From Micromonospora violae (lineage in GTDB: Bacteria; Actinomycetota; Actinomycetes; Mycobacteriales; Micromonosporaceae), in assembly GCF_004217135.1 (NCBI RefSeq), contig NZ_SHKK01000001.1:3658001-3722000 (forward strand): a stretch of 64,000 nt of DNA, read 5' to 3'. The first letter of the stretch is position 1. Each line of letters begins with the position of its first letter. Made by a program: the position numbers and the translations under genes. Under the pieces are notes generated by a model, which had not been told where the DNA came from, did no database searches, and saw nothing but the letters and a program-made list of their open reading frames with translations. Below, piece after piece: positions 1 to 64,000 of the stretch.

Positions 1-37
1 CACACTGTGGGAAAAGGCATCACCGCGACATCGACGG

Positions 38-1222
38 TCAGGCCCCCGAGCCGGCCGCCCACCACAACCCGGCCCGCGTGCCGTCGTCCGCCGCCAACCA
101 CCACCGGTCACCCACCGCCACCAGCGTCACGTCCCGATCAACGCCGGCCGGCACATCCAGTGGCATCGTCGCCTCCCGCCACGACCCACCACGGTCGGTC
201 GACACCCACACCGAATGCCGCGCCCCATCCGTCACCGCGGCGAACAGGCTGCCTTCGGACGACACCAGCGACCCCACCCCCGGCACCCCGCCCCCAGCCC
301 GCCGCCCGAACGTCCCGACGGCGACCCAACCCGCGGCCTCCTGCCGCCACACGCCGAACGTCCCCCCGCGCAGCCCGACCGCCACCGGCACACCATCGGC
401 CAGCACCACCCGCTGCAACTCCTCGTACTCCGAACCGCCGGGCAACACCGTGCGCCGCCACGACCGGCCATCCGGTGACGACCACACCGCCGGGTCACGG
501 TCGATCCGGCCCGCCGGCAGCAAACCACCGACCGCCAGCCACCCCGACGGCGTCGCCACCGCGTCGAACGCCCAGGTCACCCCCACCGCGTCACTGGCCA
601 GCTCGGGCGCACCCTCGACCAGCGCGAACTCCGCCGCGTCCGGTGCCGCCACCCAGGACGCGGCACCCGCCGACCGGTTACCGACGATCAACCAACCCTG
701 CGGACCGGCCGCCAGGCGGGACACGTTCACCGCCGTCGGCCCGCCGTACGTCTCGAACGGCGCCTGCACCTCGACCAACGCGCCGTCGGCCACCTGCCGC
801 CACGTGCTCACCCGCGGATAGCCGTGCGCACCGCCGACCTTCGCGCCGATCAGCGCCACCTGCCCGTCGCGGCAGGCCGCCGACAGGAACACATTCTGCC
901 GCCCGTAGAAGGAATCCGGACGCACCGACAGCACCGTCCACGTCGTACCATCCACGCTGGTCCAGGCCGCCGGACGAGTGCCACCCTCGGCGTCGACGAC
1001 GCCACCGACCACGAACCACCGGCCCGCGCACGAGGCCGCGTCCCGCACCAGCGGGCGACCCGGGCCGCCCGGCGGCGCCGGCAACGTCAGCGCCTGCCAA
1101 CCCGGCCGCAGCGGCGCGGCGGCGGTCGTCGACCCCGCACCGCTCTGCGCGCCCGGCCCGTCGCACCCCGCGAGCAGCAGCGCGACGAGGCCGAACACCG
1201 CGATCACCCGTCGGACGGACAC
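38..1222 (-). CDS. Secreted lipoprotein with Asp-box (sialidase-like) repeats
   Basis: A 394-residue protein starting at GTG 1222. The N-terminus has two arginines, a hydrophobic run and a lipobox LLLAGC with Cys at residue 20, so it should be processed by Lgt/LspA and anchored outside the membrane. The body carries several Asp-box-like motifs (TSVDGTTW, SSPDGRSW, STDRGGSW) spaced along the chain, which is the signature of BNR/sialidase-like beta-propellers. I do not see the full set of sialidase catalytic residues, so an enzymatic role is not claimed; a binding or structural propeller is equally likely. It is followed upstream, on the same strand, by the ANTAR regulator 66 bp away, so co-transcription is possible. 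Function unknown. Confidence 0.75.
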   Translation of the reverse strand: MSVRRVIAVFGLVALLLAGCDGPGAQSGAGSTTAAAPLRPGWQALTLPAPPGGPGRPLVRDAASCAGRWFVVGGVVDAEGGTRPAAWTSVDGTTWTVLSVRPDSFYGRQNVFLSAACRDGQVALIGAKVGGAHGYPRVSTWRQVADGALVEVQAPFETYGGPTAVNVSRLAAGPQGWLIVGNRSAGAASWVAAPDAAEFALVEGAPELASDAVGVTWAFDAVATPSGWLAVGGLLPAGRIDRDPAVWSSPDGRSWRRTVLPGGSEYEELQRVVLADGVPVAVGLRGGTFGVWRQEAAGWVAVGTFGRRAGGGVPGVGSLVSSEGSLFAAVTDGARHSVWVSTDRGGSWREATMPLDVPAGVDRDVTLVAVGDRWWLAADDGTRAGLWWAAGSGA

Positions 1223-1288
1223 CCGTCGATGCTAACCACCACACACCACGCAGGATGCCCCGGAACTGGCCGTTGTCACCGGGACCGC

Positions 1289-1903
1289 TCAGACGGTCGG
1301 TTGCTGCGACACCTCGCCACCGGCGGTCTCCGCGAGGATCCGCTCGGCGACCTCCTTCATGGTCATCCGGTGGTCCATCGCGGTGCGCTGGATCCACTTG
1401 AACGCCTGCGGCTCGGTCATCCCGTACGTGGTCATCAGCGCGCCCTTGGCGCGCTCCACCGACTTACGGATCTCCAGGCGGTCGGTCAGGCTCGCGACCT
1501 CCGCCTCCAGGGCCGCGACCTCCGAGTACCGCGACAGCGCGATCTCCACCGCCGGGACCAGGTCACTCTTCTGGAAGGGCTTCACCAGGTACGCCATCGC
1601 GCCCGCCGCCCGCGCCCGCTCCACCAGATCACGCTGGCTGAACGCGGTCAGAATGATCACCGGGGCGATCCGGGCACCGGCGATGCGCTCGGCGGCGGCC
1701 AGCCCATCCATGATCGGCATCTTGATGTCGAGGATGACGAGATCGGGCTTCAACTCCTCGGCGAGGCGCACGGCCGTCTCACCGTCACCGGCCTCCCCCA
1801 CCACCTCGTAACCCTCTTCGACCAGCATCTCGGCGAGGTCCAGCCGGATCAGCGCCTCGTCCTCGGCGATCAGTACGCGCCTGCGCTCGGCATCCGTCGG
1901 CAT
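1289..1903 (-). CDS. pdtaR: ANTAR-domain response regulator (PdtaR-like)
   Basis: A two-domain regulator of about 204 residues. The first 120 residues are a CheY-like receiver: acidic pair in LIAEDEALI, phospho-Asp in LVILDIKMP, Thr in ILTAFSQ and Lys in YLVKPFQ. The C-terminal 55 residues form an ANTAR RNA-binding domain (SVERAKGALMTTYGMTEPQA...), which in characterised homologues such as mycobacterial Rv1626 binds dual-hexaloop RNAs and causes antitermination. Start chosen at ATG 1903 (MPTDAERRR); in-frame GTG codons at 1912 and 1927 are possible and none has a clear Shine-Dalgarno. No partner histidine kinase is encoded in the window. I recall homologues next to pyk in Streptomyces; here about 11.5 kb of other genes separates the two. 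Confidence 0.9.
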   Translation of the reverse strand: MPTDAERRRVLIAEDEALIRLDLAEMLVEEGYEVVGEAGDGETAVRLAEELKPDLVILDIKMPIMDGLAAAERIAGARIAPVIILTAFSQRDLVERARAAGAMAYLVKPFQKSDLVPAVEIALSRYSEVAALEAEVASLTDRLEIRKSVERAKGALMTTYGMTEPQAFKWIQRTAMDHRMTMKEVAERILAETAGGEVSQQPTV

Positions 1904-1938
1904 CTCAGCCACCAGCCCTACCCCCACCAGTCATAAGC

Positions 1939-1962
1939 CGACACCAACCCGACCGGGTGTCG
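1939..1962. promoter_or_regulatory. Short inverted repeat in the ANTAR leader / tRNA upstream region
   Basis: A 7-bp perfect inverted repeat (CGACACC at 1939-1945, GGTGTCG at 1956-1962) lies upstream of the ANTAR gene. It is followed by a second symmetric site, TAGGTAACCTA at 1978-1988, about 30 bp before the tRNA. Either could be a regulatory or promoter element; no function can be assigned from one copy. Confidence 0.3.
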
Positions 1963-2017
1963 CCGCCCTCAGCGTAGTAGGTAACCTATGGGAGGCCACC
2001 AGAGCATTCGGCCAAGC

Positions 2018-2094
2018 GTCCCCGTATTCCAACCGGCAGAGAAGCGGAGCTCAAACCTCCGACAGTGTGGGTTCGAATCCCACCGGGGGCACCA
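2018..2094 (+). tRNA. Atypical tRNA with CAA anticodon and short variable loop
   Basis: A cloverleaf can be drawn. Acceptor GTCCCCG (2018-2024) pairs with CGGGGGC (2084-2090), with one G:T. The anticodon stem CGGAG/CTCCG (2045-2049, 2057-2061) closes loop CTCAAAC, giving anticodon CAA at 2052-2054. The T-arm GTGGG-TTCGAAT-CCCAC spans 2067-2083, discriminator A is 2091 and CCA is encoded at 2092-2094. The D-arm is weak: three pairs TTC/GAA, with GG at 2035-2036. CAA reads the Leu codon UUG, but bacterial tRNA-Leu is a class II tRNA with a long variable arm, whereas here the variable loop is only ACAGT (5 nt). It may be a divergent, mischarged or decaying tRNA, or a tRNA-like element. A LAGLIDADG/HTH gene follows within 35 bp. 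Confidence 0.75.
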
Positions 2095-2126
2095 AAAGTG
2101 TCGTACGGCTGTTCCAAAGTCGTCGT

Positions 2127-2876
2127 GTGCATCCACCTGAATTACGCGTTCGTGCGCGTCAGCAGCACCTCGCCGGCAGTACCGTCGCCGAGGTTGCCAG
2201 ACGTCTGAGACTTCCGTACGCGACGGTCAGGGGCTGGTGCAAGCACCAGGTCGAGCCGGGAAGGTCCGTCAGCGAGCTTCGGTGCTTTCGCTGCCGGCCC
2301 GAGGTCAGGAATCAGACAGATCCGTCTGCATACCTCTACCTGCTCGGTCTCTACCTGGGCGACGGGCATCTCGTCACCTCCGCACGGGTGCCGGTGCTGC
2401 GCATCGCTTGCAGCAGTAGGTGGCCGGGCTTGATCGAGGCGTGCGACACCAGCATGCGGCAGGTGCTCGTGGCGAAGGTCCAGCGCGCCCAGCAGCCTGG
2501 TTGCGTCAGCGTGCAGAGCTCCGGCAAGCACTGGCCGTGCCTGCTCCCGCAGCACGGTCCCGGCAAGAAACACGAGCGTCCGATCATCCTCGCTGGTTGG
2601 CAACGGGACATCGTCGCGACGCATCCGGGTGACTTCCTCCGTGGCTTGTTCCACTCCGACGGCTGCCGGTTCGCCAACCGGGTGACCGTGCGCGGCAAGG
2701 TGTACGTCTACCCGCGCTACCTGTTCGTCAACGAGTCGGCCGACATCATGGGGCTCTGTCAGTGGAGCCTCGACCTGCTCGGCGTCACCTGGCGGATGAA
2801 CCGGCGCAACTCGTTGTCGGTGGCGCGACGCGACGCGGTCGCCACGCTGGACCGGCACGTCGGCCCGAAGTCCTGA
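2127..2876 (+). CDS. Helix-turn-helix / LAGLIDADG homing-endonuclease-like protein next to a tRNA
   Basis: A protein of about 249 residues from GTG 2127. An earlier in-frame GTG at 2067 lies inside the tRNA T-arm and is unlikely to be used. Residues 8-40 resemble a homeodomain-like HTH (AGSTVAEVARRLRLPYATVRG). The rest carries two LAGLIDADG-type motifs, LLGLYLGDGHL and FLRGLFHSDGCR, each with the acidic residue that coordinates metal in this fold. Intact motifs suggest a functional nuclease or a DNA-binding derivative of one. It is orphaned: no intron or intein host surrounds it, only the unusual tRNA directly upstream. Its stop lies in a 14-bp palindrome shared with the convergent gene's stop. 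Native target unknown. Confidence 0.7.
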   Translation: MHPPELRVRARQQHLAGSTVAEVARRLRLPYATVRGWCKHQVEPGRSVSELRCFRCRPEVRNQTDPSAYLYLLGLYLGDGHLVTSARVPVLRIACSSRWPGLIEACDTSMRQVLVAKVQRAQQPGCVSVQSSGKHWPCLLPQHGPGKKHERPIILAGWQRDIVATHPGDFLRGLFHSDGCRFANRVTVRGKVYVYPRYLFVNESADIMGLCQWSLDLLGVTWRMNRRNSLSVARRDAVATLDRHVGPKS

Positions 2877-2880
2877 CCGG

Positions 2881-4041
2881 TCAGGCGATCGTGTCGAGGG
2901 CGTGCGCGAGGTCGGCGCGGAGGTCCTCGGGGTCTTCCAGGCCGACCGAGAGGCGCAGCAGGGCGGCGGCGGGTTTGGCGTCGCCCTCGACCGGCCGGTG
3001 GGTGAGTGAGGCGGGGTGCTGGATGAGGGTGTCGACGCCGCCGAGGGAGACCGCGTGGGTGATGAGCCGGCAGGCGCCGGCGACGGTTGTCGCGGCGGGC
3101 GCGCCGCCGCGTACCTCGAAGGCGAGCAGGCTGCCGGGTCCGGCCATCTGCCGCCCGACCAGCGCCGCGGGGTCGTGCACCGAGGGGTGGTGCACCCGGT
3201 GTACGGCGGGGTGGGCGGTGAGCCAGCCGGCGAGTTTCTCGGCGGTGGCCTGTTGGGCGCGGACCCGCAGCGGCAGGGTTTGCAGGCCGCGGTGCAGCAG
3301 GTAGCCGCCGAGGGGGTGCAGGATCGCGCCGGTGACCGCGCGGACCTGGCGTAGGCGTGCGGCCCAGGTGTCGTCGCAGGCGACGACTCCGGCGAGGACG
3401 TCGCCGTGCCCGCCGATGCTCTTGGTGGCGCTGTGCAGGACGAGGGCGGCGCCGTGGCGGGCGGGTTGTTGCAGGACGGGGGTGGCGACGGTGTTGTCGA
3501 CCAGCAGCGGGACGTCGCCGGCCGCGGCGGTGAGGGCGGCGATGTCGACCAGGTCGAGGGTGGGGTTGGCGGGGGTCTCGACGATGACCAGTGCGGTGTC
3601 GGGGCGGATGGCGGCGGCGACCTCGTCGGGGCGCGTCCAGGTGACGGTGGTGCCGAGCAGGCCGGTGGCGAGGACGTGGTCGGTGCCGCCGTAGAGGGGT
3701 CGCACGGCGACGACGTGCCGGCGGTCGTCGCGGGTGGCGGCGAGGAGGGTGGCGGTGAGGGCGGCCATGCCGCTGGCGAAGGCGACGGCCTGGGTGGTGC
3801 CTTCCATCTCGGCGAGGGCGGTTTCGAAGCGGGCGACGGTGGGGTTCCAGAGCCGTTGGTAGACGGCGGTGCCATCGGTGGGGAGGGTGCCGCCGGTGGC
3901 GAGGTGTTCGTACGCGGCGCCGCCGTCGTCGACGGAGGGCAGCGGGTTGGTGGTGGACAGGTCGATGGGTGGGACGTGCACGCCGAGGGTGCGGAGGTCG
4001 TCGCGACCGGCGTGTACGGCCCGGGTGTCCATCGTTGTCAT
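2881..4041 (-). CDS. Trans-sulfuration PLP enzyme (cystathionine gamma-lyase/synthase family)
   Basis: About 386 residues, the normal length for Cys/Met-metabolism PLP enzymes (fold type I). Visible motifs are TRAVHAG at the N-terminus, YQRLWNPT (the family's Y-x-R...NPT cofactor and substrate site), ASGMAALTA for phosphate binding, and the Schiff-base lysine in SATKSIGGHGDV. It should act on cystathionine, methionine or a related gamma-substituted amino acid; sequence alone does not separate lyase from synthase. Start chosen at ATG 4041 (MTTMDTRAVHAG); ATG 4032 and an upstream in-frame start at 4077 are alternatives. A divergent Lrp/AsnC regulator begins about 100 bp away and probably controls it in response to an amino acid. 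Confidence 0.88.
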   Translation of the reverse strand: MTTMDTRAVHAGRDDLRTLGVHVPPIDLSTTNPLPSVDDGGAAYEHLATGGTLPTDGTAVYQRLWNPTVARFETALAEMEGTTQAVAFASGMAALTATLLAATRDDRRHVVAVRPLYGGTDHVLATGLLGTTVTWTRPDEVAAAIRPDTALVIVETPANPTLDLVDIAALTAAAGDVPLLVDNTVATPVLQQPARHGAALVLHSATKSIGGHGDVLAGVVACDDTWAARLRQVRAVTGAILHPLGGYLLHRGLQTLPLRVRAQQATAEKLAGWLTAHPAVHRVHHPSVHDPAALVGRQMAGPGSLLAFEVRGGAPAATTVAGACRLITHAVSLGGVDTLIQHPASLTHRPVEGDAKPAAALLRLSVGLEDPEDLRADLAHALDTIA

Positions 4042-4142
4042 GGCGGTAGCGTCGAACATCCACCTGCGAATAGGCAACAGATCGGCAGATCATTCTGTGC
4101 GGTGGGTTGGTTTACGTGCTGGGTTCGGGCGAGGATGGCGGT

Positions 4143-4622
4143 ATGCCCCCTGAGCCGAATGATCTGCGGCCGTATCCGGCCCTGGACGAGGTGGACCGCG
4201 CGATCCTGACCGAGCTGGCCGCGGATGGCCGGCTGCCGAACAACGCCCTCGCCGAGCGGGTGGGCGTGGCGCCGTCGACGTGCCTGACGCGTACCCGGGC
4301 GTTGCGCGAGCGCGGTGCGATCCGCGGTTTTCACGCCGAGGTGGATCCGGCGGCGCTCGGCCTGCCGTTGCAGGCGCTGGTGTCGGTGCGGTTGACCGCG
4401 CACGAGCGGGCGGCGGTGGACGCGTTCCGGGCCCGTTCGGTGCGACTCCCGGGGGTGGTGTCGGTGTTCCACGTGGCCGGCGCGGAGGACTACGTGCTGC
4501 ATGTGCGGGCGGCGTCCGGTGACGCGTTGCGGGACTTCGTGCTGGACCACCTGGCGGTCGACCCGGTGGTGCAGCACACGCAGACCAGCCTGATCTTCGA
4601 GCAGGCGCGCGGCATGGGGTGA
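4143..4622 (+). CDS. Lrp/AsnC-family transcriptional regulator
   Basis: A 159-residue regulator starting at ATG 4143. The N-terminal winged HTH is typical (LDEVDRAILTELAADGRLPNN, then AERVGVAPSTCLTR as the recognition helix region), followed by a RAM/AsnC effector-binding domain (VSVRLTAHERAAV..., ending near HTQTSLIFEQ). Lrp proteins act as dimers or octamers and sense amino acids. Its divergence from the trans-sulfuration gene, with a shared intergenic region of about 100 bp, strongly suggests local control of sulfur amino acid breakdown or interconversion. I could not identify a convincing symmetric operator between them. Confidence 0.9.
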   Translation: MPPEPNDLRPYPALDEVDRAILTELAADGRLPNNALAERVGVAPSTCLTRTRALRERGAIRGFHAEVDPAALGLPLQALVSVRLTAHERAAVDAFRARSVRLPGVVSVFHVAGAEDYVLHVRAASGDALRDFVLDHLAVDPVVQHTQTSLIFEQARGMG

Positions 4623-4694
4623 GCGGCGGGTGAGGTAGCTGACGAAAACCCGCATGCTGGAACAAAGCCGGTCGGTGACGGGTTGGCTGACCGT

Positions 4695-5705
4695 GTGATC
4701 ACCGTACCGTTGTCTGTTCTTGATCTTGCCCCGGTCGCCAAGGGCACCACCGCCGGCGCGGCCCTACAGGCCACCACCGAGCTGGCCCGCCGCACCGAGG
4801 AGCTGGGCTACCACCGGTTCTGGGTGGCCGAGCACCACAACATGCCGGCGATCGCCAGCTCCGCCCCGGCCGTACTGCTGGCGCATCTGGCGGCGAACAC
4901 GTCGACGATCCGTCTCGGGTCGGGCGGGGTGATGCTGCCCAACCACGCGCCGCTGGTGGTGGCCGAGCAGTTCGGCACCCTGGAGGCGCTGCACCCCGGT
5001 CGGATCGACCTGGGCATCGGCCGGGCGCCGGGCACCGACCAGGTGACCGCGCTGGCGTTGCGGCGCACCATGGAGGGCCTGTCGGCGGAGCATTTCCCGC
5101 GCGAGCTGACGGACCTGATGAACTACTTCAGCGGGGAGAAGCCCGGTCAGATCATCGCCACCCCGGGTCGCGGCGAGCAGCCGGCGGTGTGGCTGCTGGG
5201 TTCCAGCGGGTTCAGCGCTCAGCTCGCCGGTCTGCTCGGTCTGCCGTTCTCGTTCGCGCACCACTTCAGCTCGGCGAACACCCTGCCGGCGTTGGCCCTG
5301 TACCGGCAGCACTTCCGGCCCTCGCAGTGGCTGGACAAGCCGTACGCGATGGTGGCCGTCAACGCGGTGTGCGCGGAGACCGACGAGCGGGCCGAATGGT
5401 TGGCCGGGCCGAGCGCCCTGTCGTTTCTGAAGCTGCGCTCCGGGCGGCCGGAGCCGCTGTCGACGCCCGACGAGGCGGCGGCGTACCCGTACTCCGAGAT
5501 CGAACGGGAGTTCGTCCTGGCGCGCCGCGACGGTCAGGCGATGGGCTCGCCGGAGACGGTGCGCCGGCAGCTGACCGAGCTGGTGGAGCGCACCGGCGCG
5601 GACGAGCTGATGTTGACCACGCTGGTGTACGACGTGCAGGACCGGGTGCGGTCGTACGAGTTGATCGCCGAGCAGGTGGCCGGGGGTCTGCGCCAGCGGG
5701 CGTGA
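4695..5705 (+). CDS. LLM-class flavin-dependent oxidoreductase (MsnO8-like)
   Basis: About 336 residues of luciferase-like TIM-barrel monooxygenase. Diagnostic stretches are [10 protein letters not shown] at the N-terminus, [32 protein letters not shown] and [14 protein letters not shown]. These match the MsnO8-type subgroup as I recall it. Members use FMNH2 or F420; the cofactor cannot be read from sequence. The start is uncertain: GTG 4695 (MITVPLSV) is preferred because the conserved beta strand begins there; a TTG at 4683 would add four residues. It is convergent with the rhamnogalacturonan lyase gene, with two hairpins between them. Substrate unknown. Confidence 0.88.
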
Positions 5706-5774
5706 AACACGATCTTCACGTCAGCGTCACCCCGCCGACCCGGACGGTGCCTAATGTTGGTTCCGGTGGTGGTA

Positions 5775-5808
5775 CGGCATTCCCGGTCGGGACGGGTTGG
5801 GAATGCCG
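5775..5808. terminator. Bidirectional stem-loop between convergent genes
   Basis: A perfect 10-bp stem (CGGCATTCCC at 5775-5784, GGGAATGCCG at 5799-5808) with a 14-nt loop lies in the 200-bp gap between two convergent stop codons. There is no U-tract, as is usual in actinobacteria. Confidence 0.6.
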
Positions 5809-5817
5809 CGGTGTGGC

Positions 5818-5862
5818 GCACCGGGCCGGAGCTGAGCGGATTCCGCGGCTGCGGCCCGGTGC
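5818..5862. terminator. Second stem-loop in the same convergent gap
   Basis: GCACCGGGCC at 5818-5827 pairs perfectly with GGCCCGGTGC at 5853-5862 (10 bp, 25-nt loop). It is 44 bp from the lyase stop codon and probably terminates the leftward transcript. Confidence 0.5.
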
Positions 5863-5905
5863 CTGCCACCCTAGGCGACCCTCCTCGGGACCGCCAGGGG
5901 TCGAA

Positions 5906-8167
5906 TCACCGTAGGTGGATGTCCGGCGCGGGTGGGGTGCCCATTCCGTTGCCGATGAAGAACCCCGGGTGCGGCGGTTGGTTGTAGGCGGTGTTCTGCC
6001 ACGCGATCGCCACCCGATACTGCGGGTCGTGCATCAGCGTGTAGATCCGGGTGCTGGTCGGGGTGGGTGTGCTGTAGATGCGCAGGGCCCGGCTGTCGGT
6101 GGTCCGCCAGATCACCTCCTCGCGCCAGTCGCCGAGGATGTCGCCGGAGAGCGCCGGCGTGGACTTGGTGCCGTTGTTGGACGCCACCCCGCTGCCGTCG
6201 AGCAGCCGGGTCTCGCCGCCGGTGCCGTACTTGTCGATTTTCGTGGCGTCGAGCAGTTCCCGTACCGGGTCGCCGTCCCACCAGGCGAGGAAGTTCGCCG
6301 ACGACGGCTTGCGGCCGACGTTCTGCCCTCTGGTGTTGGCCAGTCCGGCGACCGCTGAGGACCACGACTCCGCGCCGGGGCTGCCCGCCCAGATGTCCGC
6401 GGAGACGCCCCGGCCGTTGTCGCCGGACGCTGGCGTGGACCAGAGGACCTGACCGGTGCGGGCGTCGGCGAAGTAGGAGCTGGGCTTGCTGCCGTCCTCG
6501 TCGACCTTGAACACCTCCAGGCCGGCGCGGCCCGGGTCCAGGTCACCGACGTGCATGGCGTCGCCGTGGCCGTTGCCGGTCGAGTGGAGCAGCCGACCGT
6601 TGTCGTCGATGGTGGCGGCCCCGTACACGATCTCCTGGCGGCCGTCGGCGTCGACGTCGGCCACGGAGAGCTGGTGGTTGCCCTGACCGGCGGCGGCACC
6701 GTTGCCGGAGGAGTTCGAGTCGAACGTCCAGCGCTTGGTGAGTGCGCCGTTGCGGAAGTCCCAGGCGGCGATCACCGCGCGGGTGTAGTAACCCCGGGCC
6801 ATGATCAGCGAGGGGCGCTGCCCGTCCAGGTACGCGGTGCCGGCGAGGAACCGGTCCACCCGGTTGCCGTACGAGTCACCCCAGGACGACACGGTCCCGC
6901 GCGGCGGGTCGTAGCTGACGGTGGAGGCGATGGCACCGGTCTGACCGTTGAACATGGTCAGGTACTCCGGGCCGGAGAGCACGTAGCCGCTGGAGTTGCG
7001 GTAGTCCGCCGACGACGAGCCGATGAGCTGGCCGGTGCCGGAGCGGGTGCCGTCGGCGGTCTTCATGGCCACCTCGGCGCGGCCGTCGCCGTCGTAGTCG
7101 TACACCTGGAACTGGGTGTAGTGGGCGCCGGCCCGGATGTTGCGGCCCAGGTCGATGCGCCACAACCGGGTGCCGGTGAGGGTGTACGCGTCGACGTAGA
7201 CGTTGCCGGTGTAGCCGGACTGGGAGTTGTCCTTGGCGTTGGACGGGTCCCACTTGAGCACGATCTCGTAGGTGCCGTCGCCGTTGAGGTCACCCACGGA
7301 GGCGTCATTGGCGCTGTACGAGTAGCTCTCCCCGCTGGGGGTGGTGCCCCCGGCCGGGACCTGCAACGGCACGTCCAGGTAGCCCGCGCCGAACTGCACC
7401 GCCGGTGCCGACGCCGGCTGCTCGGCACCGCCCACCACGGCCCGCACGGTGTACGCGGAGCCGGCCGCCGCGCCGCTGTCGAGGTAGTTGGTGGCGCCGG
7501 TGATCGGGTTGGCGTTGACCCTGGTGGATCCCCGGTAGAGGTTGAACGCCACCCCGGAGGTCTCGGTGCCGAGCAGCCGCCAGGAGACCAGGTTGCCGCT
7601 GCCGGAGCGGACGCTGATCAGGCCGCGGTCCAGGTTCTCCATCTGCACCGCGCCGGTCGCCGGCGGAGGCGTCGTCGGAGGTGGCGTGGTGGGAGGTGGC
7701 GTGGTCGGAGGCGGGGTGGTCGGGGGTGGCGTGGTCGGCTCCTCGGTGGGTGGGGTGCCGGTGCAGGTGGTGCCGTTGAGCGCGAAGCTGCTCGGCACCG
7801 GGTTGCTGCCGGTCCACGAACCGTTGAAGCCGAACCCGGCGCTGCCGTTCGTGGCGATGGCGGCGTTGTAGTCGACGTTGCGGGCGGTGACCTGGGCACC
7901 GGACTGGGTGACGGTGGCGCTCCACGCCTGGGTGACCTGTTGGCCGGCGGCGTACGACCAGGTGAGAGTCCACCCGTTGACCGGGTCGCCGAGGTTGGTG
8001 ACGGTGACGTTGGCGCCGAAGCCGCCCTGCCACTGGTTGGTGATCTGATAGTCGACCCGGCAGCCGACGGCGGCGGCCGAGGCGACGACCGTGCCGAGGG
8101 TGCCGGCCACGACGGTGGCCGCCGTCGTGGCGGCGAGCAGGATCAGCCGATGTCTGGACGGGTGCAT
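5906..8167 (-). CDS. Secreted rhamnogalacturonan lyase (PL11) with N-terminal CBM2
   Basis: A 753-residue secreted enzyme from ATG 8167 ([11 protein letters not shown]...), with a signal peptide ending near VASAAAVG. Residues about 35-145 are a family 2 carbohydrate-binding module ([27 protein letters not shown], closing Cys near NGTTCTG). A Thr/Pro linker of repeated TPPPT units (about 150-180) leads to a catalytic domain of about 570 residues. That domain has FG-GAP-like calcium loops ([49 protein letters not shown]) typical of polysaccharide lyase family 11, which cleaves the rhamnogalacturonan-I backbone of pectin. An upstream in-frame extension to 8233 is unlikely. A LacI-type operator lies 179 bp upstream, so it is likely induced by plant-derived sugars. 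Confidence 0.92.
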
Positions 8168-8345
8168 GCACTGCCTCCGGGGATCCGGTGGTGATCGCTG
8201 CGGCCACCGGCCCTCTCGGGAAGCGCGGCCCACCGGCCTGCCCGGGAAGCACAGTGGACCGATCTCGCCGCGACGGCGGCGGACGGCGATCTGATCGGGG
8301 TGAAACGCCCTGGGAACTCACGGATCCGACTCACCGCGATCGTAG

Positions 8346-8359
8346 GGCAAGCGCTTTCC
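8346..8359. promoter_or_regulatory. LacI-family operator candidate
   Basis: GGCAAGCGCTTTCC, or GGAAAGCGCTTGCC on the minus strand, is a palindrome around central GCGC with one asymmetric position. It matches the usual LacI/GalR-family half-site style (AAGCGCTT core). It lies between the lyase gene and the divergent decarboxylase gene, 179 bp from the lyase start codon and 53 bp from the decarboxylase start. Confidence 0.55.
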
Positions 8360-8412
8360 GGCGCGCAACATCGATGACCGTCGTCCCTTTTCCGGTCTTG
8401 CCTGGACGATCA

Positions 8413-9888
8413 ATGCCTGATCGACTCGTGCGGGTGAGCGCTCACCACATGGACCCCGCCGAATTCCGCCGCGCCGGCCACGCCGTCGTCGACTGGATCG
8501 CCGACTACTGGGCGACGGTGGAGCGACGACCGGTCGCCCCGGCCGCGCCCCCGGGCACGGTGGCCGCCGCCCTGCCCAGCGCACCCCCCACCGTCGGCGG
8601 GGAGCCGGTCGAGGCGGTCCTCGCCGATCTGGACTCGATCGTCGTACCGGGGCTGACGCACTGGCAGCACCCGGGCTTCTTCGGGTACTTCCCCGGCAAC
8701 ACCTCCGGCCCGAGCGTGCTCGGTGACCTGGTCAGCGCCGGTCTCGGCGTGCAGGGCATGCTCTGGGCCTCCAGCCCGGCCTGCACCGAGCTGGAGACGG
8801 TGATGATGGACTGGCTGGCCCATCTGCTGGACCTGCCAGAGCGGTTCCGTTCGACCGGCACCGGCGGCGGAGTCATCCAGGACTCGGCCTCCTCGGCGAC
8901 GCTGGTGGCCACCCTGGCCGCACTGCACCGGGCCAGCGGCGGCCGCTGGCGGCACACGGGCATCGACCGGCGCTACCGCGCCTACACCTCCATTCACGGG
9001 CACTCCTCCATCGAGAAGGCGGTACGGATCGCCGGGCTGGGCAGCGACGGGGTCCGGTCGATCGAGGTGGACCCGGACACCCAGGCGATGCTGCCGGACG
9101 CGCTGCGGGCCGCGATCGAAGCCGACCTGGCCAGCGGTGACGTGCCGGCCATCGTGGTGGCGACCATCGGCACCACCTCCACCACCGCCGTCGACCCGCT
9201 GCCGGAGATCGGGGCCATCTGCGCCGAGTACGGAATCTGGCTGCACGTCGACGCCGCGTACGCCGGCGCCGCCGCCGTCTGCCCCGAGCTGCGCTGGTCG
9301 CACGCCGGCCTGGAGTACGCCGACTCCTACTGCTTCGACCCGCACAAGTGGCTGCTCACCGGCTTCGACTGCGACGCGTTCTGGGTGGCCCACCGCGCCG
9401 AGCTGATCGAGGCGCTGACCGTACTGCCGGAGTTCCTGCGCAACGCGGCCTCCGAATCCGGCGCGGTCATCGACTACCGGGACTGGCAGGTGCCGCTGGG
9501 CCGGCGCTTCCGGTCTCTCAAGCTGTGGTTCGTGCTGCGCTGGTACGGCGCCGACGGGCTGCGGGCGCACATCCGCTCCGGGGTGGCGCTGGCCGCGCGG
9601 TTCGCCGATCGGGTCCGCGCCGACGACCGGTTCGAGGTGGCCGCAGCGCACCCGTTCTCGCTGGTCTGCTTCCGACTGCGCGCCGACGACGACACCAACG
9701 CGGCGTTGCTGGCCTCGGCGAACGCCACCGGACGGGTGCACCTGACGCACACCCGCGTCGCCGGCCGCTACACGCTGCGGCTGGCGATCGGCTCACCACA
9801 GACCACGGAGGCGCACGTCGACGAGGCCTGGGCCGTGCTCTGCGAGGCGGCGGCCACCCTGCCCACCGCCCAGGGCACCGGTTCCTGA
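8413..9888 (+). CDS. PLP-dependent aromatic-L-amino-acid decarboxylase family protein
   Basis: About 491 residues of group II PLP decarboxylase, matching the DOPA/tryptophan decarboxylase family in length. Visible features are AGHAVVDWIADYW near the N-terminus, PGLTHWQHPGFFGYFPGNTS (substrate-side loop), DSASSATLVATLAAL, HVDAAYAGAA with the cofactor Asp, and DPHKWLLTGFDCD with the Schiff-base lysine. It probably decarboxylates an aromatic amino acid to an amine; which one cannot be told. ATG 8413 is chosen; ATG 8449 (MDPAEFRRAG) is an equally plausible start because family homology begins there. It is divergent from the rhamnogalacturonan lyase and convergent with the TauE exporter gene. Confidence 0.9.
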   Translation: MPDRLVRVSAHHMDPAEFRRAGHAVVDWIADYWATVERRPVAPAAPPGTVAAALPSAPPTVGGEPVEAVLADLDSIVVPGLTHWQHPGFFGYFPGNTSGPSVLGDLVSAGLGVQGMLWASSPACTELETVMMDWLAHLLDLPERFRSTGTGGGVIQDSASSATLVATLAALHRASGGRWRHTGIDRRYRAYTSIHGHSSIEKAVRIAGLGSDGVRSIEVDPDTQAMLPDALRAAIEADLASGDVPAIVVATIGTTSTTAVDPLPEIGAICAEYGIWLHVDAAYAGAAAVCPELRWSHAGLEYADSYCFDPHKWLLTGFDCDAFWVAHRAELIEALTVLPEFLRNAASESGAVIDYRDWQVPLGRRFRSLKLWFVLRWYGADGLRAHIRSGVALAARFADRVRADDRFEVAAAHPFSLVCFRLRADDDTNAALLASANATGRVHLTHTRVAGRYTLRLAIGSPQTTEAHVDEAWAVLCEAAATLPTAQGTGS

Positions 9889-9936
9889 GAGCTGGCCGGC
9901 GCTGTCGCGCAAGCTGGCCGCGCGGGCGGGGCGGGT

Positions 9937-10899
9937 TCAGCGTGGGGTCGGCGTGCCCGTTGCGGCCAGGTCGGCCGGGACCTCGCCGGCGGCGGGCGCG
10001 CCGGCAGCGGGCGCAGCGCTCGCGGCCTCGGCGGCGCGGGCGCGGCGGCTACGGCGTAGGGCGCGCACCGCGAACACCAGCGCGGTCAGCCAACCGGCGG
10101 CGAGCAGCGCGTACACGGCGGGACCGGTCGGACCGTCCAGTTCGGCGGAGCGGATCAGGGTGCGGGCGTTGGTCAGCACGATCACGCCGCCGACCGCCGC
10201 GCCGAGCAGTTGGGCGGGCACGATTCGCACCAGCCAGGCGGCCAGCGGGGCGGCGATGAGCCCGCCGACGAGCAGCGCGGCGACGGTGGGCAGCAGGAAT
10301 CCCTCCGTGCCCAACCCGATCAGGAAACCGATGCTGGCCGCGCCGGCCACCACGAACTCGGCGGTGTCCACGGAGCCGATCACCTTGCGGGGCTCCATGC
10401 GCCCGGAGACCAGCAGCGCCGGGGTGGCCACCGGGCCCCACCCGCCGCCGCCGGTCGCGTCGACGAAGCCGGCCACCAGACCGAGGGGGCCGAGGAAACG
10501 ACCGCGGAGCCGTCCGCCGACCCGGCCGGTGCGCAGCGGTCGGGCGAAGCGGACCAGCAGGTACGCGCCGAGGGTGAAGAGAATGCCGGCCATCCACGGT
10601 GCGGCGGCCTCGGTGGAGATCGAGCTGAGCACTGTGGCGCCGGCGAAGGCGCCGATCGCGCCGGGCAGGGCGATGCGGGTCACCACCCGCCAGTCGACGT
10701 TGCCGAACCGCCAGTGGGCGAACCCGGCGGCGAGCGTGGTGCCGATCTCGGCCAGGTGCACCGAGGCGGAGGCGGCGGCCGGGGCGACCCCGGCGAGCAG
10801 CAGCAGAGTGGACGAGGTCAGCCCGTATGCCATGCCGAGCGAACCATCGATCAGTTGCGCGACGAGCCCGACCAGAGCGAGGACCAACAGCTTGCGCAC
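9937..10899 (-). CDS. TauE/SafE-family sulfite/anion exporter
   Basis: About 320 residues with seven to eight hydrophobic segments and the family's repeated glycine-rich motifs (LIDGSLGMAYGLTSSTLLL near the N-terminus and VAGFVDATGGGGWGPVATPA in the middle). TauE/SafE proteins export sulfite, sulfonates or related organic anions. The C-terminal 40 residues are Ala/Pro-rich and disordered. GTG 10899 (MRKLLVLALVG) has a better spaced AGGGGG Shine-Dalgarno than ATG 10923, whose GGAG touches the start codon. A gene for an Rrf2 regulator lies just upstream on the same strand and probably controls it. Confidence 0.88.
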   Translation of the reverse strand: MRKLLVLALVGLVAQLIDGSLGMAYGLTSSTLLLLAGVAPAAASASVHLAEIGTTLAAGFAHWRFGNVDWRVVTRIALPGAIGAFAGATVLSSISTEAAAPWMAGILFTLGAYLLVRFARPLRTGRVGGRLRGRFLGPLGLVAGFVDATGGGGWGPVATPALLVSGRMEPRKVIGSVDTAEFVVAGAASIGFLIGLGTEGFLLPTVAALLVGGLIAAPLAAWLVRIVPAQLLGAAVGGVIVLTNARTLIRSAELDGPTGPAVYALLAAGWLTALVFAVRALRRSRRARAAEAASAAPAAGAPAAGEVPADLAATGTPTPR

Positions 10900-10927
10900 G
10901 AGCGCCCCCTGACTTTTCGGCATCTCC

Positions 10928-10944
10928 TATCGACTTGGTCGACA
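10928..10944. promoter_or_regulatory. Inverted repeat upstream of the TauE gene, Rrf2 operator candidate
   Basis: TCGAC (10930-10934), TTG, GTCGA (10938-10942) forms a perfect 5-bp inverted repeat with an outer T/A pair. It sits about 30 bp upstream of the chosen exporter start and downstream of the Rrf2 gene, where autoregulated Rrf2 proteins often bind. Confidence 0.4.
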
Positions 10945-11041
10945 ATGCGGGACGGGGCAGCCGGGGTCAAGCCTCCGATCGGTGGATGGGACGCCGCGGC
11001 CGGAGCGCGGGATCAGCGGCCAGGTCAGGCCGAGCCAGCGC

Positions 11042-11506
11042 TCAGATCCAGGCGCGCGGGTCGGCGGCCAGCTCCGTGACGCGCGCGGGCAGGGTGCCCG
11101 CGGCCACGTCGGCGACGCTGACCAGCTCCAGGATCTCCCGCTCGCTCGCCCGCAGCGCGATCCAGACCTCCTGGAGGGCGCGGGCCGGGCCGTGGTAGCC
11201 GAGCTGCTCGGGGCGCTGCCCGCGGACGTGGGCGAGCGGCCCGTCGATCACCCGGATGACCTCGGCGAGGGAGATCTCCTCGGCGGGGCGGGCCAGCCAG
11301 TAGCCGCCCTCCGGGCCACGCTGGGCGTGCACGATGCCGCCCCGGCGCAACTGGAGCAGGATGCTCTCCAGGAACTTCGGGGGGATCTCCTGGGCCCGGG
11401 CGATCTGGTCGGCCGTGACCGGCCGGCCGCGCCCGGGGCCGCTGGCCGTCGCGGCAAGCTCGGCGGCCGCACGGAGGGCATAGTCGACCCGGGCGGATAG
11501 GCGCAT
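11042..11506 (-). CDS. Rrf2-family transcriptional regulator without Fe-S cysteines
   Basis: A 154-residue Rrf2 protein: MRLSARVDYALRAAAELA at the start, a winged HTH with the recognition segment ARAQEIPPKFLESILLQLRRGG, the wing QRGPEGGYWLARP, and the ISLAEVIRVIDGPLA helix. IscR, NsrR and RsrR carry three Cys (or Cys/His) residues after this helix to bind an Fe-S cluster. This protein has no cysteine at all, so it should sense something other than an Fe-S cluster, as CymR does for sulfur status through a partner protein. The downstream TauE/SafE gene, 140 bp away on the same strand, makes sulfur-compound sensing a fair inference. Confidence 0.88.
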   Translation of the reverse strand: MRLSARVDYALRAAAELAATASGPGRGRPVTADQIARAQEIPPKFLESILLQLRRGGIVHAQRGPEGGYWLARPAEEISLAEVIRVIDGPLAHVRGQRPEQLGYHGPARALQEVWIALRASEREILELVSVADVAAGTLPARVTELAADPRAWI

Positions 11507-11772
11507 GTCGGCAAGGTTAGTCGCTGGTCAACCGGGCGGGCGGGCGACCCTCGGCCGATCGGCCACGCATCGACAAAAGTGGTGCCGCCGGCGCGCGTGC
11601 GGGCCCCCGTTGGAGACCGGCGACGTACGCCATGATCCGCGACATGGTGGCGGCCGAAATGCCGACCCGGAGCGTCCCTATGCTGGGCGGGCGTACGAAT
11701 GTCCGGCCGTTTGACCGGCCGCCAGCAACATATTGATAAACACCCGGCCGCGCTCGGGGGGAAGGCATCACG

Positions 11773-12441
11773 ATGACCGATATCGCCACCCGCACCTGGG
11801 AGGGCATGACCATCCCGGTCGCCGGCACCTATCTTCTCGATCAGTCGCACAAGCGGATCGGTTTTCTCTCCCGGCACATGATGGTGAGCCCGGTACGCGG
11901 CGAGTTCGCCGAGGCCACGGCGCAGATCTTCGTGGCGGAGGATCCGCTGCTCTCCTCGGTCACGGCCACCATCATGTCGGCCAGCATCACCACTGGGAGC
12001 GTCGACCGGGACACCCATCTCAAGAGTGCCGACTTCCTCGATGTGGAGCGCTTTCCCACCCTCGAATATCGAAGCACCGGCATCAAGTGGCAGGGCAACG
12101 AGGACCCCATATTCCAGTGGGCGCGTCTGCGCAACCATCGGTTGGGCGGACGAGGCCGGAGTCACATTGTTCCGCCGCAGTCCGACGGTTTCGCCGGCCG
12201 ATTCGTGCTCACCGGTGAGTTGGTCGTGAAGGGCATCACCCGGGCCGTCGACCTGGAGGTGAATTTTGGTGGCGCCCGTCGTGATCCGTACGGGCAGAAC
12301 ATCTTCGGATTCAGCGCGACGGCCGACATCAACCGCGAGGACTACGGCCTGCTCTGGAATGTGGTCCTGGAGAGCGGCGGGGTGCTGGTCGGCAAGACGG
12401 TGCAGATCGAGATCGCTGGGGAAGCCATCCACCAGGCCTGA
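11773..12441 (+). CDS. YceI-family (polyisoprenoid-binding-like) protein
   Basis: A 222-residue YceI lipocalin-like beta barrel. The N-terminal part (GTYLLDQSHKRIGFLSRHMM, typically DPxHS-x-GF in the family) and the C-terminal part (FVLTGELVVKGITRAVDLEV, then DINREDYGLLWN) are standard. YceI proteins bind long isoprenoid chains. No signal peptide is visible, so it is probably cytosolic. Between about residues 110 and 145 there is an Arg-rich insertion (RLRNHRLGGRGRSHIVPPQ) that I do not expect in the family. ATG 11773 is preceded by GGGGGAAGG at good spacing. A hairpin separates it from the convergent tesB gene. Confidence 0.85.
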   Translation: MTDIATRTWEGMTIPVAGTYLLDQSHKRIGFLSRHMMVSPVRGEFAEATAQIFVAEDPLLSSVTATIMSASITTGSVDRDTHLKSADFLDVERFPTLEYRSTGIKWQGNEDPIFQWARLRNHRLGGRGRSHIVPPQSDGFAGRFVLTGELVVKGITRAVDLEVNFGGARRDPYGQNIFGFSATADINREDYGLLWNVVLESGGVLVGKTVQIEIAGEAIHQA

Positions 12442-12452
12442 CCCCGGTCAAT

Positions 12453-12473
12453 CCCCGCCAGTGCCTGGCGGGG
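12453..12473. terminator. Bidirectional terminator hairpin
   Basis: A perfect 9-bp stem (CCCCGCCAG at 12453-12461, CTGGCGGGG at 12465-12473) with a 3-nt loop lies between the convergent stops of the YceI and tesB genes. Confidence 0.75.
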
Positions 12474-12486
12474 ACGGGTCGCCGCG

Positions 12487-13371
12487 TCAGGCACCGACGC
12501 GGCGCAGCAGACCCTCCTGGACGGCGCTGGCGATCTGCCGGCCGTCCGTGGTGAACATCCGGCCGGTGGCCAGCCCTCGCGCGCCGGACGCCGACGGGCT
12601 CAGGCAGTCGTAGAGGAACCACTCGTCGGCCCGGAACGGCCGGTGGAACCAGAGCGCGTGGTCCAGGCTCGCGCCGACCAACCCGCCCGGCCCCCACACC
12701 TCGCCGTGGGCGGAGAGCACCGAGTCCAGCAGGGTGAGGTCCGAGGCGTAGGTGAGCGCGCACGCGTGCAGCAGCGGGTCGTCGGGCAACTTGCCGTCGA
12801 TGCGCATCCAGACCCGCTGGTGCGGGTCGGCCGGCCGGTCGCCGGGGCGGACCCAGCCGGGCTCGCCCACGTAGCGCACGTCGATCGGTCGCGAGATCTG
12901 ACCCCAGATGCCCAGCCGTTCCGGGTAGCGGGAGAGCCGGTCGGTCATCGTCGGCACCTCCTGCGGCGGGGGTACGTCCAGCGGGGCCGGGGCCTGGTGA
13001 TCCAGACCCTCCTCGGCCCGCTGGAACGACGCCGACATGAAGAAGATCGGCTTGCCGTGCTGGAGGGCGACCGAGCGGCGGACCGAGAAGGACCGGCCGT
13101 CGCGGATGTTCTCCACCTCGTACGCGATCGGCTCCACCGGGTCGCCGGGGCGGACGAAGTAGCCGTGCAGCGAGTGCACGAACCGCTCCGGGTCGACGGT
13201 GCGGCCGGCGGCGACCAGGGCCTGGCCGGCGACCTGGCCGCCGTACACCCGTTGTGGACCGACCGGGGGGCTCATCCCCCGGAAGGTCATCTCCCCGGTC
13301 GGGTCGAGGTCCAGCACTTCCAGCAGCTGGTCTACCGCCGCCTGGCCGATCGCGACCCGACCGTCGCTCAT
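12487..13371 (-). CDS. tesB: Acyl-CoA thioesterase II
   Basis: A 294-residue double-hotdog thioesterase. Both halves are present. The N-terminal hotdog has MSPPVGPQRVYGGQVAGQAL and SLHGYFVRPGDP; the C-terminal hotdog has YASDLTLLDS, containing the catalytic Asp, and ends with ASAVQEGLLR, which carries the conserved Gln. It should hydrolyse medium- to long-chain acyl-CoA to free acid and CoA in the cytoplasm. Its ATG overlaps the last codons of pyk by four bases (ATGA), so the two are translationally coupled in one transcript read leftward. Confidence 0.92.
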   Translation of the reverse strand: MSDGRVAIGQAAVDQLLEVLDLDPTGEMTFRGMSPPVGPQRVYGGQVAGQALVAAGRTVDPERFVHSLHGYFVRPGDPVEPIAYEVENIRDGRSFSVRRSVALQHGKPIFFMSASFQRAEEGLDHQAPAPLDVPPPQEVPTMTDRLSRYPERLGIWGQISRPIDVRYVGEPGWVRPGDRPADPHQRVWMRIDGKLPDDPLLHACALTYASDLTLLDSVLSAHGEVWGPGGLVGASLDHALWFHRPFRADEWFLYDCLSPSASGARGLATGRMFTTDGRQIASAVQEGLLRRVGA

Positions 13372-14816
13372 TGCAGCGCCCGCGCCGACGCCGCGTCGAC
13401 CAGCGAACCGAGCTGGTGCACGCGCAGCGTGTTGGTCGAGCCGGGGGTGCCGGGCGGGCTACCCGCCACGATCACCACGTAGTCGCCGGGGTTGGCCCGG
13501 TCGAGGCCGAGCAGCGCCTGGTCGACCTGGCGGAACATGTCGTCGGTGTGCTGCACGAACGGCATCAGGAAGGTCTCCACGCCCCAGGTGAGGGCGAGCT
13601 GGTCGCGCACCTCGGGGACCGGCGTGAAGGCCAGCAGCGGCAGGTCGCAGTGCAGGCGGGACAGCCGTCGGACGGTGTCACCGGTCTGCGAGAAGGCGAC
13701 GAGCGCCTTGGCGTTGATGGCCCGGGCGATCGACGAGGCGGCGACGGTCAGGGCGCCACCGTGGGTACGCGGGTCGTGCTGCAACCGCGGCACCCCGATC
13801 GAACCCGCCTCGGTGGTCGTCACGATCTTGGCCATGGTGCTGACGGTGAGCACCGGGTACTTGCCGACGCTGGTCTCGCCGGAGAGCATCACCGCGTCCG
13901 CGCCGTCGAGCACCGCGTTGGCGACGTCGGACGCCTCCGCACGGGTGGGCCGGGAATTCTCGATCATGGAGTCGAGCATCTGGGTGGCCACGATGACGGG
14001 CTTGGCGTTCTCCCGGCACAGCTGCACGGCGCGCTTCTGCACCAGCGGGACCTCGTCCAGCGGCATCTCGACGCCGAGGTCACCACGGGCGACCATGACG
14101 CCGTCGAAGGCCAGCACGATGGCCTCCAGGTGCTCCACCGCCTCCGGCTTCTCGACCTTGGCGAGCACCGGCCGGAACACGCCCTCCTCGGCCATGATCC
14201 CGTGCACGAGCTTGATGTCCTCCGCCGAGCGGACGAAGGAGAGCGCGACCATGTCGACGCCGAGACCCAGGGAGAACCGCAGGTCCTCGGCGTCCTTCTC
14301 CGACATGGCGGGCACGCTGACCGCCACGTTGGGCAGCGACACGCCCTTGTTGTTGGAGACCGGGCCACCCTCGGTGACGAGGCAACGGATGTCGTTGCCG
14401 GTGACGTCGCTGACCTCGACGGCGACCCGACCGTCGTCGATCAGCAGCCGGTCACCGGGCTTCACCTCCTGCGGCAGCTTGCGGTAGGTGCAGGAGACGC
14501 GCTCCTTGGTGCCGATGATGTCGTCGCCGGTGATGACGACCGAGTCACCGGTGCGCCACTCGTGCGGGCCGTCGGCGAACTTACCGAGCCGGATCTTGGG
14601 GCCTTGCAGGTCGGCGAGGACGGCGACCGGCTTACCCGCTGCCGCCGACGCCTCCCGGACCAGTCGATAGACCGCCTCGTGGTCGGCGTGGCTGCCGTGG
14701 CTGAAGTTCAGCCTCGCCACGTTCATGCCAGCCTCGACGAGGCCCCGGATGCGCTCCGGGGACGAGGTGGCGGGACCAAGAGTGCAGACGATCTTCGCGC
14801 GGCGTGTCACGCCCAT
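13368..14816 (-). CDS. pyk: Pyruvate kinase
   Basis: A 482-residue pyruvate kinase from ATG 14816 (MGVTRRAKIVCTLGPATSS). Motifs are RLNFSHGSH, LQGPKIRLG, the domain B segment, LAKVEKPEAVEHL with the catalytic lysine, VMVARGDLGVE, and ATQMLDSMIENSRPTRAEASDVANAV. The C-terminal effector domain ends SPPGTPGSTNTLRVHQLG. It makes pyruvate and ATP from phosphoenolpyruvate and ADP in the last step of glycolysis. Length and domains are standard. It is followed by tesB with a 4-bp overlap. A longer open frame upstream to 15173 is not coding. Confidence 0.97.
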   Translation of the reverse strand: MGVTRRAKIVCTLGPATSSPERIRGLVEAGMNVARLNFSHGSHADHEAVYRLVREASAAAGKPVAVLADLQGPKIRLGKFADGPHEWRTGDSVVITGDDIIGTKERVSCTYRKLPQEVKPGDRLLIDDGRVAVEVSDVTGNDIRCLVTEGGPVSNNKGVSLPNVAVSVPAMSEKDAEDLRFSLGLGVDMVALSFVRSAEDIKLVHGIMAEEGVFRPVLAKVEKPEAVEHLEAIVLAFDGVMVARGDLGVEMPLDEVPLVQKRAVQLCRENAKPVIVATQMLDSMIENSRPTRAEASDVANAVLDGADAVMLSGETSVGKYPVLTVSTMAKIVTTTEAGSIGVPRLQHDPRTHGGALTVAASSIARAINAKALVAFSQTGDTVRRLSRLHCDLPLLAFTPVPEVRDQLALTWGVETFLMPFVQHTDDMFRQVDQALLGLDRANPGDYVVIVAGSPPGTPGSTNTLRVHQLGSLVDAASARALQ

Positions 14817-15015
14817 CAGGCTAGTCTCTCCTTCAGGTCGGACTCGGGGCCGACCCCTTGCAGGCAGCGGAACAGTTGTCCAACGACGCGCGGTGCGCGT
14901 CGGGCCGGCGGGCGGAACCGCACCGGGAACGTTGTGGCGACGGGCATCAGCGACCGCGCGCCGGGAATCGTACGCCTCCGACGGCGCGCACTGTCGGGGT
15001 GCTCCCGGCGGCGGC

Positions 15016-16398
15016 TCACTCCGGGCCCACCGAGGGCGGCAGGGTGGGCACCGCTTCGAGCAGGTCACGGGGGTCGTAACGGCGCTTGGCCCGACGTAGC
15101 CGCGCCCAGTTCGGGCCGTAGGCGAGCCGGACCCGGTCGGTCTCCTCCGGCGCGAGCAGGTTGGGGTAACCACCGGGCAGGGCGTGCGCGGCGAGCGCCG
15201 TCGAGCTCCGCTCGGCCCACTCGCGGTGCGGGCCGGCCTGGTCGTCGGGCGCCCACACCGCGATGATCTCGGCCATCAGGTGGTCGGCGCGGAGGCCGAA
15301 CGCCGTGTCGGCGGTGCGGACCCGGGTCGCCGCGCCGTGGAAGTGGTGCACGGCCAGCGCGGAGAACGGCGAGGTGACCTGCCGGGCCGCGTCGACGAGC
15401 ACGTCCACCGCGCCGTCGGTGAGCCCAGGCAGCCACCGGGTTCGCAGCAGGTAGTGGTTGCCGTCGACCATCCCGCCGTCGAACATCCGCAGCGCGTCCG
15501 CGTACGGCATCGGGCCGATCTGGTCGACCAGCGGGGTGCCCAGCGCGCGCAGCCGGTCCATCCACGGCGACCCGGCGTCCAGGTCCGGGCCGCTGTAGAA
15601 CGGGCAGACGAAGATCACCGGCTCGCCGGCCGGGCCGGGCAGGAAGCCGGCCATCACCGTCAGCTCATCCGGGGCCTCGGCGACCAGCGCGCCGTAGCCG
15701 CGCAGCACGGCCGGCGCCTCGGACAGCGCGAACATGATCATGCCGGCCAGCACGCCGGGCAGCCGGTGCGCGCGCAAGCGCAGCTCGGTGACGATGCCGA
15801 GGTTCCCACCGCCGCCGCGCAGCGCCCAGTACAGCTCGGCGTCGTGCCGGGCGTCGGCGGTGACCCGGCGGCCGTCGGCGAGAACCACCTCCGCGCCGAG
15901 CAGACTGTCCAGGGCCAGACCGAAGCGGCCACACAGCGGGCCGTACCCGCCGGCGAGGGTGAGCCCGGCCATCCCCACGTCGCCGACCGTGCCGGTGGGC
16001 ACCACCAGGTCGTACGGGCGGGCCGCGGCGATCACCTCGGCCACCGTGGCGCCGCCGCCGATGGTCACCGTGGCCGCGTCCGGGTCGACCCGCACGTCGC
16101 GCAACCCGGTCAGGTCGAGCACCAGAGCGCCGTCGCGCAGCGCCCGACCAGCCCAGTCGTGCCCACCGGAGCGGACCGAGAGGGGTAGGTGACACCGGGC
16201 GGCGATGCGCACCGCCTCGGCCACCTCGGCGGCGTCCCGACACCGGGCGACCAGCACGGGGGTGCGCACCACCGCGCCGTTCCAGAGCCGGGTGGAGGTG
16301 GCGAAGCCGGGATCGCCCGGCTCGTGCAGCCGGTCGCCGAGCAGGGCACGCAGTCGGGCGGTGGCGGACGCGACATCACCGGTGGCGGCGGAGATCAT
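15016..16398 (-). CDS. FAD-binding oxidoreductase, BBE (berberine-bridge-enzyme-like) family
   Basis: About 460 residues from ATG 16398, with GAGGAG seven bases upstream. The PCMH FAD domain is clear: LSVRSGGHDWAGRAL with the FAD-linking His, VTIGGGATVAEV, GMAGLTLAGGYGPL, and ALRGGGGNLGIVTEL. The C-terminal BBE motif (YGPNWARLRRAKRRYDPRDLL) is also present. The second covalent FAD attachment site is normally a Cys just before the VGxxG loop; here the segment reads PTGTVGDVGMAG, so a single histidyl link is predicted. Such enzymes oxidise sugars or secondary metabolites with O2. No export signal is visible. Substrate unknown. Confidence 0.88.
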   Translation of the reverse strand: MISAATGDVASATARLRALLGDRLHEPGDPGFATSTRLWNGAVVRTPVLVARCRDAAEVAEAVRIAARCHLPLSVRSGGHDWAGRALRDGALVLDLTGLRDVRVDPDAATVTIGGGATVAEVIAAARPYDLVVPTGTVGDVGMAGLTLAGGYGPLCGRFGLALDSLLGAEVVLADGRRVTADARHDAELYWALRGGGGNLGIVTELRLRAHRLPGVLAGMIMFALSEAPAVLRGYGALVAEAPDELTVMAGFLPGPAGEPVIFVCPFYSGPDLDAGSPWMDRLRALGTPLVDQIGPMPYADALRMFDGGMVDGNHYLLRTRWLPGLTDGAVDVLVDAARQVTSPFSALAVHHFHGAATRVRTADTAFGLRADHLMAEIIAVWAPDDQAGPHREWAERSSTALAAHALPGGYPNLLAPEETDRVRLAYGPNWARLRRAKRRYDPRDLLEAVPTLPPSVGPE

Positions 16399-16529
16399 GG
16401 CGACTCCTCGACCGGGGCCGACCCACGACACCGGGTACGCCCCGGCGGCGGCCCTCGCTGGGCGCGACCGTAGCACCGGCAGCCGGGCGAGCGCCGTCAC
16501 CATCACGACAGCCATCGCTGGCCGGCGGC

Positions 16530-16892
16530 TCAGTTTCCCGCTTTGACCAGCGGGAACTCCAGGGAACCGGCCGGGCAGAGGAAGGTCAGCACCTCCACCC
16601 GGTAGAGCCCGGCCTGCACCGCCGGGTCGGCCTCCAGCACGCTGCGGACGTTCTCGACGCTGCCGGTGCGGGCCAGCCCGAAGCCGATCGGCGGATCCGG
16701 CTCACGTGCCGGCCCGTCCACCGAGCCGGCGACCAGGATGATGCCGCTTCGCTGCAACGCCTGCATGTGCTCGGTGTGCTCGGCCTGCAACCGCTGCACG
16801 GTCTCGGCGGGCAGCGCCCGCCCGGCCGCGCCGGGATAGATCACGATGCACTCATACGTGTCGAGCGCGAAGTTGACCTGCGGCACTCCCAT
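16530..16892 (-). CDS. YciI-family protein
   Basis: A 120-residue dimeric alpha-beta barrel (ferredoxin-like) protein of the YciI/YCII group, starting at ATG 16892 behind GGAGGG. Recognisable segments are VNFALDTYECIVIYPGAAG, HTEHMQALQRSGIILVAGSVDG and DPAVQAGLYRVEVLTF. Members are small enzymes or accessory proteins of unsettled role; the conserved His of the His-Asp pair may be HTEHM. It is read leftward behind the BBE-type oxidase with about 130 bp between them. Function unknown. Confidence 0.8.
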   Translation of the reverse strand: MGVPQVNFALDTYECIVIYPGAAGRALPAETVQRLQAEHTEHMQALQRSGIILVAGSVDGPAREPDPPIGFGLARTGSVENVRSVLEADPAVQAGLYRVEVLTFLCPAGSLEFPLVKAGN

Positions 16893-17129
16893 GGGTGCTC
16901 CCTCCGCCGTCGCCGGAACGCACCGGCTCCGGCCAGCGTCGCACGGACACCCCGGTCGTACCGGGCGCTTCCCGGCAACTCGGCTCGGCGTGGCCACGGC
17001 GTGTCCGCGCCCACACTCGGCCGACCAGCGGAATAGCGGCGACGTTGCGGGGGATGATCTACCGGTGGTGGCTGGGCTTCATCCGCGCTGTCCACGCCCG
17101 CCACGACGACACGATTGGGGATCCGGGCA

Positions 17130-18002
17130 ATGGCGACAAATATCAGCGAGCAGCCCGCGAAGGCGTCCGGCACGTACCGGATCGGCGGTGACGTCACCGT
17201 CAACCGGCTCGGCTACGGGGCCATGCAGATCACCGGCCCGGGCGTCTGGGGCGACCCGAAGGACCCCGCCGAGGCGGTACGCGTGCTGCGCCGCGCGGTC
17301 GAGCTGGGCGTGACGTTCATCGACACCGCCGACTCGTACGGGCCGTTCGTCTCGGAGCTGCTGATCCGGGAGGCTCTGCACCCGTACGCCGATGACCTGG
17401 TGATCGCGACGAAGGCCGGGCTGAGCCGCTCCGGCCCCGGCGACTGGCGGCCGCTGGGCCGCCCGGAGTACCTGCGCCAGCAGTGCGAACTGAGCCTGCG
17501 CCACCTCGGCCTGGACAGCATCCCGCTGTACCAGCTGCACCGGATCGACCCGAAGGTGCCGCTCGCCGATCAGCTCGGTGAGCTGGCTCTGCTGCGGGAG
17601 GAAGGCAAGATCCAGCACATCGGGCTGTCCGAGGTGAGCGTCGCGCAGATCGAGGAGTCCCGGGCGATCACCCCGATCGCGTCCGTGCAGAACCTGTACA
17701 ACCTCGCCAACCGCAGCGCCGAGGACGTGCTGGAGTACTGCGAGCGCAACGACCTCGCGTTCATCCCGTGGTTCCCGATCGCGACCGGTGAGCTGGCCCG
17801 CCCGGGTGGCCCACTGGACGCCATCTCCACCGCGCACGGCGCGTCGCCCGCACAGCTCGCGCTGGCCTGGCTGCTGCGCCGCTCGCCGGTGATGCTGCCG
17901 ATCCCCGGCACGTCCTCGGTGGCGCACCTGGAGGAGAACGTGGGCGCGGCCGACGTGCGGCTCACCGACGACGAGTTCGAGGCGATCGCCAAGGCGAGCT
18001 GA
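17130..18002 (+). CDS. Aldo/keto reductase
   Basis: A 290-residue (beta/alpha)8 NADPH-dependent aldo/keto reductase. The catalytic tetrad is visible as Asp and Tyr in [10 protein letters not shown], Lys in LVIATKAGL and His in [11 protein letters not shown]-terminal coenzyme-binding segments are [15 protein letters not shown] and [12 protein letters not shown] 17130 is preferred over the in-frame ATG at 17115. It probably reduces small carbonyl compounds; the substrate cannot be predicted. Convergent with the EACC1-like gene across a long hairpin. Confidence 0.92.
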
Positions 18003-18008
18003 CCTGCG

Positions 18009-18051
18009 CCGGTCCGGACGCCGTCGGGTCAGTCGACGGCGTCCGAACCGG
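18009..18051. terminator. Long hairpin overlapping the end of the EACC1-like gene
   Basis: 17-bp arms (18009-18025 and 18035-18051) are complementary except for one position, with a 9-nt loop. The hairpin begins 7 bp after the aldo/keto reductase stop and includes the stop codon of the convergent gene, so it can terminate both transcripts. Confidence 0.75.
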
Positions 18052-18448
18052 ACTCCCGGGCGGCGGGCAGGGCCTCGGTCGCCTGGGCGGCGCGTAGCGC
18101 CTCGGTCGCCTGGGCCAGCAGACGGGCCGAGTCGGTCCGCCCGCTCACCTGCAACTCCACCTCGGTGTCCCCGGCCTGGATCCGGATGCTGGCCTCGGTG
18201 CGCTGCTGGTCGACCCAGGACTGCAACAGGTTGAACAGCCCCGGCAGCAGCCCCTGGGCCAGCACCGCGATGATCACCGCGTCGCTGAAGCCCGGCCGAC
18301 CCCCACCGCCGCCGGCCGCCCGGACCACCGGCCGGTACTCCGGGCGACGGTGGATCCAGGTCAGCAGGTCGACCGACGGTGACTGGCGCTGTCGGGGGCT
18401 GATGGTCAGCCGGACGGGCAGCCGGGCTGCGGCGGCGGTGTCGGTCAC
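18029..18448 (-). CDS. EACC1-like effector-associated small protein
   Basis: A 139-residue protein from GTG 18448 with AGGAG upstream. The order of elements is DLLTWIHRRPEYRP, a glycine-rich turn (AAGGGGGRP), a hydrophobic stretch (AVIIAVLAQGLLPGLFNLLQSWV), then a short beta segment ASIRIQAGDTEVELQVSG and a helix. This pattern closely resembles the effector-associated constant component 1 (EACC1) described by the Aravind group in actinobacterial conflict systems, where it accompanies proteases or other effectors. The C-terminal 30 residues contain two copies of ATEALRAAQ/ATEALPAAR. It lies 14 bp downstream of an M48 protease gene, so they form one transcription unit. Assignment is from pattern recognition only. 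Confidence 0.6.
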   Translation of the reverse strand: MTDTAAAARLPVRLTISPRQRQSPSVDLLTWIHRRPEYRPVVRAAGGGGGRPGFSDAVIIAVLAQGLLPGLFNLLQSWVDQQRTEASIRIQAGDTEVELQVSGRTDSARLLAQATEALRAAQATEALPAARESGSDAVD

Positions 18449-18462
18449 GGTCTCTCTCCTGG

Positions 18463-20664
18463 TCAGTTGGTGGCGGCGCGGAAGGCGACGCCGTCCCCGT
18501 CGGCGGTGGCGACGCCCGCTACCCGGAACGCGTCCTCGTCGGTGAACGGTGAGCTGGTGCCGAAGTAGGTGGTGGTGCCGCTGACCTGCACCCGGCCCTG
18601 ACTCTCGTACGGGGTGGTGACCTGGGCGCTGGACGGGCCGGTGAGTTCGAGGGCGAGCTTCGGGTACTCCAGGATCTTCCAGGTGACCTTCTGCGCGGAC
18701 CCACTGTAGGAGCGGAACGGGCAGCCGGGCGGCGCGGCGACCGTCTGCTTCGCGCACTCGTCCAACCACTCGCGGACCCGGGCCTCGACGGCTTCGATCG
18801 CCGCTGGCTTGAGCACCGGCGCCAGTTGCAGGGTGGCGGCGCTGTCCCCCGGGCCGACCAGCACCGTCGCGCCCGGCGTCTCGCTGAGCGCGCTGGACGG
18901 GCCGGTCGCGGTGTACAGACCGGGCAACAGCACGAGCGGAGTGCCCTCCGAGGCGACCGGCAGCTCGACCCCGTTGAGCCGCACCCCGGGGTCGGCGATC
19001 GCGGCGTTGAACGGGGTCGGCCCACCGCTGACCCGCCAGCCGTGGAACAGCCCGGCGGTGGCCTCGTCCTCGCGGCGCAGGCTGAGGGTGGTGGTCTGCC
19101 GCGCGTCACCCAACCGGTACGCCACCGTGGCGGTGGCGCTGTCGCCGTCGCGCTCCACCGAGCTGATCTCGACGTCGGTCGGTGGTTCGTAGCCGTCGCC
19201 CCGCAGGAGTTGGGCGAGCAGCGCGGTGTCCCTGCCGCCGCCCTGGTCGGTCAGGTAGCCGAGCGCGGCCTCGCTGTCCCGGTCGGCGAGCGCGGAGAAG
19301 TATCCGTCGATCGCCGCCTGGGGGCGGAAGAACGCCCACTGCACCACGCCGAGCACGCTGGTGCCGAGGCAGCCGGCCAGCACGAACGCACCGACCACCA
19401 GCCAGGTGCGGCGGCTGCCGACCGGACCGGGGTCGTTGAACAGCCGATCGACGGTCACGGGTGCGCCCACTCCGGCGGGCGCAGCGGCCCACGAGGCCCG
19501 CTCCAGAGCGTCGAGCCGCAGCTCGTGCGGCGGGTGGGTGGCACAGACCGCCTCGTCCCAGCCGCTGCGGCCGGTCTCGAAGGACAGCCGCCGTTCCAGG
19601 ATGCGCCGCAGCCCGTCGACGTGCCCGGTGAGCGCCGCGCCGAGGTCGGCCCGGTACTCGGCCGCCCGCACGTCGCGGGCGTGCAACGGCAGCACCACGT
19701 ACCGCATGGTGAGCAGCACCGGCCAGAAGAAGACGAAGACCACGAAGTTGGTGGCCGGGTGGGGGAACGTCCGCATCAGCCAGGTCGGCAGGGCGTGCGC
19801 GAGGGTCAGCGGCAGGCCCACACCCCGGACGAAGGCACTGGTGATCTCGTCCCCGGTACGCCAGTGCACCAGCTCGTGGCTGAGCAACGCCGCCACCTCG
19901 TCGTCCGGTTCGGTCAGCACGGCGGTGGTGACCACCACGTGCCGGGCGTACGTGCGGGCGTTGCTCAGGACCGGGTCGTCCTCCATGAGCAGCCGGGGCA
20001 CGCTGGGCAGGCCGAGCCGTCGGGCGCACTCGTCGAGCACGGGGCGCAGCCGCGCGTACTCGCGGCGGCTGGGTTGGCGCGCACCCGAGATGACCAGCAG
20101 GCGCGGTTCGAGCAGCACCCGGTAGAGCGTGTAGAGGACCCCGATCAGCGCCGCCGCGATGACCGTGCCGATCAGGCCGCTGAGCAGCGCCAAGGGCTCG
20201 CCGACGACGCCCAGCCAGGGTGCCACCAGCACGCTGAGGAAGCCGACCAGGAAGCCGATGACGAAGCCGGCCACACCGCCGAGGACCCCGCCGGAGCGGG
20301 TCAGGAACGCCTCGACCAGGGTGCCGATCACTGGGGCGTCGCGCAGCACGTGGGGCATCTGGTCGTCGATGCCGGCCCCGCCGGCGAAGAGCCCGATGAC
20401 GGCGAAACCGAGACCGCCCCAGAACGCCATGAGCAGGGCGATCGGCAGGTAGAACCAGGTGGCGACGAACGCGCCGAGCACACCGCGCCAGTCCCGCAGG
20501 ATTCCGGCGCGCAGCCAGACCAGCGCGCTGGGGTAGCCCGGTGGACGATCGGTGAACCCGCCAGTGGACGGGGTGGCGGCCGACGGCGGTTGGGCGGCCC
20601 GGACGTCGAGCTGCGGCACCGTCGGCGGGGTGTTCTCCGGCGGCACGGTCGGCGGCTCGGTCAT
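18463..20664 (-). CDS. Membrane-embedded M48-family zinc metalloprotease with C-terminal extension
   Basis: A 733-residue protein from ATG 20664 behind GGGGAG. A Pro-rich N-terminus (about 45 residues) precedes four or so hydrophobic segments (60-185). The M48 domain has HELVH at about 263-267 and the third ligand in AAEYRAD (about 336). Further membrane segments lie near 305-325 and 450 (TWLVVGAFVLAGCLGTSVLG). The last 260 residues are a beta-rich module that looks like a repeated lumazine-binding/NTF2-like or secreted domain (AIDGYFSALADRDSEAALGYL, followed by GDSATATVAYRL), predicted to be outside the cell. Family members are HtpX/Ste24-like. The adjacent EACC1-like gene suggests a regulated effector protease rather than housekeeping HtpX. 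Confidence 0.85.
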   Translation of the reverse strand: MTEPPTVPPENTPPTVPQLDVRAAQPPSAATPSTGGFTDRPPGYPSALVWLRAGILRDWRGVLGAFVATWFYLPIALLMAFWGGLGFAVIGLFAGGAGIDDQMPHVLRDAPVIGTLVEAFLTRSGGVLGGVAGFVIGFLVGFLSVLVAPWLGVVGEPLALLSGLIGTVIAAALIGVLYTLYRVLLEPRLLVISGARQPSRREYARLRPVLDECARRLGLPSVPRLLMEDDPVLSNARTYARHVVVTTAVLTEPDDEVAALLSHELVHWRTGDEITSAFVRGVGLPLTLAHALPTWLMRTFPHPATNFVVFVFFWPVLLTMRYVVLPLHARDVRAAEYRADLGAALTGHVDGLRRILERRLSFETGRSGWDEAVCATHPPHELRLDALERASWAAAPAGVGAPVTVDRLFNDPGPVGSRRTWLVVGAFVLAGCLGTSVLGVVQWAFFRPQAAIDGYFSALADRDSEAALGYLTDQGGGRDTALLAQLLRGDGYEPPTDVEISSVERDGDSATATVAYRLGDARQTTTLSLRREDEATAGLFHGWRVSGGPTPFNAAIADPGVRLNGVELPVASEGTPLVLLPGLYTATGPSSALSETPGATVLVGPGDSAATLQLAPVLKPAAIEAVEARVREWLDECAKQTVAAPPGCPFRSYSGSAQKVTWKILEYPKLALELTGPSSAQVTTPYESQGRVQVSGTTTYFGTSSPFTDEDAFRVAGVATADGDGVAFRAATN

Positions 20665-20797
20665 GAGCGCTGCTCCCCTCGAAGGATGGCGTCCACTGTC
20701 GGGATTGGACAGCCGGAGCAGGCTAATCGAGGACATCTGATGTCTGCCACACCGTTGTGCGCAATCGTCGCGCACCCGACACTCACCGTCGCGGGTG

Positions 20798-20830
20798 CGG
20801 CGCGGCGGCCCCTGCGGAACCGCCGCGCCG
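20798..20830. terminator. Terminator of the lipase gene
   Basis: A perfect 11-bp stem (CGGCGCGGCGG at 20798-20808, CCGCCGCGCCG at 20820-20830) with an 11-nt loop begins 7 bp after the lipase stop codon. A weaker 6-bp repeat GTGCGC/GCGCAC lies at 20757-20775. Confidence 0.65.
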
Positions 20831-20837
20831 GATCGGG

Positions 20838-21614
20838 TCAGAGCGCGAGGCAGTTGGGTCGCACCGGGCCGTCGGCCAGGGCGCCGCGCACGATGGTGTA
20901 CGCCGTGCCGTCGAGCACCAGACCGAGGTGCCCCACCACCCGCAGCGGGCAGTACGCCTGGATCAGCACGTTCGTCGCACCGTCGTTGACGGCGGCGTTC
21001 CCGGTCGGCCGGACCAACTCGTCCTGCAGGGTGCGGATGGTGGTGTAGCGCACCGCGCCCGGGGTGTCGTCGCCGGCGTTGAGGTCGGCGAGGAACGCCG
21101 AACCGATGGTCATCTGCTGGCAGGCCACGACACCGGCGCAGGTGCCCAGGCCCAGGAACGCCACGATGTTGGCGACGTACGTGCCGTACTGCGGTGTGCC
21201 CAGGCTGACGTACCGGCCGACGATGGCGGTGCCGCCGAGCCGCTTGAGGTAGTACCGGCTGACCAGTCCCCCTTCGGAGTGGGCGACAACGTCCACAATG
21301 GCCGCGCCGGTGGCGGCGCGTACCTGGTTGACGTAGGTGGCGAACGCGCGCGCCGAGGTGGGGATGTCACCGAGGCCCAGCCCGGGCAGCTGGTAAATGA
21401 AGGTGCGGTAGCCGTCGGCGCGCAGCCGGGCGGCGATCGGCTCGTAGGCGACGGCGATGCCGCTGAGCCCGCCGACGACGATGACGGGGTTGGCCGCGGC
21501 CGCGGCGAACGGTCCGGGGGCGTCGGCGGCGGGCGCGGCGGCCGCCGTGGCGGTGGACGCGAGCAGTGCGGCGGTGGCGAGGGCCAGGACGAAGGCGGTC
21601 TTTCGGAGCAGCAT
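20838..21614 (-). CDS. Secreted alpha/beta-hydrolase lipase (lipase class 2-like)
   Basis: A 258-residue secreted enzyme from ATG 21614 with GGAGGTG upstream. The signal peptide (MLLRKTAFVLALATAALLAS) ends in an AAAAPAADAP region. The mature part has the oxyanion segment PVIVVGGLSG, the lid-side YQLPGLGLGD, and the nucleophile elbow VVAHSEGGLVSRYY (A-H-S-E-G, the usual G-x-S-x-G altered to A-x-S-x-G, as in several actinobacterial and Bacillus LipA-type lipases). The catalytic His is likely VVGHLGLV near the C-terminus. It should hydrolyse acyl esters outside the cell. A possible promoter with TTGACG lies on the minus strand near 21700. Confidence 0.85.
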   Translation of the reverse strand: MLLRKTAFVLALATAALLASTATAAAAPAADAPGPFAAAAANPVIVVGGLSGIAVAYEPIAARLRADGYRTFIYQLPGLGLGDIPTSARAFATYVNQVRAATGAAIVDVVAHSEGGLVSRYYLKRLGGTAIVGRYVSLGTPQYGTYVANIVAFLGLGTCAGVVACQQMTIGSAFLADLNAGDDTPGAVRYTTIRTLQDELVRPTGNAAVNDGATNVLIQAYCPLRVVGHLGLVLDGTAYTIVRGALADGPVRPNCLAL

Positions 21615-21906
21615 CGCTGCACCTCCGGGGGGAGGCACCCGGCGAACCGGGCAGGTGGGTGGGGGTGTCCGGTCGACCGTGCGACGATCATCCCCGCAAC
21701 AATTCAGAAACGTCAATGACTTGTTACGCGCCGGTAACCCGTTGTTCCGGCGGGGGCGTAAACGGTCATACCGCCGGGTTCCAGATCGGACATCGACCGA
21801 GCGGCCGACGATCGCGGCCGCGCTCTGCGCGCACCTGCGGATGCCGGCACCTGACGGCGAGCCGCGCGAGACGGAAATCCGGCGCAGCGCGCAGCGGGTG
21901 CTGTCG
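21615..21906. other. Intergenic region upstream of the lipase gene
   Basis: Nearly 300 bp with no credible gene. On the minus strand TTGACG near 21715 could serve as a -35 element for the lipase; no clear -10 was found. The segment is otherwise unremarkable. Confidence 0.4.
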
Positions 21907-22488
21907 TCAGCGCGGCGCGGCCGGTGGGCGCAGGCCGTCCAGGGCCACGCCGAGCACCCGGTCGCGCTGCTCGACTGACGGGAACTGGGCCATGGTGAGG
22001 CCACTGATCAGCCGCACCACGTCGTCGAAGTCGATGTCGTCGCGGACCACGCGGGCGGCCTGGGCACGTCGCACGAGCGGCTCCGCGGCCGCGTAGATCT
22101 CCGCCCGGCAGGTCCGGAAGATCTCGGAGTCGCGCAGCAACTGCTCGGCCAGCGCCCGCTTGGTGGCGACGTACGCGACGAACCGGTGCAACCAGGCGAC
22201 GAGCGCGTCCCACGGTGGCAGCTCGGCCAGGTCCTCGGCGGAGCGACTCAGCGCCCGGACCTCCTCGACGTACACGGCCTCGAAGAGGTGCTGGCGGGTC
22301 GGGAAGTTGCGGTAGAGCGTGCCGATGCCCACCCCGGCCCGGCGGGCCACGTCCTCCAGGGAGGCGGCGGCCCCGTTCTCGGCGAACGCCTCGCGCGCCG
22401 CAGCGATCAGGGCGTCGTAGTTACGCCGCGCGTCGGCCCGCTTGGGCCGCTGGGCGAAGACCTCGGGCGCCTGCCCCGCGCTGCTCAT
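21907..22488 (-). CDS. TetR/AcrR-family repressor of the adjacent efflux pump
   Basis: A 193-residue TetR protein from ATG 22488. The HTH lies at about 20-65 (NYDALIAAAREAFAENGAAAS, LEDVARRAGVGIGTLYRNFP). The C-terminal ligand-binding domain is of the group that ends LISGLTMAQFPSVEQRDRVL. It is divergent from a DHA2-type MFS exporter gene, and the 219-bp region between them holds three near-identical palindromes (22518-22580), which are the obvious binding sites. It should repress both genes until a drug-like ligand releases it. Confidence 0.93.
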   Translation of the reverse strand: MSSAGQAPEVFAQRPKRADARRNYDALIAAAREAFAENGAAASLEDVARRAGVGIGTLYRNFPTRQHLFEAVYVEEVRALSRSAEDLAELPPWDALVAWLHRFVAYVATKRALAEQLLRDSEIFRTCRAEIYAAAEPLVRRAQAARVVRDDIDFDDVVRLISGLTMAQFPSVEQRDRVLGVALDGLRPPAAPR

Positions 22489-22517
22489 GACGTGCGTCAC
22501 CTCACCCTGGTTGCATC

Positions 22518-22580
22518 CGGAGGCAACCCTCCGCTAGCTTAGTGGAGGCACCCCTCCGGAATCCCGGAGGCCTGCCTCCG
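22518..22580. promoter_or_regulatory. Three tandem TetR operators
   Basis: Three palindromes share arms GGAGG and CCTCC around a 4-bp spacer: 22518-22533 (CGGAGG-CAAC-CCTCCG), 22544-22557 (GGAGG-CACC-CCTCC) and 22565-22580 (CGGAGG-CCTG-CCTCCG). Centres are 25 and 22 bp apart, so at least partly the same helix face. They lie between the divergent TetR and MFS genes, close to the TetR start. Confidence 0.8.
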
Positions 22581-22707
22581 GTTAGCTTACCTCGGGACCC
22601 GCCCGATCGCCGCCTGGCCACCCCGATCGCCCGGACCCGACAAATCACCCGCCAGAGACGACGGGTTGGAAACCTCCCCTCCGTACCGTAATCAGGAGTC
22701 TTCTCTC

Positions 22708-24174
22708 GTGGCAGTGACCTCCCGACGCAGCTCGCGTCGGCTCACCTTCACCGTGCTCGCGGCCGGCGCCGGGTTCTTCGCGATGCTCCAGTCGCTGATC
22801 ACCCCGGTGCTACCGACCATCCAGCAGGACCTGCACACCTCCCAGAACACCGTGACCTGGGTGCTGACCGCCTACCTGCTCTCCGCGTCGATCTTCACGC
22901 CGATCCTCGGACGGGTCGGCGACATGATCGGCAAGGAACGGATGCTGGTCGCCTCGCTCGCCGCACTCGCCCTCGGTTGCCTGGTGGCCGCCATCGCGCC
23001 GAACATCGGCGTCCTCATCGTCGCCCGGGTCGTGCAGGGCATCGGTGGCGCCGTCTTCCCACTCTCGTTCGGCATCATCCGTGACGAGTTCCCGGCCGCG
23101 CGGGTCTCCTCCGCCGTCGCCGCCATCTCCGCGATCGTCGCGGCGGGCGGTGGCCTGGGCATCGTGCTGGCCGGCCCGATCGTCACCGCGCTGGACTACC
23201 GGTGGCTGTTCTGGATCCCGATGGTCGTGGTGGGGCTGACCGCCGTCGCGGCCCACCTGTTCATCCCCGAGTCACCGGTTCGTACCCCCGGACGCATCGA
23301 CTGGCGTGCCACAGTGCTGCTCTCCGGCTGGCTGGTGGCGCTGCTGCTGCCGATCAGCCAGGGCGCGGCCTGGGGCTGGACCTCCACCCGGGTGCTCGGC
23401 CTCCTGGCGCTCGCCGTGGTGCTGCTGGTCGGTTGGCTGGTTACCGAACTGCGGTCCAGCAACCCGCTGATCGACATGCGGATGATGCGCCTGCCCGGCG
23501 TGTGGACCACCAACCTGGTCGCCGTGCTCTACGGCGCGTCGATGTTCTCCGTGTACGCGTTCCTTCCCCAGTTCGTGCAGACCCCGACCGTGGCCGGCTA
23601 CGGCTTCGGCGCCAGCATCAGCCAGGCCGGTCTGCTCATGCTGCCGATGCTCGTGGCGATGTTCGTCGCCGGCCTCGTCGCCGGTCGCCTCCAGGCCGTC
23701 TTCAGCGCCAAGGCGCAGCTCGCCACCGGTGCCGCGTTCAACGTGGTCGCCGCCGCGATGCTGGCCACCCTGCACGACACCCGCTGGGAGGTCGCCGTCG
23801 CTGGTGGCCTGGTCGGCCTCGGTATCGGCCTGGCGTTCGCCTCGATGGCCAACCTGATCGTCGCCAGCGTGCCCGCCAGCCAGACCGGCGTGGCGACCGG
23901 CATGAACGCCAACATCCGCACCATCGGCGGCGCGATCGGCGCCGCCGTGGTCAGCGGAGTGATCACCGCGCACCCGCAGGCCAACGGCCTGCCCCGGGAG
24001 GCCGGCTTCACCATGGGGTTTCTCGTCCTCACGGCGATCGCTCTGGCCGCCGCGCTCGCGGCCCTCGCCGTCCCGTCCGCCCGGCGGCCGTCGACCGGTC
24101 GCCGGCCGTCCACCGCGACGATCGTCGAGTCGGAGCTAGCCGGCGAGTTCGCCACCATGCCAGCGACCCGCTGA
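22708..24174 (+). CDS. DHA2-family MFS drug exporter (EmrB/QacA type)
   Basis: A 488-residue 14-helix MFS transporter. Motif A is GRVGDMIGKERML after helix 2; the DHA2-typical motif PVLPTIQQDL lies in helix 1 and VQGIGGAVFPLSFGIIRDEFP in helix 4-5. The start is GTG 22708 (MAVTSRRSS), with AGGAG nine bases upstream. It should export drugs or secondary metabolites by proton antiport. Its regulator is the divergent TetR gene. The C-terminal 30 residues are hydrophilic and Thr/Arg-rich. Confidence 0.93.
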   Translation: MAVTSRRSSRRLTFTVLAAGAGFFAMLQSLITPVLPTIQQDLHTSQNTVTWVLTAYLLSASIFTPILGRVGDMIGKERMLVASLAALALGCLVAAIAPNIGVLIVARVVQGIGGAVFPLSFGIIRDEFPAARVSSAVAAISAIVAAGGGLGIVLAGPIVTALDYRWLFWIPMVVVGLTAVAAHLFIPESPVRTPGRIDWRATVLLSGWLVALLLPISQGAAWGWTSTRVLGLLALAVVLLVGWLVTELRSSNPLIDMRMMRLPGVWTTNLVAVLYGASMFSVYAFLPQFVQTPTVAGYGFGASISQAGLLMLPMLVAMFVAGLVAGRLQAVFSAKAQLATGAAFNVVAAAMLATLHDTRWEVAVAGGLVGLGIGLAFASMANLIVASVPASQTGVATGMNANIRTIGGAIGAAVVSGVITAHPQANGLPREAGFTMGFLVLTAIALAAALAALAVPSARRPSTGRRPSTATIVESELAGEFATMPATR

Positions 24175-24271
24175 GGATCCGTGTCGCAGCCCGGGCGGTT
24201 CGCCGCCCGGGCTGCGCCATGCCCAGGAGTACGCTGACCGCTCCCCGTCCGACATTCCTCAGGATGCGCCC

Positions 24272-25258
24272 ATGTCCGAGTTGCTGACCGCCGACCGCAT
24301 CGAAGAGATCGGCTCCCTGGGCCTCAAGAGCCCCGACCCGGCCGCGCTCGTCGCCGAACTGGTGGGTGCCGTCGACGAGGGGCGGGTCGCGGACCCCGCC
24401 GACATCGGGTACGCCCTGCTGGTCGCCGTGGACATCCTGGAGAACGCCGGCGACCTGGCCGACGCGCTCGCCCTGGCCAGCCGCGCCATCGCCGAACAGC
24501 CGGATGACAACGCGTACGCCCGAGCGGTGCGCGGCGGCCTGCTGCTGCGCCTCGACCGGACCGACGAGGGCCTGGCCGAGCTGACCGCCCTGCGCCCGCT
24601 GTTGGAGACCGACCCCGACGCCACGTACCTGGTCGACGAACTGGCCGAATCCGGCCACGCCGAGCTGGCGGTGGAATGGCTCACCGGGGCACTCGACACC
24701 ATCCTGGACCGGACCCGCACCCAGCAACACGCGTCCGAGGACGCCCAGGACGAGGCCGCCGCCATGATCTACGGCCTGGCTCAGCAACGGCACGACCTGC
24801 GCGAAGAGGCGGGCCTACCGCACGACGAGTACGACAACCTCGCCGACCGGCTACGCGCCGCGAGCACTCACGCGCTCGACGCCCTCGACGACGGCCCGGC
24901 GACGCTGCTGTTCTGGCCGCAGGCGGAATTCACCGCGCTGCTGCTGCGCTGGCCCACCCTCGTCGACAGCTACCCCGCCACCTGGGACGAGCACCGCGCC
25001 CAGATCGAACGCGCCCTCGTCGACGCCTCCGGGATGGGCGGCGCGGACCTGGGCGTGGTCGTCGGCACGGTCGCCGACCTGGCGGCCTTCGCCGAACGCA
25101 CCGACAGCGACCCCACCAGCGAGGAAACCCTCGACGAGTACGCCGACAGCCTCGACGAGTCGGGCGTGACCGCCTGGCCGCCCGGCCGCAACGACAGCTG
25201 CTGGTGCGGCTCCGGCGCCAAGTACAAGAAGTGCTGCCTGCCGCGCTCGCGCGGCTGA
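24272..25258 (+). CDS. SEC-C metal-binding-motif protein with TPR-like body
   Basis: A 328-residue cytosolic protein ending in PGRNDSCWCGSGAKYKKCC, a SEC-C zinc-binding motif (C-x-C-x8-CC) as found at the end of SecA. The first 150 residues look helical with TPR-like repeats (AVDILENAGDLADALALASRAIAE, ARAVRGGLLLRLDRTDEGLAEL). The middle is acidic. Stand-alone SEC-C proteins are common in actinobacteria; some associate with ribosomes or translocation, but this one's role is unknown. ATG 24272 follows AGGA. A long perfect hairpin lies 55 bp after the stop. Confidence 0.85.
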   Translation: MSELLTADRIEEIGSLGLKSPDPAALVAELVGAVDEGRVADPADIGYALLVAVDILENAGDLADALALASRAIAEQPDDNAYARAVRGGLLLRLDRTDEGLAELTALRPLLETDPDATYLVDELAESGHAELAVEWLTGALDTILDRTRTQQHASEDAQDEAAAMIYGLAQQRHDLREEAGLPHDEYDNLADRLRAASTHALDALDDGPATLLFWPQAEFTALLLRWPTLVDSYPATWDEHRAQIERALVDASGMGGADLGVVVGTVADLAAFAERTDSDPTSEETLDEYADSLDESGVTAWPPGRNDSCWCGSGAKYKKCCLPRSRG

Positions 25259-25313
25259 TCCCCCCGGCCGGCTCGGTCCCTGCGGCCCCGGGAGGCCATG
25301 TCCCTGGAGAGCC

Positions 25314-25351
25314 TGATGCCTGTGAGTCATCACGATGACTCACAGGCATCA
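25314..25351. terminator. Perfect 17-bp hairpin with CACG tetraloop
   Basis: Arms at 25314-25330 and 25335-25351 are exactly complementary over 17 bp (core GTGAGTCAT/ATGACTCAC) around a 4-nt loop. It lies after the SEC-C gene and before a same-strand gene. It can terminate transcription, although the perfection and AT-containing arms also look like a dispersed repeat (REP/MITE-type). Confidence 0.7.
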
Positions 25352-25459
25352 CGTTCGACCACAACCGCCGGCACCCTCTTGAGCGCAGGCCACCGCATAA
25401 GCCCCGCGTATGATCGACACCCCGTTCGACCGTCCGGGCTCGACGATGGAGGCGATGGC

Positions 25460-25906
25460 GTGACCACACACGAGCAGCACGAGACGGTCGAGGACAGCCC
25501 GGTCGGCTGGGTCGCCAGCCACATCCGGCGGTACGTGCAGACCGACGGCGCGGACGGGGGCACCTTCCACGGCGTACCCTCGCTGCTGCTCACCACCCGC
25601 GGACGCCGCTCGGGCAAGCTACGCCGCACGGCCCTGATGTACGGGCGCGACGGTGACACCTACCTGCTGGTGGCGTCCAACGGCGGCGCGGCCAAGCACC
25701 CCGCCTGGTACCTGAACCTGACCGCCGACCCGGCGGTGGAGATCCAGGTCGGAGCAGAGCGGATCACCGGGCGGGCCCGGACCGCGACCGCCGAGGAGCG
25801 CGTCCGACTGTGGCCGGTGATGACGAAGGTCTTCCCGACGTACGCCCGCTACGAGAAGCAGACCGACCGCGAGATCCCGGTCATCGTCATCGAACGGATC
25901 GATTGA
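25460..25906 (+). CDS. Deazaflavin (F420)-dependent nitroreductase family protein
   Basis: A 148-residue split-barrel protein of the Ddn/DUF385 family. Diagnostic segments are VPSLLLTTRGRRSGKLRRTAL, LLVASNGGAAKHPAWYLNL and VEIQVGAERITGRARTATAEER. Family members use F420H2 to reduce quinones, nitroaromatics and related compounds. Start GTG 25460 is preceded by GGAGGCG at good spacing. It lies alone between a hairpin and a secreted-protein gene. Confidence 0.9.
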   Translation: MTTHEQHETVEDSPVGWVASHIRRYVQTDGADGGTFHGVPSLLLTTRGRRSGKLRRTALMYGRDGDTYLLVASNGGAAKHPAWYLNLTADPAVEIQVGAERITGRARTATAEERVRLWPVMTKVFPTYARYEKQTDREIPVIVIERID

Positions 25907-25974
25907 TATCCGTAATTGCCGCACCGGGCTAGGGTGACCGCAGGTAAGCACCCACTCCGGCAAGGAGGACCCTC

Positions 25975-26385
25975 GTGCGCCGCATCATCACCACCATCGC
26001 ACTGATCGGGCTGACACTCTCGGTCGCGCTCGCGCCAACGCCAGCGAGCGCGGCAAGCAGCGTCGAAGTCACCGCCGCGACACTTGTCGCACGCGGCGTC
26101 GCCGTGGACATCACCCTCACCGTGACCTGCCCAGCCGGCCTGTCCGGCGCGACCGAGCTGATCGTCCGGCAGCGCTCGGGCAACCGGGTCGCCTACGCGG
26201 GCGGCTGGGCACCCCTCAACAGCTGCACGGGCGAGCCGCAAGCCGTGACCGGAAGAGCCTGGGTCGAGGGCGGCGGGCTGGCCCTCAACCGGGGTGTCGC
26301 GCTGATCAGCGGCGGATTCGAGCTGTGCAACCAGGACTTCTGCGACTACCCGACCTTCGAACAGACGGTCCGCATCACCCGCTGA
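25975..26385 (+). CDS. Small secreted protein, unknown function
   Basis: A 136-residue exported protein from GTG 25975, with AAGGAGG at ideal spacing. The signal peptide MRRIITTIALIGLTLSVALA is followed by a cleavage region PTPASAASS. The mature part of about 105 residues is beta-rich, with four cysteines (VTCPAG, LNSCTG, FELCNQDFC) that could form two disulfides. I do not recognise a family. It is convergent with the DUF6244-like gene. Confidence 0.75.
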   Translation: MRRIITTIALIGLTLSVALAPTPASAASSVEVTAATLVARGVAVDITLTVTCPAGLSGATELIVRQRSGNRVAYAGGWAPLNSCTGEPQAVTGRAWVEGGGLALNRGVALISGGFELCNQDFCDYPTFEQTVRITR

Positions 26386-26412
26386 GCAGGATGGCACTGT
26401 CAGCGCCCGTGG

Positions 26413-26676
26413 TCAGTTTCCCAGCGCTCGGACCTTGGCGATCGTCTCCTGGACGTGCTGCTTGGCCGGGTCGCCACCCTGGGCCGCCCGCGCCAGCGCC
26501 TGACGGTACGAATCGATCATGCCGACCAGGGGACCGGCGGCTACGCCTTCCAGGGCACCCGCCACGAGTGCCCGTGCCTCGGCCGCGTCCTGTGCCGCCG
26601 CTGCGGTCTTGGCCTTCGCCTCGTCCAGCTTCTGCGACGCCGCCGCCAACCTCGCGATGACCTGTGCTGCGCTCAC
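26413..26676 (-). CDS. Small helical protein resembling DUF6244
   Basis: An 87-residue protein from GTG 26676 with GGGGAGG six bases upstream; the longer frame to 26922 is not supported. It is Ala-rich and almost wholly helical (SAAQVIARLAAASQKLDEAK, AAAAQDAAEARALVAGALEG, then GPLVGMIDSYRQAL and VQETIAKVRALGN). This matches my memory of the actinobacterial family DUF6244. The size and helical-hairpin character recall WXG100 proteins, but there is no WXG motif. It lies downstream of the FtsK-like ATPase and membrane-protein genes, separated from them by a strong hairpin, so it likely has its own promoter. Role unknown; a secreted or adaptor partner is possible. Confidence 0.65.
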   Translation of the reverse strand: MSAAQVIARLAAASQKLDEAKAKTAAAAQDAAEARALVAGALEGVAAGPLVGMIDSYRQALARAAQGGDPAKQHVQETIAKVRALGN

Positions 26677-26824
26677 GCGCACCTCCCCGTGATCGACCAC
26701 CACCTCCACCGCGGAGACCACATCGGAGCGTACGAGATCGGGGCACCCAACGCGACCACTCGCCCGGGCCGTCGTGTGGGCCCGTCCCGGCAGCCAGCGC
26801 GAGAACGGTTCCACGATCCGCTCG

Positions 26825-26856
26825 ACCGCCGCGGCGAAGAACCGCCGCGGCGAAGA
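26825..26856. repeat. 16-bp perfect tandem duplication
   Basis: ACCGCCGCGGCGAAGA occurs twice in direct succession (26825-26840 and 26841-26856) in the leader region of the DUF6244-like gene. It is probably a recent slippage event. Confidence 0.8.
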
Positions 26857-26887
26857 CCAGCAGGGTGAGCCGAAGATCGACACGGGT

Positions 26888-26936
26888 TTCCGGATGTCGG
26901 GGTATCCCACCGGTCCGGACACCCCGATTTCCGGAA
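26888..26936. terminator. Long stem-loop ending the FtsK/membrane-protein operon
   Basis: Arms TTCCGGATGTCGGGGT (26888-26903) and ACCCCGATTTCCGGAA (26921-26936) pair with one mismatch and one G:T, and pairing continues inward (TCC/GGA at 26905-26907/26917-26919). It starts 39 bp after the stop codon at 26975 and about 210 bp before the DUF6244-like start. Confidence 0.7.
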
Positions 26937-26974
26937 GGCCGAGTGGATCATGCCACTGGCCATCCGGGCCGGGG

Positions 26975-27913
26975 TCAGCGCAGGCCGCGCACCAGCAGCA
27001 GGTAGCAGCAGTAGGCCATCGGCACCAGCAGGAAGCAGATCAGGAACCCGAGCGGCGGATAACGCGGCGGGGTGCCGGCAACCATCGCGGGCCGCCCCCA
27101 CCGGCCCAGCACCAGGTACCCCCCGAAGAACGCCACCGCCGGCAACCCCGCGCAGATCCACGCGCCGAGGGTGAACCCGTCGACCAGGCCGACCCCGGAG
27201 GCGAGCACCAGCATCAGCATCAGCACCCCGCCCGCCGCACCGCAGCCGGCGTAGACGGCCACCGCGCGGGCCAGCGGTGACCACGTCGGCAGCAGCACCG
27301 GCCGCTGGGCCAGCAGTTCCGCCTGCTGCCCGTGCCGGTCGGCCTCGTCGGCCATCCGCCGGGCCAGCTCCAACTCCACCGCCGGGTCGGCCGCCGCCGC
27401 ACGCTGCGCGGGCACCCCACCGCCCGCCGGGCTCACCGCCATCGGCAGCGCCAGCCGCGCCTCCCCCGCCGGCAGCTCGGAATACGCCCCGACCCCCGCC
27501 CGCCCCGGCGTGCCGGCTGCGCCGGCAGGTTCGCCGTCTCCGGTTCCGGGCCCGGTGGACGGGCCAACGCCCGCAGCGGACGCCGATCCAGGGCCGGCAG
27601 CCGATCCAGGGCCGGTGGTGGATGCCGAACCAGGGCCGGGAGGCGGGCCGGGCCAGGTGGCGGCCGCACCCGACGTCCCCGTCCCCTGTCCCGCCCCGGC
27701 CCCCGGGCTAGCAGCAGGGGGTGGCTGGTCGATGCCGATGGCTCGGCCGAGCTGGTCGAGGCGCTGCCCCTGGGCGGTCAGCCGCTGCTGGAGGTAGTCG
27801 ACGGCGGCGTGCAGGTCACGGCGGCGCGCGGACTCGGCGGCGGCGTGTTGCTCCCCGGCGCGGTGCTGCTCGGAGAGTTGTCGGGCCAGCGCCGCGTACT
27901 CCTCGAAGGACAC
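26975..27913 (-). CDS. Coiled-coil, Pro/Gly-rich, C-terminal membrane protein
   Basis: About 312 residues. The first 65 form a charged coiled coil (EYAALARQLSEQHRAGEQHA, AVDYLQQRLTAQGQRLDQLG). Next comes about 110 residues of low-complexity Pro/Gly/Ser/Ala linker, a second helix (VELELARRMADEADRHGQQA), and three membrane segments (AVAVYAGCGAAGGVLMLMLV, GAWICAGLPAVAFFGGYLVL, FLICFLLVPMAYCCYLLLV). GTG 27913 has GGGGAG eight bases upstream; GTG 27919 would overlap the FtsK-like stop codon. Tight coupling to the FtsK-like ATPase gene suggests this protein tethers the soluble ATPase to the membrane. No known family recognised. Confidence 0.75.
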   Translation of the reverse strand: MSFEEYAALARQLSEQHRAGEQHAAAESARRRDLHAAVDYLQQRLTAQGQRLDQLGRAIGIDQPPPAASPGAGAGQGTGTSGAAATWPGPPPGPGSASTTGPGSAAGPGSASAAGVGPSTGPGTGDGEPAGAAGTPGRAGVGAYSELPAGEARLALPMAVSPAGGGVPAQRAAAADPAVELELARRMADEADRHGQQAELLAQRPVLLPTWSPLARAVAVYAGCGAAGGVLMLMLVLASGVGLVDGFTLGAWICAGLPAVAFFGGYLVLGRWGRPAMVAGTPPRYPPLGFLICFLLVPMAYCCYLLLVRGLR

Positions 27914-27915
27914 TG

Positions 27916-30462
27916 TCACCGCTCCCCGTCCGGTTCGTGCCCGTCGCCGACGAACGGGACGATCAGCCGGGTGCGCTGGTCGTGCCGGTCGATGAGCAGC
28001 GCCCGGTCGGGGCGGGGCGTGTAGGTCAGGTCGTGCGTACCCAGGTGCAGGGCCAGCTCGGCCCCGGGCACGTTGAGCGCGACCAGGCAGGCGATGTCGT
28101 CGCGGTTCTGGGTGCCGCCGAGATCGTCGGCGAGCCGGCGGAGGCCCCGCCACCAGCCGAGCAGGTGCACCCCGTGCCCGGGGCCCTGGCGCAGGACGGT
28201 GCGCAGGTCGTCCAGGCCGGAGCGGAAGGTACCCGGGTCGGTGGCCCCGAGGACGGACGCGGCGGCGTCCATGCCGAACACCACCAGGTATTCGCGGCCG
28301 GTGGGCTCGGCGGCCAGCGCGGTGATCCGGTCGCGCAGCCCGGCCGCGTCGAGGCGCTGCACCGGGTGGCCGGTGGCCCGCAGCAGCGTTTCGGTGTCGT
28401 CCGCGACCGGGTCGGCGGCGGTGACCAGGCAGGCCAGCTGGAACCGGGCGTCGCCGGGGGTGTGCTGGCGGGCCAGGCTGAGCGTCGCGGCGCGCAGCAC
28501 GTCCGCGCCGGTCGGTGCGGTGCCCACCACGGCGAGGTGCCGGCCGGGGGTGGTGTCCATGAGGAACAGCGCGGTGGTGCCGTGCACGTCGACGGTCCGG
28601 CCGACCAGTGCCATCGGACGGCGGCCACCGGGGCGCAACCCGACGAAGGTGGGGTCGTCCTCGATGCGCGCGGCTTCGTACCCCTTGAAGACCGCTGGTG
28701 CCCGCGAGCCCTGCGGGCGGGCCTGCCACAGGTCGTGGCGTAACGCGGCGAGGTCCGCGGCGGCGGCGTGCGCGTCGGGGAAGCGCAGCACGGTGTCGGC
28801 GCCGACCGCGCCGGCGGCGGTGTTGACCACGGCCGAGCCGACCGGCAGGGCCGCCGCGGCGTCGTTGAGCTGGTCGAGCACCCCACCGCCACCGGGCAGC
28901 GCCACCCGCAACGCGAACTGCCCGAAGATCGCCTCGGCCCGCCCGTAGAGGGCTTCGATGCCGGTCATGCTCTGGCTGGCGAGCACCAGGTGGATGCCGT
29001 ACGAGCGGCCCTTGCGGGCCAACTCCTCCAACAGGTCCACGGACTCGCGGGCCAACGCGTCGTTGCCGGCGAGCAACACATGGAACTCGTCGATGACCGT
29101 GACGATGCGCGGCAGCGGATTGTCACGGGGCAGGTCGGCGAGCTTCGTGACGCCGTGGCGTTTGAGTGCGGTGGCCCGACGCTGCGCCTCCCGGCGCAGC
29201 TCGCGCAGCACTGCGAGACCGTACTCACGGTCGGATTCGATGCCGACGGCACGGGCGTGCGGCAGCCAGGACGGGTCCCGACCGGTGGGCACGAACTCGG
29301 TGAAGCTCACGCCCTCCTTGAAGTCGAGCAGATAGAGCTGCAACTCGGCCGGCGAGTAGCGGGCGGCCAGCCCGTAGAGGACGTCGAGGAGGAAGACGGT
29401 CTTACCGGCACCGGTGCGCCCGCCGACCAACCAGTGCGGGGTGGCGTCGTCGAAGGCGAGCGTGATCGCGGTGTCGAAGGCCGCGCCACCGCCGGCCCGG
29501 CCGATCACCGTCCGCAGACCGTTGCCGGCGGACTCGGCCCAACGCCGCTCGGGCAGCAGATCGGTGAAGGGCAACGCGTCGGCGCGGCGGGTGGCGGTGC
29601 CGAGGTGCTCGGCGAGCGCGCGTACCGAGGCGGGCGGCGGGTCGCCGTCGAGCAGGACGGGTGCGGCGAGCCCGCTGCCGTCGGCACTGAACGGGGTGCC
29701 GGGTGGGTCACCGACGTGCGCGTACCCCTGGTGGAGCCGCACCGCGGTGGTGCCGCCCAGCGGCGGGGCGGTCTCGCCGGGCAGCCGCGACGGGTGGCCG
29801 GCGAGCAGGACGCACACGGCGGCGGCCGGGCCGGCGTGGGTGAGCGCGGCGAGCCGGGCCAGTTCGCGGGGCGGCGGCGCGGCGGTAGCGACCAGCACCA
29901 GGAGGCGGCGGGCGGCGGGCTCACTGTGCTGCGCGGCGCGGGCGTGCTGCTCGGCGGCGTCCAGCAGCGCGGCCACCTCGGCCTCGCCGGTGGCCGGCGG
30001 ATCGAGCACCCCGGCGTCGAGCAGGGGGCGCAACGGGCCGAAGGTGGCGCCGAGCGCGGCGGTGTCGATGCCGGCGACGCGGACCTGACCGGGTGGCGCG
30101 GTGGCGACCAGTCGCAGCACGAGCGCCCGCAGCAGCCCGGCGACCTGCGGGTCCCGGGCGTCGGTGTCGAGCGCCAGGTGGTGGCCGCCGCCGAGCGGGA
30201 CCAGCACCGGGAAGCCGCCGTCCGACGTGGACGCCTCGCCGATCCGCACCGCGGCCGGCTCGTCCGTCAGCGACGTGACGCCCGGGGCTGGGGTGGCCAG
30301 GGCACCGCCGACGCGGGCGAGGCGGGCCACCAGGTCATCGACGCCTCCCGGCGCGGTGACGGTCGGCGTCGCCCCCAGAACGGTGCGGGCGGCGTCCAGA
30401 TGCGCCCGGGCCGCCCGATGGGAGTTGACCGCCTGCCCGTACGCCGACGCGAGCCTGCCCAC
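27916..30462 (-). CDS. FtsK/SpoIIIE-type ATPase with three P-loop-like modules
   Basis: An 848-residue soluble protein with no membrane helices. The N-terminal 50 residues are helical (GQAVNSHRAARAHLDAAR). Residues about 85-225 look like a degenerate P-loop module (ALVLRLVATAPPGQVRVAGI, then RRLLVLVATAAPP). The central module is intact: Walker A GGRTGAGKT at 347-355, LYLLDFKEG, Walker B VTVIDEFH near 454-461, and sensor LVLASQSM near 492-499. A third module (about 630-800) has a broken Walker A (VGTAPTGAD, no Lys) and YLVVFGMD. One active plus flanking degenerate modules recalls EccC/EssC of type VII secretion, although the order differs. It is coupled by overlap to the coiled-coil membrane protein gene. 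Confidence 0.85.
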   Translation of the reverse strand: MGRLASAYGQAVNSHRAARAHLDAARTVLGATPTVTAPGGVDDLVARLARVGGALATPAPGVTSLTDEPAAVRIGEASTSDGGFPVLVPLGGGHHLALDTDARDPQVAGLLRALVLRLVATAPPGQVRVAGIDTAALGATFGPLRPLLDAGVLDPPATGEAEVAALLDAAEQHARAAQHSEPAARRLLVLVATAAPPPRELARLAALTHAGPAAAVCVLLAGHPSRLPGETAPPLGGTTAVRLHQGYAHVGDPPGTPFSADGSGLAAPVLLDGDPPPASVRALAEHLGTATRRADALPFTDLLPERRWAESAGNGLRTVIGRAGGGAAFDTAITLAFDDATPHWLVGGRTGAGKTVFLLDVLYGLAARYSPAELQLYLLDFKEGVSFTEFVPTGRDPSWLPHARAVGIESDREYGLAVLRELRREAQRRATALKRHGVTKLADLPRDNPLPRIVTVIDEFHVLLAGNDALARESVDLLEELARKGRSYGIHLVLASQSMTGIEALYGRAEAIFGQFALRVALPGGGGVLDQLNDAAAALPVGSAVVNTAAGAVGADTVLRFPDAHAAAADLAALRHDLWQARPQGSRAPAVFKGYEAARIEDDPTFVGLRPGGRRPMALVGRTVDVHGTTALFLMDTTPGRHLAVVGTAPTGADVLRAATLSLARQHTPGDARFQLACLVTAADPVADDTETLLRATGHPVQRLDAAGLRDRITALAAEPTGREYLVVFGMDAAASVLGATDPGTFRSGLDDLRTVLRQGPGHGVHLLGWWRGLRRLADDLGGTQNRDDIACLVALNVPGAELALHLGTHDLTYTPRPDRALLIDRHDQRTRLIVPFVGDGHEPDGER

Positions 30463-30560
30463 CCTCTGCCCCCAACACCGACGGCCGCCTGGTCCCAGGA
30501 ACCCTAACGGACGTCAGCGGCACCCGGACAGTCCTGCGAGGACGTGTCCCGCCGGGCCGG

Positions 30561-33254
30561 TCACGCCGGACCGCACTCCGCCGGGCCGGACGCGTCGGCC
30601 ACCCCGCAGCGGAACACCTCCACCGGCGCGGTCGCCACGTCGGGTACCTGTTCCACCCGCATCAGGGCCAGCCGCTTGTCGACCGGCTCCCCCGAGTCGG
30701 GCGTGAACCGGACCAATCCGGCCACCCCCGGGTAGCCCTGACCGGCGTTCTGCCGGAGCACCTCCGCGTGCACGCCCACCGGGTTGACCGAATCCGGCTT
30801 CCAGCGTTGCCGGGGGTCGGCGTGGTGCAGCCGGGCGGCGAGACTCTCCACGGCGCGCACCAGCATCATCGCCGCGTCGTAGGCGAGGCTGACCCGCTCG
30901 CCGACCTGCTCCTCGGCGCCCGGCCGGCAGCGCGGCGGGTCCAGCAGGTCGTCGGCCTGGATCCAGGACAGGAAGCTGGCCCGCGCGTCGTCGCGTCGGG
31001 CCTGGGCGGCCCGCAGCGCGGCGCAGGTGGCCAGCGACGCCTTCGACACGTACGTGACGGGCACGTTGCCGGGCGCGGCGGCGCGCAGCCCCGGGTTGGC
31101 CATGTAACGGTTGGCCGAATCGTCGGCGACGATGTGTCGGGGCGGGTTGCCGCCACACTCGCGCAGCGCCCGCAGGAAACCGTCGAACTCGGACCATCGA
31201 CCGGCGTAGAAGAGCAGCCCGGGGTAGCCGCACTCGTCGGTCAGCCGCCGCCCGGTGCGCCACTCGTCGAGGCGGGTGATCCGGGGGCCGAACTGTTGTC
31301 GGAGCCCGTCGACGAGGGTGCCCACGTAGAGGTCCTCGGTGAGCGAACTGCCCTCCAAGGTGGTGTAGAAGACGTGCGCCTCGTTGACCTTCAGCACCTG
31401 CTTGGCGTACGCGTCGACCAGCTTCACCTGGTCCTTGTTCGGTGCGGACATCTGCAGGTACAGGCGGGAGTTGGCGTCTATCTTGTCGGCGGAGAGGGTG
31501 GGCGCCAGCGCCGGCAGCCCGACCTGGTTCAGCTCGCGCAGCGCGCGGGCGGTGCTGGTCCGGCTCTCCACCAGCCCGACCACCCCGAGCACCGTGGGGT
31601 CGTCCCGGGCCAGTTCGGCCAGCATCGCCACCGCCCGATCCGCGTAGATCATCTGCCGGCCGCCGTTGGCCACCACGATCCGCAGCAGCGCGGCGCCGTC
31701 GGCGCCCGCCGACTCCTTCAGCAGCGCGTACTGCGCGGTGGCCATGCCTTCGAGCTCCTCCCGCTCGGAGACGTACGACTCCTCGTCCGCGCGGGTCCGG
31801 TTGCCGGTCAGGGTGCCGAGGTAGACCAGGGTGAGGAAGGGCCGCCGCCGGTCGCTGCGCTGCCACACCTCCTCGGCGGCACGGTTCTGCGCGAAGATGC
31901 GCCGTTGGATGGTGCGCAGCCGGTCCTGGCCGGGGTCGTTGTTGAACACCTGGGTGGCGCTGTCGCTGTAGCCGACACACTCGCCGCTGCCGACCACCTC
32001 GACCGAGACCTGGCCGGTGAGCGAGGGGTGACAGCCCGGCCCCCACCGGCTCGCCGCCCAGAGGCCGAGCGTCGCGACCAGCACCAGACACAGCGCCGCC
32101 GGCAGGAAGCGCCGCGACCACCACGGCGGGTCGGGAGCGGAGAAGGGCCGCAGTCCGCCACGGGACGGCGGGCCGGTGTCGGTCTCGTCGGGGCGCAACG
32201 CCACGAGCCACGTGGCCGGGCGGCGCAGCCGGCGCATCTCCGGCAGCGCCTCGGCCCACTCGTCGTACGCCTCGTCGGCCTCGGTCAGCGGGTGCGGTTC
32301 GGGCAGGTCCGGTGGGGGTTGCCCGCCCGACGCGACGACCAGCAGCGGATCGTTGCGGCCAGTCTCGGTGCGGACCTCACCGAGCAGCCGGACCAGCTCC
32401 CCGCCCACGTTGCCGGGGGCGACGTGGTCGAGCAGCAGCGCCGGGTACGCGGTGCGCCGCCAGTCCGACGGGCGCCACGGTCGACGCCGGTACGCCTGCC
32501 GCAGGTCCTCCAGGAACGCGTGCAGCAGCAGCTTGTTGACCTGGTCGGGTTGCTCCCCGTCACGCCAGCCCGCGGTGAGACGCTCGGCGAAGCCGAGGAA
32601 GGTGACCGACTGCCGGGGCGCCAGGTACTGCTGGCGCATGAACCAGTTGTAGTGCCGCCCCAGCACCGGCACCCGCCCGGACACGGCAGCCCGGAAGACC
32701 ACCCCCGGCACGGCGCGACGGATCAGCCAGAGCAGCACCTGCGAGGCGATGCTGACCGCGTCGCCGCCGGAGGGCAACGCCTCCGGCGTCCGCGGGCCCC
32801 GGCGGTCGCGCAGGCGGCGGACCAGGGCCGCGCGGCTGTCGTCGGCGTCGATGCCCGCGCTGATGCTCTGCTGCATCAGCCAGTCGGCGAGCGGATAGTG
32901 CCGGAAGCGCAGTCGGGCGGCCCCGAACGCCTCCAGGGACAGCTGCCGGTGCAGTTCGCGCAGCAACGCCGGCACGTCACCGGCAGCGGGCGGCGCGTCG
33001 GCGTCCAGCACGGCGTGCGGGACCCGCCGCCGGGGACCCTGACCGAGGAATCGGCGCAGCGGCACCATCAGATCCACGCTGTCGGAGCGGACCAACCACA
33101 GCAGCGGCAGCCGGCGGTCACCGCGACGGGGTCGCCGCAGCAGCCGGGCGATCAGCGCGAACAGCTCCAACCCGCCGGGCGGCAGCCGCTCCCGACCGGC
33201 GGCTGACTGCCGTTGGCCGATCAACTCCCGCTGGGGCACCTCCGACCGCCGCAC
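30561..33254 (-). CDS. Transmembrane receptor: degenerate NTPase-like domain fused to LivJ-type binding domain
   Basis: An 897-residue protein from GTG 33254 with GGAGGTGA upstream. Residues about 25-320 are cytosolic and fold-compatible with a STAND/AAA-like P-loop domain: LPLLWLVRSDS sits where Walker A belongs but lacks GK[ST], YPALLLDHV resembles Walker B and DPLLVVASGG a sensor strand. One membrane helix follows (about 383-402, FLPAALCLVLVATLGLWAAS). The extracytoplasmic part (405-897) is a type I periplasmic-binding domain like LivJ or ANF receptors (LTLVYLGTL, VLGVVGLVESRTSTARALRE, YAKQVLKVNEAHVFY, SLAYDAAMMLVRAVE). No ABC permease is nearby, so it is a sensor rather than transport component. 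It lies 98 bp upstream of the FtsK-like gene, same strand. Confidence 0.8.
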   Translation of the reverse strand: MRRSEVPQRELIGQRQSAAGRERLPPGGLELFALIARLLRRPRRGDRRLPLLWLVRSDSVDLMVPLRRFLGQGPRRRVPHAVLDADAPPAAGDVPALLRELHRQLSLEAFGAARLRFRHYPLADWLMQQSISAGIDADDSRAALVRRLRDRRGPRTPEALPSGGDAVSIASQVLLWLIRRAVPGVVFRAAVSGRVPVLGRHYNWFMRQQYLAPRQSVTFLGFAERLTAGWRDGEQPDQVNKLLLHAFLEDLRQAYRRRPWRPSDWRRTAYPALLLDHVAPGNVGGELVRLLGEVRTETGRNDPLLVVASGGQPPPDLPEPHPLTEADEAYDEWAEALPEMRRLRRPATWLVALRPDETDTGPPSRGGLRPFSAPDPPWWSRRFLPAALCLVLVATLGLWAASRWGPGCHPSLTGQVSVEVVGSGECVGYSDSATQVFNNDPGQDRLRTIQRRIFAQNRAAEEVWQRSDRRRPFLTLVYLGTLTGNRTRADEESYVSEREELEGMATAQYALLKESAGADGAALLRIVVANGGRQMIYADRAVAMLAELARDDPTVLGVVGLVESRTSTARALRELNQVGLPALAPTLSADKIDANSRLYLQMSAPNKDQVKLVDAYAKQVLKVNEAHVFYTTLEGSSLTEDLYVGTLVDGLRQQFGPRITRLDEWRTGRRLTDECGYPGLLFYAGRWSEFDGFLRALRECGGNPPRHIVADDSANRYMANPGLRAAAPGNVPVTYVSKASLATCAALRAAQARRDDARASFLSWIQADDLLDPPRCRPGAEEQVGERVSLAYDAAMMLVRAVESLAARLHHADPRQRWKPDSVNPVGVHAEVLRQNAGQGYPGVAGLVRFTPDSGEPVDKRLALMRVEQVPDVATAPVEVFRCGVADASGPAECGPA

Positions 33255-33399
33255 GCGTCACCTCCGATCCACACAGTGTGACCGCGCGGGGCAACGTCCG
33301 CCAGACGCCGGCGGCCAAGCGCGGGTGCGGCGGGCCGGCGACGTTCACAGTTGTCGATTAGGTTGGCGTGGCGAACACCCGATGGAGGGAGTCCACAGC

Positions 33400-34935
33400 G
33401 TGCGACGAGTCCTCACGGCGGCCACCACCGCCCTGACCCTCACCACCGCCGGCACCATGCTCGCCGGCACCCCCGGCCAGGCCGCCCCGACGGCCTGGGG
33501 TCGCCCCGTCGTCTCCGCCGCGCCGCAACCCGGCGCGCCCGGCCTGGGCGACACCTACTTCCCCGACTACGGCAACGGCGGCTACGACGTCGAGCACTAC
33601 GACGTCCGGCTGCGCTACGAACCGGCCACCGACCTGCTCACCGGCACCACCACCATCCTCGCCACCGCCACCCAGGACCTCTCGACGTTCAATCTGGACT
33701 TCCTGCTCGACGTCGAGTCGGTCCGGGTCAACGGCTGGGCGGCGAGCACCAGCACGGCGGGGGTGCACGAACTGGTGGTCACCCCGGCCCGCACGGTGAC
33801 CCGGGGCCAGCAGCTCACCATCGTGGTGCGCTACTCCGGCGTCCCGTCGGAGGCCCTGGTCGGCGGTTACACCGGCTGGACGCGTACCGACGACGGTGCC
33901 CTCGCCGTCAACGAGCCGGAGTCAGCGTGGTGGTGGTTCCCGAGCAACGACCACCCGCTGGACAAGGCCACCTACGACATCTCGGTGTCGGTGCCCACCG
34001 GCGTCGAGGTGATCAGCAACGGCGTACAGCCGAGGCCGCCGGCGGCGGAGGCCGGCAACCGCACCCGGTGGATCTGGCGCACCACCTCCCCCACGGCCAC
34101 GTACCTGGCCTTCCTGGCCATCGGCCAGTACGACATCGTCACCGACACCACCCCGGGCGGCCAGCCGGTGATCAACGCGTACAGCACCTCGCTGGGCGCA
34201 CTCGGGCCGGCCGCGCGGGCCAGCATCGAGCGGACCGGCGAGATCGTCGACTGGGCGAGCGGGATCTTCGGGCCGTACCCGTTCGAGGCGCAGGGCGGCG
34301 TGGCCGGGCCGGTCGACGGCATCGGCTTCGCCCTGGAGACCCAGACCCGACCGGTTTACGGGCCAGGCTTCTGGCGACGTGGCGCCAACACGTACGTGGT
34401 GGCGCACGAGAACGCCCACCAGTGGTTCGGCGACTCGGTCTCGGTGGCCGAGTGGCGCAACATCTGGCTCAACGAGGGCTTCGCCTCGTACGCCGAGTGG
34501 CTGTGGTCGGAGGAGCAGGGCGAGGGCACCGCGCAGGAGGTCTTCGACTTCGCCTACGCCAGCTACCCGGCCGACGACGAGTTCTGGCAGGTGCTGCCCG
34601 GTGACCCGGGCGCCGCTCGGGTCTTCGACAACGCCGTCTACGACCGGGGCGCAATGACCCTGCACCAGCTGCGGTTGGCCGTTGGCGACGACGCGTTCTT
34701 CGAGATCCTGCCGGCCTGGGCCGCCGAACACCGGTACGGCAACGGCACCATCGCGCAGTTCCAGGCGCTGGCCGAACAGATCTCCGGGCTGGATCTGGAC
34801 GACCTGTTCACCACCTGGCTGTTCACCCCCGGCCGGCCCGACGTGGCCAGCGCCGCTCGCAAGGCCACCCCGCCGACCGTGCCGAAGTCCTGGGCCAAGA
34901 TCCGCGAGGGGCACCACCCACTGCCGTCGCACTAG
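33400..34935 (+). CDS. Secreted M1-family zinc metallopeptidase
   Basis: A 511-residue secreted aminopeptidase-like enzyme. GTG 33400 (MRRVLTAATTALTLTT) has GGAGGGAG eight bases upstream and gives a clean signal peptide ending near GQAAPTA. The N-terminal beta domain begins HYDVRLRYEPATDLLTG; the M1 exopeptidase-type motif is replaced by GFALETQTRP. The zinc site is VVAHENAHQWFGDSV (H-E-x-x-H), with the third ligand Glu in NIWLNEGFASYAEWL. The C-terminal helical domain is short. It should cleave N-terminal residues from peptides outside the cell. The final 65 codons and 115 bp beyond are duplicated about 950 bp downstream. Confidence 0.9.
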   Translation: MRRVLTAATTALTLTTAGTMLAGTPGQAAPTAWGRPVVSAAPQPGAPGLGDTYFPDYGNGGYDVEHYDVRLRYEPATDLLTGTTTILATATQDLSTFNLDFLLDVESVRVNGWAASTSTAGVHELVVTPARTVTRGQQLTIVVRYSGVPSEALVGGYTGWTRTDDGALAVNEPESAWWWFPSNDHPLDKATYDISVSVPTGVEVISNGVQPRPPAAEAGNRTRWIWRTTSPTATYLAFLAIGQYDIVTDTTPGGQPVINAYSTSLGALGPAARASIERTGEIVDWASGIFGPYPFEAQGGVAGPVDGIGFALETQTRPVYGPGFWRRGANTYVVAHENAHQWFGDSVSVAEWRNIWLNEGFASYAEWLWSEEQGEGTAQEVFDFAYASYPADDEFWQVLPGDPGAARVFDNAVYDRGAMTLHQLRLAVGDDAFFEILPAWAAEHRYGNGTIAQFQALAEQISGLDLDDLFTTWLFTPGRPDVASAARKATPPTVPKSWAKIREGHHPLPSH

Positions 34936-35050
34936 GACCGTCTGTCGACGCCCAGCCGCGTCGATCATGCAGTTGTGGTGCCCCACAAATCGGGCAGGAG
35001 CGAACATTCCACCCACCACAACTCCATGATCGACCGGCGAGGGGGTGGGC
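34741..35050 (+). repeat. Segmental duplication, copy A (3' end of M1 peptidase gene plus flank)
   Basis: About 310 bp covering the last 65 codons of the peptidase gene and the following inverted-repeat element. It is nearly identical to 35690-35998, differing by scattered substitutions and a 2-bp indel within the coding part. Confidence 0.9.
34961..35033. repeat. Inverted-repeat element, copy A
   Basis: 20-bp arms with one mismatch (34961-34980, TCGATCATGCAGTTGTGGTG; 35014-35033) flank a 33-nt centre. It starts 25 bp after the peptidase stop codon, so it may also end transcription. The structure resembles a REP or MITE-like unit. Confidence 0.75.
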
Positions 35051-35056
35051 CGGGGG

Positions 35057-35554
35057 TTAGGGGGTTGGGGGTTTTGCTGCTTCTATGGCTCGGATGTGGC
35101 GGTAGGCGAACCAGAGCGGCGGGAACGCCCCGACGGCAAAGGACAGGTCGATGAGCGTCCAGAACCAGGGGATGTCCCGGATCGGGCCGCAGATCAGCGC
35201 CAACGGAACGATGCCCGCGCAGGCGATCATGCCGACCTGCACCACCCAGACGTTGCGCACCGGGTCGCGCAGCGGCCCCCAGAACGCCACCGCCAGCACC
35301 AGATGGGCGAAGGCCAGCCAGTCGGTGCCGTAGAGCAGGAACGGGTAGTCCTCGCCGGCCGTCACGAGCCCGGTGTGCACCCGCTCGATCCAGGCGACCA
35401 GCGCCGGAAGTTGGTCGGCGAGCGGATCCAGTACGCGTAGCAGCCAACGCACCTCGATCTCCAGCGGAAACGCGGTGACACCGCTGAGGAAGAGCCCGAT
35501 CAACACGATCCACAGCCACCGGCGGGTACGCCGTAGCCGCTCCTCGATCTCCAT
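35057..35554 (-). CDS. Four-helix membrane protein, unknown function
   Basis: A 165-residue integral membrane protein from ATG 35554. Predicted helices are LWIVLIGLFLSGVTAF, DWLAFAHLVLAVAFWG, VVQVGMIACAGIVPLALI and FWTLIDLSFAVGAFPPLWFA. The N-terminus is basic (EERLRRTRR). Conserved-looking polar positions (TDWLAF, IDLSFA) inside helices suggest ligand binding, but I do not know the family name. The gene lies exactly between the two copies of the duplicated peptidase segment, on the opposite strand. Confidence 0.7.
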   Translation of the reverse strand: MEIEERLRRTRRWLWIVLIGLFLSGVTAFPLEIEVRWLLRVLDPLADQLPALVAWIERVHTGLVTAGEDYPFLLYGTDWLAFAHLVLAVAFWGPLRDPVRNVWVVQVGMIACAGIVPLALICGPIRDIPWFWTLIDLSFAVGAFPPLWFAYRHIRAIEAAKPPTP

Positions 35555-35689
35555 CAGCGCAGCGTAACGATGATCTTCATGGTGGGCTGTCCCGGAAGCG
35601 GGCCACCGAGGGTGACAGCTGTCTCAGCGCTTCGCGACCGGCCCGGCGGTCGCCAATTCCCTGAGCCGGACCCCGCCCGAGAGAACGAC

Positions 35690-35882
35690 AACGGCACCAT
35701 CGCGCAGTTCCAAGCGCTGGCCGAACAGATCTCCGGGCTGGACCTGGACGACCTGTTCACCACCTGGCTGTTCACCCCCGGCCGGCCCGACGTGGCCAGC
35801 GCCGCTCACAAGCCGCCCGCCGACCGAGCCGAAGCCCTGGCCCAAGATCCGCGAGAGGCACCACCCGCTGCTGTCGCACTAG
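35690..35882 (+). pseudogene. Decayed duplicate of the M1 peptidase C-terminus
   Basis: This stretch encodes GTIAQFQALAEQISGLDLDD and FTTWLFTPGRPDVASAA, identical to the C-terminus of the M1 peptidase. A 2-bp deletion relative to the parent (CTCACAAGCC versus CTCGCAAGGCCA) shifts the frame. No catalytic domain precedes it; the 120 bp upstream (35570-35689) is unrelated. It is a gene fragment left by duplication. Confidence 0.85.
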
Positions 35883-35907
35883 GACGGTCCATCGCCGCCC
35901 AGCCGCG

Positions 35908-35980
35908 TCGATCATGCAGTTGTGGTGCCCCACAAATCGGGCAGGAGCGAACCTTCCGCCCACCACAACTCCATGATCGA
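35908..35980. repeat. Inverted-repeat element, copy B
   Basis: The same 20-bp arms as copy A (35908-35927 and 35961-35980) with a 33-nt centre that differs from copy A at two positions. Confidence 0.75.
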
Positions 35981-35998
35981 CCGACGAGGGGGTGGGGC

Positions 35999-36319
35999 GG
36001 AGGGTTGGCGGGGCGGAGGGGTGGCGGGGCGGGGGCGGGGCGGGGCGGGGGCCGCCGCGGGTGGCTGTTTTATGTAAAACAATTTGCCAAGCCTTGGAAA
36101 ATCTTTGGCGTCACCGCGGTCAGTTCAAATAAACCGTGGTGATTCGTGCCATGTTTCGCTGTTCGAGCAGGTCGGATACAAATACACCGGATGCCGGTAG
36201 ATCAACGGAAGGCGCAGAGGCAGCAGCCCGCAGCGGCTCACCACAACAGACGATTACCGCCGCCCGACTTGGCCGTCAGCCCAAACCAAGTCAACCACCG
36301 ACCAGATTGGACAGAAGTT
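35999..36319. other. Compositionally split intergenic region (G-rich then AT-rich)
   Basis: The first 60 bp are almost pure G/C with long G-runs. From 36063 to about 36145 the composition turns AT-rich (for example TTTTATGTAAAACAATTTG), which is rare in this genome and could hold a promoter. I see no convincing gene before 36320. The AT-rich part may be foreign DNA or a promoter region for the small secreted protein. Confidence 0.6.
36026..36051 (+). other. G-quadruplex-forming motif
   Basis: Five G-runs of 4, 5, 4, 4 and 5 bases are separated by single C residues (36026-36029, 36031-36035, 36037-36040, 36042-36045, 36047-36051). This satisfies any standard G4 rule with minimum loop length. 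Confidence 0.75.
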
Positions 36320-36628
36320 TTGTCGATCCAGAAGAGAGTTCTTCGCGCTGTCGCACCCTCCCTCCTCGTGGGAGCGATGGCCTTCGGCGTTCTGCCGGGC
36401 GCGGCCGGTTCAGCCTCTGCCGAGCCCACTACCACCCGCGCGACAGCGGTGTACGTCAACGACATCATTCGTCAGAACATCTGGGATTACTACCTGTGCC
36501 TGGGCGAGGCGCAGCACCGGAACACGTACACCTACGGAAACCCCAACGGAATCATCAACGGCGACTACTTCTACTGCGCGAAGCGCGACGCGGGCGGCTG
36601 GAACCTCTGGTGGCGGCACCGGGCCTGA
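36320..36628 (+). CDS. Small secreted aromatic-rich peptide/protein
   Basis: A 102-residue protein from TTG 36320, or a later start; the upstream open frame has no signal-like start and no strong Shine-Dalgarno was found. The N-terminus is a signal peptide (SIQKRVLRAVAPSLLVGAMA, cleavage near SASAEP). The mature 65 residues are rich in Tyr, Trp and Asn (IWDYYLCLGEAQHRNTYTYG, GDYFYCAKRDAGGWNLWWRH), with two cysteines likely in a disulfide. No family recognised. It follows an AT-rich, G4-containing patch, so it may be acquired. A secreted antimicrobial-like or developmental peptide is possible, with no direct support. Confidence 0.6.
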   Translation: MSIQKRVLRAVAPSLLVGAMAFGVLPGAAGSASAEPTTTRATAVYVNDIIRQNIWDYYLCLGEAQHRNTYTYGNPNGIINGDYFYCAKRDAGGWNLWWRHRA

Positions 36629-36683
36629 GAAGGTGTTCCACTGAGCCGCGGTACGACACACCCGGCCAACGATCCAGTACGCG

Positions 36684-38087
36684 CTATCCGCGGCGGGCCG
36701 CCTGGCCGGCCGTGGTCAGCTCCCGGAGCCGGACGGTGACTCCTGACCGGGTCACCCCGGCGTCGGCGGGCGCGATGGCACAGACCGCCCCGGCGGGCCG
36801 GACGATGCGGGCGGCCCGGAACGCCGCTCGGCGTACCGGATGGCGAGGCCGGGGTGTGACCAGCGCGAGGGTCTCCGTGCGGCCGCGCTGCCGGTCCAGG
36901 GCGACGGCCGCCGCCGCCGTGGCGATCGCCGCGGCGGATCCGGCGAGGACGAGGGTCTGACGCGGTCCGGCGTGTTCGGCGAGCCAGCCGAGCAGCGGGG
37001 CACCGACCGCGGCGGACACCGAGCCGGTGACCGCCAGGGCGGCGAGCACCCGGCCGCGCATCGCGGCATCGGTGTCGAGCTGGGCGCGGGTGCCGACGGT
37101 GGTGTCGATGACCACCGCGGCGGCGGCGATCGGCAGGATCACGGCGGCGAAGCTCCAGGTGCCCGGCGCGAGGCCGGCGACGATCTGCAACCCGCTGGCG
37201 AGCAGACCCGCGACGACCAGGGTCCGGTACCCCAGGGAGCGCCGACGGGCCGCGACGAGCGCACCCACCACCGTGCCGACCGCGAAGACGGTCGACAGGA
37301 AGCCGTACCCGGAGGCGCCGGAGTCCAGCGGCCCGTCGCTCATCGCCGCCATGGTCACCTGGTAGTTGCGGCCCAGGCTGCCGAGCACGAACGACAGGGC
37401 GAGCGCGAGGAGCAGCACCGGCTGCCCCCGTAGGTAGGCGAACCCGGCGCGGACACCGTCCCGAGTCCGGTCGACGGCCGCCACCGCGAAGCCGGGTACG
37501 ACGCCCGGGCGGACGGCGAACAGCGCCACCACCACGGCGGCGAAGCTGGCCGCGTTGATGCCGAACAGCAGGGCGGGGCCGACGGCGGCGACCACCACCG
37601 CGCCGAGGCTCATCCCGAGGATGCGGCCGGCGGAGTTGGTCAGCGAGCCGAGCGCCAGGGCGTTACCCAGCGTCTCCCGGTCGACGAGGCTGGACACCCA
37701 GCGCCCCATCACCGGGCCTTCGATCGCCGAGACGGCACCGGTGGCCAGGGAGATCGCGAAGATCAGCGGCAGGCCGCCGACCCCGGTCAGGGCGACCGCC
37801 GCCAGTCCGGCGGCGAGCGTCGCGTGGGCCAGCTGGGCGGTGATCAGCAGCGGGCGGGCCGGCAGGCGGTCGGCCAGCACACCGCCCCAGACGCTGAGCA
37901 GCAACGTGGGTGCCGCCTGGAGCAGCACGGCGAAGCCCATGGAGGTGGCCGAGCCGGTCGCCTTCAGCACGTACCAGTTGACTCCGAGGACCTGCATCCA
38001 GGTGCCGATGACGGAGACGAAGCCAGCCAGCGCCCAGATCCGGTAGTTGCGGTGGCGCAGTGCGGCGAAGGTGGCACCCATGCCCAC
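36684..38087 (-). CDS. MFS exporter (EntS/MFS_3 type)
   Basis: A 467-residue 12-helix MFS protein from GTG 38087, with GGAGG six bases upstream. The N-terminus FAALRHRNYRIWALAGFVSV and motif A-like GGVLADRLPARPLL place it with the MFS_3 (enterobactin exporter-like) group. The tail of about 60 residues is Arg-rich and hydrophilic. Likely exports a small metabolite or drug by proton antiport. It is read leftward downstream of gltD but is separated from it by a strong terminator. Confidence 0.9.
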   Translation of the reverse strand: MGMGATFAALRHRNYRIWALAGFVSVIGTWMQVLGVNWYVLKATGSATSMGFAVLLQAAPTLLLSVWGGVLADRLPARPLLITAQLAHATLAAGLAAVALTGVGGLPLIFAISLATGAVSAIEGPVMGRWVSSLVDRETLGNALALGSLTNSAGRILGMSLGAVVVAAVGPALLFGINAASFAAVVVALFAVRPGVVPGFAVAAVDRTRDGVRAGFAYLRGQPVLLLALALSFVLGSLGRNYQVTMAAMSDGPLDSGASGYGFLSTVFAVGTVVGALVAARRRSLGYRTLVVAGLLASGLQIVAGLAPGTWSFAAVILPIAAAAVVIDTTVGTRAQLDTDAAMRGRVLAALAVTGSVSAAVGAPLLGWLAEHAGPRQTLVLAGSAAAIATAAAAVALDRQRGRTETLALVTPRPRHPVRRAAFRAARIVRPAGAVCAIAPADAGVTRSGVTVRLRELTTAGQAARRG

Positions 38088-38211
38088 GACGAACCTCCAG
38101 CGATCGGCAGCATGATCATTCCGGCCGATCGCAAGGCGGTTCGGCAGCCAACAAGTCTTGCCGGCTTAAACCTATTTGCCCATATTTGTGAGTGGACTCA
38201 CCGGCGGGAAT

Positions 38212-38250
38212 GTCCGGCCGGTGCGGCGGCAACCCGCGCACCGGCCGGAC
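38212..38250. terminator. Terminator of the gltBD operon
   Basis: A perfect 14-bp stem (GTCCGGCCGGTGCG at 38212-38225, CGCACCGGCCGGAC at 38237-38250) with an 11-nt loop starts 10 bp after the gltD stop codon. Confidence 0.85.
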
Positions 38251-38259
38251 GCCCTCGGC

Positions 38260-39795
38260 TCAGCGAACGGCCAGCGCCTGCGCGGCCGGACCCACCGGAG
38301 CCGGCAACGCGCCGACACCACCCAGGTAGGTGTGGATGGCGGCCGCCACCGCCCGCCCCTCGGCGATGGCCCAGACGATCAGCGAAGCGCCCCGGTGCAT
38401 GTCACCGGCCACGAACACCCCGTCCGCATCGGTCTGCCAGTCGTCGCGGGCGTCGATGGCACCCCGAGCGTTGCGGGCCACACCGAGTTGGGCCAGCAGC
38501 GGCTGCTGCTCGGTGCCCTCGAAGCCGATCGCCAGCAGCACCAGGTCGGCCGGCAGCTCCCGTTCCGATCCCGGTACCACCGTGACGACCCGACGTCCGT
38601 CGCGCTTCTCCACCGTCACCTCGGCGATCCGCACCGCCCGCACCTGACCGGTGCCGTCGTCCACGAACTCCTGCACCGCCACGGCGAAGACCCGCTCGCC
38701 ACCCTCCTCGTGCGCCGGGTAGCTGCGCAGGATCCACGGCCACGTCGGCCACGGGTCCCGTGCCTCGTCGCGCTCCTGCGGCGGCTGCGGGTACAGGTCG
38801 AGCTGGTGCACACCCGCGGCGCCCTGGCGGTGGGCGACACCGAGACAGTCGGCCGCCGTGTCACCGCCACCGATGATCACCACGTGCTTGCCGGCCGCGT
38901 CGATCGGGCTGCCGTCGGGCAACACCGCCCGCGCCAGCCGGCGCTCGCCGGTGGCCACCACGCCAGCCTGATCGGTGGCCGCGGTGGCGACCGCGCGATT
39001 CGCCGCGACCAGGTGCGCCATCGCCTGGTGTACGCCCCGAAGCGCCCGCCCCGGGGTCTCCGGAGTGTCCCGGCCCTGCAACGCCCCGCAGGCCAGCAGC
39101 ACCGCGTCGTGCTCGGCACGCAACTGCTCGGCGGTGACGTCCACCCCGACGTTCACGCCGGTGCGGAAGCGCACCCCCTCGGCGGTGAGCTGGGCCAACC
39201 GGGCGTCGATGTGCCGCTTCTCCAACTTGAAGTCGGGGATGCCGTACCGGAGCAGGCCACCGATGGCGTCGTCGCGCTCGTACACCGTCACCGCGTGACC
39301 GGCGCGGGCCAGTTGCTGGGCGGCGGCGAGGCCGGCGGGCCCGGAACCGACCACGGCGACCGACCGGCCGGACGGCGCCGGCACCGGACGCGGGGTGAAC
39401 CCCCGCGCCGCGGCCGCGTCCGCGATCTCCACCTCGACCTGCTTGATGGTCACCGGTTGGCCGCCGGAGATGCCGAGCACGCAGGCCGCCTCGCAGGGCG
39501 CCGGGCAGAGCCGGCCGGTGAACTCCGGGAAGTTGTTGGTGGCGTGCAGCGACTCCACCGCGGCGTCCCAGTTGCCGGTACGCACCAGGTCGTTCCAGTC
39601 CGGGATGCGGTTGCCCAGCGGGCAGCCGTCGTGGCAGAACGGGATGCCGCAGTCCATGCATCGGGTGGCCTGCTCACGGATCAGTTCCTCACCGGCCGGC
39701 GGGTACACCTCCCGCCAGTCGCTGATCCGCACCGGCACCGGACGACGGGCCGGCAGCCGCCGGTCGTAGCGCAGAAAACCGTTCGGGTCAGGCAC
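38260..39795 (-). CDS. gltD: Glutamate synthase small (beta) subunit
   Basis: A 511-residue protein from GTG 39795 behind GGAGG. It has the N-terminal Fe-S motif [20 protein letters not shown], the second Cys cluster [13 protein letters not shown], the FAD site [20 protein letters not shown], and the NADPH site [16 protein letters not shown]. It passes electrons from NADPH through FAD and 4Fe-4S clusters to the large subunit. Its start overlaps the gltB stop by eight bases, so the two are coupled. Length is standard. Confidence 0.97.
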
Positions 39796-42700
39796 GTGCC
39801 ACCTCCTGGGCAGCCACCCGCGGGGCGGGCGGGGCCGCCGCGGCGGGTGCGCTCAGCGCGCCCATCACCGCGTCGTCGACGTCGCGGCCGGCTGCTTCGG
39901 CGGCCCGCATGATCTCCAGCACCCGGCGGTAGTCGCGGGGTACCACAGCGGTGAACTCGGCCACCGCCTCCGGCCAGCGCTTGAGCAACTCCTCGGCGAC
40001 CGCCGAGCCGGTCTCGGCCACGTGCCGTTGGACCAGCTCGTGCAGGAGCGCCTGCTCCTGCTCGCCGAGCGGCATCAGGTCGACCAGTTCCGGGTTGACC
40101 CGGGCGCGGTCCAGGTGGTGCACGAACGCCGTGCCGCCCGACATGCCGGCCGCGAAGTTCCGGCCGGTCGCGCCGAGCACCACCACCGTGCCGCCGGTCA
40201 TGTACTCGCAGCCGTGGTCGCCGACGCCCTCGACCACGGCGATCGCGCCGGAGTTGCGCACCGCGAACCGTTCCCCCACCCGGCCACGCAGGAAGACCTC
40301 GCCCGCCGTGGCCCCGTACAGGATGGTGTTGCCGGCGATGATCTGATCCTCGGCGCGCCGCCCCGGCTCGGCGTCGGGGTCGAGGAACGGCGCGGCGGCG
40401 TCCGGACGGACGACGAGCCGCCCACCGGAGAGCCCCTTGCCCACGTAGTCGTTGGCGTCGCCGTGCAGGCGCAGGGTCACCCCGCGCGGCAGGAACGCGC
40501 CGAACGACTGCCCCGCCGTGCCGTGCAGCACGAACTCGATGGTGTCCTCGGGAAGACCGGCACCACCGAAGCGACGGGTCACCTCACCGCCGAGCATCGC
40601 GCCGACGCTGCGGTGCTCGTTGCGCACCGCGACCTCGACCCGCACCGGCGCCCCGTCCGTCAGAGCCGGACGGGCCAACGCGATCAGCTCGTTGTCGAGT
40701 GCCTGCTCCAGGCCGTGATCCTGCGCGCGGACCCCGCGTCGCGCCGCGTCGGCGGGCAGCTCCGGCAGGTGCAGGACGGGCGCCAGGTCCAACCCGTGCG
40801 CCTTCCAGTGCGACACCGCCGGGGCCACGTCGAGCAGCTCGGACTGCCCGATCGCCTCCTCGATCGACCGGAAACCCAACTCGGCCAGGTAACCCCGGAC
40901 CTCCTCGGCGAGGAAGAGGAAGAAGTTCTCCACGAACTCCGGCTTACCGGTGAAGCGTTCCCGCAGCACCGGGTTCTGGGTGGCGATGCCGACCGGGCAG
41001 GTGTCCAGGTGGCAGACCCGCATCATCACGCAGCCCTCGACGATCAGCGGCGCGGTCGCGAAGCCGAACTCCTCCGCGCCGAGCAGTGCCGCGATCAGCA
41101 CGTCCCGGCCGGTCTTGAGCTGACCGTCGACCTGCACGGTGACCCGGTCGCGCAGCTTGTTGAGCAGCAGCGTCTGCTGCGCCTCGGCCAGCCCCAGCTC
41201 CCACGGGGTGCCGGCGTGCTTGAGCGAGTTCATCGGGGAGGCACCGGTGCCGCCGTCGTGGCCGGAGATCAGGATGACGTCCGCCTTGAGCTTCGCCACG
41301 CCGGCGGCGACGGTGCCGACACCGACCTCGCTGACCAGCTTGACGTGCACCCGGGCCGCCGGGTTGACGCACTTCAGGTCGTGCACCAGCTGGGCGAGGT
41401 CCTCGATGGAGTAGATGTCGTGGTGCGGCGGCGGGGAGATCAGACCCACCCCGGGGGTGGCGTGCCGGGTCCGGGCGATCCACGGCCACACCTTGTTGCC
41501 GGGCAGCTGACCGCCCTCACCCGGCTTGGCGCCCTGGGCCATCTTGATCTGGAGATCGTCGGCGTTGACCAGGTATTCGCTGGTCACACCGAACCGGCCG
41601 CTGGCGATCTGCTTGACCGCCGACCGGCGGGCCGGGTCGTGCAGTCGCTCGACGTCCTCGCCGCCCTCGCCGGTGTTGGACTTCCCGCCGAGCCGGTTCA
41701 TGGCGATGGCGAGCGTCTCGTGCGCCTCCGCCGAGATCGACCCGTACGACATCGCGCCGGTGGCGAACCGCTTGACGATCTCGGTGGCCGGCTCGACCTC
41801 CTCGATCGGCACCGCCGGGCGGACCCCGGTACGCAGGGTGAACAGCCCGCGCAGTGAACCGGCCTGCGCGGCCAGCGCGTCGACCTTCGCCGTGTACTGC
41901 CGGAAGACGTCGTACTGCCGGCTGCGGGTGGCGTGCTGGAGCAGGAAGACCGTCTCCGGGTTGAACAGGTGCAGCTCACCCTCGCGCCGCCACTGGTACT
42001 CGCCGCCGACCTCCAACCGGGAGGAGCTGACGGTGCCGGCCGGCGGCCAGGCCAGCGCGTGCCGGGCGGCCACCTCGGCGTGTACGCCCGCGAGACCGAC
42101 CCCGCCGATGCGGCTCGGGGTGCCCCGGAAGTAGCGCTCGACCAGCCGGCTGTCCAGGCCGACCGCCTCGAAGACCTGCGCCCCGCAGTACGACGACACG
42201 GTCGAGATGCCCATCTTGGACATGATCTTCAGGACGCCCTTGCCGAGCGCCTTGGCGTAGTTGCGCACCGCGCCGGCCGGTTCCACCCCGACGAGCGCGC
42301 CCGTGGAGATCATGTCCTCCACCGACTCGAACGCCAGGTACGGGTTCACCGCCGCCGCGCCGTAGCCGATCAGCACCGCCGCGTGGTGCACCTCCCGGCA
42401 GTCGCCGGACTCGACGATCAGCGCCACCTGGGTGCGGGTCTGCTCGCGTACCAGGTGCTGGTGCACGGCCGCGGTGAGCAGCAGCGACGGGATCGGGGCC
42501 AGGTCGGCGTTGGAGTCCCGGTCGGAGAGCACCAGGATGCGCACGCCGTCCTCGATCGCCTCGGAGACGTGCCGGCAGATCTCGGTCAGCCGCGCCTTGA
42601 TCCCGGCGGCACCCTCCCGGATCCGGTACAGCCCGGAGACCCGGACCGCCTTGAAGCCGGGCAGGTCACCGTCCTCGTCGATGGAGAGGATCTTCGCCAG

Positions 42701-44509
42701 CTCGTCGTTGTCGATGATCGGGTGCGGGAGCACGATCTGCCGGCAGCTCGCCGCGCCCGGATCGAGCAGGTTGCCCTCCGGCCCGATTGTCGACGCCAGG
42801 CTGGTCACCAACTCTTCGCGGATGGCGTCCAACGGCGGGTTCGTCACCTGGGCGAAGAGCTGGTGGAAGTAGTCGTAGAGCAGCCGCGGCCGGGTGGACA
42901 GCGGGGCGATCGGGGTGTCCGTACCCATCGAGCCGAGCGGCTCGACGCCGGTACGGGCCATCGGCCCGAGCAGGATCTTCAGCTCCTCCTCGGTGTAGCC
43001 GAAGGTCTGCTGCCGGCGGCGCACCGAGTCGTGCGTGTAGACGGTGTGCTCACGGGCCGGCAGGTCGTTCAGCTCGATCAGCCCGGCGTGCAGCCACTCG
43101 CCGTACGGCTGGGCGGCGGCCAACTCGGACTTGATCTCCTCGTCGTGCACGATCCGCCCGGCGACGGTGTCGACCAGGAACATCCGGCCCGGCTGGAGCC
43201 GCCCCTTCGCGACCACGTGCGCCGGGTCGAGGTCGAGGACGCCCGCCTCGGAGCCGAGCACCACGATCCCGTCGTCGGTCTGCCACCAGCGCCCCGGACG
43301 CAGCCCGTTGCGGTCCAGCACCGCGCCGACGATCTCGCCGTCGGTGAAGGCCACCGACGCCGGACCGTCCCACGGCTCCATGAGGCTGGCGTGGAAGCGG
43401 TAGAAGGCCCGCTTGGCCGGGTCCATCCCCGGGTCGTTCTCCCAGGCCTCGGGGATCATCATGAGCACCGCGTGCGGCAGGCTCCGCCCGGCCAGGTGCA
43501 GCAGCTCCAGGACCTCGTCGAAGTTCGCCGAGTCGGAGGCGGCGGGGGTGCAGACCGGGAAGACCCGCCGGATGTTGCCCGGCACGTTCGGCGAGCGCAG
43601 CAGCGCCTCGCGGGCCTGCATCCAGTTGCGGTTGCCCCGGATCGTGTTGATCTCTCCGTTGTGGGCGATGAACCGGTACGGGTGCGCCAGCGGCCAGGAC
43701 GGGAAGGTGTTGGTGGAGAACCGGGAGTGCACCAGCGCGATCGCGCTGTCCATCCGCTCGTCGCGCAGGTCCGGGTAGAACGCCGGCAACTGGTCGGGCG
43801 TGAGCATGCCCTTGTAGACCATGGTGCGGCTGGACAGCGACGGGAAGTACGCCGCGACGCCGCGCTCGGCGGTCTCCCGCTCGGCCTGCTTACGCAGACA
43901 GAACGCCACCCGGTCCAGATCGATGCCGCGCAGCGGGGAACCGGCCGGCCCGTCCGGCGCGTCGGTGAGGCGGTGCGCGGCCAGGAAGAGCTGCCGGACC
44001 CGGGGCATCGCCGCCAGCGCGGTCTCGCCCAGGTCACTCGGGTCGATCGGCACGTCCCGCCATCCGAGCACGTCGGCGCCCTCGACCAGCGCGTACTTCT
44101 CGATCACCCGTCGGGCCCGCGCCTCGGCGGCATCGTCGTCGGGAAGGAAGACCAGCCCGGTGGCGTACTCGCCGGCCGGGGGAAGCGCGAGGCCGGTCAC
44201 CGCGCGCAGGAACGCGTCGGGCACCTGGATCATGATGCCGGCGCCGTCGCCGGTGTTCGGCTCCGCGCCACGAGCGCCTCGGTGGTCCAGTCGACAGAGC
44301 GCGCCGAGCCCGTTGGCGACGACCGAGTGGGAACGTCGGCCGTGCAGGTCCGCCACGAAGGCCACACCGCAGGCGTCGTGCTCCTGCGCGGGGTCGTAGA
44401 GGCCCTGGGCGGCCGGACGGGGGTGGGGCGTCGGGGACGCCTGCGGGCTGTGCGGATGCGGCTGGGCTGTTTCCGCGTACGGCTGAGCCACCGGGCCTCC
44501 TGTCGTCAC
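39788..44509 (-). CDS. gltB: Glutamate synthase large (alpha) subunit
   Basis: A 1573-residue enzyme. An N-terminal leader precedes Cys47 ([13 protein letters not shown]), the Ntn nucleophile of the glutaminase domain after propeptide removal. The central and FMN domains include [16 protein letters not shown] and [19 protein letters not shown]. The 3Fe-4S motif is [15 protein letters not shown]. The C-terminal beta-helix domain ends with GLSGGRLVV and [20 protein letters not shown]. It makes two glutamates from glutamine and 2-oxoglutarate in nitrogen assimilation. First gene of gltB-gltD, read leftward. The first 35 residues before the Cys are a Pro/His-rich extension. Confidence 0.98.
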
Positions 44510-44635
44510 TCAGGTTGGATCATGGTGGGGACGACGTCGGCCCGTGGGTCTATTGAGTCTACGTTAGGGCCGGGGTCGCACGACCACCTGAGATTGATCA
44601 CACCGTCCACTGGCTGGGACGTGTAGTCTCGCGCG

Positions 44636-45481
44636 GTGGATCCGCTACACAAGAACGTCTTCGACCGGTTGGAACGCTTCTACGACGCGGTGCCCCGTGA
44701 CGTCGCCGCTGCTGAGGAGCATGGCAGCCTGGTGCTGTTCGTCCGCGAAGGTGCCGGCTGGCCGTTCTACGCCCGCCCCCGGATCGACGCCAGCGAGCCG
44801 CCGTCGCTGGCCGACGTGGCCTCGGTCCGCGAGCGCCAGCGGAAGCTGGGCCTGCCGGAAGCCTTCGAGTGGGTGCACGAGACGACCCCTGAACTGCTGG
44901 CGGTGGCCCGTTCGGCGGGGCTGCACGTGCTGGAGGCACCGCTGATGGTGCTCGACCCGAGCGCGCTGCCCGACCCGGCGACGCTGTCCGACGCGGCGGT
45001 ACGGGTGCTGAGCGCGGACTCCCCCGACTTCGCCGCCGATGTCGCCGCCCGACGCGCGGTGGCAGCGGTGTCCTTCGCCGCCCCCGGCACCGCGCCCGGC
45101 GAGGCCGGTCCGGCCGAACGCGACGCCGCCGTCACCGAACTCGAACTGGCCGCGCTCGACGAGGAGCGCGCCCGCATCGCGGACGGTCGACGGATCTCCG
45201 CGCTGGTCGGCACACCGACCGAGGGCGCGCTGGCCAGCGGCATGGCGATGCGGGTGGATGACGTCGCGGAGATCGCCGGGGTGGCCACCCTGCCGTCCGC
45301 CCGACGACGCGGGCTGGGCGCCGCGCTCACCGCCACCCTGGCCCGGGAACTGCTGGCGGCCGGCACCGAGTTGGTTTTCCTCTCCGCGGGCAGCGACGAG
45401 ATCGCGCGGGTCTACCTCCGGGTCGGATTCCGCCGCATCGGCACCGCCTGCATCGCCGAACCCGCCGCCCTCATCCCCTGA
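44636..45481 (+). CDS. GNAT-family N-acetyltransferase
   Basis: A 281-residue protein with a C-terminal GNAT domain: MRVDDVAEIAGVATLPSARR, then the acetyl-CoA P-loop RRRGLGAALTATLARELLAA and the final YLRVGFRRIGTA. The N-terminal half (FDRLERFYDAVPRDVA...) is a separate domain of unknown role. The acetyl acceptor is unknown. GTG 44636 has no Shine-Dalgarno. A TAGTCT hexamer lies six bases upstream (44624-44629), so the mRNA may be leaderless. It is divergent from gltB. Confidence 0.88.
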   Translation: MDPLHKNVFDRLERFYDAVPRDVAAAEEHGSLVLFVREGAGWPFYARPRIDASEPPSLADVASVRERQRKLGLPEAFEWVHETTPELLAVARSAGLHVLEAPLMVLDPSALPDPATLSDAAVRVLSADSPDFAADVAARRAVAAVSFAAPGTAPGEAGPAERDAAVTELELAALDEERARIADGRRISALVGTPTEGALASGMAMRVDDVAEIAGVATLPSARRRGLGAALTATLARELLAAGTELVFLSAGSDEIARVYLRVGFRRIGTACIAEPAALIP

Positions 45482-45503
45482 CCTGCCCCGCGACCGAGGT
45501 CAG
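45478..45503. terminator. Hairpin overlapping two convergent stop codons
   Basis: CTGACCT (45478-45484) pairs with AGGTCAG (45497-45503), and includes both the GNAT stop (TGA) and the stop of the convergent monooxygenase gene. Short stem, so only weak support. Confidence 0.35.
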
Positions 45504-46687
45504 GTCGGCGGACGCCACTGGGCGGCGGAGGCCGCGGCGCTGGAGAGCAGCCGCGAGTTGATCGTGCCCAGCGCGGCGTCCCGGGCGCGCAGCGCCAACC
45601 GGCCCCGGGTCTGGAGCACCGCCGACATCCGCCGGGTCTGCCGGACCACGGTCGCGGCCCGGGGGCGGCGCACCCGGTCGTACGCCTGAACGGCGTCCGG
45701 CAACCGGGCCTCCCGCAGCAGCGACGCGAGCGTGGCGGCGTCCTCGAACGCGAGGCAGGCGCCCTGACCGAGGTGCGGCGGCATGGCGTGCGCCGCGTCG
45801 CCGAGCAGCACCACCCCGCCGGGCCCGACCGGAAAGCCGTACGCCCGGGGCAACGGGCGCAGCTCGCGAACCTCCTGTTGCACCAGGTCAGCCGGGTCGG
45901 TGGCGTCGAGCAGCGCGCCGACCGGGGCGGGCCAGCCCGCGTACCAGCGGCGCAGCAGGGCGAGCTGGGTCTCCGGTGGTTCCGGGCGTGGCGCGCCGGC
46001 GGCGGTGGCCACCCAGTAGATGCCACCCCGGGTGGACCCGCCCGAGGAGCCGCGCTCGCCCAGCGACGCGGCCACGAACCGGTAACCCGCGCCGAGGATC
46101 TCACCGGCCAGCGGCTGGTCGTCGGGGAGTCGAGGCGCCTGGTACCAGGGGATGACGGCCCGCCAGGCGGCGCACCCGGAGCTGACCACGCGCGACTCGG
46201 GCGCGAGCTGGCGGCGGATGCCGCTGTCCGTGCCGTCGGCGGCGACCACCAGATCGGCCTCGATGGTGTGCCGCCCGTCGCTGACTCCCGGTCGCTCACC
46301 CGGCTCGACACGGACGTGGCGCACGGTCACCCCGGTACGCAGTTCGACCCGGTCGCCCAGGCCGGCGATCAGCGCGTCGTGCAGATCCTCCCGGTGCACC
46401 ACCACCGGCATCCGGTCGGCCGGGATGGGTCGGGGCTGCACGAGCCACTGCCCGTCCGGGCGGCGGACCCCGCCATCCGGCAACGGGGTGGCGATGGCGG
46501 CCAGGCCGGCACCGAGGCCGAGGGCCTGCAACGCCCGGACACCGTTGGGCCAGAGCACCACGGCGGTCGGCTCGGGGCGGACCCGTTCGGCGCGTTCCAG
46601 CAGGGTGACCTGCCAGCCGGAACGGGCCAGCGCGCCGGCCACCGCGAGGCCACCGACCCCTGCGCCGACCACCACCGCGCTTCGCAT
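45500..46687 (-). CDS. FAD-dependent monooxygenase (class A, PHBH-like)
   Basis: A 395-residue flavoprotein monooxygenase. It has the dinucleotide-binding GxGxxG motif (VVGAGVGGLAVAGALARSG), the DG motif (ADLVVAADGTDSGIRRQL) and the GD motif (VVLLGDAAHAMPPHLGQG). It hydroxylates an aromatic or polyketide-like substrate with NAD(P)H and O2; the substrate is unknown. It is read leftward 15 bp downstream of lgt and may be cotranscribed with it. Confidence 0.9.
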   Translation of the reverse strand: MRSAVVVGAGVGGLAVAGALARSGWQVTLLERAERVRPEPTAVVLWPNGVRALQALGLGAGLAAIATPLPDGGVRRPDGQWLVQPRPIPADRMPVVVHREDLHDALIAGLGDRVELRTGVTVRHVRVEPGERPGVSDGRHTIEADLVVAADGTDSGIRRQLAPESRVVSSGCAAWRAVIPWYQAPRLPDDQPLAGEILGAGYRFVAASLGERGSSGGSTRGGIYWVATAAGAPRPEPPETQLALLRRWYAGWPAPVGALLDATDPADLVQQEVRELRPLPRAYGFPVGPGGVVLLGDAAHAMPPHLGQGACLAFEDAATLASLLREARLPDAVQAYDRVRRPRAATVVRQTRRMSAVLQTRGRLALRARDAALGTINSRLLSSAAASAAQWRPPT

Positions 46688-46702
46688 CGGTGTCGCCCCC
46701 GC

Positions 46703-47881
46703 TCAGCTGTCCCGGTCGGCGGGACGCGCGCCGGTGGCGTCGGCCCGGTCGGTGCGAGCGGTGGACGGGTCGTCCGCCGACTCGTCGTCGCTCGACGTGA
46801 GGTCCGCGGCGGCCGCGTCGCCGGACGGCTCGCCGTCATCCGGCCGGGAATCGTCGTCGGTGGCCGGCGGTACGACGCCGGTGTCCTGCCAGGCGGCGTA
46901 CTGCTCCTCGCTCACCACCCGGTAGCCCTCCGGCGCGGCGGCCCGGGTGGGGGTCTCCCGCGCGGACAGGTCGACCTGGGACAGGTCGGACGTGGGGGGC
47001 GGGGTCGTCGCCGCCGGGCCGATCGGGATGAGGTAGTCCCGCGGGCCACGCACCCGGACGAAGTAGATCAGGGCGCCGAGGAAGACCAGGGCGGCGGTCC
47101 AGACGTTGAGCCGGACGCCGAGGATCTGGTTGGCCTCGTCGGTGCGCATCAGCTCGATCCAGAACCGGCCGGCGGTGTAACCCATCACGTAGAGCGCGAA
47201 CGCCCGGCCCCGGCCCAGCTTGAGCCGGCGGTCGAGGAGGAGGACCAGCGCCACGACGCCGAGGTTCCACAGCAACTCGTAGAGGAAGGTCGGCTGGTAG
47301 AGACCTGGTTCGAGGATCGGCTGCCCGGCGTCGTCGCGGAGCGCGTGCCCGGGGTTGTCCGGGTCCATCCGATGGATCTCCAGGCCCCACGGCAGGGTGG
47401 TCCGGCCACCGAACAGCTCGTTGTTGAACCAGTTGCCGAGCCGGCCGACCGCCTGGGCCAACGGCAGCCCGGGGGCCAGCGCGTCGGCCACCACACTCAA
47501 CGGGATGCCGAGCTGTCGGGCCGCGATCCACGCACCGACCGCGCCACCGGCGACCGCGCCCCAGATGCCGAGACCGCCCTCCCAGATGGCGAACGCCTTC
47601 ATCGGGTCCCCGCCGGCGCCGAAGTATTTCTCCGGCGAGGTGACGACGTGGTAGATCCGGGCGCCGATGATGCCCGCGGGCACCGCCCAGACGGCGATGT
47701 CGAGCACCGCGCCGGGCGCGACGCCGCGCTGCCGCAGCCGGCGCTCCGTCACCCAACAGGCCAGCACGATGCCGGCGATGATGCAGAGCGCGTAGGCCCG
47801 GATCGGCACCGGCCCGAGCTGCCAGACCGCGGTGCTGGGACTGGGCAGGGCCGCCTGGGGGGGGAGCGAGGCGAGGGTCAC
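46703..47881 (-). CDS. lgt: Prolipoprotein diacylglyceryl transferase
   Basis: About 392 residues from GTG 47881 (MTLASLPPQA). The Lgt signature is clear: RIYHVVTSPEKY, AWIAARQLGIPL and the hallmark GRLGNWFNNELFGGRTTLPWG, followed by TFLYELLWNL and later AGRFWIELMRTDE. Seven membrane segments. It transfers diacylglyceryl from phosphatidylglycerol to the lipobox Cys of lipoproteins such as the one at 38-1222. A C-terminal extension of about 110 residues is acidic, disordered and cytosolic; such tails are common in actinobacterial Lgt. Confidence 0.96.
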   Translation of the reverse strand: MTLASLPPQAALPSPSTAVWQLGPVPIRAYALCIIAGIVLACWVTERRLRQRGVAPGAVLDIAVWAVPAGIIGARIYHVVTSPEKYFGAGGDPMKAFAIWEGGLGIWGAVAGGAVGAWIAARQLGIPLSVVADALAPGLPLAQAVGRLGNWFNNELFGGRTTLPWGLEIHRMDPDNPGHALRDDAGQPILEPGLYQPTFLYELLWNLGVVALVLLLDRRLKLGRGRAFALYVMGYTAGRFWIELMRTDEANQILGVRLNVWTAALVFLGALIYFVRVRGPRDYLIPIGPAATTPPPTSDLSQVDLSARETPTRAAAPEGYRVVSEEQYAAWQDTGVVPPATDDDSRPDDGEPSGDAAAADLTSSDDESADDPSTARTDRADATGARPADRDS

Positions 47882-47983
47882 GGGTGCACACGCTACCGCT
47901 GCACACCCCCGCAGCGGCACCCCGGGCCACGGGTGCGGGCATCCCGGTGACTTCTGGTTTGCACCGTCGTAGGCTCTTTGTCC

Positions 47984-48568
47984 ATGAGCGCGCTCACCTG
48001 GGCGGTCGCCGCGGTCGTCACCGACGACACCGGTCGGGTGCTGCTCTGCCAGCAGGGCCGGGGGGCGCGCCGCTACGCGTTGCCCGGCGGGCGGCTGCGC
48101 CCGGCGGAGGGCCCGGTGCGGGCGGCCCTACGGGACATCCGCGCGGAGACCGGGTGGGACATCGAGCTGATCGACCTGGTCGGCGCCTACCACCTGGCCA
48201 ACCCGCCGGGCGAGGCGGCGGCCGGGCGCGCCGGGCCGCCGCCGGACGTCCTCGTGCACGTGTTCCGGGCTCGCGCGGCCGGGGTCCGACCCGCCACCGA
48301 CCCACCGCCGGGCTGCCGGCTGTCCTGGCACTTCCCCGACGCGCTGCCCGAGGTGGTCACCCCGCTCACCCGGGCCGCCGTCACCGACGCGGCCGCCGGT
48401 CGTTCCGGCGTGCTCCGTGACGTCCCCTGCGGGCCCGCCGCCGCGCCACCCGCAGCGACCCTCCCCGTTCAGGAGGGTCAACCGGCGGCTGGCCAGGGCG
48501 GCCGGCCGGGAGCGGGACAGCCACCGGAGCAACGCGGCGAGGCTGCGGGCAGTTCCATGCGGCCCTGA
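47984..48568 (+). CDS. NUDIX hydrolase
   Basis: A 194-residue protein from ATG 47984. It begins ALTWAVAAVVTDDTGRVLLC and carries a Nudix box GRLRPAEGPVRAALRDIRAE followed by TGWD. The box deviates from G-x5-E-x7-REUXEEXGU: R-D replaces R-E, and only one of the two following Glu positions is retained (AE), so activity may be altered. The C-terminal 45 residues are Pro/Gly-rich and disordered. Probably hydrolyses a nucleoside diphosphate derivative. A TAGGCT hexamer ends about seven bases before the start and no Shine-Dalgarno is seen, so a leaderless message is possible. Confidence 0.85.
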   Translation: MSALTWAVAAVVTDDTGRVLLCQQGRGARRYALPGGRLRPAEGPVRAALRDIRAETGWDIELIDLVGAYHLANPPGEAAAGRAGPPPDVLVHVFRARAAGVRPATDPPPGCRLSWHFPDALPEVVTPLTRAAVTDAAAGRSGVLRDVPCGPAAAPPAATLPVQEGQPAAGQGGRPGAGQPPEQRGEAAGSSMRP

Positions 48569-48615
48569 CACTTTCGACAGCATCCCGGGCCGCGAGCATG
48601 CCCCCGGCGCGGCGG

Positions 48616-49419
48616 TCAGCGGGTGGGGTTACGGACGCCCTCGGCCAGTTCGGCGCTGAGCGTGCGCAGCGCCGCCAGCCCGTCGGCCTCGGTGGGCGCG
48701 TCGAGCAGGCACCGGATCAACGCGCTGCCCACGATCACCCCGTCGGCGTAACCGGCGACGGTGCCGGCCTGCGCGCCGGTGCCCACACCGAGACCGACGC
48801 CGACCGGCAGGTCGGTCACCGCGCGGGCCCGCGACACCAGCGTCGGGGCGGCGTCGGAGGTACGCGCCCGCGCACCGGTCACCCCCATCACGGCGGTCGC
48901 GTAGACGAAGCCCCGGCAGTGCCGCACCGTCATCGCCAGCCGGGCGTCAGTGGACGACGGCGAGATCAGGAACGTGCGGTCCAACCCGTGCGCGTCCGAG
49001 GCGGCCAGCCACTCGTCGGCCTCGTCGGGGATGAGGTCCGGGGTGATCAGGCCGGTGCCGCCGGCCGAGGCGAGGTCACGGGCGAAGACGTCCACACCGT
49101 ACCGCTCGACCGGGTTCCAGTAGGTCATGGTGACCACCGGAGCGCCGGTGGCCGCCACCGCCTCGATGATGCGCATCGTGTCCGCGGTGCGGACGCCGCC
49201 GGCCAGGGCGATGTCGCTCGCCTTCTGGATCACCGGACCGTCCATCACCGGGTCGGAGTACGGGATCTCCACCTCGATGACGTCGACACCGGCTTCGACC
49301 ATGGCGGTCATCGCCGCGATGCTGCCCTCGACGGTCGGGAACCCGGCCGGCATGCAGCCGACCAGCAGTGCCCGTCCGTCGGCGCGGGCCTTGTCGAAGG
49401 CCACCCCGATCCGGCTCAT
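48616..49419 (-). CDS. trpA: Tryptophan synthase alpha chain
   Basis: A 267-residue TIM-barrel from ATG 49419. The family motif is VDVIEVEIPYSDPVMDGPVI; GLITPDLIPDEADEW and VGLGVGTGAQAGTVAGYADG form the phosphate-binding side. It cleaves indole-3-glycerol phosphate to indole and glyceraldehyde-3-phosphate; indole is channelled to TrpB. It starts one base after the trpB stop, so they are coupled. Last gene of the leftward trpC-trpB-trpA group. Confidence 0.97.
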   Translation of the reverse strand: MSRIGVAFDKARADGRALLVGCMPAGFPTVEGSIAAMTAMVEAGVDVIEVEIPYSDPVMDGPVIQKASDIALAGGVRTADTMRIIEAVAATGAPVVTMTYWNPVERYGVDVFARDLASAGGTGLITPDLIPDEADEWLAASDAHGLDRTFLISPSSTDARLAMTVRHCRGFVYATAVMGVTGARARTSDAAPTLVSRARAVTDLPVGVGLGVGTGAQAGTVAGYADGVIVGSALIRCLLDAPTEADGLAALRTLSAELAEGVRNPTR

Positions 49420-49420
49420 C

Positions 49421-50659
49421 TCACCGCTCCTTGTCGAGGATGCCGAAGTAGTCGCCGGCGGTGTGCACGTCCTTGTCGCCCCGCCCGGACAGGTTGACCA
49501 CGATGGTGGGCTCCCGGCCCAGCTCGGCGGCGAGCTTCGGGGCCAGCGCGACGGTGCCGGCGAGCGCGTGGGCGCTCTCGATCGCCGGGATGATGCCCTC
49601 GGTACGGCAGAGCAGCTCGAACGCGGCCATCGCCTCGTCGTCGGTGACCGGCAGGTAGTTCGCCCGACCGGTGTCGTGCAGCCACGCGTGCTCCGGGCCG
49701 ACACCCGGGTAGTCCAGACCGGCGGAGATCGAGTGTGACGCCAGGGTCTGCCCGTCGGCGTCCTGCAACACGAAGGTGCGGGTGCCGTGCAGCACCCCGG
49801 CGGACCCGCCGGTGATGCTCGCCGCGTGCCGGCCGGTGGCCACCCCGTCCCCACCTGCTTCGAAGCCGTACAACCGCACCGCCTCGTCGCCCACGAACGC
49901 GTGGAAGATGCCGAGCGCGTTGGAGCCGCCACCGACGCAGGCGGTGACGGCGTCCGGCAGCCCGCCGGTGAGGTCCAGGCACTGCTGGCGGGCCTCGTCA
50001 CCGATGCCCCGGACGAAGTCGCGCACCATCGCCGGGAACGGGTGCGGGCCGGCGGCGGTGCCGATCAGGTAGTGCGTCTCGTCGACGTTGGCCACCCAGT
50101 CGCGCATCGCCTCGTTCATCGCGTCCTTGAGGGTGCGCGAACCGTTGGTGACCGGAACGACTGTCGCGCCGAGCATCCGCATCCGGGCCACGTTGAGCGC
50201 CTGCCGCTCGGTGTCGACCTCGCCCATGTAGACCACGCACTCCAGGTCGAACAGGGCGGCGGCGGTCGCGGTGGCGACACCGTGCTGGCCGGCACCGGTC
50301 TCCGCGATCACCCGGGTCTTGCCCATCCGCTTGGTGAGCAGCGCCTGGCCGAGCACGTTGCGCACCTTGTGCGCACCCGTGTGGTTGAGGTCCTCCCGCT
50401 TGAGCAGCACCCGGGCGCCGACCTTCGCGGAGAACCGCCGGGCCTCGTAGAGCAGCGACGGCGTGCCGGCGTAGTCGCGCAGCAGCGCGCCGAACTCGGC
50501 CCGGAAGGACTCGTCCGCCATGGCCGTACGCCACGCCCCGTCGAGCTCGTCCAGCGCGGCCACCAGGGCCTCGGGAACGAACCGACCGCCGAAGCGGCCG
50601 AAGTGGCCGGCGGAGTCGGGCTGCGGGCCGGCCACCGGGGCCAGCGCGTCGGCGCTCAT
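49421..50659 (-). CDS. trpB: Tryptophan synthase beta chain
   Basis: A 412-residue PLP enzyme. Motifs are [12 protein letters not shown] at the N-terminus, [20 protein letters not shown] with the PLP lysine, [20 protein letters not shown], and [15 protein letters not shown], the phosphate-binding glycine loop. It condenses indole with serine to tryptophan. ATG 50659. Read between trpC and trpA. Confidence 0.98.
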
Positions 50660-50697
50660 CGGGAATCCTCTCGCTGGAACGTCAGACCGGCGCGGGG

Positions 50698-51561
50698 TCA
50701 GCGCACCGGCCGGGGTGTCGCCGGGTGGTTGCCGGCGTTGACCAACTCGGCGACCGCCTCGCGAGGGCTCTTCTGGGTGACCAGGCCCTCGCCCACGAGG
50801 ACCGCGTCAGCGCCCGCGGAGGCGTACCGGATCAGGTCGTGCGGGCCGCGCACGCCGGATTCCGCGATCTTGACGACGCTGCTGGGCAGGCCGGGCGCGA
50901 TCCGCTCGAACACCGACCGGTCAACCTCAAGGGTACGCAGGTCACGGGCGTTGACCCCGATCACCTGCGCGCCGGCCTCCAGGGCACGGTCGGCCTCTTC
51001 CTCGTCGTGCACCTCGACCAGAGCCGTCATGCCCAGCGACTCGATCCGCTCCAGCAGGCCCATCAGCACGTTCTGCTCAAGTGCGGCGACGATCAGCAGC
51101 ACCAGGTCGGCGCCGTGCGCACGGGCCTCGTGGATCTGGTAGCTGGAGACCACGAAGTCCTTGCGCAGCACCGGCACGGTGACCGCGGCACGGACGGCTG
51201 CCAGGTCGTCCAGCGAACCGCCGAACCAGCGCCCCTCGGTCAGCACGCTGATCGCCCGCGCCCCGCCGGCCGCGTAGTCGACCGCGAGGTCGGCCGGATC
51301 GGCGATCTCGGCCAGCCGACCCTTGGACGGCGACGAGCGCTTCACCTCGGCGATCACGGCCACGCCGGGCTTACGCAGCGCCGCGTAGGCGTCCATCGGC
51401 GGCGGCGCCGCCGCTGCCAGTTCACGGATCCGCTCCAGCGGAACCTGCTCCTGACGTCGGGCGACGTCTTCACGTACGCCGGCCAGGATCTCGTCGAGCA
51501 CGCTGACGGACGCTGCCTGGCCGGCCTCGTCCCCTTCCGCGTGCGCATGCTCAGCAGTCAC
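50698..51561 (-). CDS. trpC: Indole-3-glycerol phosphate synthase
   Basis: About 287 residues. The start GTG 51561 ([10 protein letters not shown]) has GGGGAG at seven bases; a 9-residue longer form from 51588 is less likely. The TIM-barrel shows [40 protein letters not shown] and [15 protein letters not shown], all IGPS signatures with the catalytic Lys and Glu residues. It converts the carboxyphenylamino-deoxyribulose phosphate to indole-3-glycerol phosphate. The first 25 residues are an acidic extension. First gene of the trpCBA group; trpE, trpD and trpF are not adjacent. Confidence 0.96.
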
Positions 51562-51990
51562 GAACGGACTCCCCTCTCCGGGCGTCATGGGCCGATGCTA
51601 GGGGCAGCCGACCGATGACGAATGCCCGGGGGTATGGCGCTGCTCACGAAAAGGGCTGCGGCATAATGGCCGACTTGCCGTGAACGGTTTGTCACGCAGC
51701 GCCACCTCCGGTATCGACCACCGTCGCGGAACACGGAGCCTGGTGGCCGCGGTCCGACCCGGGCCGATCCATCGATCATGCCACCAGTCGCCGCTTGGCA
51801 CCCGACGACAACGATGTCCGTCGATTCTGTGAGCAAGCTCAAGGCCGAACGGACGGTCCCTGGTCACGGCCGAGGCGGGACAGTTGACCGGGCGGTCACC
51901 GCGGCGAAACGTCGACGGGCGAGCATCGTCCTCGGGCAGACTCGATGGCGCGCCTGCCCCGGCCGCCACAACTCCTCGTGCGAGGTGACC
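51562..51990. other. Intergenic region between trpC and a small conserved gene
   Basis: About 430 bp without a credible gene. On the minus strand CATTAT near 51662 could be a -10 element for trpC, with no convincing -35 at normal spacing. I looked for a Trp-rich leader peptide and found none. Confidence 0.5.
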
Positions 51991-52260
51991 ATGAGCAACT
52001 CCGAGCCGCACCCGACCATCGGCCTGACCACGATCTCACGGACGGTGGCGTCGCTCGCCGTCGGAGTCGTGCACACCGTGGAACGGGCCGTGGTGGGCGA
52101 GGGACGGATGCGGACGGCACGGGGCAACGCCTGGGAGGCGGTCTGCGCCGACCGGGCCCGCGCCGATCAACGGGCCGAACTGAACCGCCTGGTCGCCGAG
52201 TTGACCGCCGCCCGCGCCGCCAGCAGCCGCGCCCAGTGGGAGCGCCAACCCGTCGGCTGA
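51991..52260 (+). CDS. Small helical protein, unknown function
   Basis: An 89-residue protein from ATG 51991, with GAGGTGA directly upstream. The first half reads ISRTVASLAVGVVHTVERAV; the second half is a charged helix rich in Arg, Ala and Glu (DQRAELNRLVAELTAARAAS), likely a coiled coil. No family recognised. It is convergent with the Trp-operon membrane protein gene. Confidence 0.6.
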   Translation: MSNSEPHPTIGLTTISRTVASLAVGVVHTVERAVVGEGRMRTARGNAWEAVCADRARADQRAELNRLVAELTAARAASSRAQWERQPVG

Positions 52261-52278
52261 GCGCCGCCGGCCAGCACG

Positions 52279-52875
52279 TCAGTCGGCCGTCGGGTCCTCG
52301 CCGCGGTCCAGCGCGTCCCACGCCTCGGTGGTCCGCCGCCCCGCCAACGGCGTCGGCGGCCCCTCCGGGTCACGCCGCGCCGACTCCGCCTCCGGAGTGG
52401 TCCGCGCCGGACGTTCGTACCGGGCGCCCATCGCCGGCCAGTTCCCGCCCCGCACTGCCGTCCACCAGCCACCAGCGGCGGCCAGCAGGCCGCCGAGCAG
52501 ACACAGCGCCGGCCACTGCCGGCTCACCGGGCCGCCCAGGTCGGCTACCAACCCGTACCCGCCGCCGGCCGCCACGGCCAGACCGAGCACGCCGAGCAGC
52601 ACACCGAGCACCTGACGCAGGCGGCCCCGGGTGGCCAGCACCGCGCCGCCCCCGGCCAAGCTCACCAGGGCCAACGCCGGCAGCCACGGCAGCAGGCTCG
52701 CACCGCTGCGGGTGTCGCGCACCGGCGGCAGCGGCGCCGGACGCACCGTCAACTCGACCGACCAACTGCGCGTGGCCGCCCACAACGCCAGGCCCGCGCC
52801 GGCCAGGCAGAGCAGCACCGCGTACGTCAACGCACGCCGGCCCACCCCGGACCGCTCCCCGCCGCCCACGCTCAT
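52279..52875 (-). CDS. Trp biosynthesis-associated membrane protein
   Basis: A 198-residue protein with four hydrophobic segments (ALTYAVLLCLAGAGLALWAA, LLPWLPALALVSLAGGGAVL, VLGVLLGVLGLAVAAGGGYG, PALCLLGGLLAAAGGW). The motif TRSWSVELTV after helix 1 and its position directly behind trpE identify the actinobacterial Trp_oprn_chp family. The C-terminal 45 residues are hydrophilic. Its ATG overlaps the trpE stop by four bases. Role unknown; possibly transport or regulation linked to tryptophan. Confidence 0.88.
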   Translation of the reverse strand: MSVGGGERSGVGRRALTYAVLLCLAGAGLALWAATRSWSVELTVRPAPLPPVRDTRSGASLLPWLPALALVSLAGGGAVLATRGRLRQVLGVLLGVLGLAVAAGGGYGLVADLGGPVSRQWPALCLLGGLLAAAGGWWTAVRGGNWPAMGARYERPARTTPEAESARRDPEGPPTPLAGRRTTEAWDALDRGEDPTAD

Positions 52876-54425
52876 CGCGCTGGCCGGAGGGTTTCGGCGG
52901 CCGCGATCGCGGCCAGCACGGCCGCGGCCTTGTTCCGCGTCTCCTGGTCCTCAGCGGCCGGGTCCGAGTCGGCGACCACCCCCGCCCCGGCCTGGACGTA
53001 CGCGCGACCGTCGCGCATGAGCGCGGTCCGGATGGCGATCGCCATGTCCAGGTCCCCGCCGAAGCCGAAGTAGCCGACGGTGCCGCCGTAGAGGCCACGA
53101 CGGACGGGCTCCAACTCCTCGATGATCTCCATGGCGCGCACCTTGGGCGCCCCGGAGAGCGTGCCGGCCGGGAAGGTCGCGGCCAGCGCGTCGAAAGCGG
53201 TCTGGTCGTCGCGCAGCGTGCCGGTGACGGTGGAGACGATGTGCATGACGTGGCTGTACCGCTCGATGGTGGCGAACTCGGGCACCTCCACGCTGCCGGG
53301 CTGACAGACCCGACCCAGGTCGTTGCGGCCGAGGTCGACCAGCATCACGTGCTCGGCCCGTTCCTTCGGGTCGGCGAGCAGCTCGGCGGCGAGCGCGGCG
53401 TCGGCGGCGGGCGTGCCGCCGCGCGGCCGGGTGCCGGCGATCGGGTGCAGCAACGCCCGACGCCGCCCGTCCGCGCCCCCGGTGACCTTCAGGTGCGCCT
53501 CCGGGGACGAGCCGACGATGTCGAACCCGTCGAAGCGCAGCAGGTACATGTACGGGCTGGGGTTGCTGGTGCGCAGCACCCGGTAGACGTCCAGCGGGTC
53601 GGCGTGGGTCGTCCGCTCGAAGCGCTGGGAGAGCACGATCTGGAAGCACTCGCCGGCCCGGATCGCCTCCTTGGCCGCCTCCACCGCCTTCGGATAGCCG
53701 CCGTCGGGCGTACGGCAGAGCACGTCGCCGGCCGGCGGACGCTCGACGGTGGAGATCATCGGCGGGATGGGGCGGGACAGCGCCGTGGTCATCGCGTCCA
53801 ACCGACCCACCGCGTGGTGGTAGGCGGCGGCGACCTGCGGGGCGCGGTCCGGGGCGTCCACCGGCGGCAGCACCGCGTTGGCGACCAGGATCGCCGAGCC
53901 GTCGTAGTGGTCGAGCACCACCAGGTCGGTGGCGAGCATCATGCCCAGCTCCGGGACGCCCAGGTCGTCCTCGGTCAGCTCCGGCAACCGCTCGAAGCGC
54001 CGGATCAGGTCGTAGCCGAGGTAGCCGACCATGCCCCCGGTCAACGGCGGCAGACCGTCGGACGGGTCCCCGACCGGGCCGGCCAGCGCCGCCACCGTCT
54101 CCCGCAGCATCCGCACCGGGTCACCCTCGGTCGTCAACCCGGCCGGCGGTTGACCGAGCCAGGTCCCCACACCGTCGCGTTCGATCAGGGTCGCGCTGCT
54201 GCGGACACCGATGAACGAGTACCGCGACCAGGCCATGCCGGCCGAGCCGACGCCCTGCTCAGCCGATTCCAACAGGAACGTGCCCGGTCCGCCGGCCAGC
54301 TTCCGGTAGACCCCGACCGGGGTCTCCGCGTCGGCCAGCAACCGTCGGGTGACCGGCACCACCCGCCAGCCGGCGGCCAACTCGGTGAAGGTGGCCAGGT
54401 CCGGGTTGAGGGCGCCGTCGGTCAT
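52872..54425 (-). CDS. trpE: Anthranilate synthase component I
   Basis: A 517-residue enzyme from ATG 54425 (MTDGALNPDLATF). The N-terminal regulatory region has FLLESAEQG, which carries the Trp-feedback site, and RYSFIGV. The chorismate-binding domain shows GGMVGYLGYDLIRRFE, CFQIVLSQRFER, HPIAGTRPRGGT and GTLSGAPKVRAMEIIEELEP. It makes anthranilate from chorismate with a TrpG glutamine amidotransferase, which is not encoded here. It is followed by the Trp-operon membrane protein and preceded by the hisI fusion gene, across the 55-bp repeat. Confidence 0.97.
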   Translation of the reverse strand: MTDGALNPDLATFTELAAGWRVVPVTRRLLADAETPVGVYRKLAGGPGTFLLESAEQGVGSAGMAWSRYSFIGVRSSATLIERDGVGTWLGQPPAGLTTEGDPVRMLRETVAALAGPVGDPSDGLPPLTGGMVGYLGYDLIRRFERLPELTEDDLGVPELGMMLATDLVVLDHYDGSAILVANAVLPPVDAPDRAPQVAAAYHHAVGRLDAMTTALSRPIPPMISTVERPPAGDVLCRTPDGGYPKAVEAAKEAIRAGECFQIVLSQRFERTTHADPLDVYRVLRTSNPSPYMYLLRFDGFDIVGSSPEAHLKVTGGADGRRRALLHPIAGTRPRGGTPAADAALAAELLADPKERAEHVMLVDLGRNDLGRVCQPGSVEVPEFATIERYSHVMHIVSTVTGTLRDDQTAFDALAATFPAGTLSGAPKVRAMEIIEELEPVRRGLYGGTVGYFGFGGDLDMAIAIRTALMRDGRAYVQAGAGVVADSDPAAEDQETRNKAAAVLAAIAAAETLRPAR

Positions 54426-54435
54426 GACCGGGCCT

Positions 54436-54490
54436 GCCTTTCGTTCGCGACTGCGGGGCTCCGCTGCGCTGCACTCCTCGCGCTCACCGG
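54436..54490. repeat. 55-bp dispersed repeat, copy 1 (hisI/trpE junction)
   Basis: Identical base for base to 60826-60880. It contains the TGA stop of the hisI fusion gene (54484-54486) at one end, and at the other end an AAAGGC that could act as Shine-Dalgarno for trpE, 10 bp before its ATG. The arms are not obviously palindromic. Confidence 0.95.
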
Positions 54491-55791
54491 GCCTCCGGGG
54501 TGGTGACGGGCAGCTCGGTGAAGAAGCAGGTCCGGTGGCCGGTGTGGCAGGCCGCACCGACCTGGTCCACGGTCACCAGGAGCGCGTCCCCGTCGCAGTC
54601 CAGGGCGACCGACCGCACGTACTGGTGATGCCCGGAGGTGGCGCCCTTGACCCAGTATTCGCGTCGGCTGCGCGACCAGTAGGTGGCCCGGCCGGTGGTG
54701 AGGGTGCGGTGCAACGCCTCGTCGTCCATCCAGGCGACCATCAGCACCTCACCGGAGTCGTGCGCGCGCACCACGGCGGCGACCAAGCCGTCGGCGGTGC
54801 GGCGCAGCTGGGCCGCGATGGCCGGATCGAGCCGGGACGGTCGCGCGGGCGCGGGCTGCTCGTTCGGGTCGCTGGGGACGCCGGTCACCGGCGGGTCAGG
54901 TACGGGCACAGTCAGCAATTCTCCCGCACGCGGCGCGGGCACCGCCGACCGCTCCCGCCCGGGTGGTGGCGCCGAGGGCCGGGGCGCGGGCCCGGCCGGT
55001 CGGGCCAGCTGGGCGACGTAGCGATCCAGCCGGCCGTCGACCAGGGCGGCGGCCAGGTCCGCTCCGGCCGCCTCCGCGATCTCCTCGGCGTACGGGCGGA
55101 TCAACGGCAGTGTGCCGGCGACCAGCCGCACGGCGGCGGCCCAGAGCTGCCCGGTGGCGCCCGGACGCAGCCCGAGGCAGAGCAGCATGTCCGCCCGGTA
55201 GCCGGGTGGGGCCACCGGCAGCTCCAGGGCCGCCGCGAAGGCCTCCCGGCGGGAGTGCACCCGCACGGACGGGTTGGCCGGGCGCAGCACTGAGGGGCAG
55301 AGCCGCGCCAGGTCGGCGACAGCGAGCCGGACGCCGAGGCGGTCATTGGCCGCGCGGGCGGCGGCGGCCTTACCCAGCGTGGCGATCATCTCTTCGAGTC
55401 GGGGTGGCTCGGCGGGCTGGCAGAGCACCGGCAGGTCGATCCGGGGCCGCCACTGCGGGTCGGCCCAGAGCAGCCGCGCCGGCGCGGTGACCGGCAGCCC
55501 GAACGCCCAGTCGGCCGGTTCGCCGAGCCGGTGCACCCAGGACCGGACGTCGCGGGCGGCCACCGAGACGTGGGTGACCTGGCCTGCGGACTCGGCCAGG
55601 TAGGCCCGCCGGGCGGCGTACGGGGCGCCGCCAACCAGCACGTCGAGGTCGACGTCGCTGTGCGCGGTGGCGGCACGGCGGGCGTGGCTGCCGCGCAACA
55701 GGATGCCGACCACCGGCCGCTCGGCGGCCTGCCGCAACCGCGCGGCCCAATCCTCGAAGAAACCGCTATCCGGTAACGGAGCGTGACCCAC
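54484..55791 (-). CDS. hisI: Nucleotidyltransferase - phosphoribosyl-AMP cyclohydrolase fusion
   Basis: A single 435-residue open frame. The N-terminal third has a nucleotidyltransferase motif ([22 protein letters not shown]-x10-D-x-D), followed by a helical domain (to about 280) and a Pro-rich linker. The C-terminal 115 residues are a complete His[43 protein letters not shown] and [10 protein letters not shown] with the Zn and Mg ligands. HisI opens the ring of phosphoribosyl-AMP in histidine synthesis. An internal GTG at 54909 with GGGAGA upstream could give a free HisI of 141 residues, so both forms may be made. The stop lies in the 55-bp repeat; trpE follows. Confidence 0.88.
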
Positions 55792-55935
55792 CGCGTCATC
55801 GTGCCGTACGTCCGATCGGTACGCAATGCCCGTTGGCGGACTTCGTGTCCGGTCCGGAGCCTACTGCCCGTTCTCGCGCTCCGTGCGACGGAGGCCGGTT
55901 TGGCGCGTTGCGCTGGACGCAGCATTTCACCTAGC

Positions 55936-55947
55936 GTTGAGTTCAAC
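55936..55947. promoter_or_regulatory. TetR operator candidate upstream of the ABC-2 exporter
   Basis: GTTGA-GT-TCAAC is a perfect 5-bp inverted repeat with a 2-bp centre, flanked by CACCT (55929-55933) and AGGTG (55949-55953). It lies 28 bp before the ATP-binding subunit start; the operon's third gene encodes a TetR regulator. Confidence 0.55.
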
Positions 55948-55975
55948 AGGTGATGAGTTTTTGTGGAGGTGTGCG

Positions 55976-56731
55976 ATGGACGATGCGATAGCCGTGCGGG
56001 ACCTGGTCGTCGACCGAGGTGGGCGACCGGTGCTGGACGGCATCAGCTGCCGCGTTCCGCGCGGCGCGGTCACCGGGCTGCTCGGCCCCAGCGGCAGCGG
56101 CAAGACCACGTTCATGCGCGCGGTGGTCGGGGTGCAGGTGGTCAAAGGCGGCACGGTCACCGTGCTCGGCCAACCGGCCGGCACCCCCGCGCTGCGGCAC
56201 CGGGTGGGCTACCTGACCCAGGCGCCGAGCGTCTACGCCGACCTGACCGTCCGGGAGAACGCCCGCTACTTCGCCGCCCTGCACGGGCGTGGGCGCACCG
56301 AGGCCGACCGGGCGATCAGCGATGTCGGGCTGGCCGAGGCGGCCGGTCAACTGGTCGGCACCCTGTCCGGCGGTCAACGCAGCCGAGCCTCCCTGGCGTG
56401 CGCCCTGGTCGGGGAGCCGGAGCTGGTCATCCTCGACGAGCCGACCGTCGGTCAGGACCCCGTGCTGCGGGCCGACCTGTGGGCTCGGTTCCACGCGATG
56501 GCCGCCGCCGGCACCACCCTGCTGGTGTCCAGCCACGTGATGGACGAGGCGGCGCGCTGCGACCGCCTGCTGCTGATCCGCCAGGGGCGGTTGATCGCCG
56601 ACGACAGCCCGGCCGCGATCCGTGCCGCCGCCGGTGTGGACGACCTCGACGAGGCGTTCCTGCGGCTCATCCGGGCCGGCGAGGCCACCTCCGGCAGCAC
56701 CGACGCGACCGCCGAACGGGAGACCGCATGA
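55976..56731 (+). CDS. ABC transporter ATP-binding subunit
   Basis: A 251-residue ATPase from ATG 55976 with GGAGGTG upstream. Walker A is GPSGSGKTT (about 38-46), the Q-loop lies in YLTQAPSVYAD, the signature is LSGGQRSRASLA, Walker B is LVILDEPTVGQDP, and the switch His is in SSHVMDEA. It is the DrrA/CcmA-like type that pairs with ABC-2 permeases for export. Its last codon overlaps the permease start (ATGA), so they form an operon with the TetR gene. Confidence 0.95.
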   Translation: MDDAIAVRDLVVDRGGRPVLDGISCRVPRGAVTGLLGPSGSGKTTFMRAVVGVQVVKGGTVTVLGQPAGTPALRHRVGYLTQAPSVYADLTVRENARYFAALHGRGRTEADRAISDVGLAEAAGQLVGTLSGGQRSRASLACALVGEPELVILDEPTVGQDPVLRADLWARFHAMAAAGTTLLVSSHVMDEAARCDRLLLIRQGRLIADDSPAAIRAAAGVDDLDEAFLRLIRAGEATSGSTDATAERETA

Positions 56732-57483
56732 ACCCGCGCATCCTCGCCGCCACCACCGGCCGCATCCTGCGGCAGCTCCGGCACGACCGGCGGACCATCG
56801 CGCTGCTCGTGGTGGTGCCGGCCGTCCTGCTCACCCTGGTCTACTTCATGTACGCCGACCAGCCCACCCCGCCCGGTCAGCCGACGACCTTCGACCGGGT
56901 CGCGCTGGTGATGCTCGGCATCTTCCCCTTCGTGATCATGTTCTTGGTGACCAGCATCGCCATGCTGCGGGAACGCACCTCGGGGACGCTGGAGCGGCTG
57001 CTCACCACACCGCTGGGCAAGCTCGATCTGCTCTTCGCGTACGGCATCGCGTTCGGGCTGGCAGCCGCCGTGCAGGCCGCCGTCGCCGCCGCCGTGGCGT
57101 ACTGGGTCTTCGACCTGGACACCGCCGGCAGCATCGGGCTGGTGCTCGGGATCGCCGTGCTCGACGCCGTGCTCGGCGTCGCCCTCGGGCTGCTGTGCAG
57201 TGCCTTCGCGCGCACCGAGTTCCAGGCAGTACAGTTCCTGCCAGTCGTGGTGATCCCCCAACTGCTGCTCTGCGGGCTGTTCGTGGCCCGCGACCAGATG
57301 GCCGGCTGGCTCCAGGCGCTCAGTGACGCCTTCCCCCTGTCGTACGCCATCGAGGCGTTGCAGGAGGTCGGCGCCCACGCCGAGCCGACCGGCCGGATGT
57401 GGCGGGACGTGGCGGTGGTGTTCGGCGCGGTGGTGCTGGCGCTGGTGCTCGCGGCGGCCACCCTGCGCCGACGCAGCGGTTGA
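56728..57483 (+). CDS. ABC-2 type transporter permease
   Basis: A 251-residue membrane protein with six hydrophobic segments. The N-terminal region LRQLRHDRRTIALLVVVPAV and the ABC-2 motif MLRERTSGTLERLLTTPLGKL are typical, as is SDAFPLSYAIEALQEV near the end. With the overlapping ATP-binding gene it makes an exporter of unknown substrate, under the TetR regulator encoded next. Confidence 0.94.
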   Translation: MNPRILAATTGRILRQLRHDRRTIALLVVVPAVLLTLVYFMYADQPTPPGQPTTFDRVALVMLGIFPFVIMFLVTSIAMLRERTSGTLERLLTTPLGKLDLLFAYGIAFGLAAAVQAAVAAAVAYWVFDLDTAGSIGLVLGIAVLDAVLGVALGLLCSAFARTEFQAVQFLPVVVIPQLLLCGLFVARDQMAGWLQALSDAFPLSYAIEALQEVGAHAEPTGRMWRDVAVVFGAVVLALVLAAATLRRRSG

Positions 57484-57573
57484 CCGCCAGGAGCGGTGAC
57501 CAGCGCGGCAACTGATCCCGTCGTGGGCCGAGCCGGCTCACGACGGGTCCAGGCGGACGAACGAAGGGCGGCG

Positions 57574-58170
57574 ATGACGCGGCGAACCGGCCGGCGACCC
57601 GGCAGACCGGGCACCCGGGAGGCGATTCTCGACGCGGCGCGGACGGCGTTCGCCGAACGTGGCTTCGACGCCGCCTCGATCCGGTCCATCGCCGGCGCGG
57701 CGGAGGTCGACCCGGCGCTGGTGCACCACTACTTCGGCAGCAAGGACCAGCTCTTCCTGGCCGCGATGAACTTCCCGATCGACCCTGGTCAGGTCGTGCC
57801 GAAGGCGCTCGCCGGTGACCGGGACGCCGTCGGTGAGCGGTTGGTGCGCACCTTCCTCGGCGTCTGGGACTCCCCCGCCGGCAGCGCCGGGGTGGCGCTG
57901 ATGCGCTCGGCGGTCAGCAACGAGTGGACCGCGCGGTTGCTGCGTGAGTTCGTCACCACCCAGGTGCTGCGCCGGGTGCTCGAAAACCTCGACGTCGATC
58001 CGGCCGAGCTGCCGTTGCGGGGCTCCCTGGTGGCCACCCAGATGATCGGGCTGGCCATGATGCGGCACGTGGTACGCCTGGAGCCGGTCGCGTCGGCGGA
58101 CCTGGAGACCCTGGTGGCCGCGATCGGTCCCACGATCCAGCGCTACCTCACCGGCCCGCTGCCGAGCTGA
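57574..58170 (+). CDS. TetR-family regulator of the ABC-2 exporter operon
   Basis: About 198 residues from ATG 57574; GTG 57496 would extend it by 26 residues that lie outside the normal TetR fold. HTH: EAILDAARTAFAERGFDAAS, IRSIAGAAEVDPALVHHYFG. The C-terminal domain (TetR_C-type) has RLVRTFLGVWDSPAGSAGV. It is the last gene of the exporter operon and probably binds the palindrome at 55936-55947. Confidence 0.9.
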   Translation: MTRRTGRRPGRPGTREAILDAARTAFAERGFDAASIRSIAGAAEVDPALVHHYFGSKDQLFLAAMNFPIDPGQVVPKALAGDRDAVGERLVRTFLGVWDSPAGSAGVALMRSAVSNEWTARLLREFVTTQVLRRVLENLDVDPAELPLRGSLVATQMIGLAMMRHVVRLEPVASADLETLVAAIGPTIQRYLTGPLPS

Positions 58171-58201
58171 CCCGACGCCGGCGGCCGGCAGCGCGGCCTG
58201 C

Positions 58202-58951
58202 TCAGCGCGGCGGACCGGCGTCGGCGGTGCGGCGCAGCGGTGGCAGCAGCCGCGGCAACTCGGCCGGGTCGGCCACCGGGCCCGGGAAGGCCAGCCGGAC
58301 CCGACGCCGGGCACCGGGGCGGCCGAGGGCGACCACCAGCCCGTAGCGGTCGATGCGCACCACCCGCGGCGGTCCGTCCGGGGCCTGCTCGGTCAACCCG
58401 AGCTGCCGGCGCAGGTACTCCGTGACCTGAGCGCCGTGGCACTCGGCGAGGTCGGCGAGCAGGCGAGCCTCGACCGGGTGCAGCGGGTCCGGCTCGGCCT
58501 CGGCGTACTCCACCGGGTCGACCCGGCGCACGACGCCGGCCCGCTCCCAGCGGACCTCGACCACCTCGAAGCGGAACAGCCGGAACCGGGTGCCCACATC
58601 GAGCAGGTCGCCGGTCGGCTCCACCGTGGCGAAGTCGACCGCCGCGTGGCGGGCCTCGTCGCCGCGCAGCTCGCCCGCCCAGCCGGACACCCAGGCCCGC
58701 CCCAGGCCGGGCGAGCCGGCGGCGGGCGGCAGGTCGAGCACGTCGAGCACCACCGCGACGTCGCTGCCCCCGGCCGCCGGTTGCAGGGCGGCGGCCAGGT
58801 GGCTGGCCACCGGCACCAGCAGCAGCACCCGCCCGTCCGAGTCGGTGACGTGCCGGGCGTGGTGCGGGCCTGGCCGGTGGGCCAGATGCACCAGACCGGG
58901 CAGGCGGCCGGCGACGAGGGTACGGACGATCTCGGCGGGGTTGGGCCGCAT
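58202..58951 (-). CDS. DUF2470-domain protein, iron-regulated
   Basis: A 249-residue protein from ATG 58951 with AGGAGG nine bases upstream. The first 140 residues resemble a split-barrel FMN/haem-binding fold (HARHVTDSDGRVLLLVPVAS). The C-terminal 90 residues match DUF2470 (EARLLADLAECHGAQVTEYL, RIDRYGLVVALGRPGARRRV, ELPRLLPPLRR), as found in HugZ-like haem-utilisation proteins. An IdeR/DmdR-type iron box lies 22 bp upstream of the start, so it should be made when iron is short. This supports a role in haem iron use, or in siderophore reduction. Confidence 0.82.
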   Translation of the reverse strand: MRPNPAEIVRTLVAGRLPGLVHLAHRPGPHHARHVTDSDGRVLLLVPVASHLAAALQPAAGGSDVAVVLDVLDLPPAAGSPGLGRAWVSGWAGELRGDEARHAAVDFATVEPTGDLLDVGTRFRLFRFEVVEVRWERAGVVRRVDPVEYAEAEPDPLHPVEARLLADLAECHGAQVTEYLRRQLGLTEQAPDGPPRVVRIDRYGLVVALGRPGARRRVRLAFPGPVADPAELPRLLPPLRRTADAGPPR

Positions 58952-58968
58952 GGGGCGCGACCTCCTTC

Positions 58969-58987
58969 AGAGGTTAGGCTTACCTAA
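58969..58987 (-). promoter_or_regulatory. IdeR/DmdR1-type iron box
   Basis: The 19-bp site contains the palindrome TTAGGCTTACCTAA (58974-58987) and matches the IdeR consensus TTAGGTTAGGCTAACCTAA at 16 of 19 positions. It lies just upstream of the DUF2470 gene. Confidence 0.85.
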
Positions 58988-59036
58988 CCCGGAGCCTAGA
59001 GCACCCACCCGTCGACGTCCACCACACCACCACACC

Positions 59037-60818
59037 TCACCGGGTCTGCTCCAGCCACGAGGCGTAGAGCAGGCCGTAGACCGAGTCGGCGTCGCCCACC
59101 AGCTCGTCGTGCGGGCCACGCTGGACCACCCGACCCCGGTCCACCACGATCACCTCGTCGGCGGCCTGCGCCGTGGAGAGCCGGTGCGCGATCGCCAGGG
59201 TGGTCCGACCACGGGTGACCGCGTCCAGCGTGCGTTGCAACCGCACCTCCGTCGCCGGGTCCACCGCGCTGGTCGCCTCGTCGAGCACCAGCAGATCCGG
59301 GTCGGCCACGTACGCGCGGGCCAACGCGACAAGCTGGCGCTCACCGACGCTGAGCGCCTCGCCGCGCTCCCCGACCGGGGTGTCCAGGCCCGCCGGCAGA
59401 CCCTCCAACCAGTCCGACAGGCCCAGCTCGGTGAACGCGGTGCTCAGCTGCTCGTCGGTCAGCTCCGGGCGGGCGAACCGCACGTTGTCCCCCACCGTCG
59501 CATCGAAAAGGAACCCGTCCTGCGGCACCATCACCACCCGGGAACGCAACGAATCGAACCGGACGTCCGTCAACGGCACCCCGGACAGCAGCACCGCCCC
59601 GGCCGACGGGTCCATCAGACGCGTCAGCAACTTGGCGAACGTGGTCTTGCCGCTGCCGGTCTCACCGACCACCGCCACCCGGCTCTTCGCCGGAATCTCC
59701 AGGTCGATGTCGTGCAGCACCGGCGGACCACCCGGATAGGCGAACCGCACACCGGCGAACCGGATGTCCAACGGCCCGCCCGGCAACTCCCGCCCCTGCT
59801 CACCCGGGTCGGCCACATCCGGGGCGACGTCCAGCACGTCCAACACCCGACGCCAGCCGGCGATCGCGTTCTGCGCCTCGTTGAGCACCTCCGTGGCGAT
59901 CTGCACCGGCTGGATGAAGAGCGTCACCAGGAACAGGAACGCGGTCAGCTGGCCGATCGACAGCGTGCCGTCCACCCCCAACACCACGCCGAGCACCACC
60001 ACACCGGCCAACGCCAGCCCCGCCGCCAACTCCCCGACCGAACTGCCCACGATGCTGATCCGAATCGCCCGCTGCTGCGCCAGACGCTGCCGGTCGATCG
60101 CCTCGTCCAGCCGCCGCTCGGTGCGCCCGGCGATCCCGTACGCCCGGATCACCGGCGCGCCCACCACGCTCTCGCCGATCGCGCCGAGCAGCGTCCCGGT
60201 GCGTTGGCGCACCACCGCGTACGCCGTGCCGAGGCGGCGTTGCAACTGCCGGATGACGAACACCGCCGGCAGGAACGCGGCCAGCACCACCAGCGTCAAC
60301 TGCCAGGAGTACGCCAGCATGACGGCCGTGGTGACCACCAGCTGACCGAGGTTGACCAGCAGGATCACCCCGCCCCACTGGAGGAACTGGGTGATCTGGT
60401 CGACGTCGCTGGTCACCCGCGAGACCAGCGACCCCCGCCGCTCCGACTGCTGGTGCAACATCGACAGGTCGTGCACGTGCCGGAACGCCCGCGTCCGGAC
60501 GTTCGCCAGCGCCGTCTCGCTGACCGTGAACAGCCGGCGCATCATGAGGTAGCCGCAGAGCGTGGTGATCGTCAGGATCGCCGCGGTGATCGCCACCACC
60601 GTCCAGATCACGTTCAGATCCAGACCACCGACCAGACCCCGGTCGATGCCCTGCTGCACGGCGACCGGCACGGCGACCCGACCGACCATGTAGACCAACG
60701 CCAGCGCCAACGTGCCGGCCAGACCGATCCGCAGCTCCGGCGAGAGCGCCAGCCCCCGCCGCAGGGTCTGCCAGGTCGTCTCGTCCCGCTCAACCCGCTC
60801 TTCGGTCTGAACACTCAC
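59037..60818 (-). CDS. ABC exporter half-transporter, subunit B
   Basis: A 593-residue fused membrane/ATPase protein from GTG 60818. Six helices span about 25-330. The nucleotide-binding domain has Walker A GETGSGKTT, Q-loop MVPQDGFLFD, signature LSVGERQLVALA (S-V-G-E in place of SGGQ), Walker B LLVLDEATSAVD and H-loop AIAHRLST. The altered signature and intact Walker B/Glu suggest a heterodimer with asymmetric sites, paired with the gene just upstream, whose stop lies in a 55-bp repeat 56 bp away. Exports an unknown lipid, drug or peptide. Confidence 0.93.
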   Translation of the reverse strand: MSVQTEERVERDETTWQTLRRGLALSPELRIGLAGTLALALVYMVGRVAVPVAVQQGIDRGLVGGLDLNVIWTVVAITAAILTITTLCGYLMMRRLFTVSETALANVRTRAFRHVHDLSMLHQQSERRGSLVSRVTSDVDQITQFLQWGGVILLVNLGQLVVTTAVMLAYSWQLTLVVLAAFLPAVFVIRQLQRRLGTAYAVVRQRTGTLLGAIGESVVGAPVIRAYGIAGRTERRLDEAIDRQRLAQQRAIRISIVGSSVGELAAGLALAGVVVLGVVLGVDGTLSIGQLTAFLFLVTLFIQPVQIATEVLNEAQNAIAGWRRVLDVLDVAPDVADPGEQGRELPGGPLDIRFAGVRFAYPGGPPVLHDIDLEIPAKSRVAVVGETGSGKTTFAKLLTRLMDPSAGAVLLSGVPLTDVRFDSLRSRVVMVPQDGFLFDATVGDNVRFARPELTDEQLSTAFTELGLSDWLEGLPAGLDTPVGERGEALSVGERQLVALARAYVADPDLLVLDEATSAVDPATEVRLQRTLDAVTRGRTTLAIAHRLSTAQAADEVIVVDRGRVVQRGPHDELVGDADSVYGLLYASWLEQTR

Positions 60819-60825
60819 CGTGCCG

Positions 60826-60880
60826 GCCTTTCGTTCGCGACTGCGGGGCTCCGCTGCGCTGCACTCCTCGCGCTCACCGG
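60826..60880. repeat. 55-bp dispersed repeat, copy 2 (ABC exporter gene junction)
   Basis: Identical to 54436-54490. It includes the TGA stop of the upstream ABC gene (60874-60876) and an AAAGGC eleven bases from the GTG of the downstream ABC gene, exactly as in copy 1. Confidence 0.95.
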
Positions 60881-62757
60881 TCCACCTCGATTTCCAGGCC
60901 CGACGGCAACGGCGCCACGTCGTCGCTGTAGGTGCTCTCCTGCGCGCGGTCGACCTCGGCCTGCTCGTAGGCGGTGACCAGATCGACGTACCCGGGCACG
61001 GTCGCCAACAACTCGCTGTGGGTGCCCCGGGCGACCACCCGTCCCTGCTCCACGTAGATGACCTCGTCGGCGAGCGCGATGGTGGCCCGGCGGTACGCCA
61101 CCACCAGGATCGACGCGGCCGGTACCCCCGCCTGCGCGGTCGACGACCGCAGCCCTGCCAGGATGGCCGCCTCCACTCGAGGATCGACCGCGCTGGTCGC
61201 GTCGTCGAGCACCAGCAGGCGCGGCCGACCGGCCAGCGCGCGGGCCAGGGTGAGCCGCTGCCGCTGACCGCCGGAGAGCGAGGTGCCCCGCTCACCGACC
61301 ATGGTGTCCAACCCGTCGGGCAGCGCGGCGACGAAGCCGTCCGCCTCGGCCAGCCGCAGCGCCGCCCAGACCACCTCGTCGTCGACACCGGGCCGGTCGA
61401 GGGCGATGTTGGCGCGGACCGTGTCGTCGAAGATGAAGGGCACCTGGGCGACCAGCGCCACCGTGCCGGCCAGCGACGCGGAGGTCAGCTCGCGCAGGTC
61501 CACCCCGTCCAGGGTGACCGTGCCGGAGTCCGGGTCGACGAGGCGCACCGCCAGCGAGGCGATGGTGGACTTGCCGGCGCCGGTCGGCCCCACCAACGCC
61601 ACCGTCCGACCGGACGGCACCGTGAAGCCGACCTCGCCGAGGACCTGCGCGCCGGGCGGGTGCGCCTCGGCCGGCGGGTAGGAGTAGTGCACGTCGTGGA
61701 AGGCGAGGGTGGCCGGACCGGCGTCGGCCGGGTCGAGCACCCGCTGCCCGTACGGCATCTCGCCGGTGGCGTCGAGCACCCGGCGGACCCGGTCCCAGCC
61801 GGCGACGCTGCGCGGCAGCTCGGCCAGCACCCAACCGATGGCCCGCACCGGAAAGGCCAGCACGGTGAAGAGGAAGGCCACGCTGACCAGCTCGGTCACG
61901 CTGATCGCGCCCTGGCGCAGCCGGAACGCCCCGACCACCAGGACGGCGAGGGTGCCGAGGCTGGGCAGCGTCTCCAGCAGCGGGTCGAAGATGCCGCGCA
62001 GCCGGCCGACCGCGATCAGTGAGTCACGCAGCTCCCCGGCGCGACCCGCGAACCGGGCGGTCTCCTGGGCCTCACGGCCCATCGTCTTGACCACCAGGGC
62101 GCCGTCGAAGCTCTCGTGGGCGATCCCGCTGACCTCGGCGCGCAGACGCTGCGCGCGGGCCTGTCGGGGGGCCATCCGGCGGGAGTAGACGACGTTGAGC
62201 GCGAACAGCGCGGGGAAGACCGCGAGGCCGACCAGGGCGAGCGCCCAGTCGGTGGCGAAGAGCGACACGATCGCGCCGACCAGCATCACCAACGTGCCGA
62301 CCGCGAACGGCAGCGGCGCGATGGGGTACCAGGCCGCCTCCACGTCCGAGTTGGCATTGGACAGCAGGGTGCCGGTGGAGTTGCGGTGGTGCCAGGACAG
62401 CGGCAGCTCCAGGTACCGCCGGGTGACCCGGCGGCGGTAGGCGGCCTGGAGGCGGTACTGCATGTAGCCGGCGCCGAGCCGGCGTCCGAAGATGCCCGCC
62501 ACCCGCAGCACGCTGATCCCGAACAACGCTGCCGCGGCCAGCGCCAGGGTGCCGGCGCCCACCTCGCCGCGTTCGATGGCCGGAAGCGCCACCTCACCGA
62601 TGACCGCCCCGACGACCCGGGCGCTGACGATGATCATCCCGCCGAAGAGCACGCTGCCGACGACCGCGACCGTGAAGATTTTCGGCTGCTCACGGATCGC
62701 CTGCCGCAGGACCCCCAGCCCTCGACTGAGAACGTCCCGACTTGTCTTGCTCGCCAC
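60874..62757 (-). CDS. ABC exporter half-transporter, subunit A
   Basis: A 627-residue protein from GTG 62757 with GGGGGAGAG upstream. Six helices lie in the first 340 residues. The ATPase has Walker A GPTGAGKST, Q-loop LVAQVPFIFDD, canonical signature LSGGQRQRLTLA and Walker B LLVLDDATSAVD with Asp in place of the catalytic Glu. The H-loop reads VVAYRRAT with Tyr-Arg instead of His-Arg, so this site should be degenerate, as in heterodimeric exporters. With subunit B downstream it forms one transporter in one operon. Confidence 0.93.
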   Translation of the reverse strand: MASKTSRDVLSRGLGVLRQAIREQPKIFTVAVVGSVLFGGMIIVSARVVGAVIGEVALPAIERGEVGAGTLALAAAALFGISVLRVAGIFGRRLGAGYMQYRLQAAYRRRVTRRYLELPLSWHHRNSTGTLLSNANSDVEAAWYPIAPLPFAVGTLVMLVGAIVSLFATDWALALVGLAVFPALFALNVVYSRRMAPRQARAQRLRAEVSGIAHESFDGALVVKTMGREAQETARFAGRAGELRDSLIAVGRLRGIFDPLLETLPSLGTLAVLVVGAFRLRQGAISVTELVSVAFLFTVLAFPVRAIGWVLAELPRSVAGWDRVRRVLDATGEMPYGQRVLDPADAGPATLAFHDVHYSYPPAEAHPPGAQVLGEVGFTVPSGRTVALVGPTGAGKSTIASLAVRLVDPDSGTVTLDGVDLRELTSASLAGTVALVAQVPFIFDDTVRANIALDRPGVDDEVVWAALRLAEADGFVAALPDGLDTMVGERGTSLSGGQRQRLTLARALAGRPRLLVLDDATSAVDPRVEAAILAGLRSSTAQAGVPAASILVVAYRRATIALADEVIYVEQGRVVARGTHSELLATVPGYVDLVTAYEQAEVDRAQESTYSDDVAPLPSGLEIEVDR

Positions 62758-62929
62758 GCTCTCCCCCGCCGTAAGCCGCAATTATCTCCCTCATCCTTAC
62801 CGGTCGGGGCCAGCGCCGCCGACCCGGACGGGATATGTCGACCGTCACGTACCGGACGGCGGCCGGTCGCCGACGCCGGCTGGCGGCCGCTACCGCGCGC
62901 CGCCGGGTCACCGGGCCTACGATCGGGCC

Positions 62930-63559
62930 ATGCCGCGGTACGCCCGAGCCGAGCGCGAGGCGCTGGCCGATCTCCTGCTGGCCCTCGGGCCGAGCGCCCC
63001 GACGATCAACGAGGGTTGGGCGACCCGTGACCTCGCCGCGCATCTGGTGCTGCGGGAGCGCCGTCCGGACGCGGCGGGTGGGATCGTGCTGCCGCCGCTG
63101 CGCGGCTACGCCGAGCGGATCCGTCGGCGACTCGCCGCACGGCCCTACCCCGAGCTGGTGGCGCAGGTACGGCGGCCGCCGCTGTGGAGCCCCGTCAGCA
63201 ACCCGTTGACCGACGAGGCGGCCAACACGATGGAGTTCTTCATCCATCACGAGGACGTCCGCCGGGCCGCCTCCGGGTGGCAGCCGCGCGAGCTGTCCGT
63301 CGGTCTACAGGGCGCGCTCTGGAAACGCGCGACCCCGATGGCCCGGCTGGCGCTGCGCCGCTTTCCGGCGGACCTCTACGTGCAGGCGCCCGGCCATGGT
63401 GAGGTCTCCGTCGGTCGCGGCGGTGAACGGCTGCGCCTGGTCGGTGCCCCGGCCGAGCTGGTGCTGTTCTTCTCCGGCCGGCAACGGGTGGCCCGGGTCC
63501 AGCTGGACGGCTCGGCGGAGGCGGCTCAGCGGCTGCGAGCCGCCAAGCTGGGAATGTGA
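62930..63559 (+). CDS. TIGR03085-family (DinB/MDMPI-like) metal-binding protein
   Basis: A 209-residue protein from ATG 62930. Conserved features are RYARAEREALADLLLALGPS, TRDLAAHLVLRERRPDA with a putative metal-binding His, and EFFIHHEDVRRA with His-His-Glu-Asp. The C-terminal strand region VGAPAELVLFFSGR fits the TIGR03085 family. The fold is related to mycothiol-dependent DinB-like proteins; function unknown. Confidence 0.87.
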   Translation: MPRYARAEREALADLLLALGPSAPTINEGWATRDLAAHLVLRERRPDAAGGIVLPPLRGYAERIRRRLAARPYPELVAQVRRPPLWSPVSNPLTDEAANTMEFFIHHEDVRRAASGWQPRELSVGLQGALWKRATPMARLALRRFPADLYVQAPGHGEVSVGRGGERLRLVGAPAELVLFFSGRQRVARVQLDGSAEAAQRLRAAKLGM

Positions 63560-63590
63560 CTGCGTGTACGTAATCGGTCACCGAACAGCT

Positions 63591-63606
63591 GTGTGATTCG
63601 CCACAC
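63591..63606. promoter_or_regulatory. Short inverted repeat upstream of the terpene synthase
   Basis: GTGTG-ATTCGC-CACAC is a 5-bp inverted repeat with 6-bp spacer, about 80 bp before the terpene synthase start. Its spacing is like a CRP-family site but matches that consensus only partly. Confidence 0.3.
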
Positions 63607-63686
63607 CCAGCGAAACACGCAGATGCCTCCTCCCGTACGCTTCACCGCGCCGCTCCGCGCCGGGCGGCACGAAGTGGGGGCGCATT

Positions 63687-64000
63687 GTGCGAAGTTTCGC
63701 GATCTCGGCGCTGCGGGAGCCCCCGTTTCCCACGGGGCGCCACGGCGCCACGGAGCAGGTGGCGGGCGAAAGCGTCGAGTGGGCACGCACGTTCGGGCTG
63801 GTCGATTCCAGCCAACGCGTGCACCGGCTGGAACGGGCCGACGCCGCCGGGCTGGCCGGCCGTGCCTGCCCGGACGGCTCGGTGGAGGGGTTGCGGCTGC
63901 TCACCGACCTGATCAGCTGGTTGTTCGTGATGGACGACGCCTGCGACGAGGACGGCCTCGGCGCCGACCCGAGCCGACTCGGCCCGGCGATCAGCACCCT
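63687..64000 (+). CDS. Class I terpene synthase, truncated by the window end
   Basis: Open to the last base; about 104 residues are visible from GTG 63687 (MRSFAISALREPPFPT). The sequence shows EWARTFGLVD, LERADAAGLAGRACPDGSVE, LLTDLISWLFVMDDACDED. The last contains the Asp-rich DDxxD/E metal-binding motif (DDACDE) of class I terpene cyclases, at the expected distance from the N-terminus. It should cyclise farnesyl or geranyl diphosphate. The product and any flanking genes lie outside the window. Confidence 0.85.
   Translation, partial: MRSFAISALREPPFPTGRHGATEQVAGESVEWARTFGLVDSSQRVHRLERADAAGLAGRACPDGSVEGLRLLTDLISWLFVMDDACDEDGLGADPSRLGPAIST

Follow-up and report, generated by a model that had tools for sequence, protein, structure and literature searches.

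In a 64,000-nucleotide stretch of the Micromonospora violae genome (contig NZ_SHKK01000001.1, positions 3,658,001 to 3,722,000; hereafter, the window), we identified genes for an EccC-branch ATPase and a separate membrane protein that, with a probability of roughly 0.58, represent a type VII secretion system (T7SS)-like exporter, in which the ATPase would work on the membrane protein and export helical hairpin proteins and hairpin-tagged toxins. The reading draws on the conservation of this gene pair, the EccC-branch ancestry of the ATPase, the proximity of hairpin genes, the co-decay of ATPase and hairpin, and fusions of DUF6244 to toxins.

All four leftward genes reported in a preliminary description of the locus were present on the reverse strand: a receptor gene (33254-30561; 897 aa), an FtsK/SpoIIIE-like ATPase gene (30462-27916; 848 aa), a coiled-coil protein gene (27913-26975; 312 aa, or 315 aa if the GTG at 27922 is the start), and a gene for a small DUF6244 protein (26676-26413; 87 aa). 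The coiled-coil gene abuts the end of the ATPase gene with the start at 27913 or overlaps it with the start at 27922, and GC3 was 0.93 for the receptor and ATPase frames (899 and 866 codons). Four relatives (L077, L100, L101, and L105) carry a gene for a 172-175 aa membrane protein between the coiled-coil and DUF6244 genes; a decayed remnant of this gene was found in the window on the same strand (26737..26896) as tblastn pieces of 20-40 residues with 59-95% identity (E 4e-10 to 4e-8). Pfam and NCBIfam profiles, run on ten and nine genes of the window, detected none of the T7SS membrane partners (EccB/D/E, EssA/B, EsaA, TsxD, and others), in agreement with the absence of EccB-, EccD-, and EccE-like genes noted earlier.

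The ATPase comprises an N-terminal module without a P-loop (residues about 1-300), an active module with motif columns at 347-355 (Walker A) and 454-460 (Walker B), and a C-terminal module with a degenerate P-loop (residues about 600-848), which aligned to the second nucleotide-binding module of EccC by hhalign and motif columns. The intact Walker A and B motifs were GGRTGAGKT and VIDEF, confirming the one intact P-loop module described previously, as well as a degenerate one in the C-terminal module. The earlier statement that the protein lacks membrane helices of its own held for the N-terminus, where the hydropathy scan showed none, with a single borderline stretch near residue 204 inside the N-terminal module. 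The ATPase matched Pfam PF01580 (FtsK_SpoIIIE; 4.1e-25), and the EccC/EssC models ranked first in NCBIfam, all far under their cut-offs (EccCa TIGR03924, 1.4e-27). In a profile search of the PDB, the best matches were 4nh0 (2.2e-21), YukB, and EccC5. The 4nh0 entry is deposited as 'Cell division FtsK/SpoIIIE', and we take it to be an EccC. Moreover, the ATPase was collinear over 242-800 (hhalign, probability 98.7) with this genome's EccC, which passes the NCBIfam EccC cut-offs. Judged by its sequence, the ATPase is a soluble EccC/EssC-branch member whose nucleotide-binding modules include one that is intact and at least one that is degenerate. A DNA translocase of the FtsK/SpoIIIE type, serving chromosome or plasmid transfer, would agree with the general FtsK_SpoIIIE match and with the usual database name, but is very improbable: PDB chains named DNA translocase FtsK ranked lower (5.7e-8) than the EccC chains, as did FtsK models, the N-terminal membrane domain was not seen in the hydropathy scan, and the ATPase co-decays with a protein partner, as described below.

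The coiled-coil protein contains three hydrophobic stretches at its C-terminal end (217, 251, and 285 in the hydropathy scan). It was matched in 37/37 genomes of the genus, at only 34-36% identity in two of them (G015 and G027), and the ATPase was present in 34/37, mostly at one chromosomal site. A protein spanning the membrane C-terminally was encoded directly after the ATPase gene at 65/78 loci, as opposed to 10/1058 other gene pairs. ATPase relatives were found in 135/150 genomes of the family Micromonosporaceae; most of the sampled genomes carry such motor relatives, commonly three, several of which have a hairpin gene of their own. Relatives of the ATPase-membrane protein pair recur in Micromonosporaceae and beyond, often adjoined by a family of 86-aa helical hairpins. 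A phylum-wide survey, in which two candidates were scored per genome listed, gave relatives in at least 7/396 genomes at E 1e-25 and was not used as evidence. The conserved core of the locus is the soluble ATPase and the coiled-coil membrane protein, and the latter probably anchors the ATPase to the membrane or serves as its platform.

The receptor has a single hydrophobic stretch near residue 382 (hydropathy scan) and a C-terminal domain of the type-I periplasmic-binding kind (ANF_receptor/Peripla_BP_6-like); its profile matched the ABC substrate-binding protein 4gnr (5.4e-6), and PF01094/PF13458 was detected in some homologues. Its N-terminal domain was also considered as a decayed NACHT NTPase and rejected, the hhalign probability with the L101 NACHT protein being 0.2. 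Receptor orthologues (73% identity or more) occurred at this locus in 16/37 genomes of the genus and were absent from 21/37. The gene was in more than one piece in G001, G007, and G017, had an internal stop in G033, and was separated from the ATPase gene by other genes at two loci (L091 and L104; 2/16). Five further loci (L109-L113) had receptor homologues without an ATPase in the 14-16 kb fetched. The receptor varies in presence between genomes in which the ATPase and membrane protein persist, and its homologues occur alone; it was therefore rejected as a core part and is an optional accessory neighbor. Conservation of the gene set, suggested earlier as a check, was found for the ATPase and membrane protein and not for the receptor, and the proposed receptor-gated four-gene system was not borne out.

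The same observations bear on a conflict or defence NTPase that has a sensor in the membrane, as predicted by Kaur et al. (2020), in which the receptor would sense a ligand and the ATPase or hairpin would act inside the cell. The periplasmic-binding receptor upstream points in this direction, as do a shorter related membrane-PBP protein that, in three genomes, adjoins a NACHT NTPase here and the CHAT-domain and Trypco2 proteins downstream of the third ATPase paralogue in one genome. We nevertheless regard this explanation as quite unlikely, in view of the missing or solitary receptors, the mostly constant chromosomal site of the ATPase, and the toxin and immunity genes that DUF6244 accompanies elsewhere. 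A search of the four proteins with PADLOC 2.0 returned only SspH, mad8, HerA, and PbeC matches, all falling in the FtsK-like protein's ATPase module; a known anti-phage defence system was rejected on this ground, and the defence role entertained earlier gained no positive evidence.

The 87-aa helical protein, previously left unnamed, belongs to Pfam DUF6244 (PF19757; 5.4e-29; 101 bits against a curated cut-off of 31.6; positions 1-87 of 87). Pfam assigns this family no function, and its name appeared in no paper of the literature searched, which excluded most subscription journals and all preprints. The protein has one hydrophobic stretch, in its middle (hydropathy scan). It contains no tryptophan and therefore no WXG motif, has no Pfam WXG100 match, and ends in ...KVRALGN, without a C-terminal YxxxD/E. 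Orthologues (83% identity or more) were present in 28/37 genomes of the genus, and 115/150 family genomes had no DUF6244 match at 1e-4. Strong ATPase matches occurred in 31/35 family genomes with DUF6244 versus 11/115 without it, at a threshold set after the list had been seen and with kinship ignored.

Among the hairpins of relatives, 16/18 aligned proteins of 86-89 aa ended in an aromatic (Y/F)-x3-aliphatic pattern and two had W, 14 of the rows having been chosen by this pattern; a WXG100 match was obtained for 1/18, weakly (E 0.016). With a model of which 5 of the 18 rows came from the 20 genomes counted, 27/67 genome-wide hairpin hits in these genomes were 2.5 kb or less from an ATPase gene (0.19 expected), and 37/67 lay more than 10 kb from any. 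Some related cassettes encode two hairpins in tandem, and window-type loci again carry a 142-148 aa partner that accompanies orphan hairpin pairs. Against a profile built without DUF6244, the window DUF6244 protein scored E 0.0077 (reversed, 0.49) and the best DUF6244 protein 6.2e-6, with other reversed DUF6244 sequences reaching 0.016. We do not claim that DUF6244 is a proven homologue of the 86-aa hairpins, since reversed sequences score almost as well and the iterated search joining the two is open to drift. The DUF6244 protein is likely a functional partner of the ATPase and probably its hairpin substrate or adaptor.

Next, we compared ATPase integrity with the presence of these small proteins. 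Among 81 aligned ATPases, the 44 whose fetched stretch contained a DUF6244 or hairpin gene were all intact; the 37 without either gene included 25 intact, 10 decayed, and 2 lacking the motif region. At window-type loci, ATPases were intact in 25/25 cases with DUF6244, and those without it comprised 7 intact and 3 decayed proteins (Fisher 0.018), the latter falling in two lineages. The ATPases of a second paralogous locus were intact in 6/6 cases with a hairpin and decayed in 7/8 without, in one clade. The 25 intact ATPases with neither gene in the stretch, which speak against the link, include L184, and in G006, G011, G013, and G035 the ATPase was intact without DUF6244 at the locus, with other DUF6244 copies present in these genomes. 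This co-decay and the toxin associations described below are two independent lines that tie the hairpin or DUF6244 protein to the ATPase. Since the motor has decayed repeatedly where its hairpin is lost, the link between motor and substrate lies open to a direct test.

Elsewhere, DUF6244 domains occur in fusion with toxins of the DddA-like and CdiA_C kinds or next to them: P0004 and P0007 are DUF6244-DddA fusions, P0005 and P0006 have the same DddA-like part joined to a different hairpin, and genes for CdiA_C, DddA-like, and Imm1 proteins adjoin DUF6244 genes. A toxin with a hairpin N-terminus and an immunity gene was seen for DUF6244 paralogues elsewhere; no toxin gene was found adjoining the window copy. 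Toxins of this genus and family that are fused to a DUF6244 or hairpin module, or encoded next to one, are likely cargo of the ATPase, as WXG100 and LXG proteins are for type VII secretion. The genome also carries an ordinary ESX cluster (L116), in which EccC, EccD, and mycosin exceeded their cut-offs, and DUF6244-tagged toxins might leave by this route, with the soluble ATPase and its membrane protein only chaperoning or disassembling hairpins beforehand. A cytoplasmic ATPase in such company would have a precedent in EccA, which accompanies ESX systems except ESX-4 (as summarized in Garrett et al., 2024; PMC11217815). This route seems unlikely to us, as the ATPase comes with a membrane protein of its own and is itself kin to EccC, and as DUF6244 accompanies the strong ATPase matches with the reservations given above.

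As for the earlier suggestion that the locus recalls type VII secretion, the EccC branch, the conservation of the pair, and the association of the small-protein family with toxins and ATPase activity uphold it, and the four-gene unit is not supported. A type-IV-like coupling was weighed against it. The second paralogous pair clusters with an AAA_10 ATPase, which we read as VirB4-like, a protein with seven hydrophobic stretches, and an M23 peptidase, and a hairpin gene lies beside the paralogue at 6 such loci; together with the weak matching of TraG-D_C and TrwB models to the ATPase of the window in the domain scan, this arrangement would suit a motor that hands hairpins to the machine encoded at that other locus. 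However, no VirB4-like or channel genes of type IV secretion were found among the window genes scanned, the active site of the paralogue was lost in the four Micromonospora loci of that type read (L115, L119, L121, and L211), and the PDB search with the window ATPase gave 8 hits, headed by EccC and YukB chains and with none named VirD4. This coupling is accordingly doubtful.

In the T7SS-like exporter that we favor, the ATPase would dock on the coiled-coil membrane protein in place of N-terminal helices of its own, and ATP hydrolysis in the single active module would drive the export of small helical hairpins, namely DUF6244 here and the 86-aa family at related loci. The tagged toxins would use this ATPase rather than the ESX of the same genome. 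We tentatively raise the possibility of a new class of ATP-driven exporter in Actinomycetota, with the motor split from the membrane part and toxins tagged by a hairpin that is not of the WXG type and has another C-terminal signal. If correct, DUF6244 and the unnamed 86-aa hairpin family would acquire a role, the type VII family would gain a branch with separate proteins as motor and as membrane anchor, and a toxin route would be added for a large group of soil actinomycetes.

A search by titles and opening abstracts, outside most subscription journals and all preprints, found no paper on this gene set. The locus resembles T7SSa/ESX in having an ATPase of the same branch, a small helical partner, and, within the family of that partner (DUF6244), toxins whose N-terminus is a hairpin, along with immunity genes. 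It differs in that the window ATPase lacks N-terminal membrane helices and has three modules, whereas the ESX ATPase has four, in that neither EccB/D/E nor mycosin occurs among the window genes scanned, and in that DUF6244 lacks both WXG and YxxxD/E. T7SSb-j, as presented by Garrett et al. (2024; PMC11217815), likewise combine an EssC-like ATPase with a small helical protein, LXG-like toxin modules, and helical cosecretion partners, but their ATPase (TsxC) is membrane-bound and TsxB is mostly ubiquitin-like; Micromonospora and Streptomyces do not occur in the main text. The locus is best read as an exporter outside T7SSa-j as published, given the absence of N-terminal membrane helices, WXG, and adjacent EccB/D/E. 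Among the conflict systems, System 4 (EACC1-caspase) as outlined by Kaur et al. (2020; PMC7159879) shares with the receptor a membrane helix and an extracytoplasmic periplasmic-binding domain, and a Trypco2 protein near one ATPase paralogue also recalls these systems; neither EACC1 nor a caspase was found in the window genes scanned, and FtsK domains are mentioned there as occasional effector domains. A 2012 footnote (PMC3482391) mentions 'mobile versions of T7SS', and, although its ATPases have a WXG partner, with no membrane partner mentioned, and were compared by description only, they share with the window ATPase the proposed plan of three modules, of which the middle one alone is active, and a solo hairpin partner.

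All four leftward genes claimed in the preliminary description were present in the window: those for a receptor (33254–30561), an FtsK-like ATPase (30462–27916), a coiled-coil membrane protein (27913 or 27922–26975, two starts being possible), and an 87-aa protein (26676–26413) that Pfam assigned over its full length to DUF6244 (PF19757). A remnant of a membrane-protein gene lay between the DUF6244 and coiled-coil genes; four relatives still have this gene. The surroundings are ordinary chromosome, with a glutamate synthase small subunit gene (38260–39795), an M1 peptidase-like gene, and an MFS transporter as neighbors in a one-contig genome of 7.14 Mb, and the nearest named relatives of the ATPase were from Micromonospora (92%). 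A short open frame at 35570–36142, where convincing genes are few, gave a weak beta-lactamase-family match below the cut-off (E 0.0055) and is perhaps a decayed gene.

A profile built from 25 ATPase sequences found as its best PDB match 4nh0 (2.2e-21), deposited as FtsK/SpoIIIE, which we take to be an EccC, followed by YukB 9qks (8.1e-15), two EccC5 sequences, and 4n1a; chains labelled as the DNA translocase FtsK ranked below all of these (5.7e-8), and the matches ran mostly through the central module. The EccC of the window's own genome exceeded the NCBIfam cut-offs for EccCa and EccCb, and hhalign placed residues 242–800 of the window ATPase collinearly on its residues 366–1031, with the central and C-terminal modules aligned to the first and second nucleotide-binding modules, respectively. 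The second-module P-loop of EccC, AVVGAPQSGKS, faced AVVGTAPTGAD in the C-terminal module. One GxxxxGK[ST] motif was present in 70 of 80 ATPase relatives and two in none; together with the degenerate C-terminal P-loop, these counts bear out the earlier reading of one intact and two degenerate modules, as far as two of the three are concerned. In the accessible portion of PMC11154593, the DUF of EccC5 is reported as a degenerate ATPase domain.

Relatives of the ATPase (E 1e-60 or better) were found in 135 of 150 Micromonosporaceae genomes and 39 of 44 genera, with two to four matches per genome in 20 hand-picked single-contig genomes. The core is two genes, for the ATPase and the coiled-coil protein, plus a partner. 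The coiled-coil protein was matched in all 37 Micromonospora genomes (the window's own plus 36 relatives), at only 34–36% in G015 and G027. The ATPase was matched at ≥55% identity in 34, that of G012 over residues 1–317 only; the genomes without a match (G010, G014, and G023) are all assemblies of 800–990 contigs. DUF6244 orthologues (≥83%) occurred in 28/37 genomes; some directly adjoin the coiled-coil gene, and others lie at distances of up to 8.5 kb, separated from it by variable genes. Genes in other genomes were called with a simple codon-based caller written for this analysis. For 78 of the 80 ATPase genes in the fetched loci, the next gene downstream could be read. In 65 cases it encoded a same-strand, C-terminally membrane-spanning protein of 110–400 aa; among the remaining gene pairs of these loci, 10 of 1058 were of this kind. 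Several of the 13 exceptions were contig ends or uncertain starts.

Receptor orthologues (≥73%) were found in 16 of the 37 genomes, split into more than one piece in G001, G007, and G017 and with an internal stop in G033. The C-terminal part of the receptor is a periplasmic-binding domain (4gnr, 5.4e-6; PF01094/PF13458 in some homologues). Homologues at L109–L113 had no ATPase within the 14–16 kb fetched, and Streptomyces also has the receptor. The receptor site looks like a spot where sensor-NTPase genes come and go. Beside the coiled-coil gene at L093, L101, and L114, convergent genes encode a large NTPase and a 509-aa membrane-PBP protein related to the receptor; for the L101 copies, hhalign gave this relationship a probability of 97 and Pfam identified the NTPase as a NACHT protein.

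Many related ATPases are adjoined by an 86-aa two-helix protein, hereafter the hairpin, with the consensus ..EEVKA..DxLDEA..LRxTAxGSxHP..AI..LxQA..RLDEA..YR; at the window ATPase, DUF6244 takes its place. Because most alignment rows were chosen for an aromatic-x3-aliphatic end, this motif is not independent evidence. A genome-wide search of the 20 hand-picked genomes, from which 5 of the 18 model rows were taken, gave 67 hairpin matches: 27 lay ≤2.5 kb from an ATPase gene (0.19 expected under uniform placement) and 37 lay >10 kb from any. Conversely, a hairpin was within 10 kb at 30 of 59 ATPase places. Six of 12 hairpin loci read held a tandem pair (L277, L278, L280, L281, L284, and L291), accompanied in five by a 142–148 aa protein that also occurs at window-type loci (L077, L082, L114, L087, L094, L172, L174, and L177; E 4e-10 to 1e-16), linking the two kinds of locus without reliance on coiled-coil composition.

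Far from any ATPase gene, the window's genome has hairpin genes at C1:6975395–6975652 (L291, tandem 86–87 aa hairpins with the 142–148 aa partner) and C1:5173967–5174221. A 211–212 aa protein, without a Pfam match in the L096 and L293 copies scanned, repeatedly adjoins hairpin genes (L286, L293, L294, L273, L096–L098, and L179); at L286, an HNH_2 nuclease gene adjoins as well. In other families, an Hsp70-like gene lies near an ATPase relative (L123, 10930–12456; L205, 3–1879; L207, 3033–8775); those of L123 and L207, where small hairpin genes are also nearby, are HSP70 by Pfam. After the third ATPase paralogue at L120 (10304–13367) come genes for a CHAT-domain and a Trypco2 protein, which are missing at the third paralogue of the window's genome (L117).

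We next compared ATPase integrity with partner presence, counting as a partner any hairpin or DUF6244 gene that profiles built for this analysis matched at E 1e-5 within the fetched stretch. Among 81 aligned ATPases, all 44 with a partner were intact; the 37 without comprised 25 intact, 10 decayed, and two lacking the motif region (L085, a remnant, and L190, probably a wrong start in the gene call), and some of these 37 have the partner outside the stretch, which spanned 4–20 kb. For 35 window-type ATPases from 34 genomes of the genus, all 25 with a DUF6244 orthologue retained Walker A and the Walker B DE pair, versus seven intact and three broken among the 10 without (Fisher 0.018). The ATPase of G012 is a 313-residue remnant, that of G016 has lost Walker A and the sensor and kept Walker B, and that of G020 has lost all three. 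In the 37 genomes, no DUF6244 match was found anywhere in G012, G016, G020, or G027; G027, like G015, has a hairpin beside the membrane gene of the ATPase, and the three partnerless genomes are thus the three with a broken ATPase. Random assignment would give this split once in C(34,3), ~1.7e-4 (calculated by hand, post hoc, with kinship ignored). Two caveats concern G016: its contig stops shortly past the ATPase, and a further ATPase relative (57%) lies in several pieces on another contig. A FastTree phylogeny of the ATPase placed G012 beside the intact G008 and G016 with G020 as a separate pair, indicating two decay events.

The second paralogue was compared at 14 loci with VirB4-like, M23, or associated neighbors: all six ATPases with a hairpin gene were intact, and seven of eight without had lost the Walker B glutamate and sensor, L184 being intact. 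On the tree, the seven make up a single clade next to L184, whose position has modest support (0.76); it looks as if the hairpin had been lost before the ATPase decayed. Two loci added by judgement agree (L197, hairpin and intact; L204, no hairpin and decayed). The second paralogue is a pseudo-ATPase in those Micromonospora loci that were read: Walker A, the sensor, and the Walker B glutamate are gone, and the frame is still mostly open, the match in the window's genome spanning one stop codon; it lies in or near a VirB4-like/M23 cluster at L115, L119, L121, and L211 (G000:C1:5318001–5338000 and relatives). Strong window-type ATPase matches occurred in 31/35 genomes with DUF6244 versus 11/115 without (post hoc threshold); co-occurrence counts are raw, with kinship ignored.

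Elsewhere in the genus, most DUF6244 paralogues are 175 aa long and have an additional helical part at the N-terminus. In 11 of 15 loci read, one and the same pair of small genes lay near the paralogue, the first being shortened in the gene calls at L136, L142, and L146. In the one pair scanned, one member matched CdiA_C (1.5e-18), and the other, without a Pfam match, is taken by position as its immunity protein. DddA-like toxin and Imm1 genes stood beside the paralogue at L134 and L141; neither arrangement was found at L144, and a Gp49-like gene at L147 more likely belongs to a toxin–antitoxin pair. Many of 30 DUF6244 loci, window-type included, had no recognizable toxin. At L224, the DUF6244 module and a DddA-like domain form one 335-aa protein, with a small gene after it in the Imm1 place. 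A protein search with this fusion (8000 candidates scored) returned eight proteins. P0004, the same protein from Virgisporangium aurantiacum, and P0007, another fusion (42% identity), each contain PF14428 and PF19757. P0005 and P0006 carry the same toxin part (69–72% identity) on another helical N-terminus ending in ..YGRT[VL]GI; P0008–P0011 join DUF6244 to other C-termini, and frameshifts may affect some of them. By established knowledge and the accessible text of PMC3482391, polymorphic-toxin trafficking domains are usually marked by such an exchange, in which a single toxin occurs on two alternative N-terminal modules.

The ATPase and coiled-coil protein are probably an exporter of hairpin proteins, for which we infer docking, a pore, and export: the coiled-coil protein would recruit the ATPase to the membrane, and the ATPase would push hairpin proteins, alone or with toxins, across it. 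EccC/EssC does the same job for WXG100 and LXG proteins. T7SSa–j have a membrane-bound ATPase, according to the portion available of Garrett et al. (2024; PMC11217815), whereas the window ATPase is without N-terminal helices, its DUF6244 partner has neither WXG nor YxxxD/E, and a T7SS membrane partner was not found alongside; with these four defining features lacking, we do not file the window system as a T7SS. The nearest printed precedent found for its motor, likened by description only, is in the accessible part of Zhang et al. (2012; PMC3482391), where a table footnote describes a distinct ATPase with three HerA/FtsK domains, the middle one alone active, and where such a three-domain ATPase accompanies solo WXG domains in other phyla.
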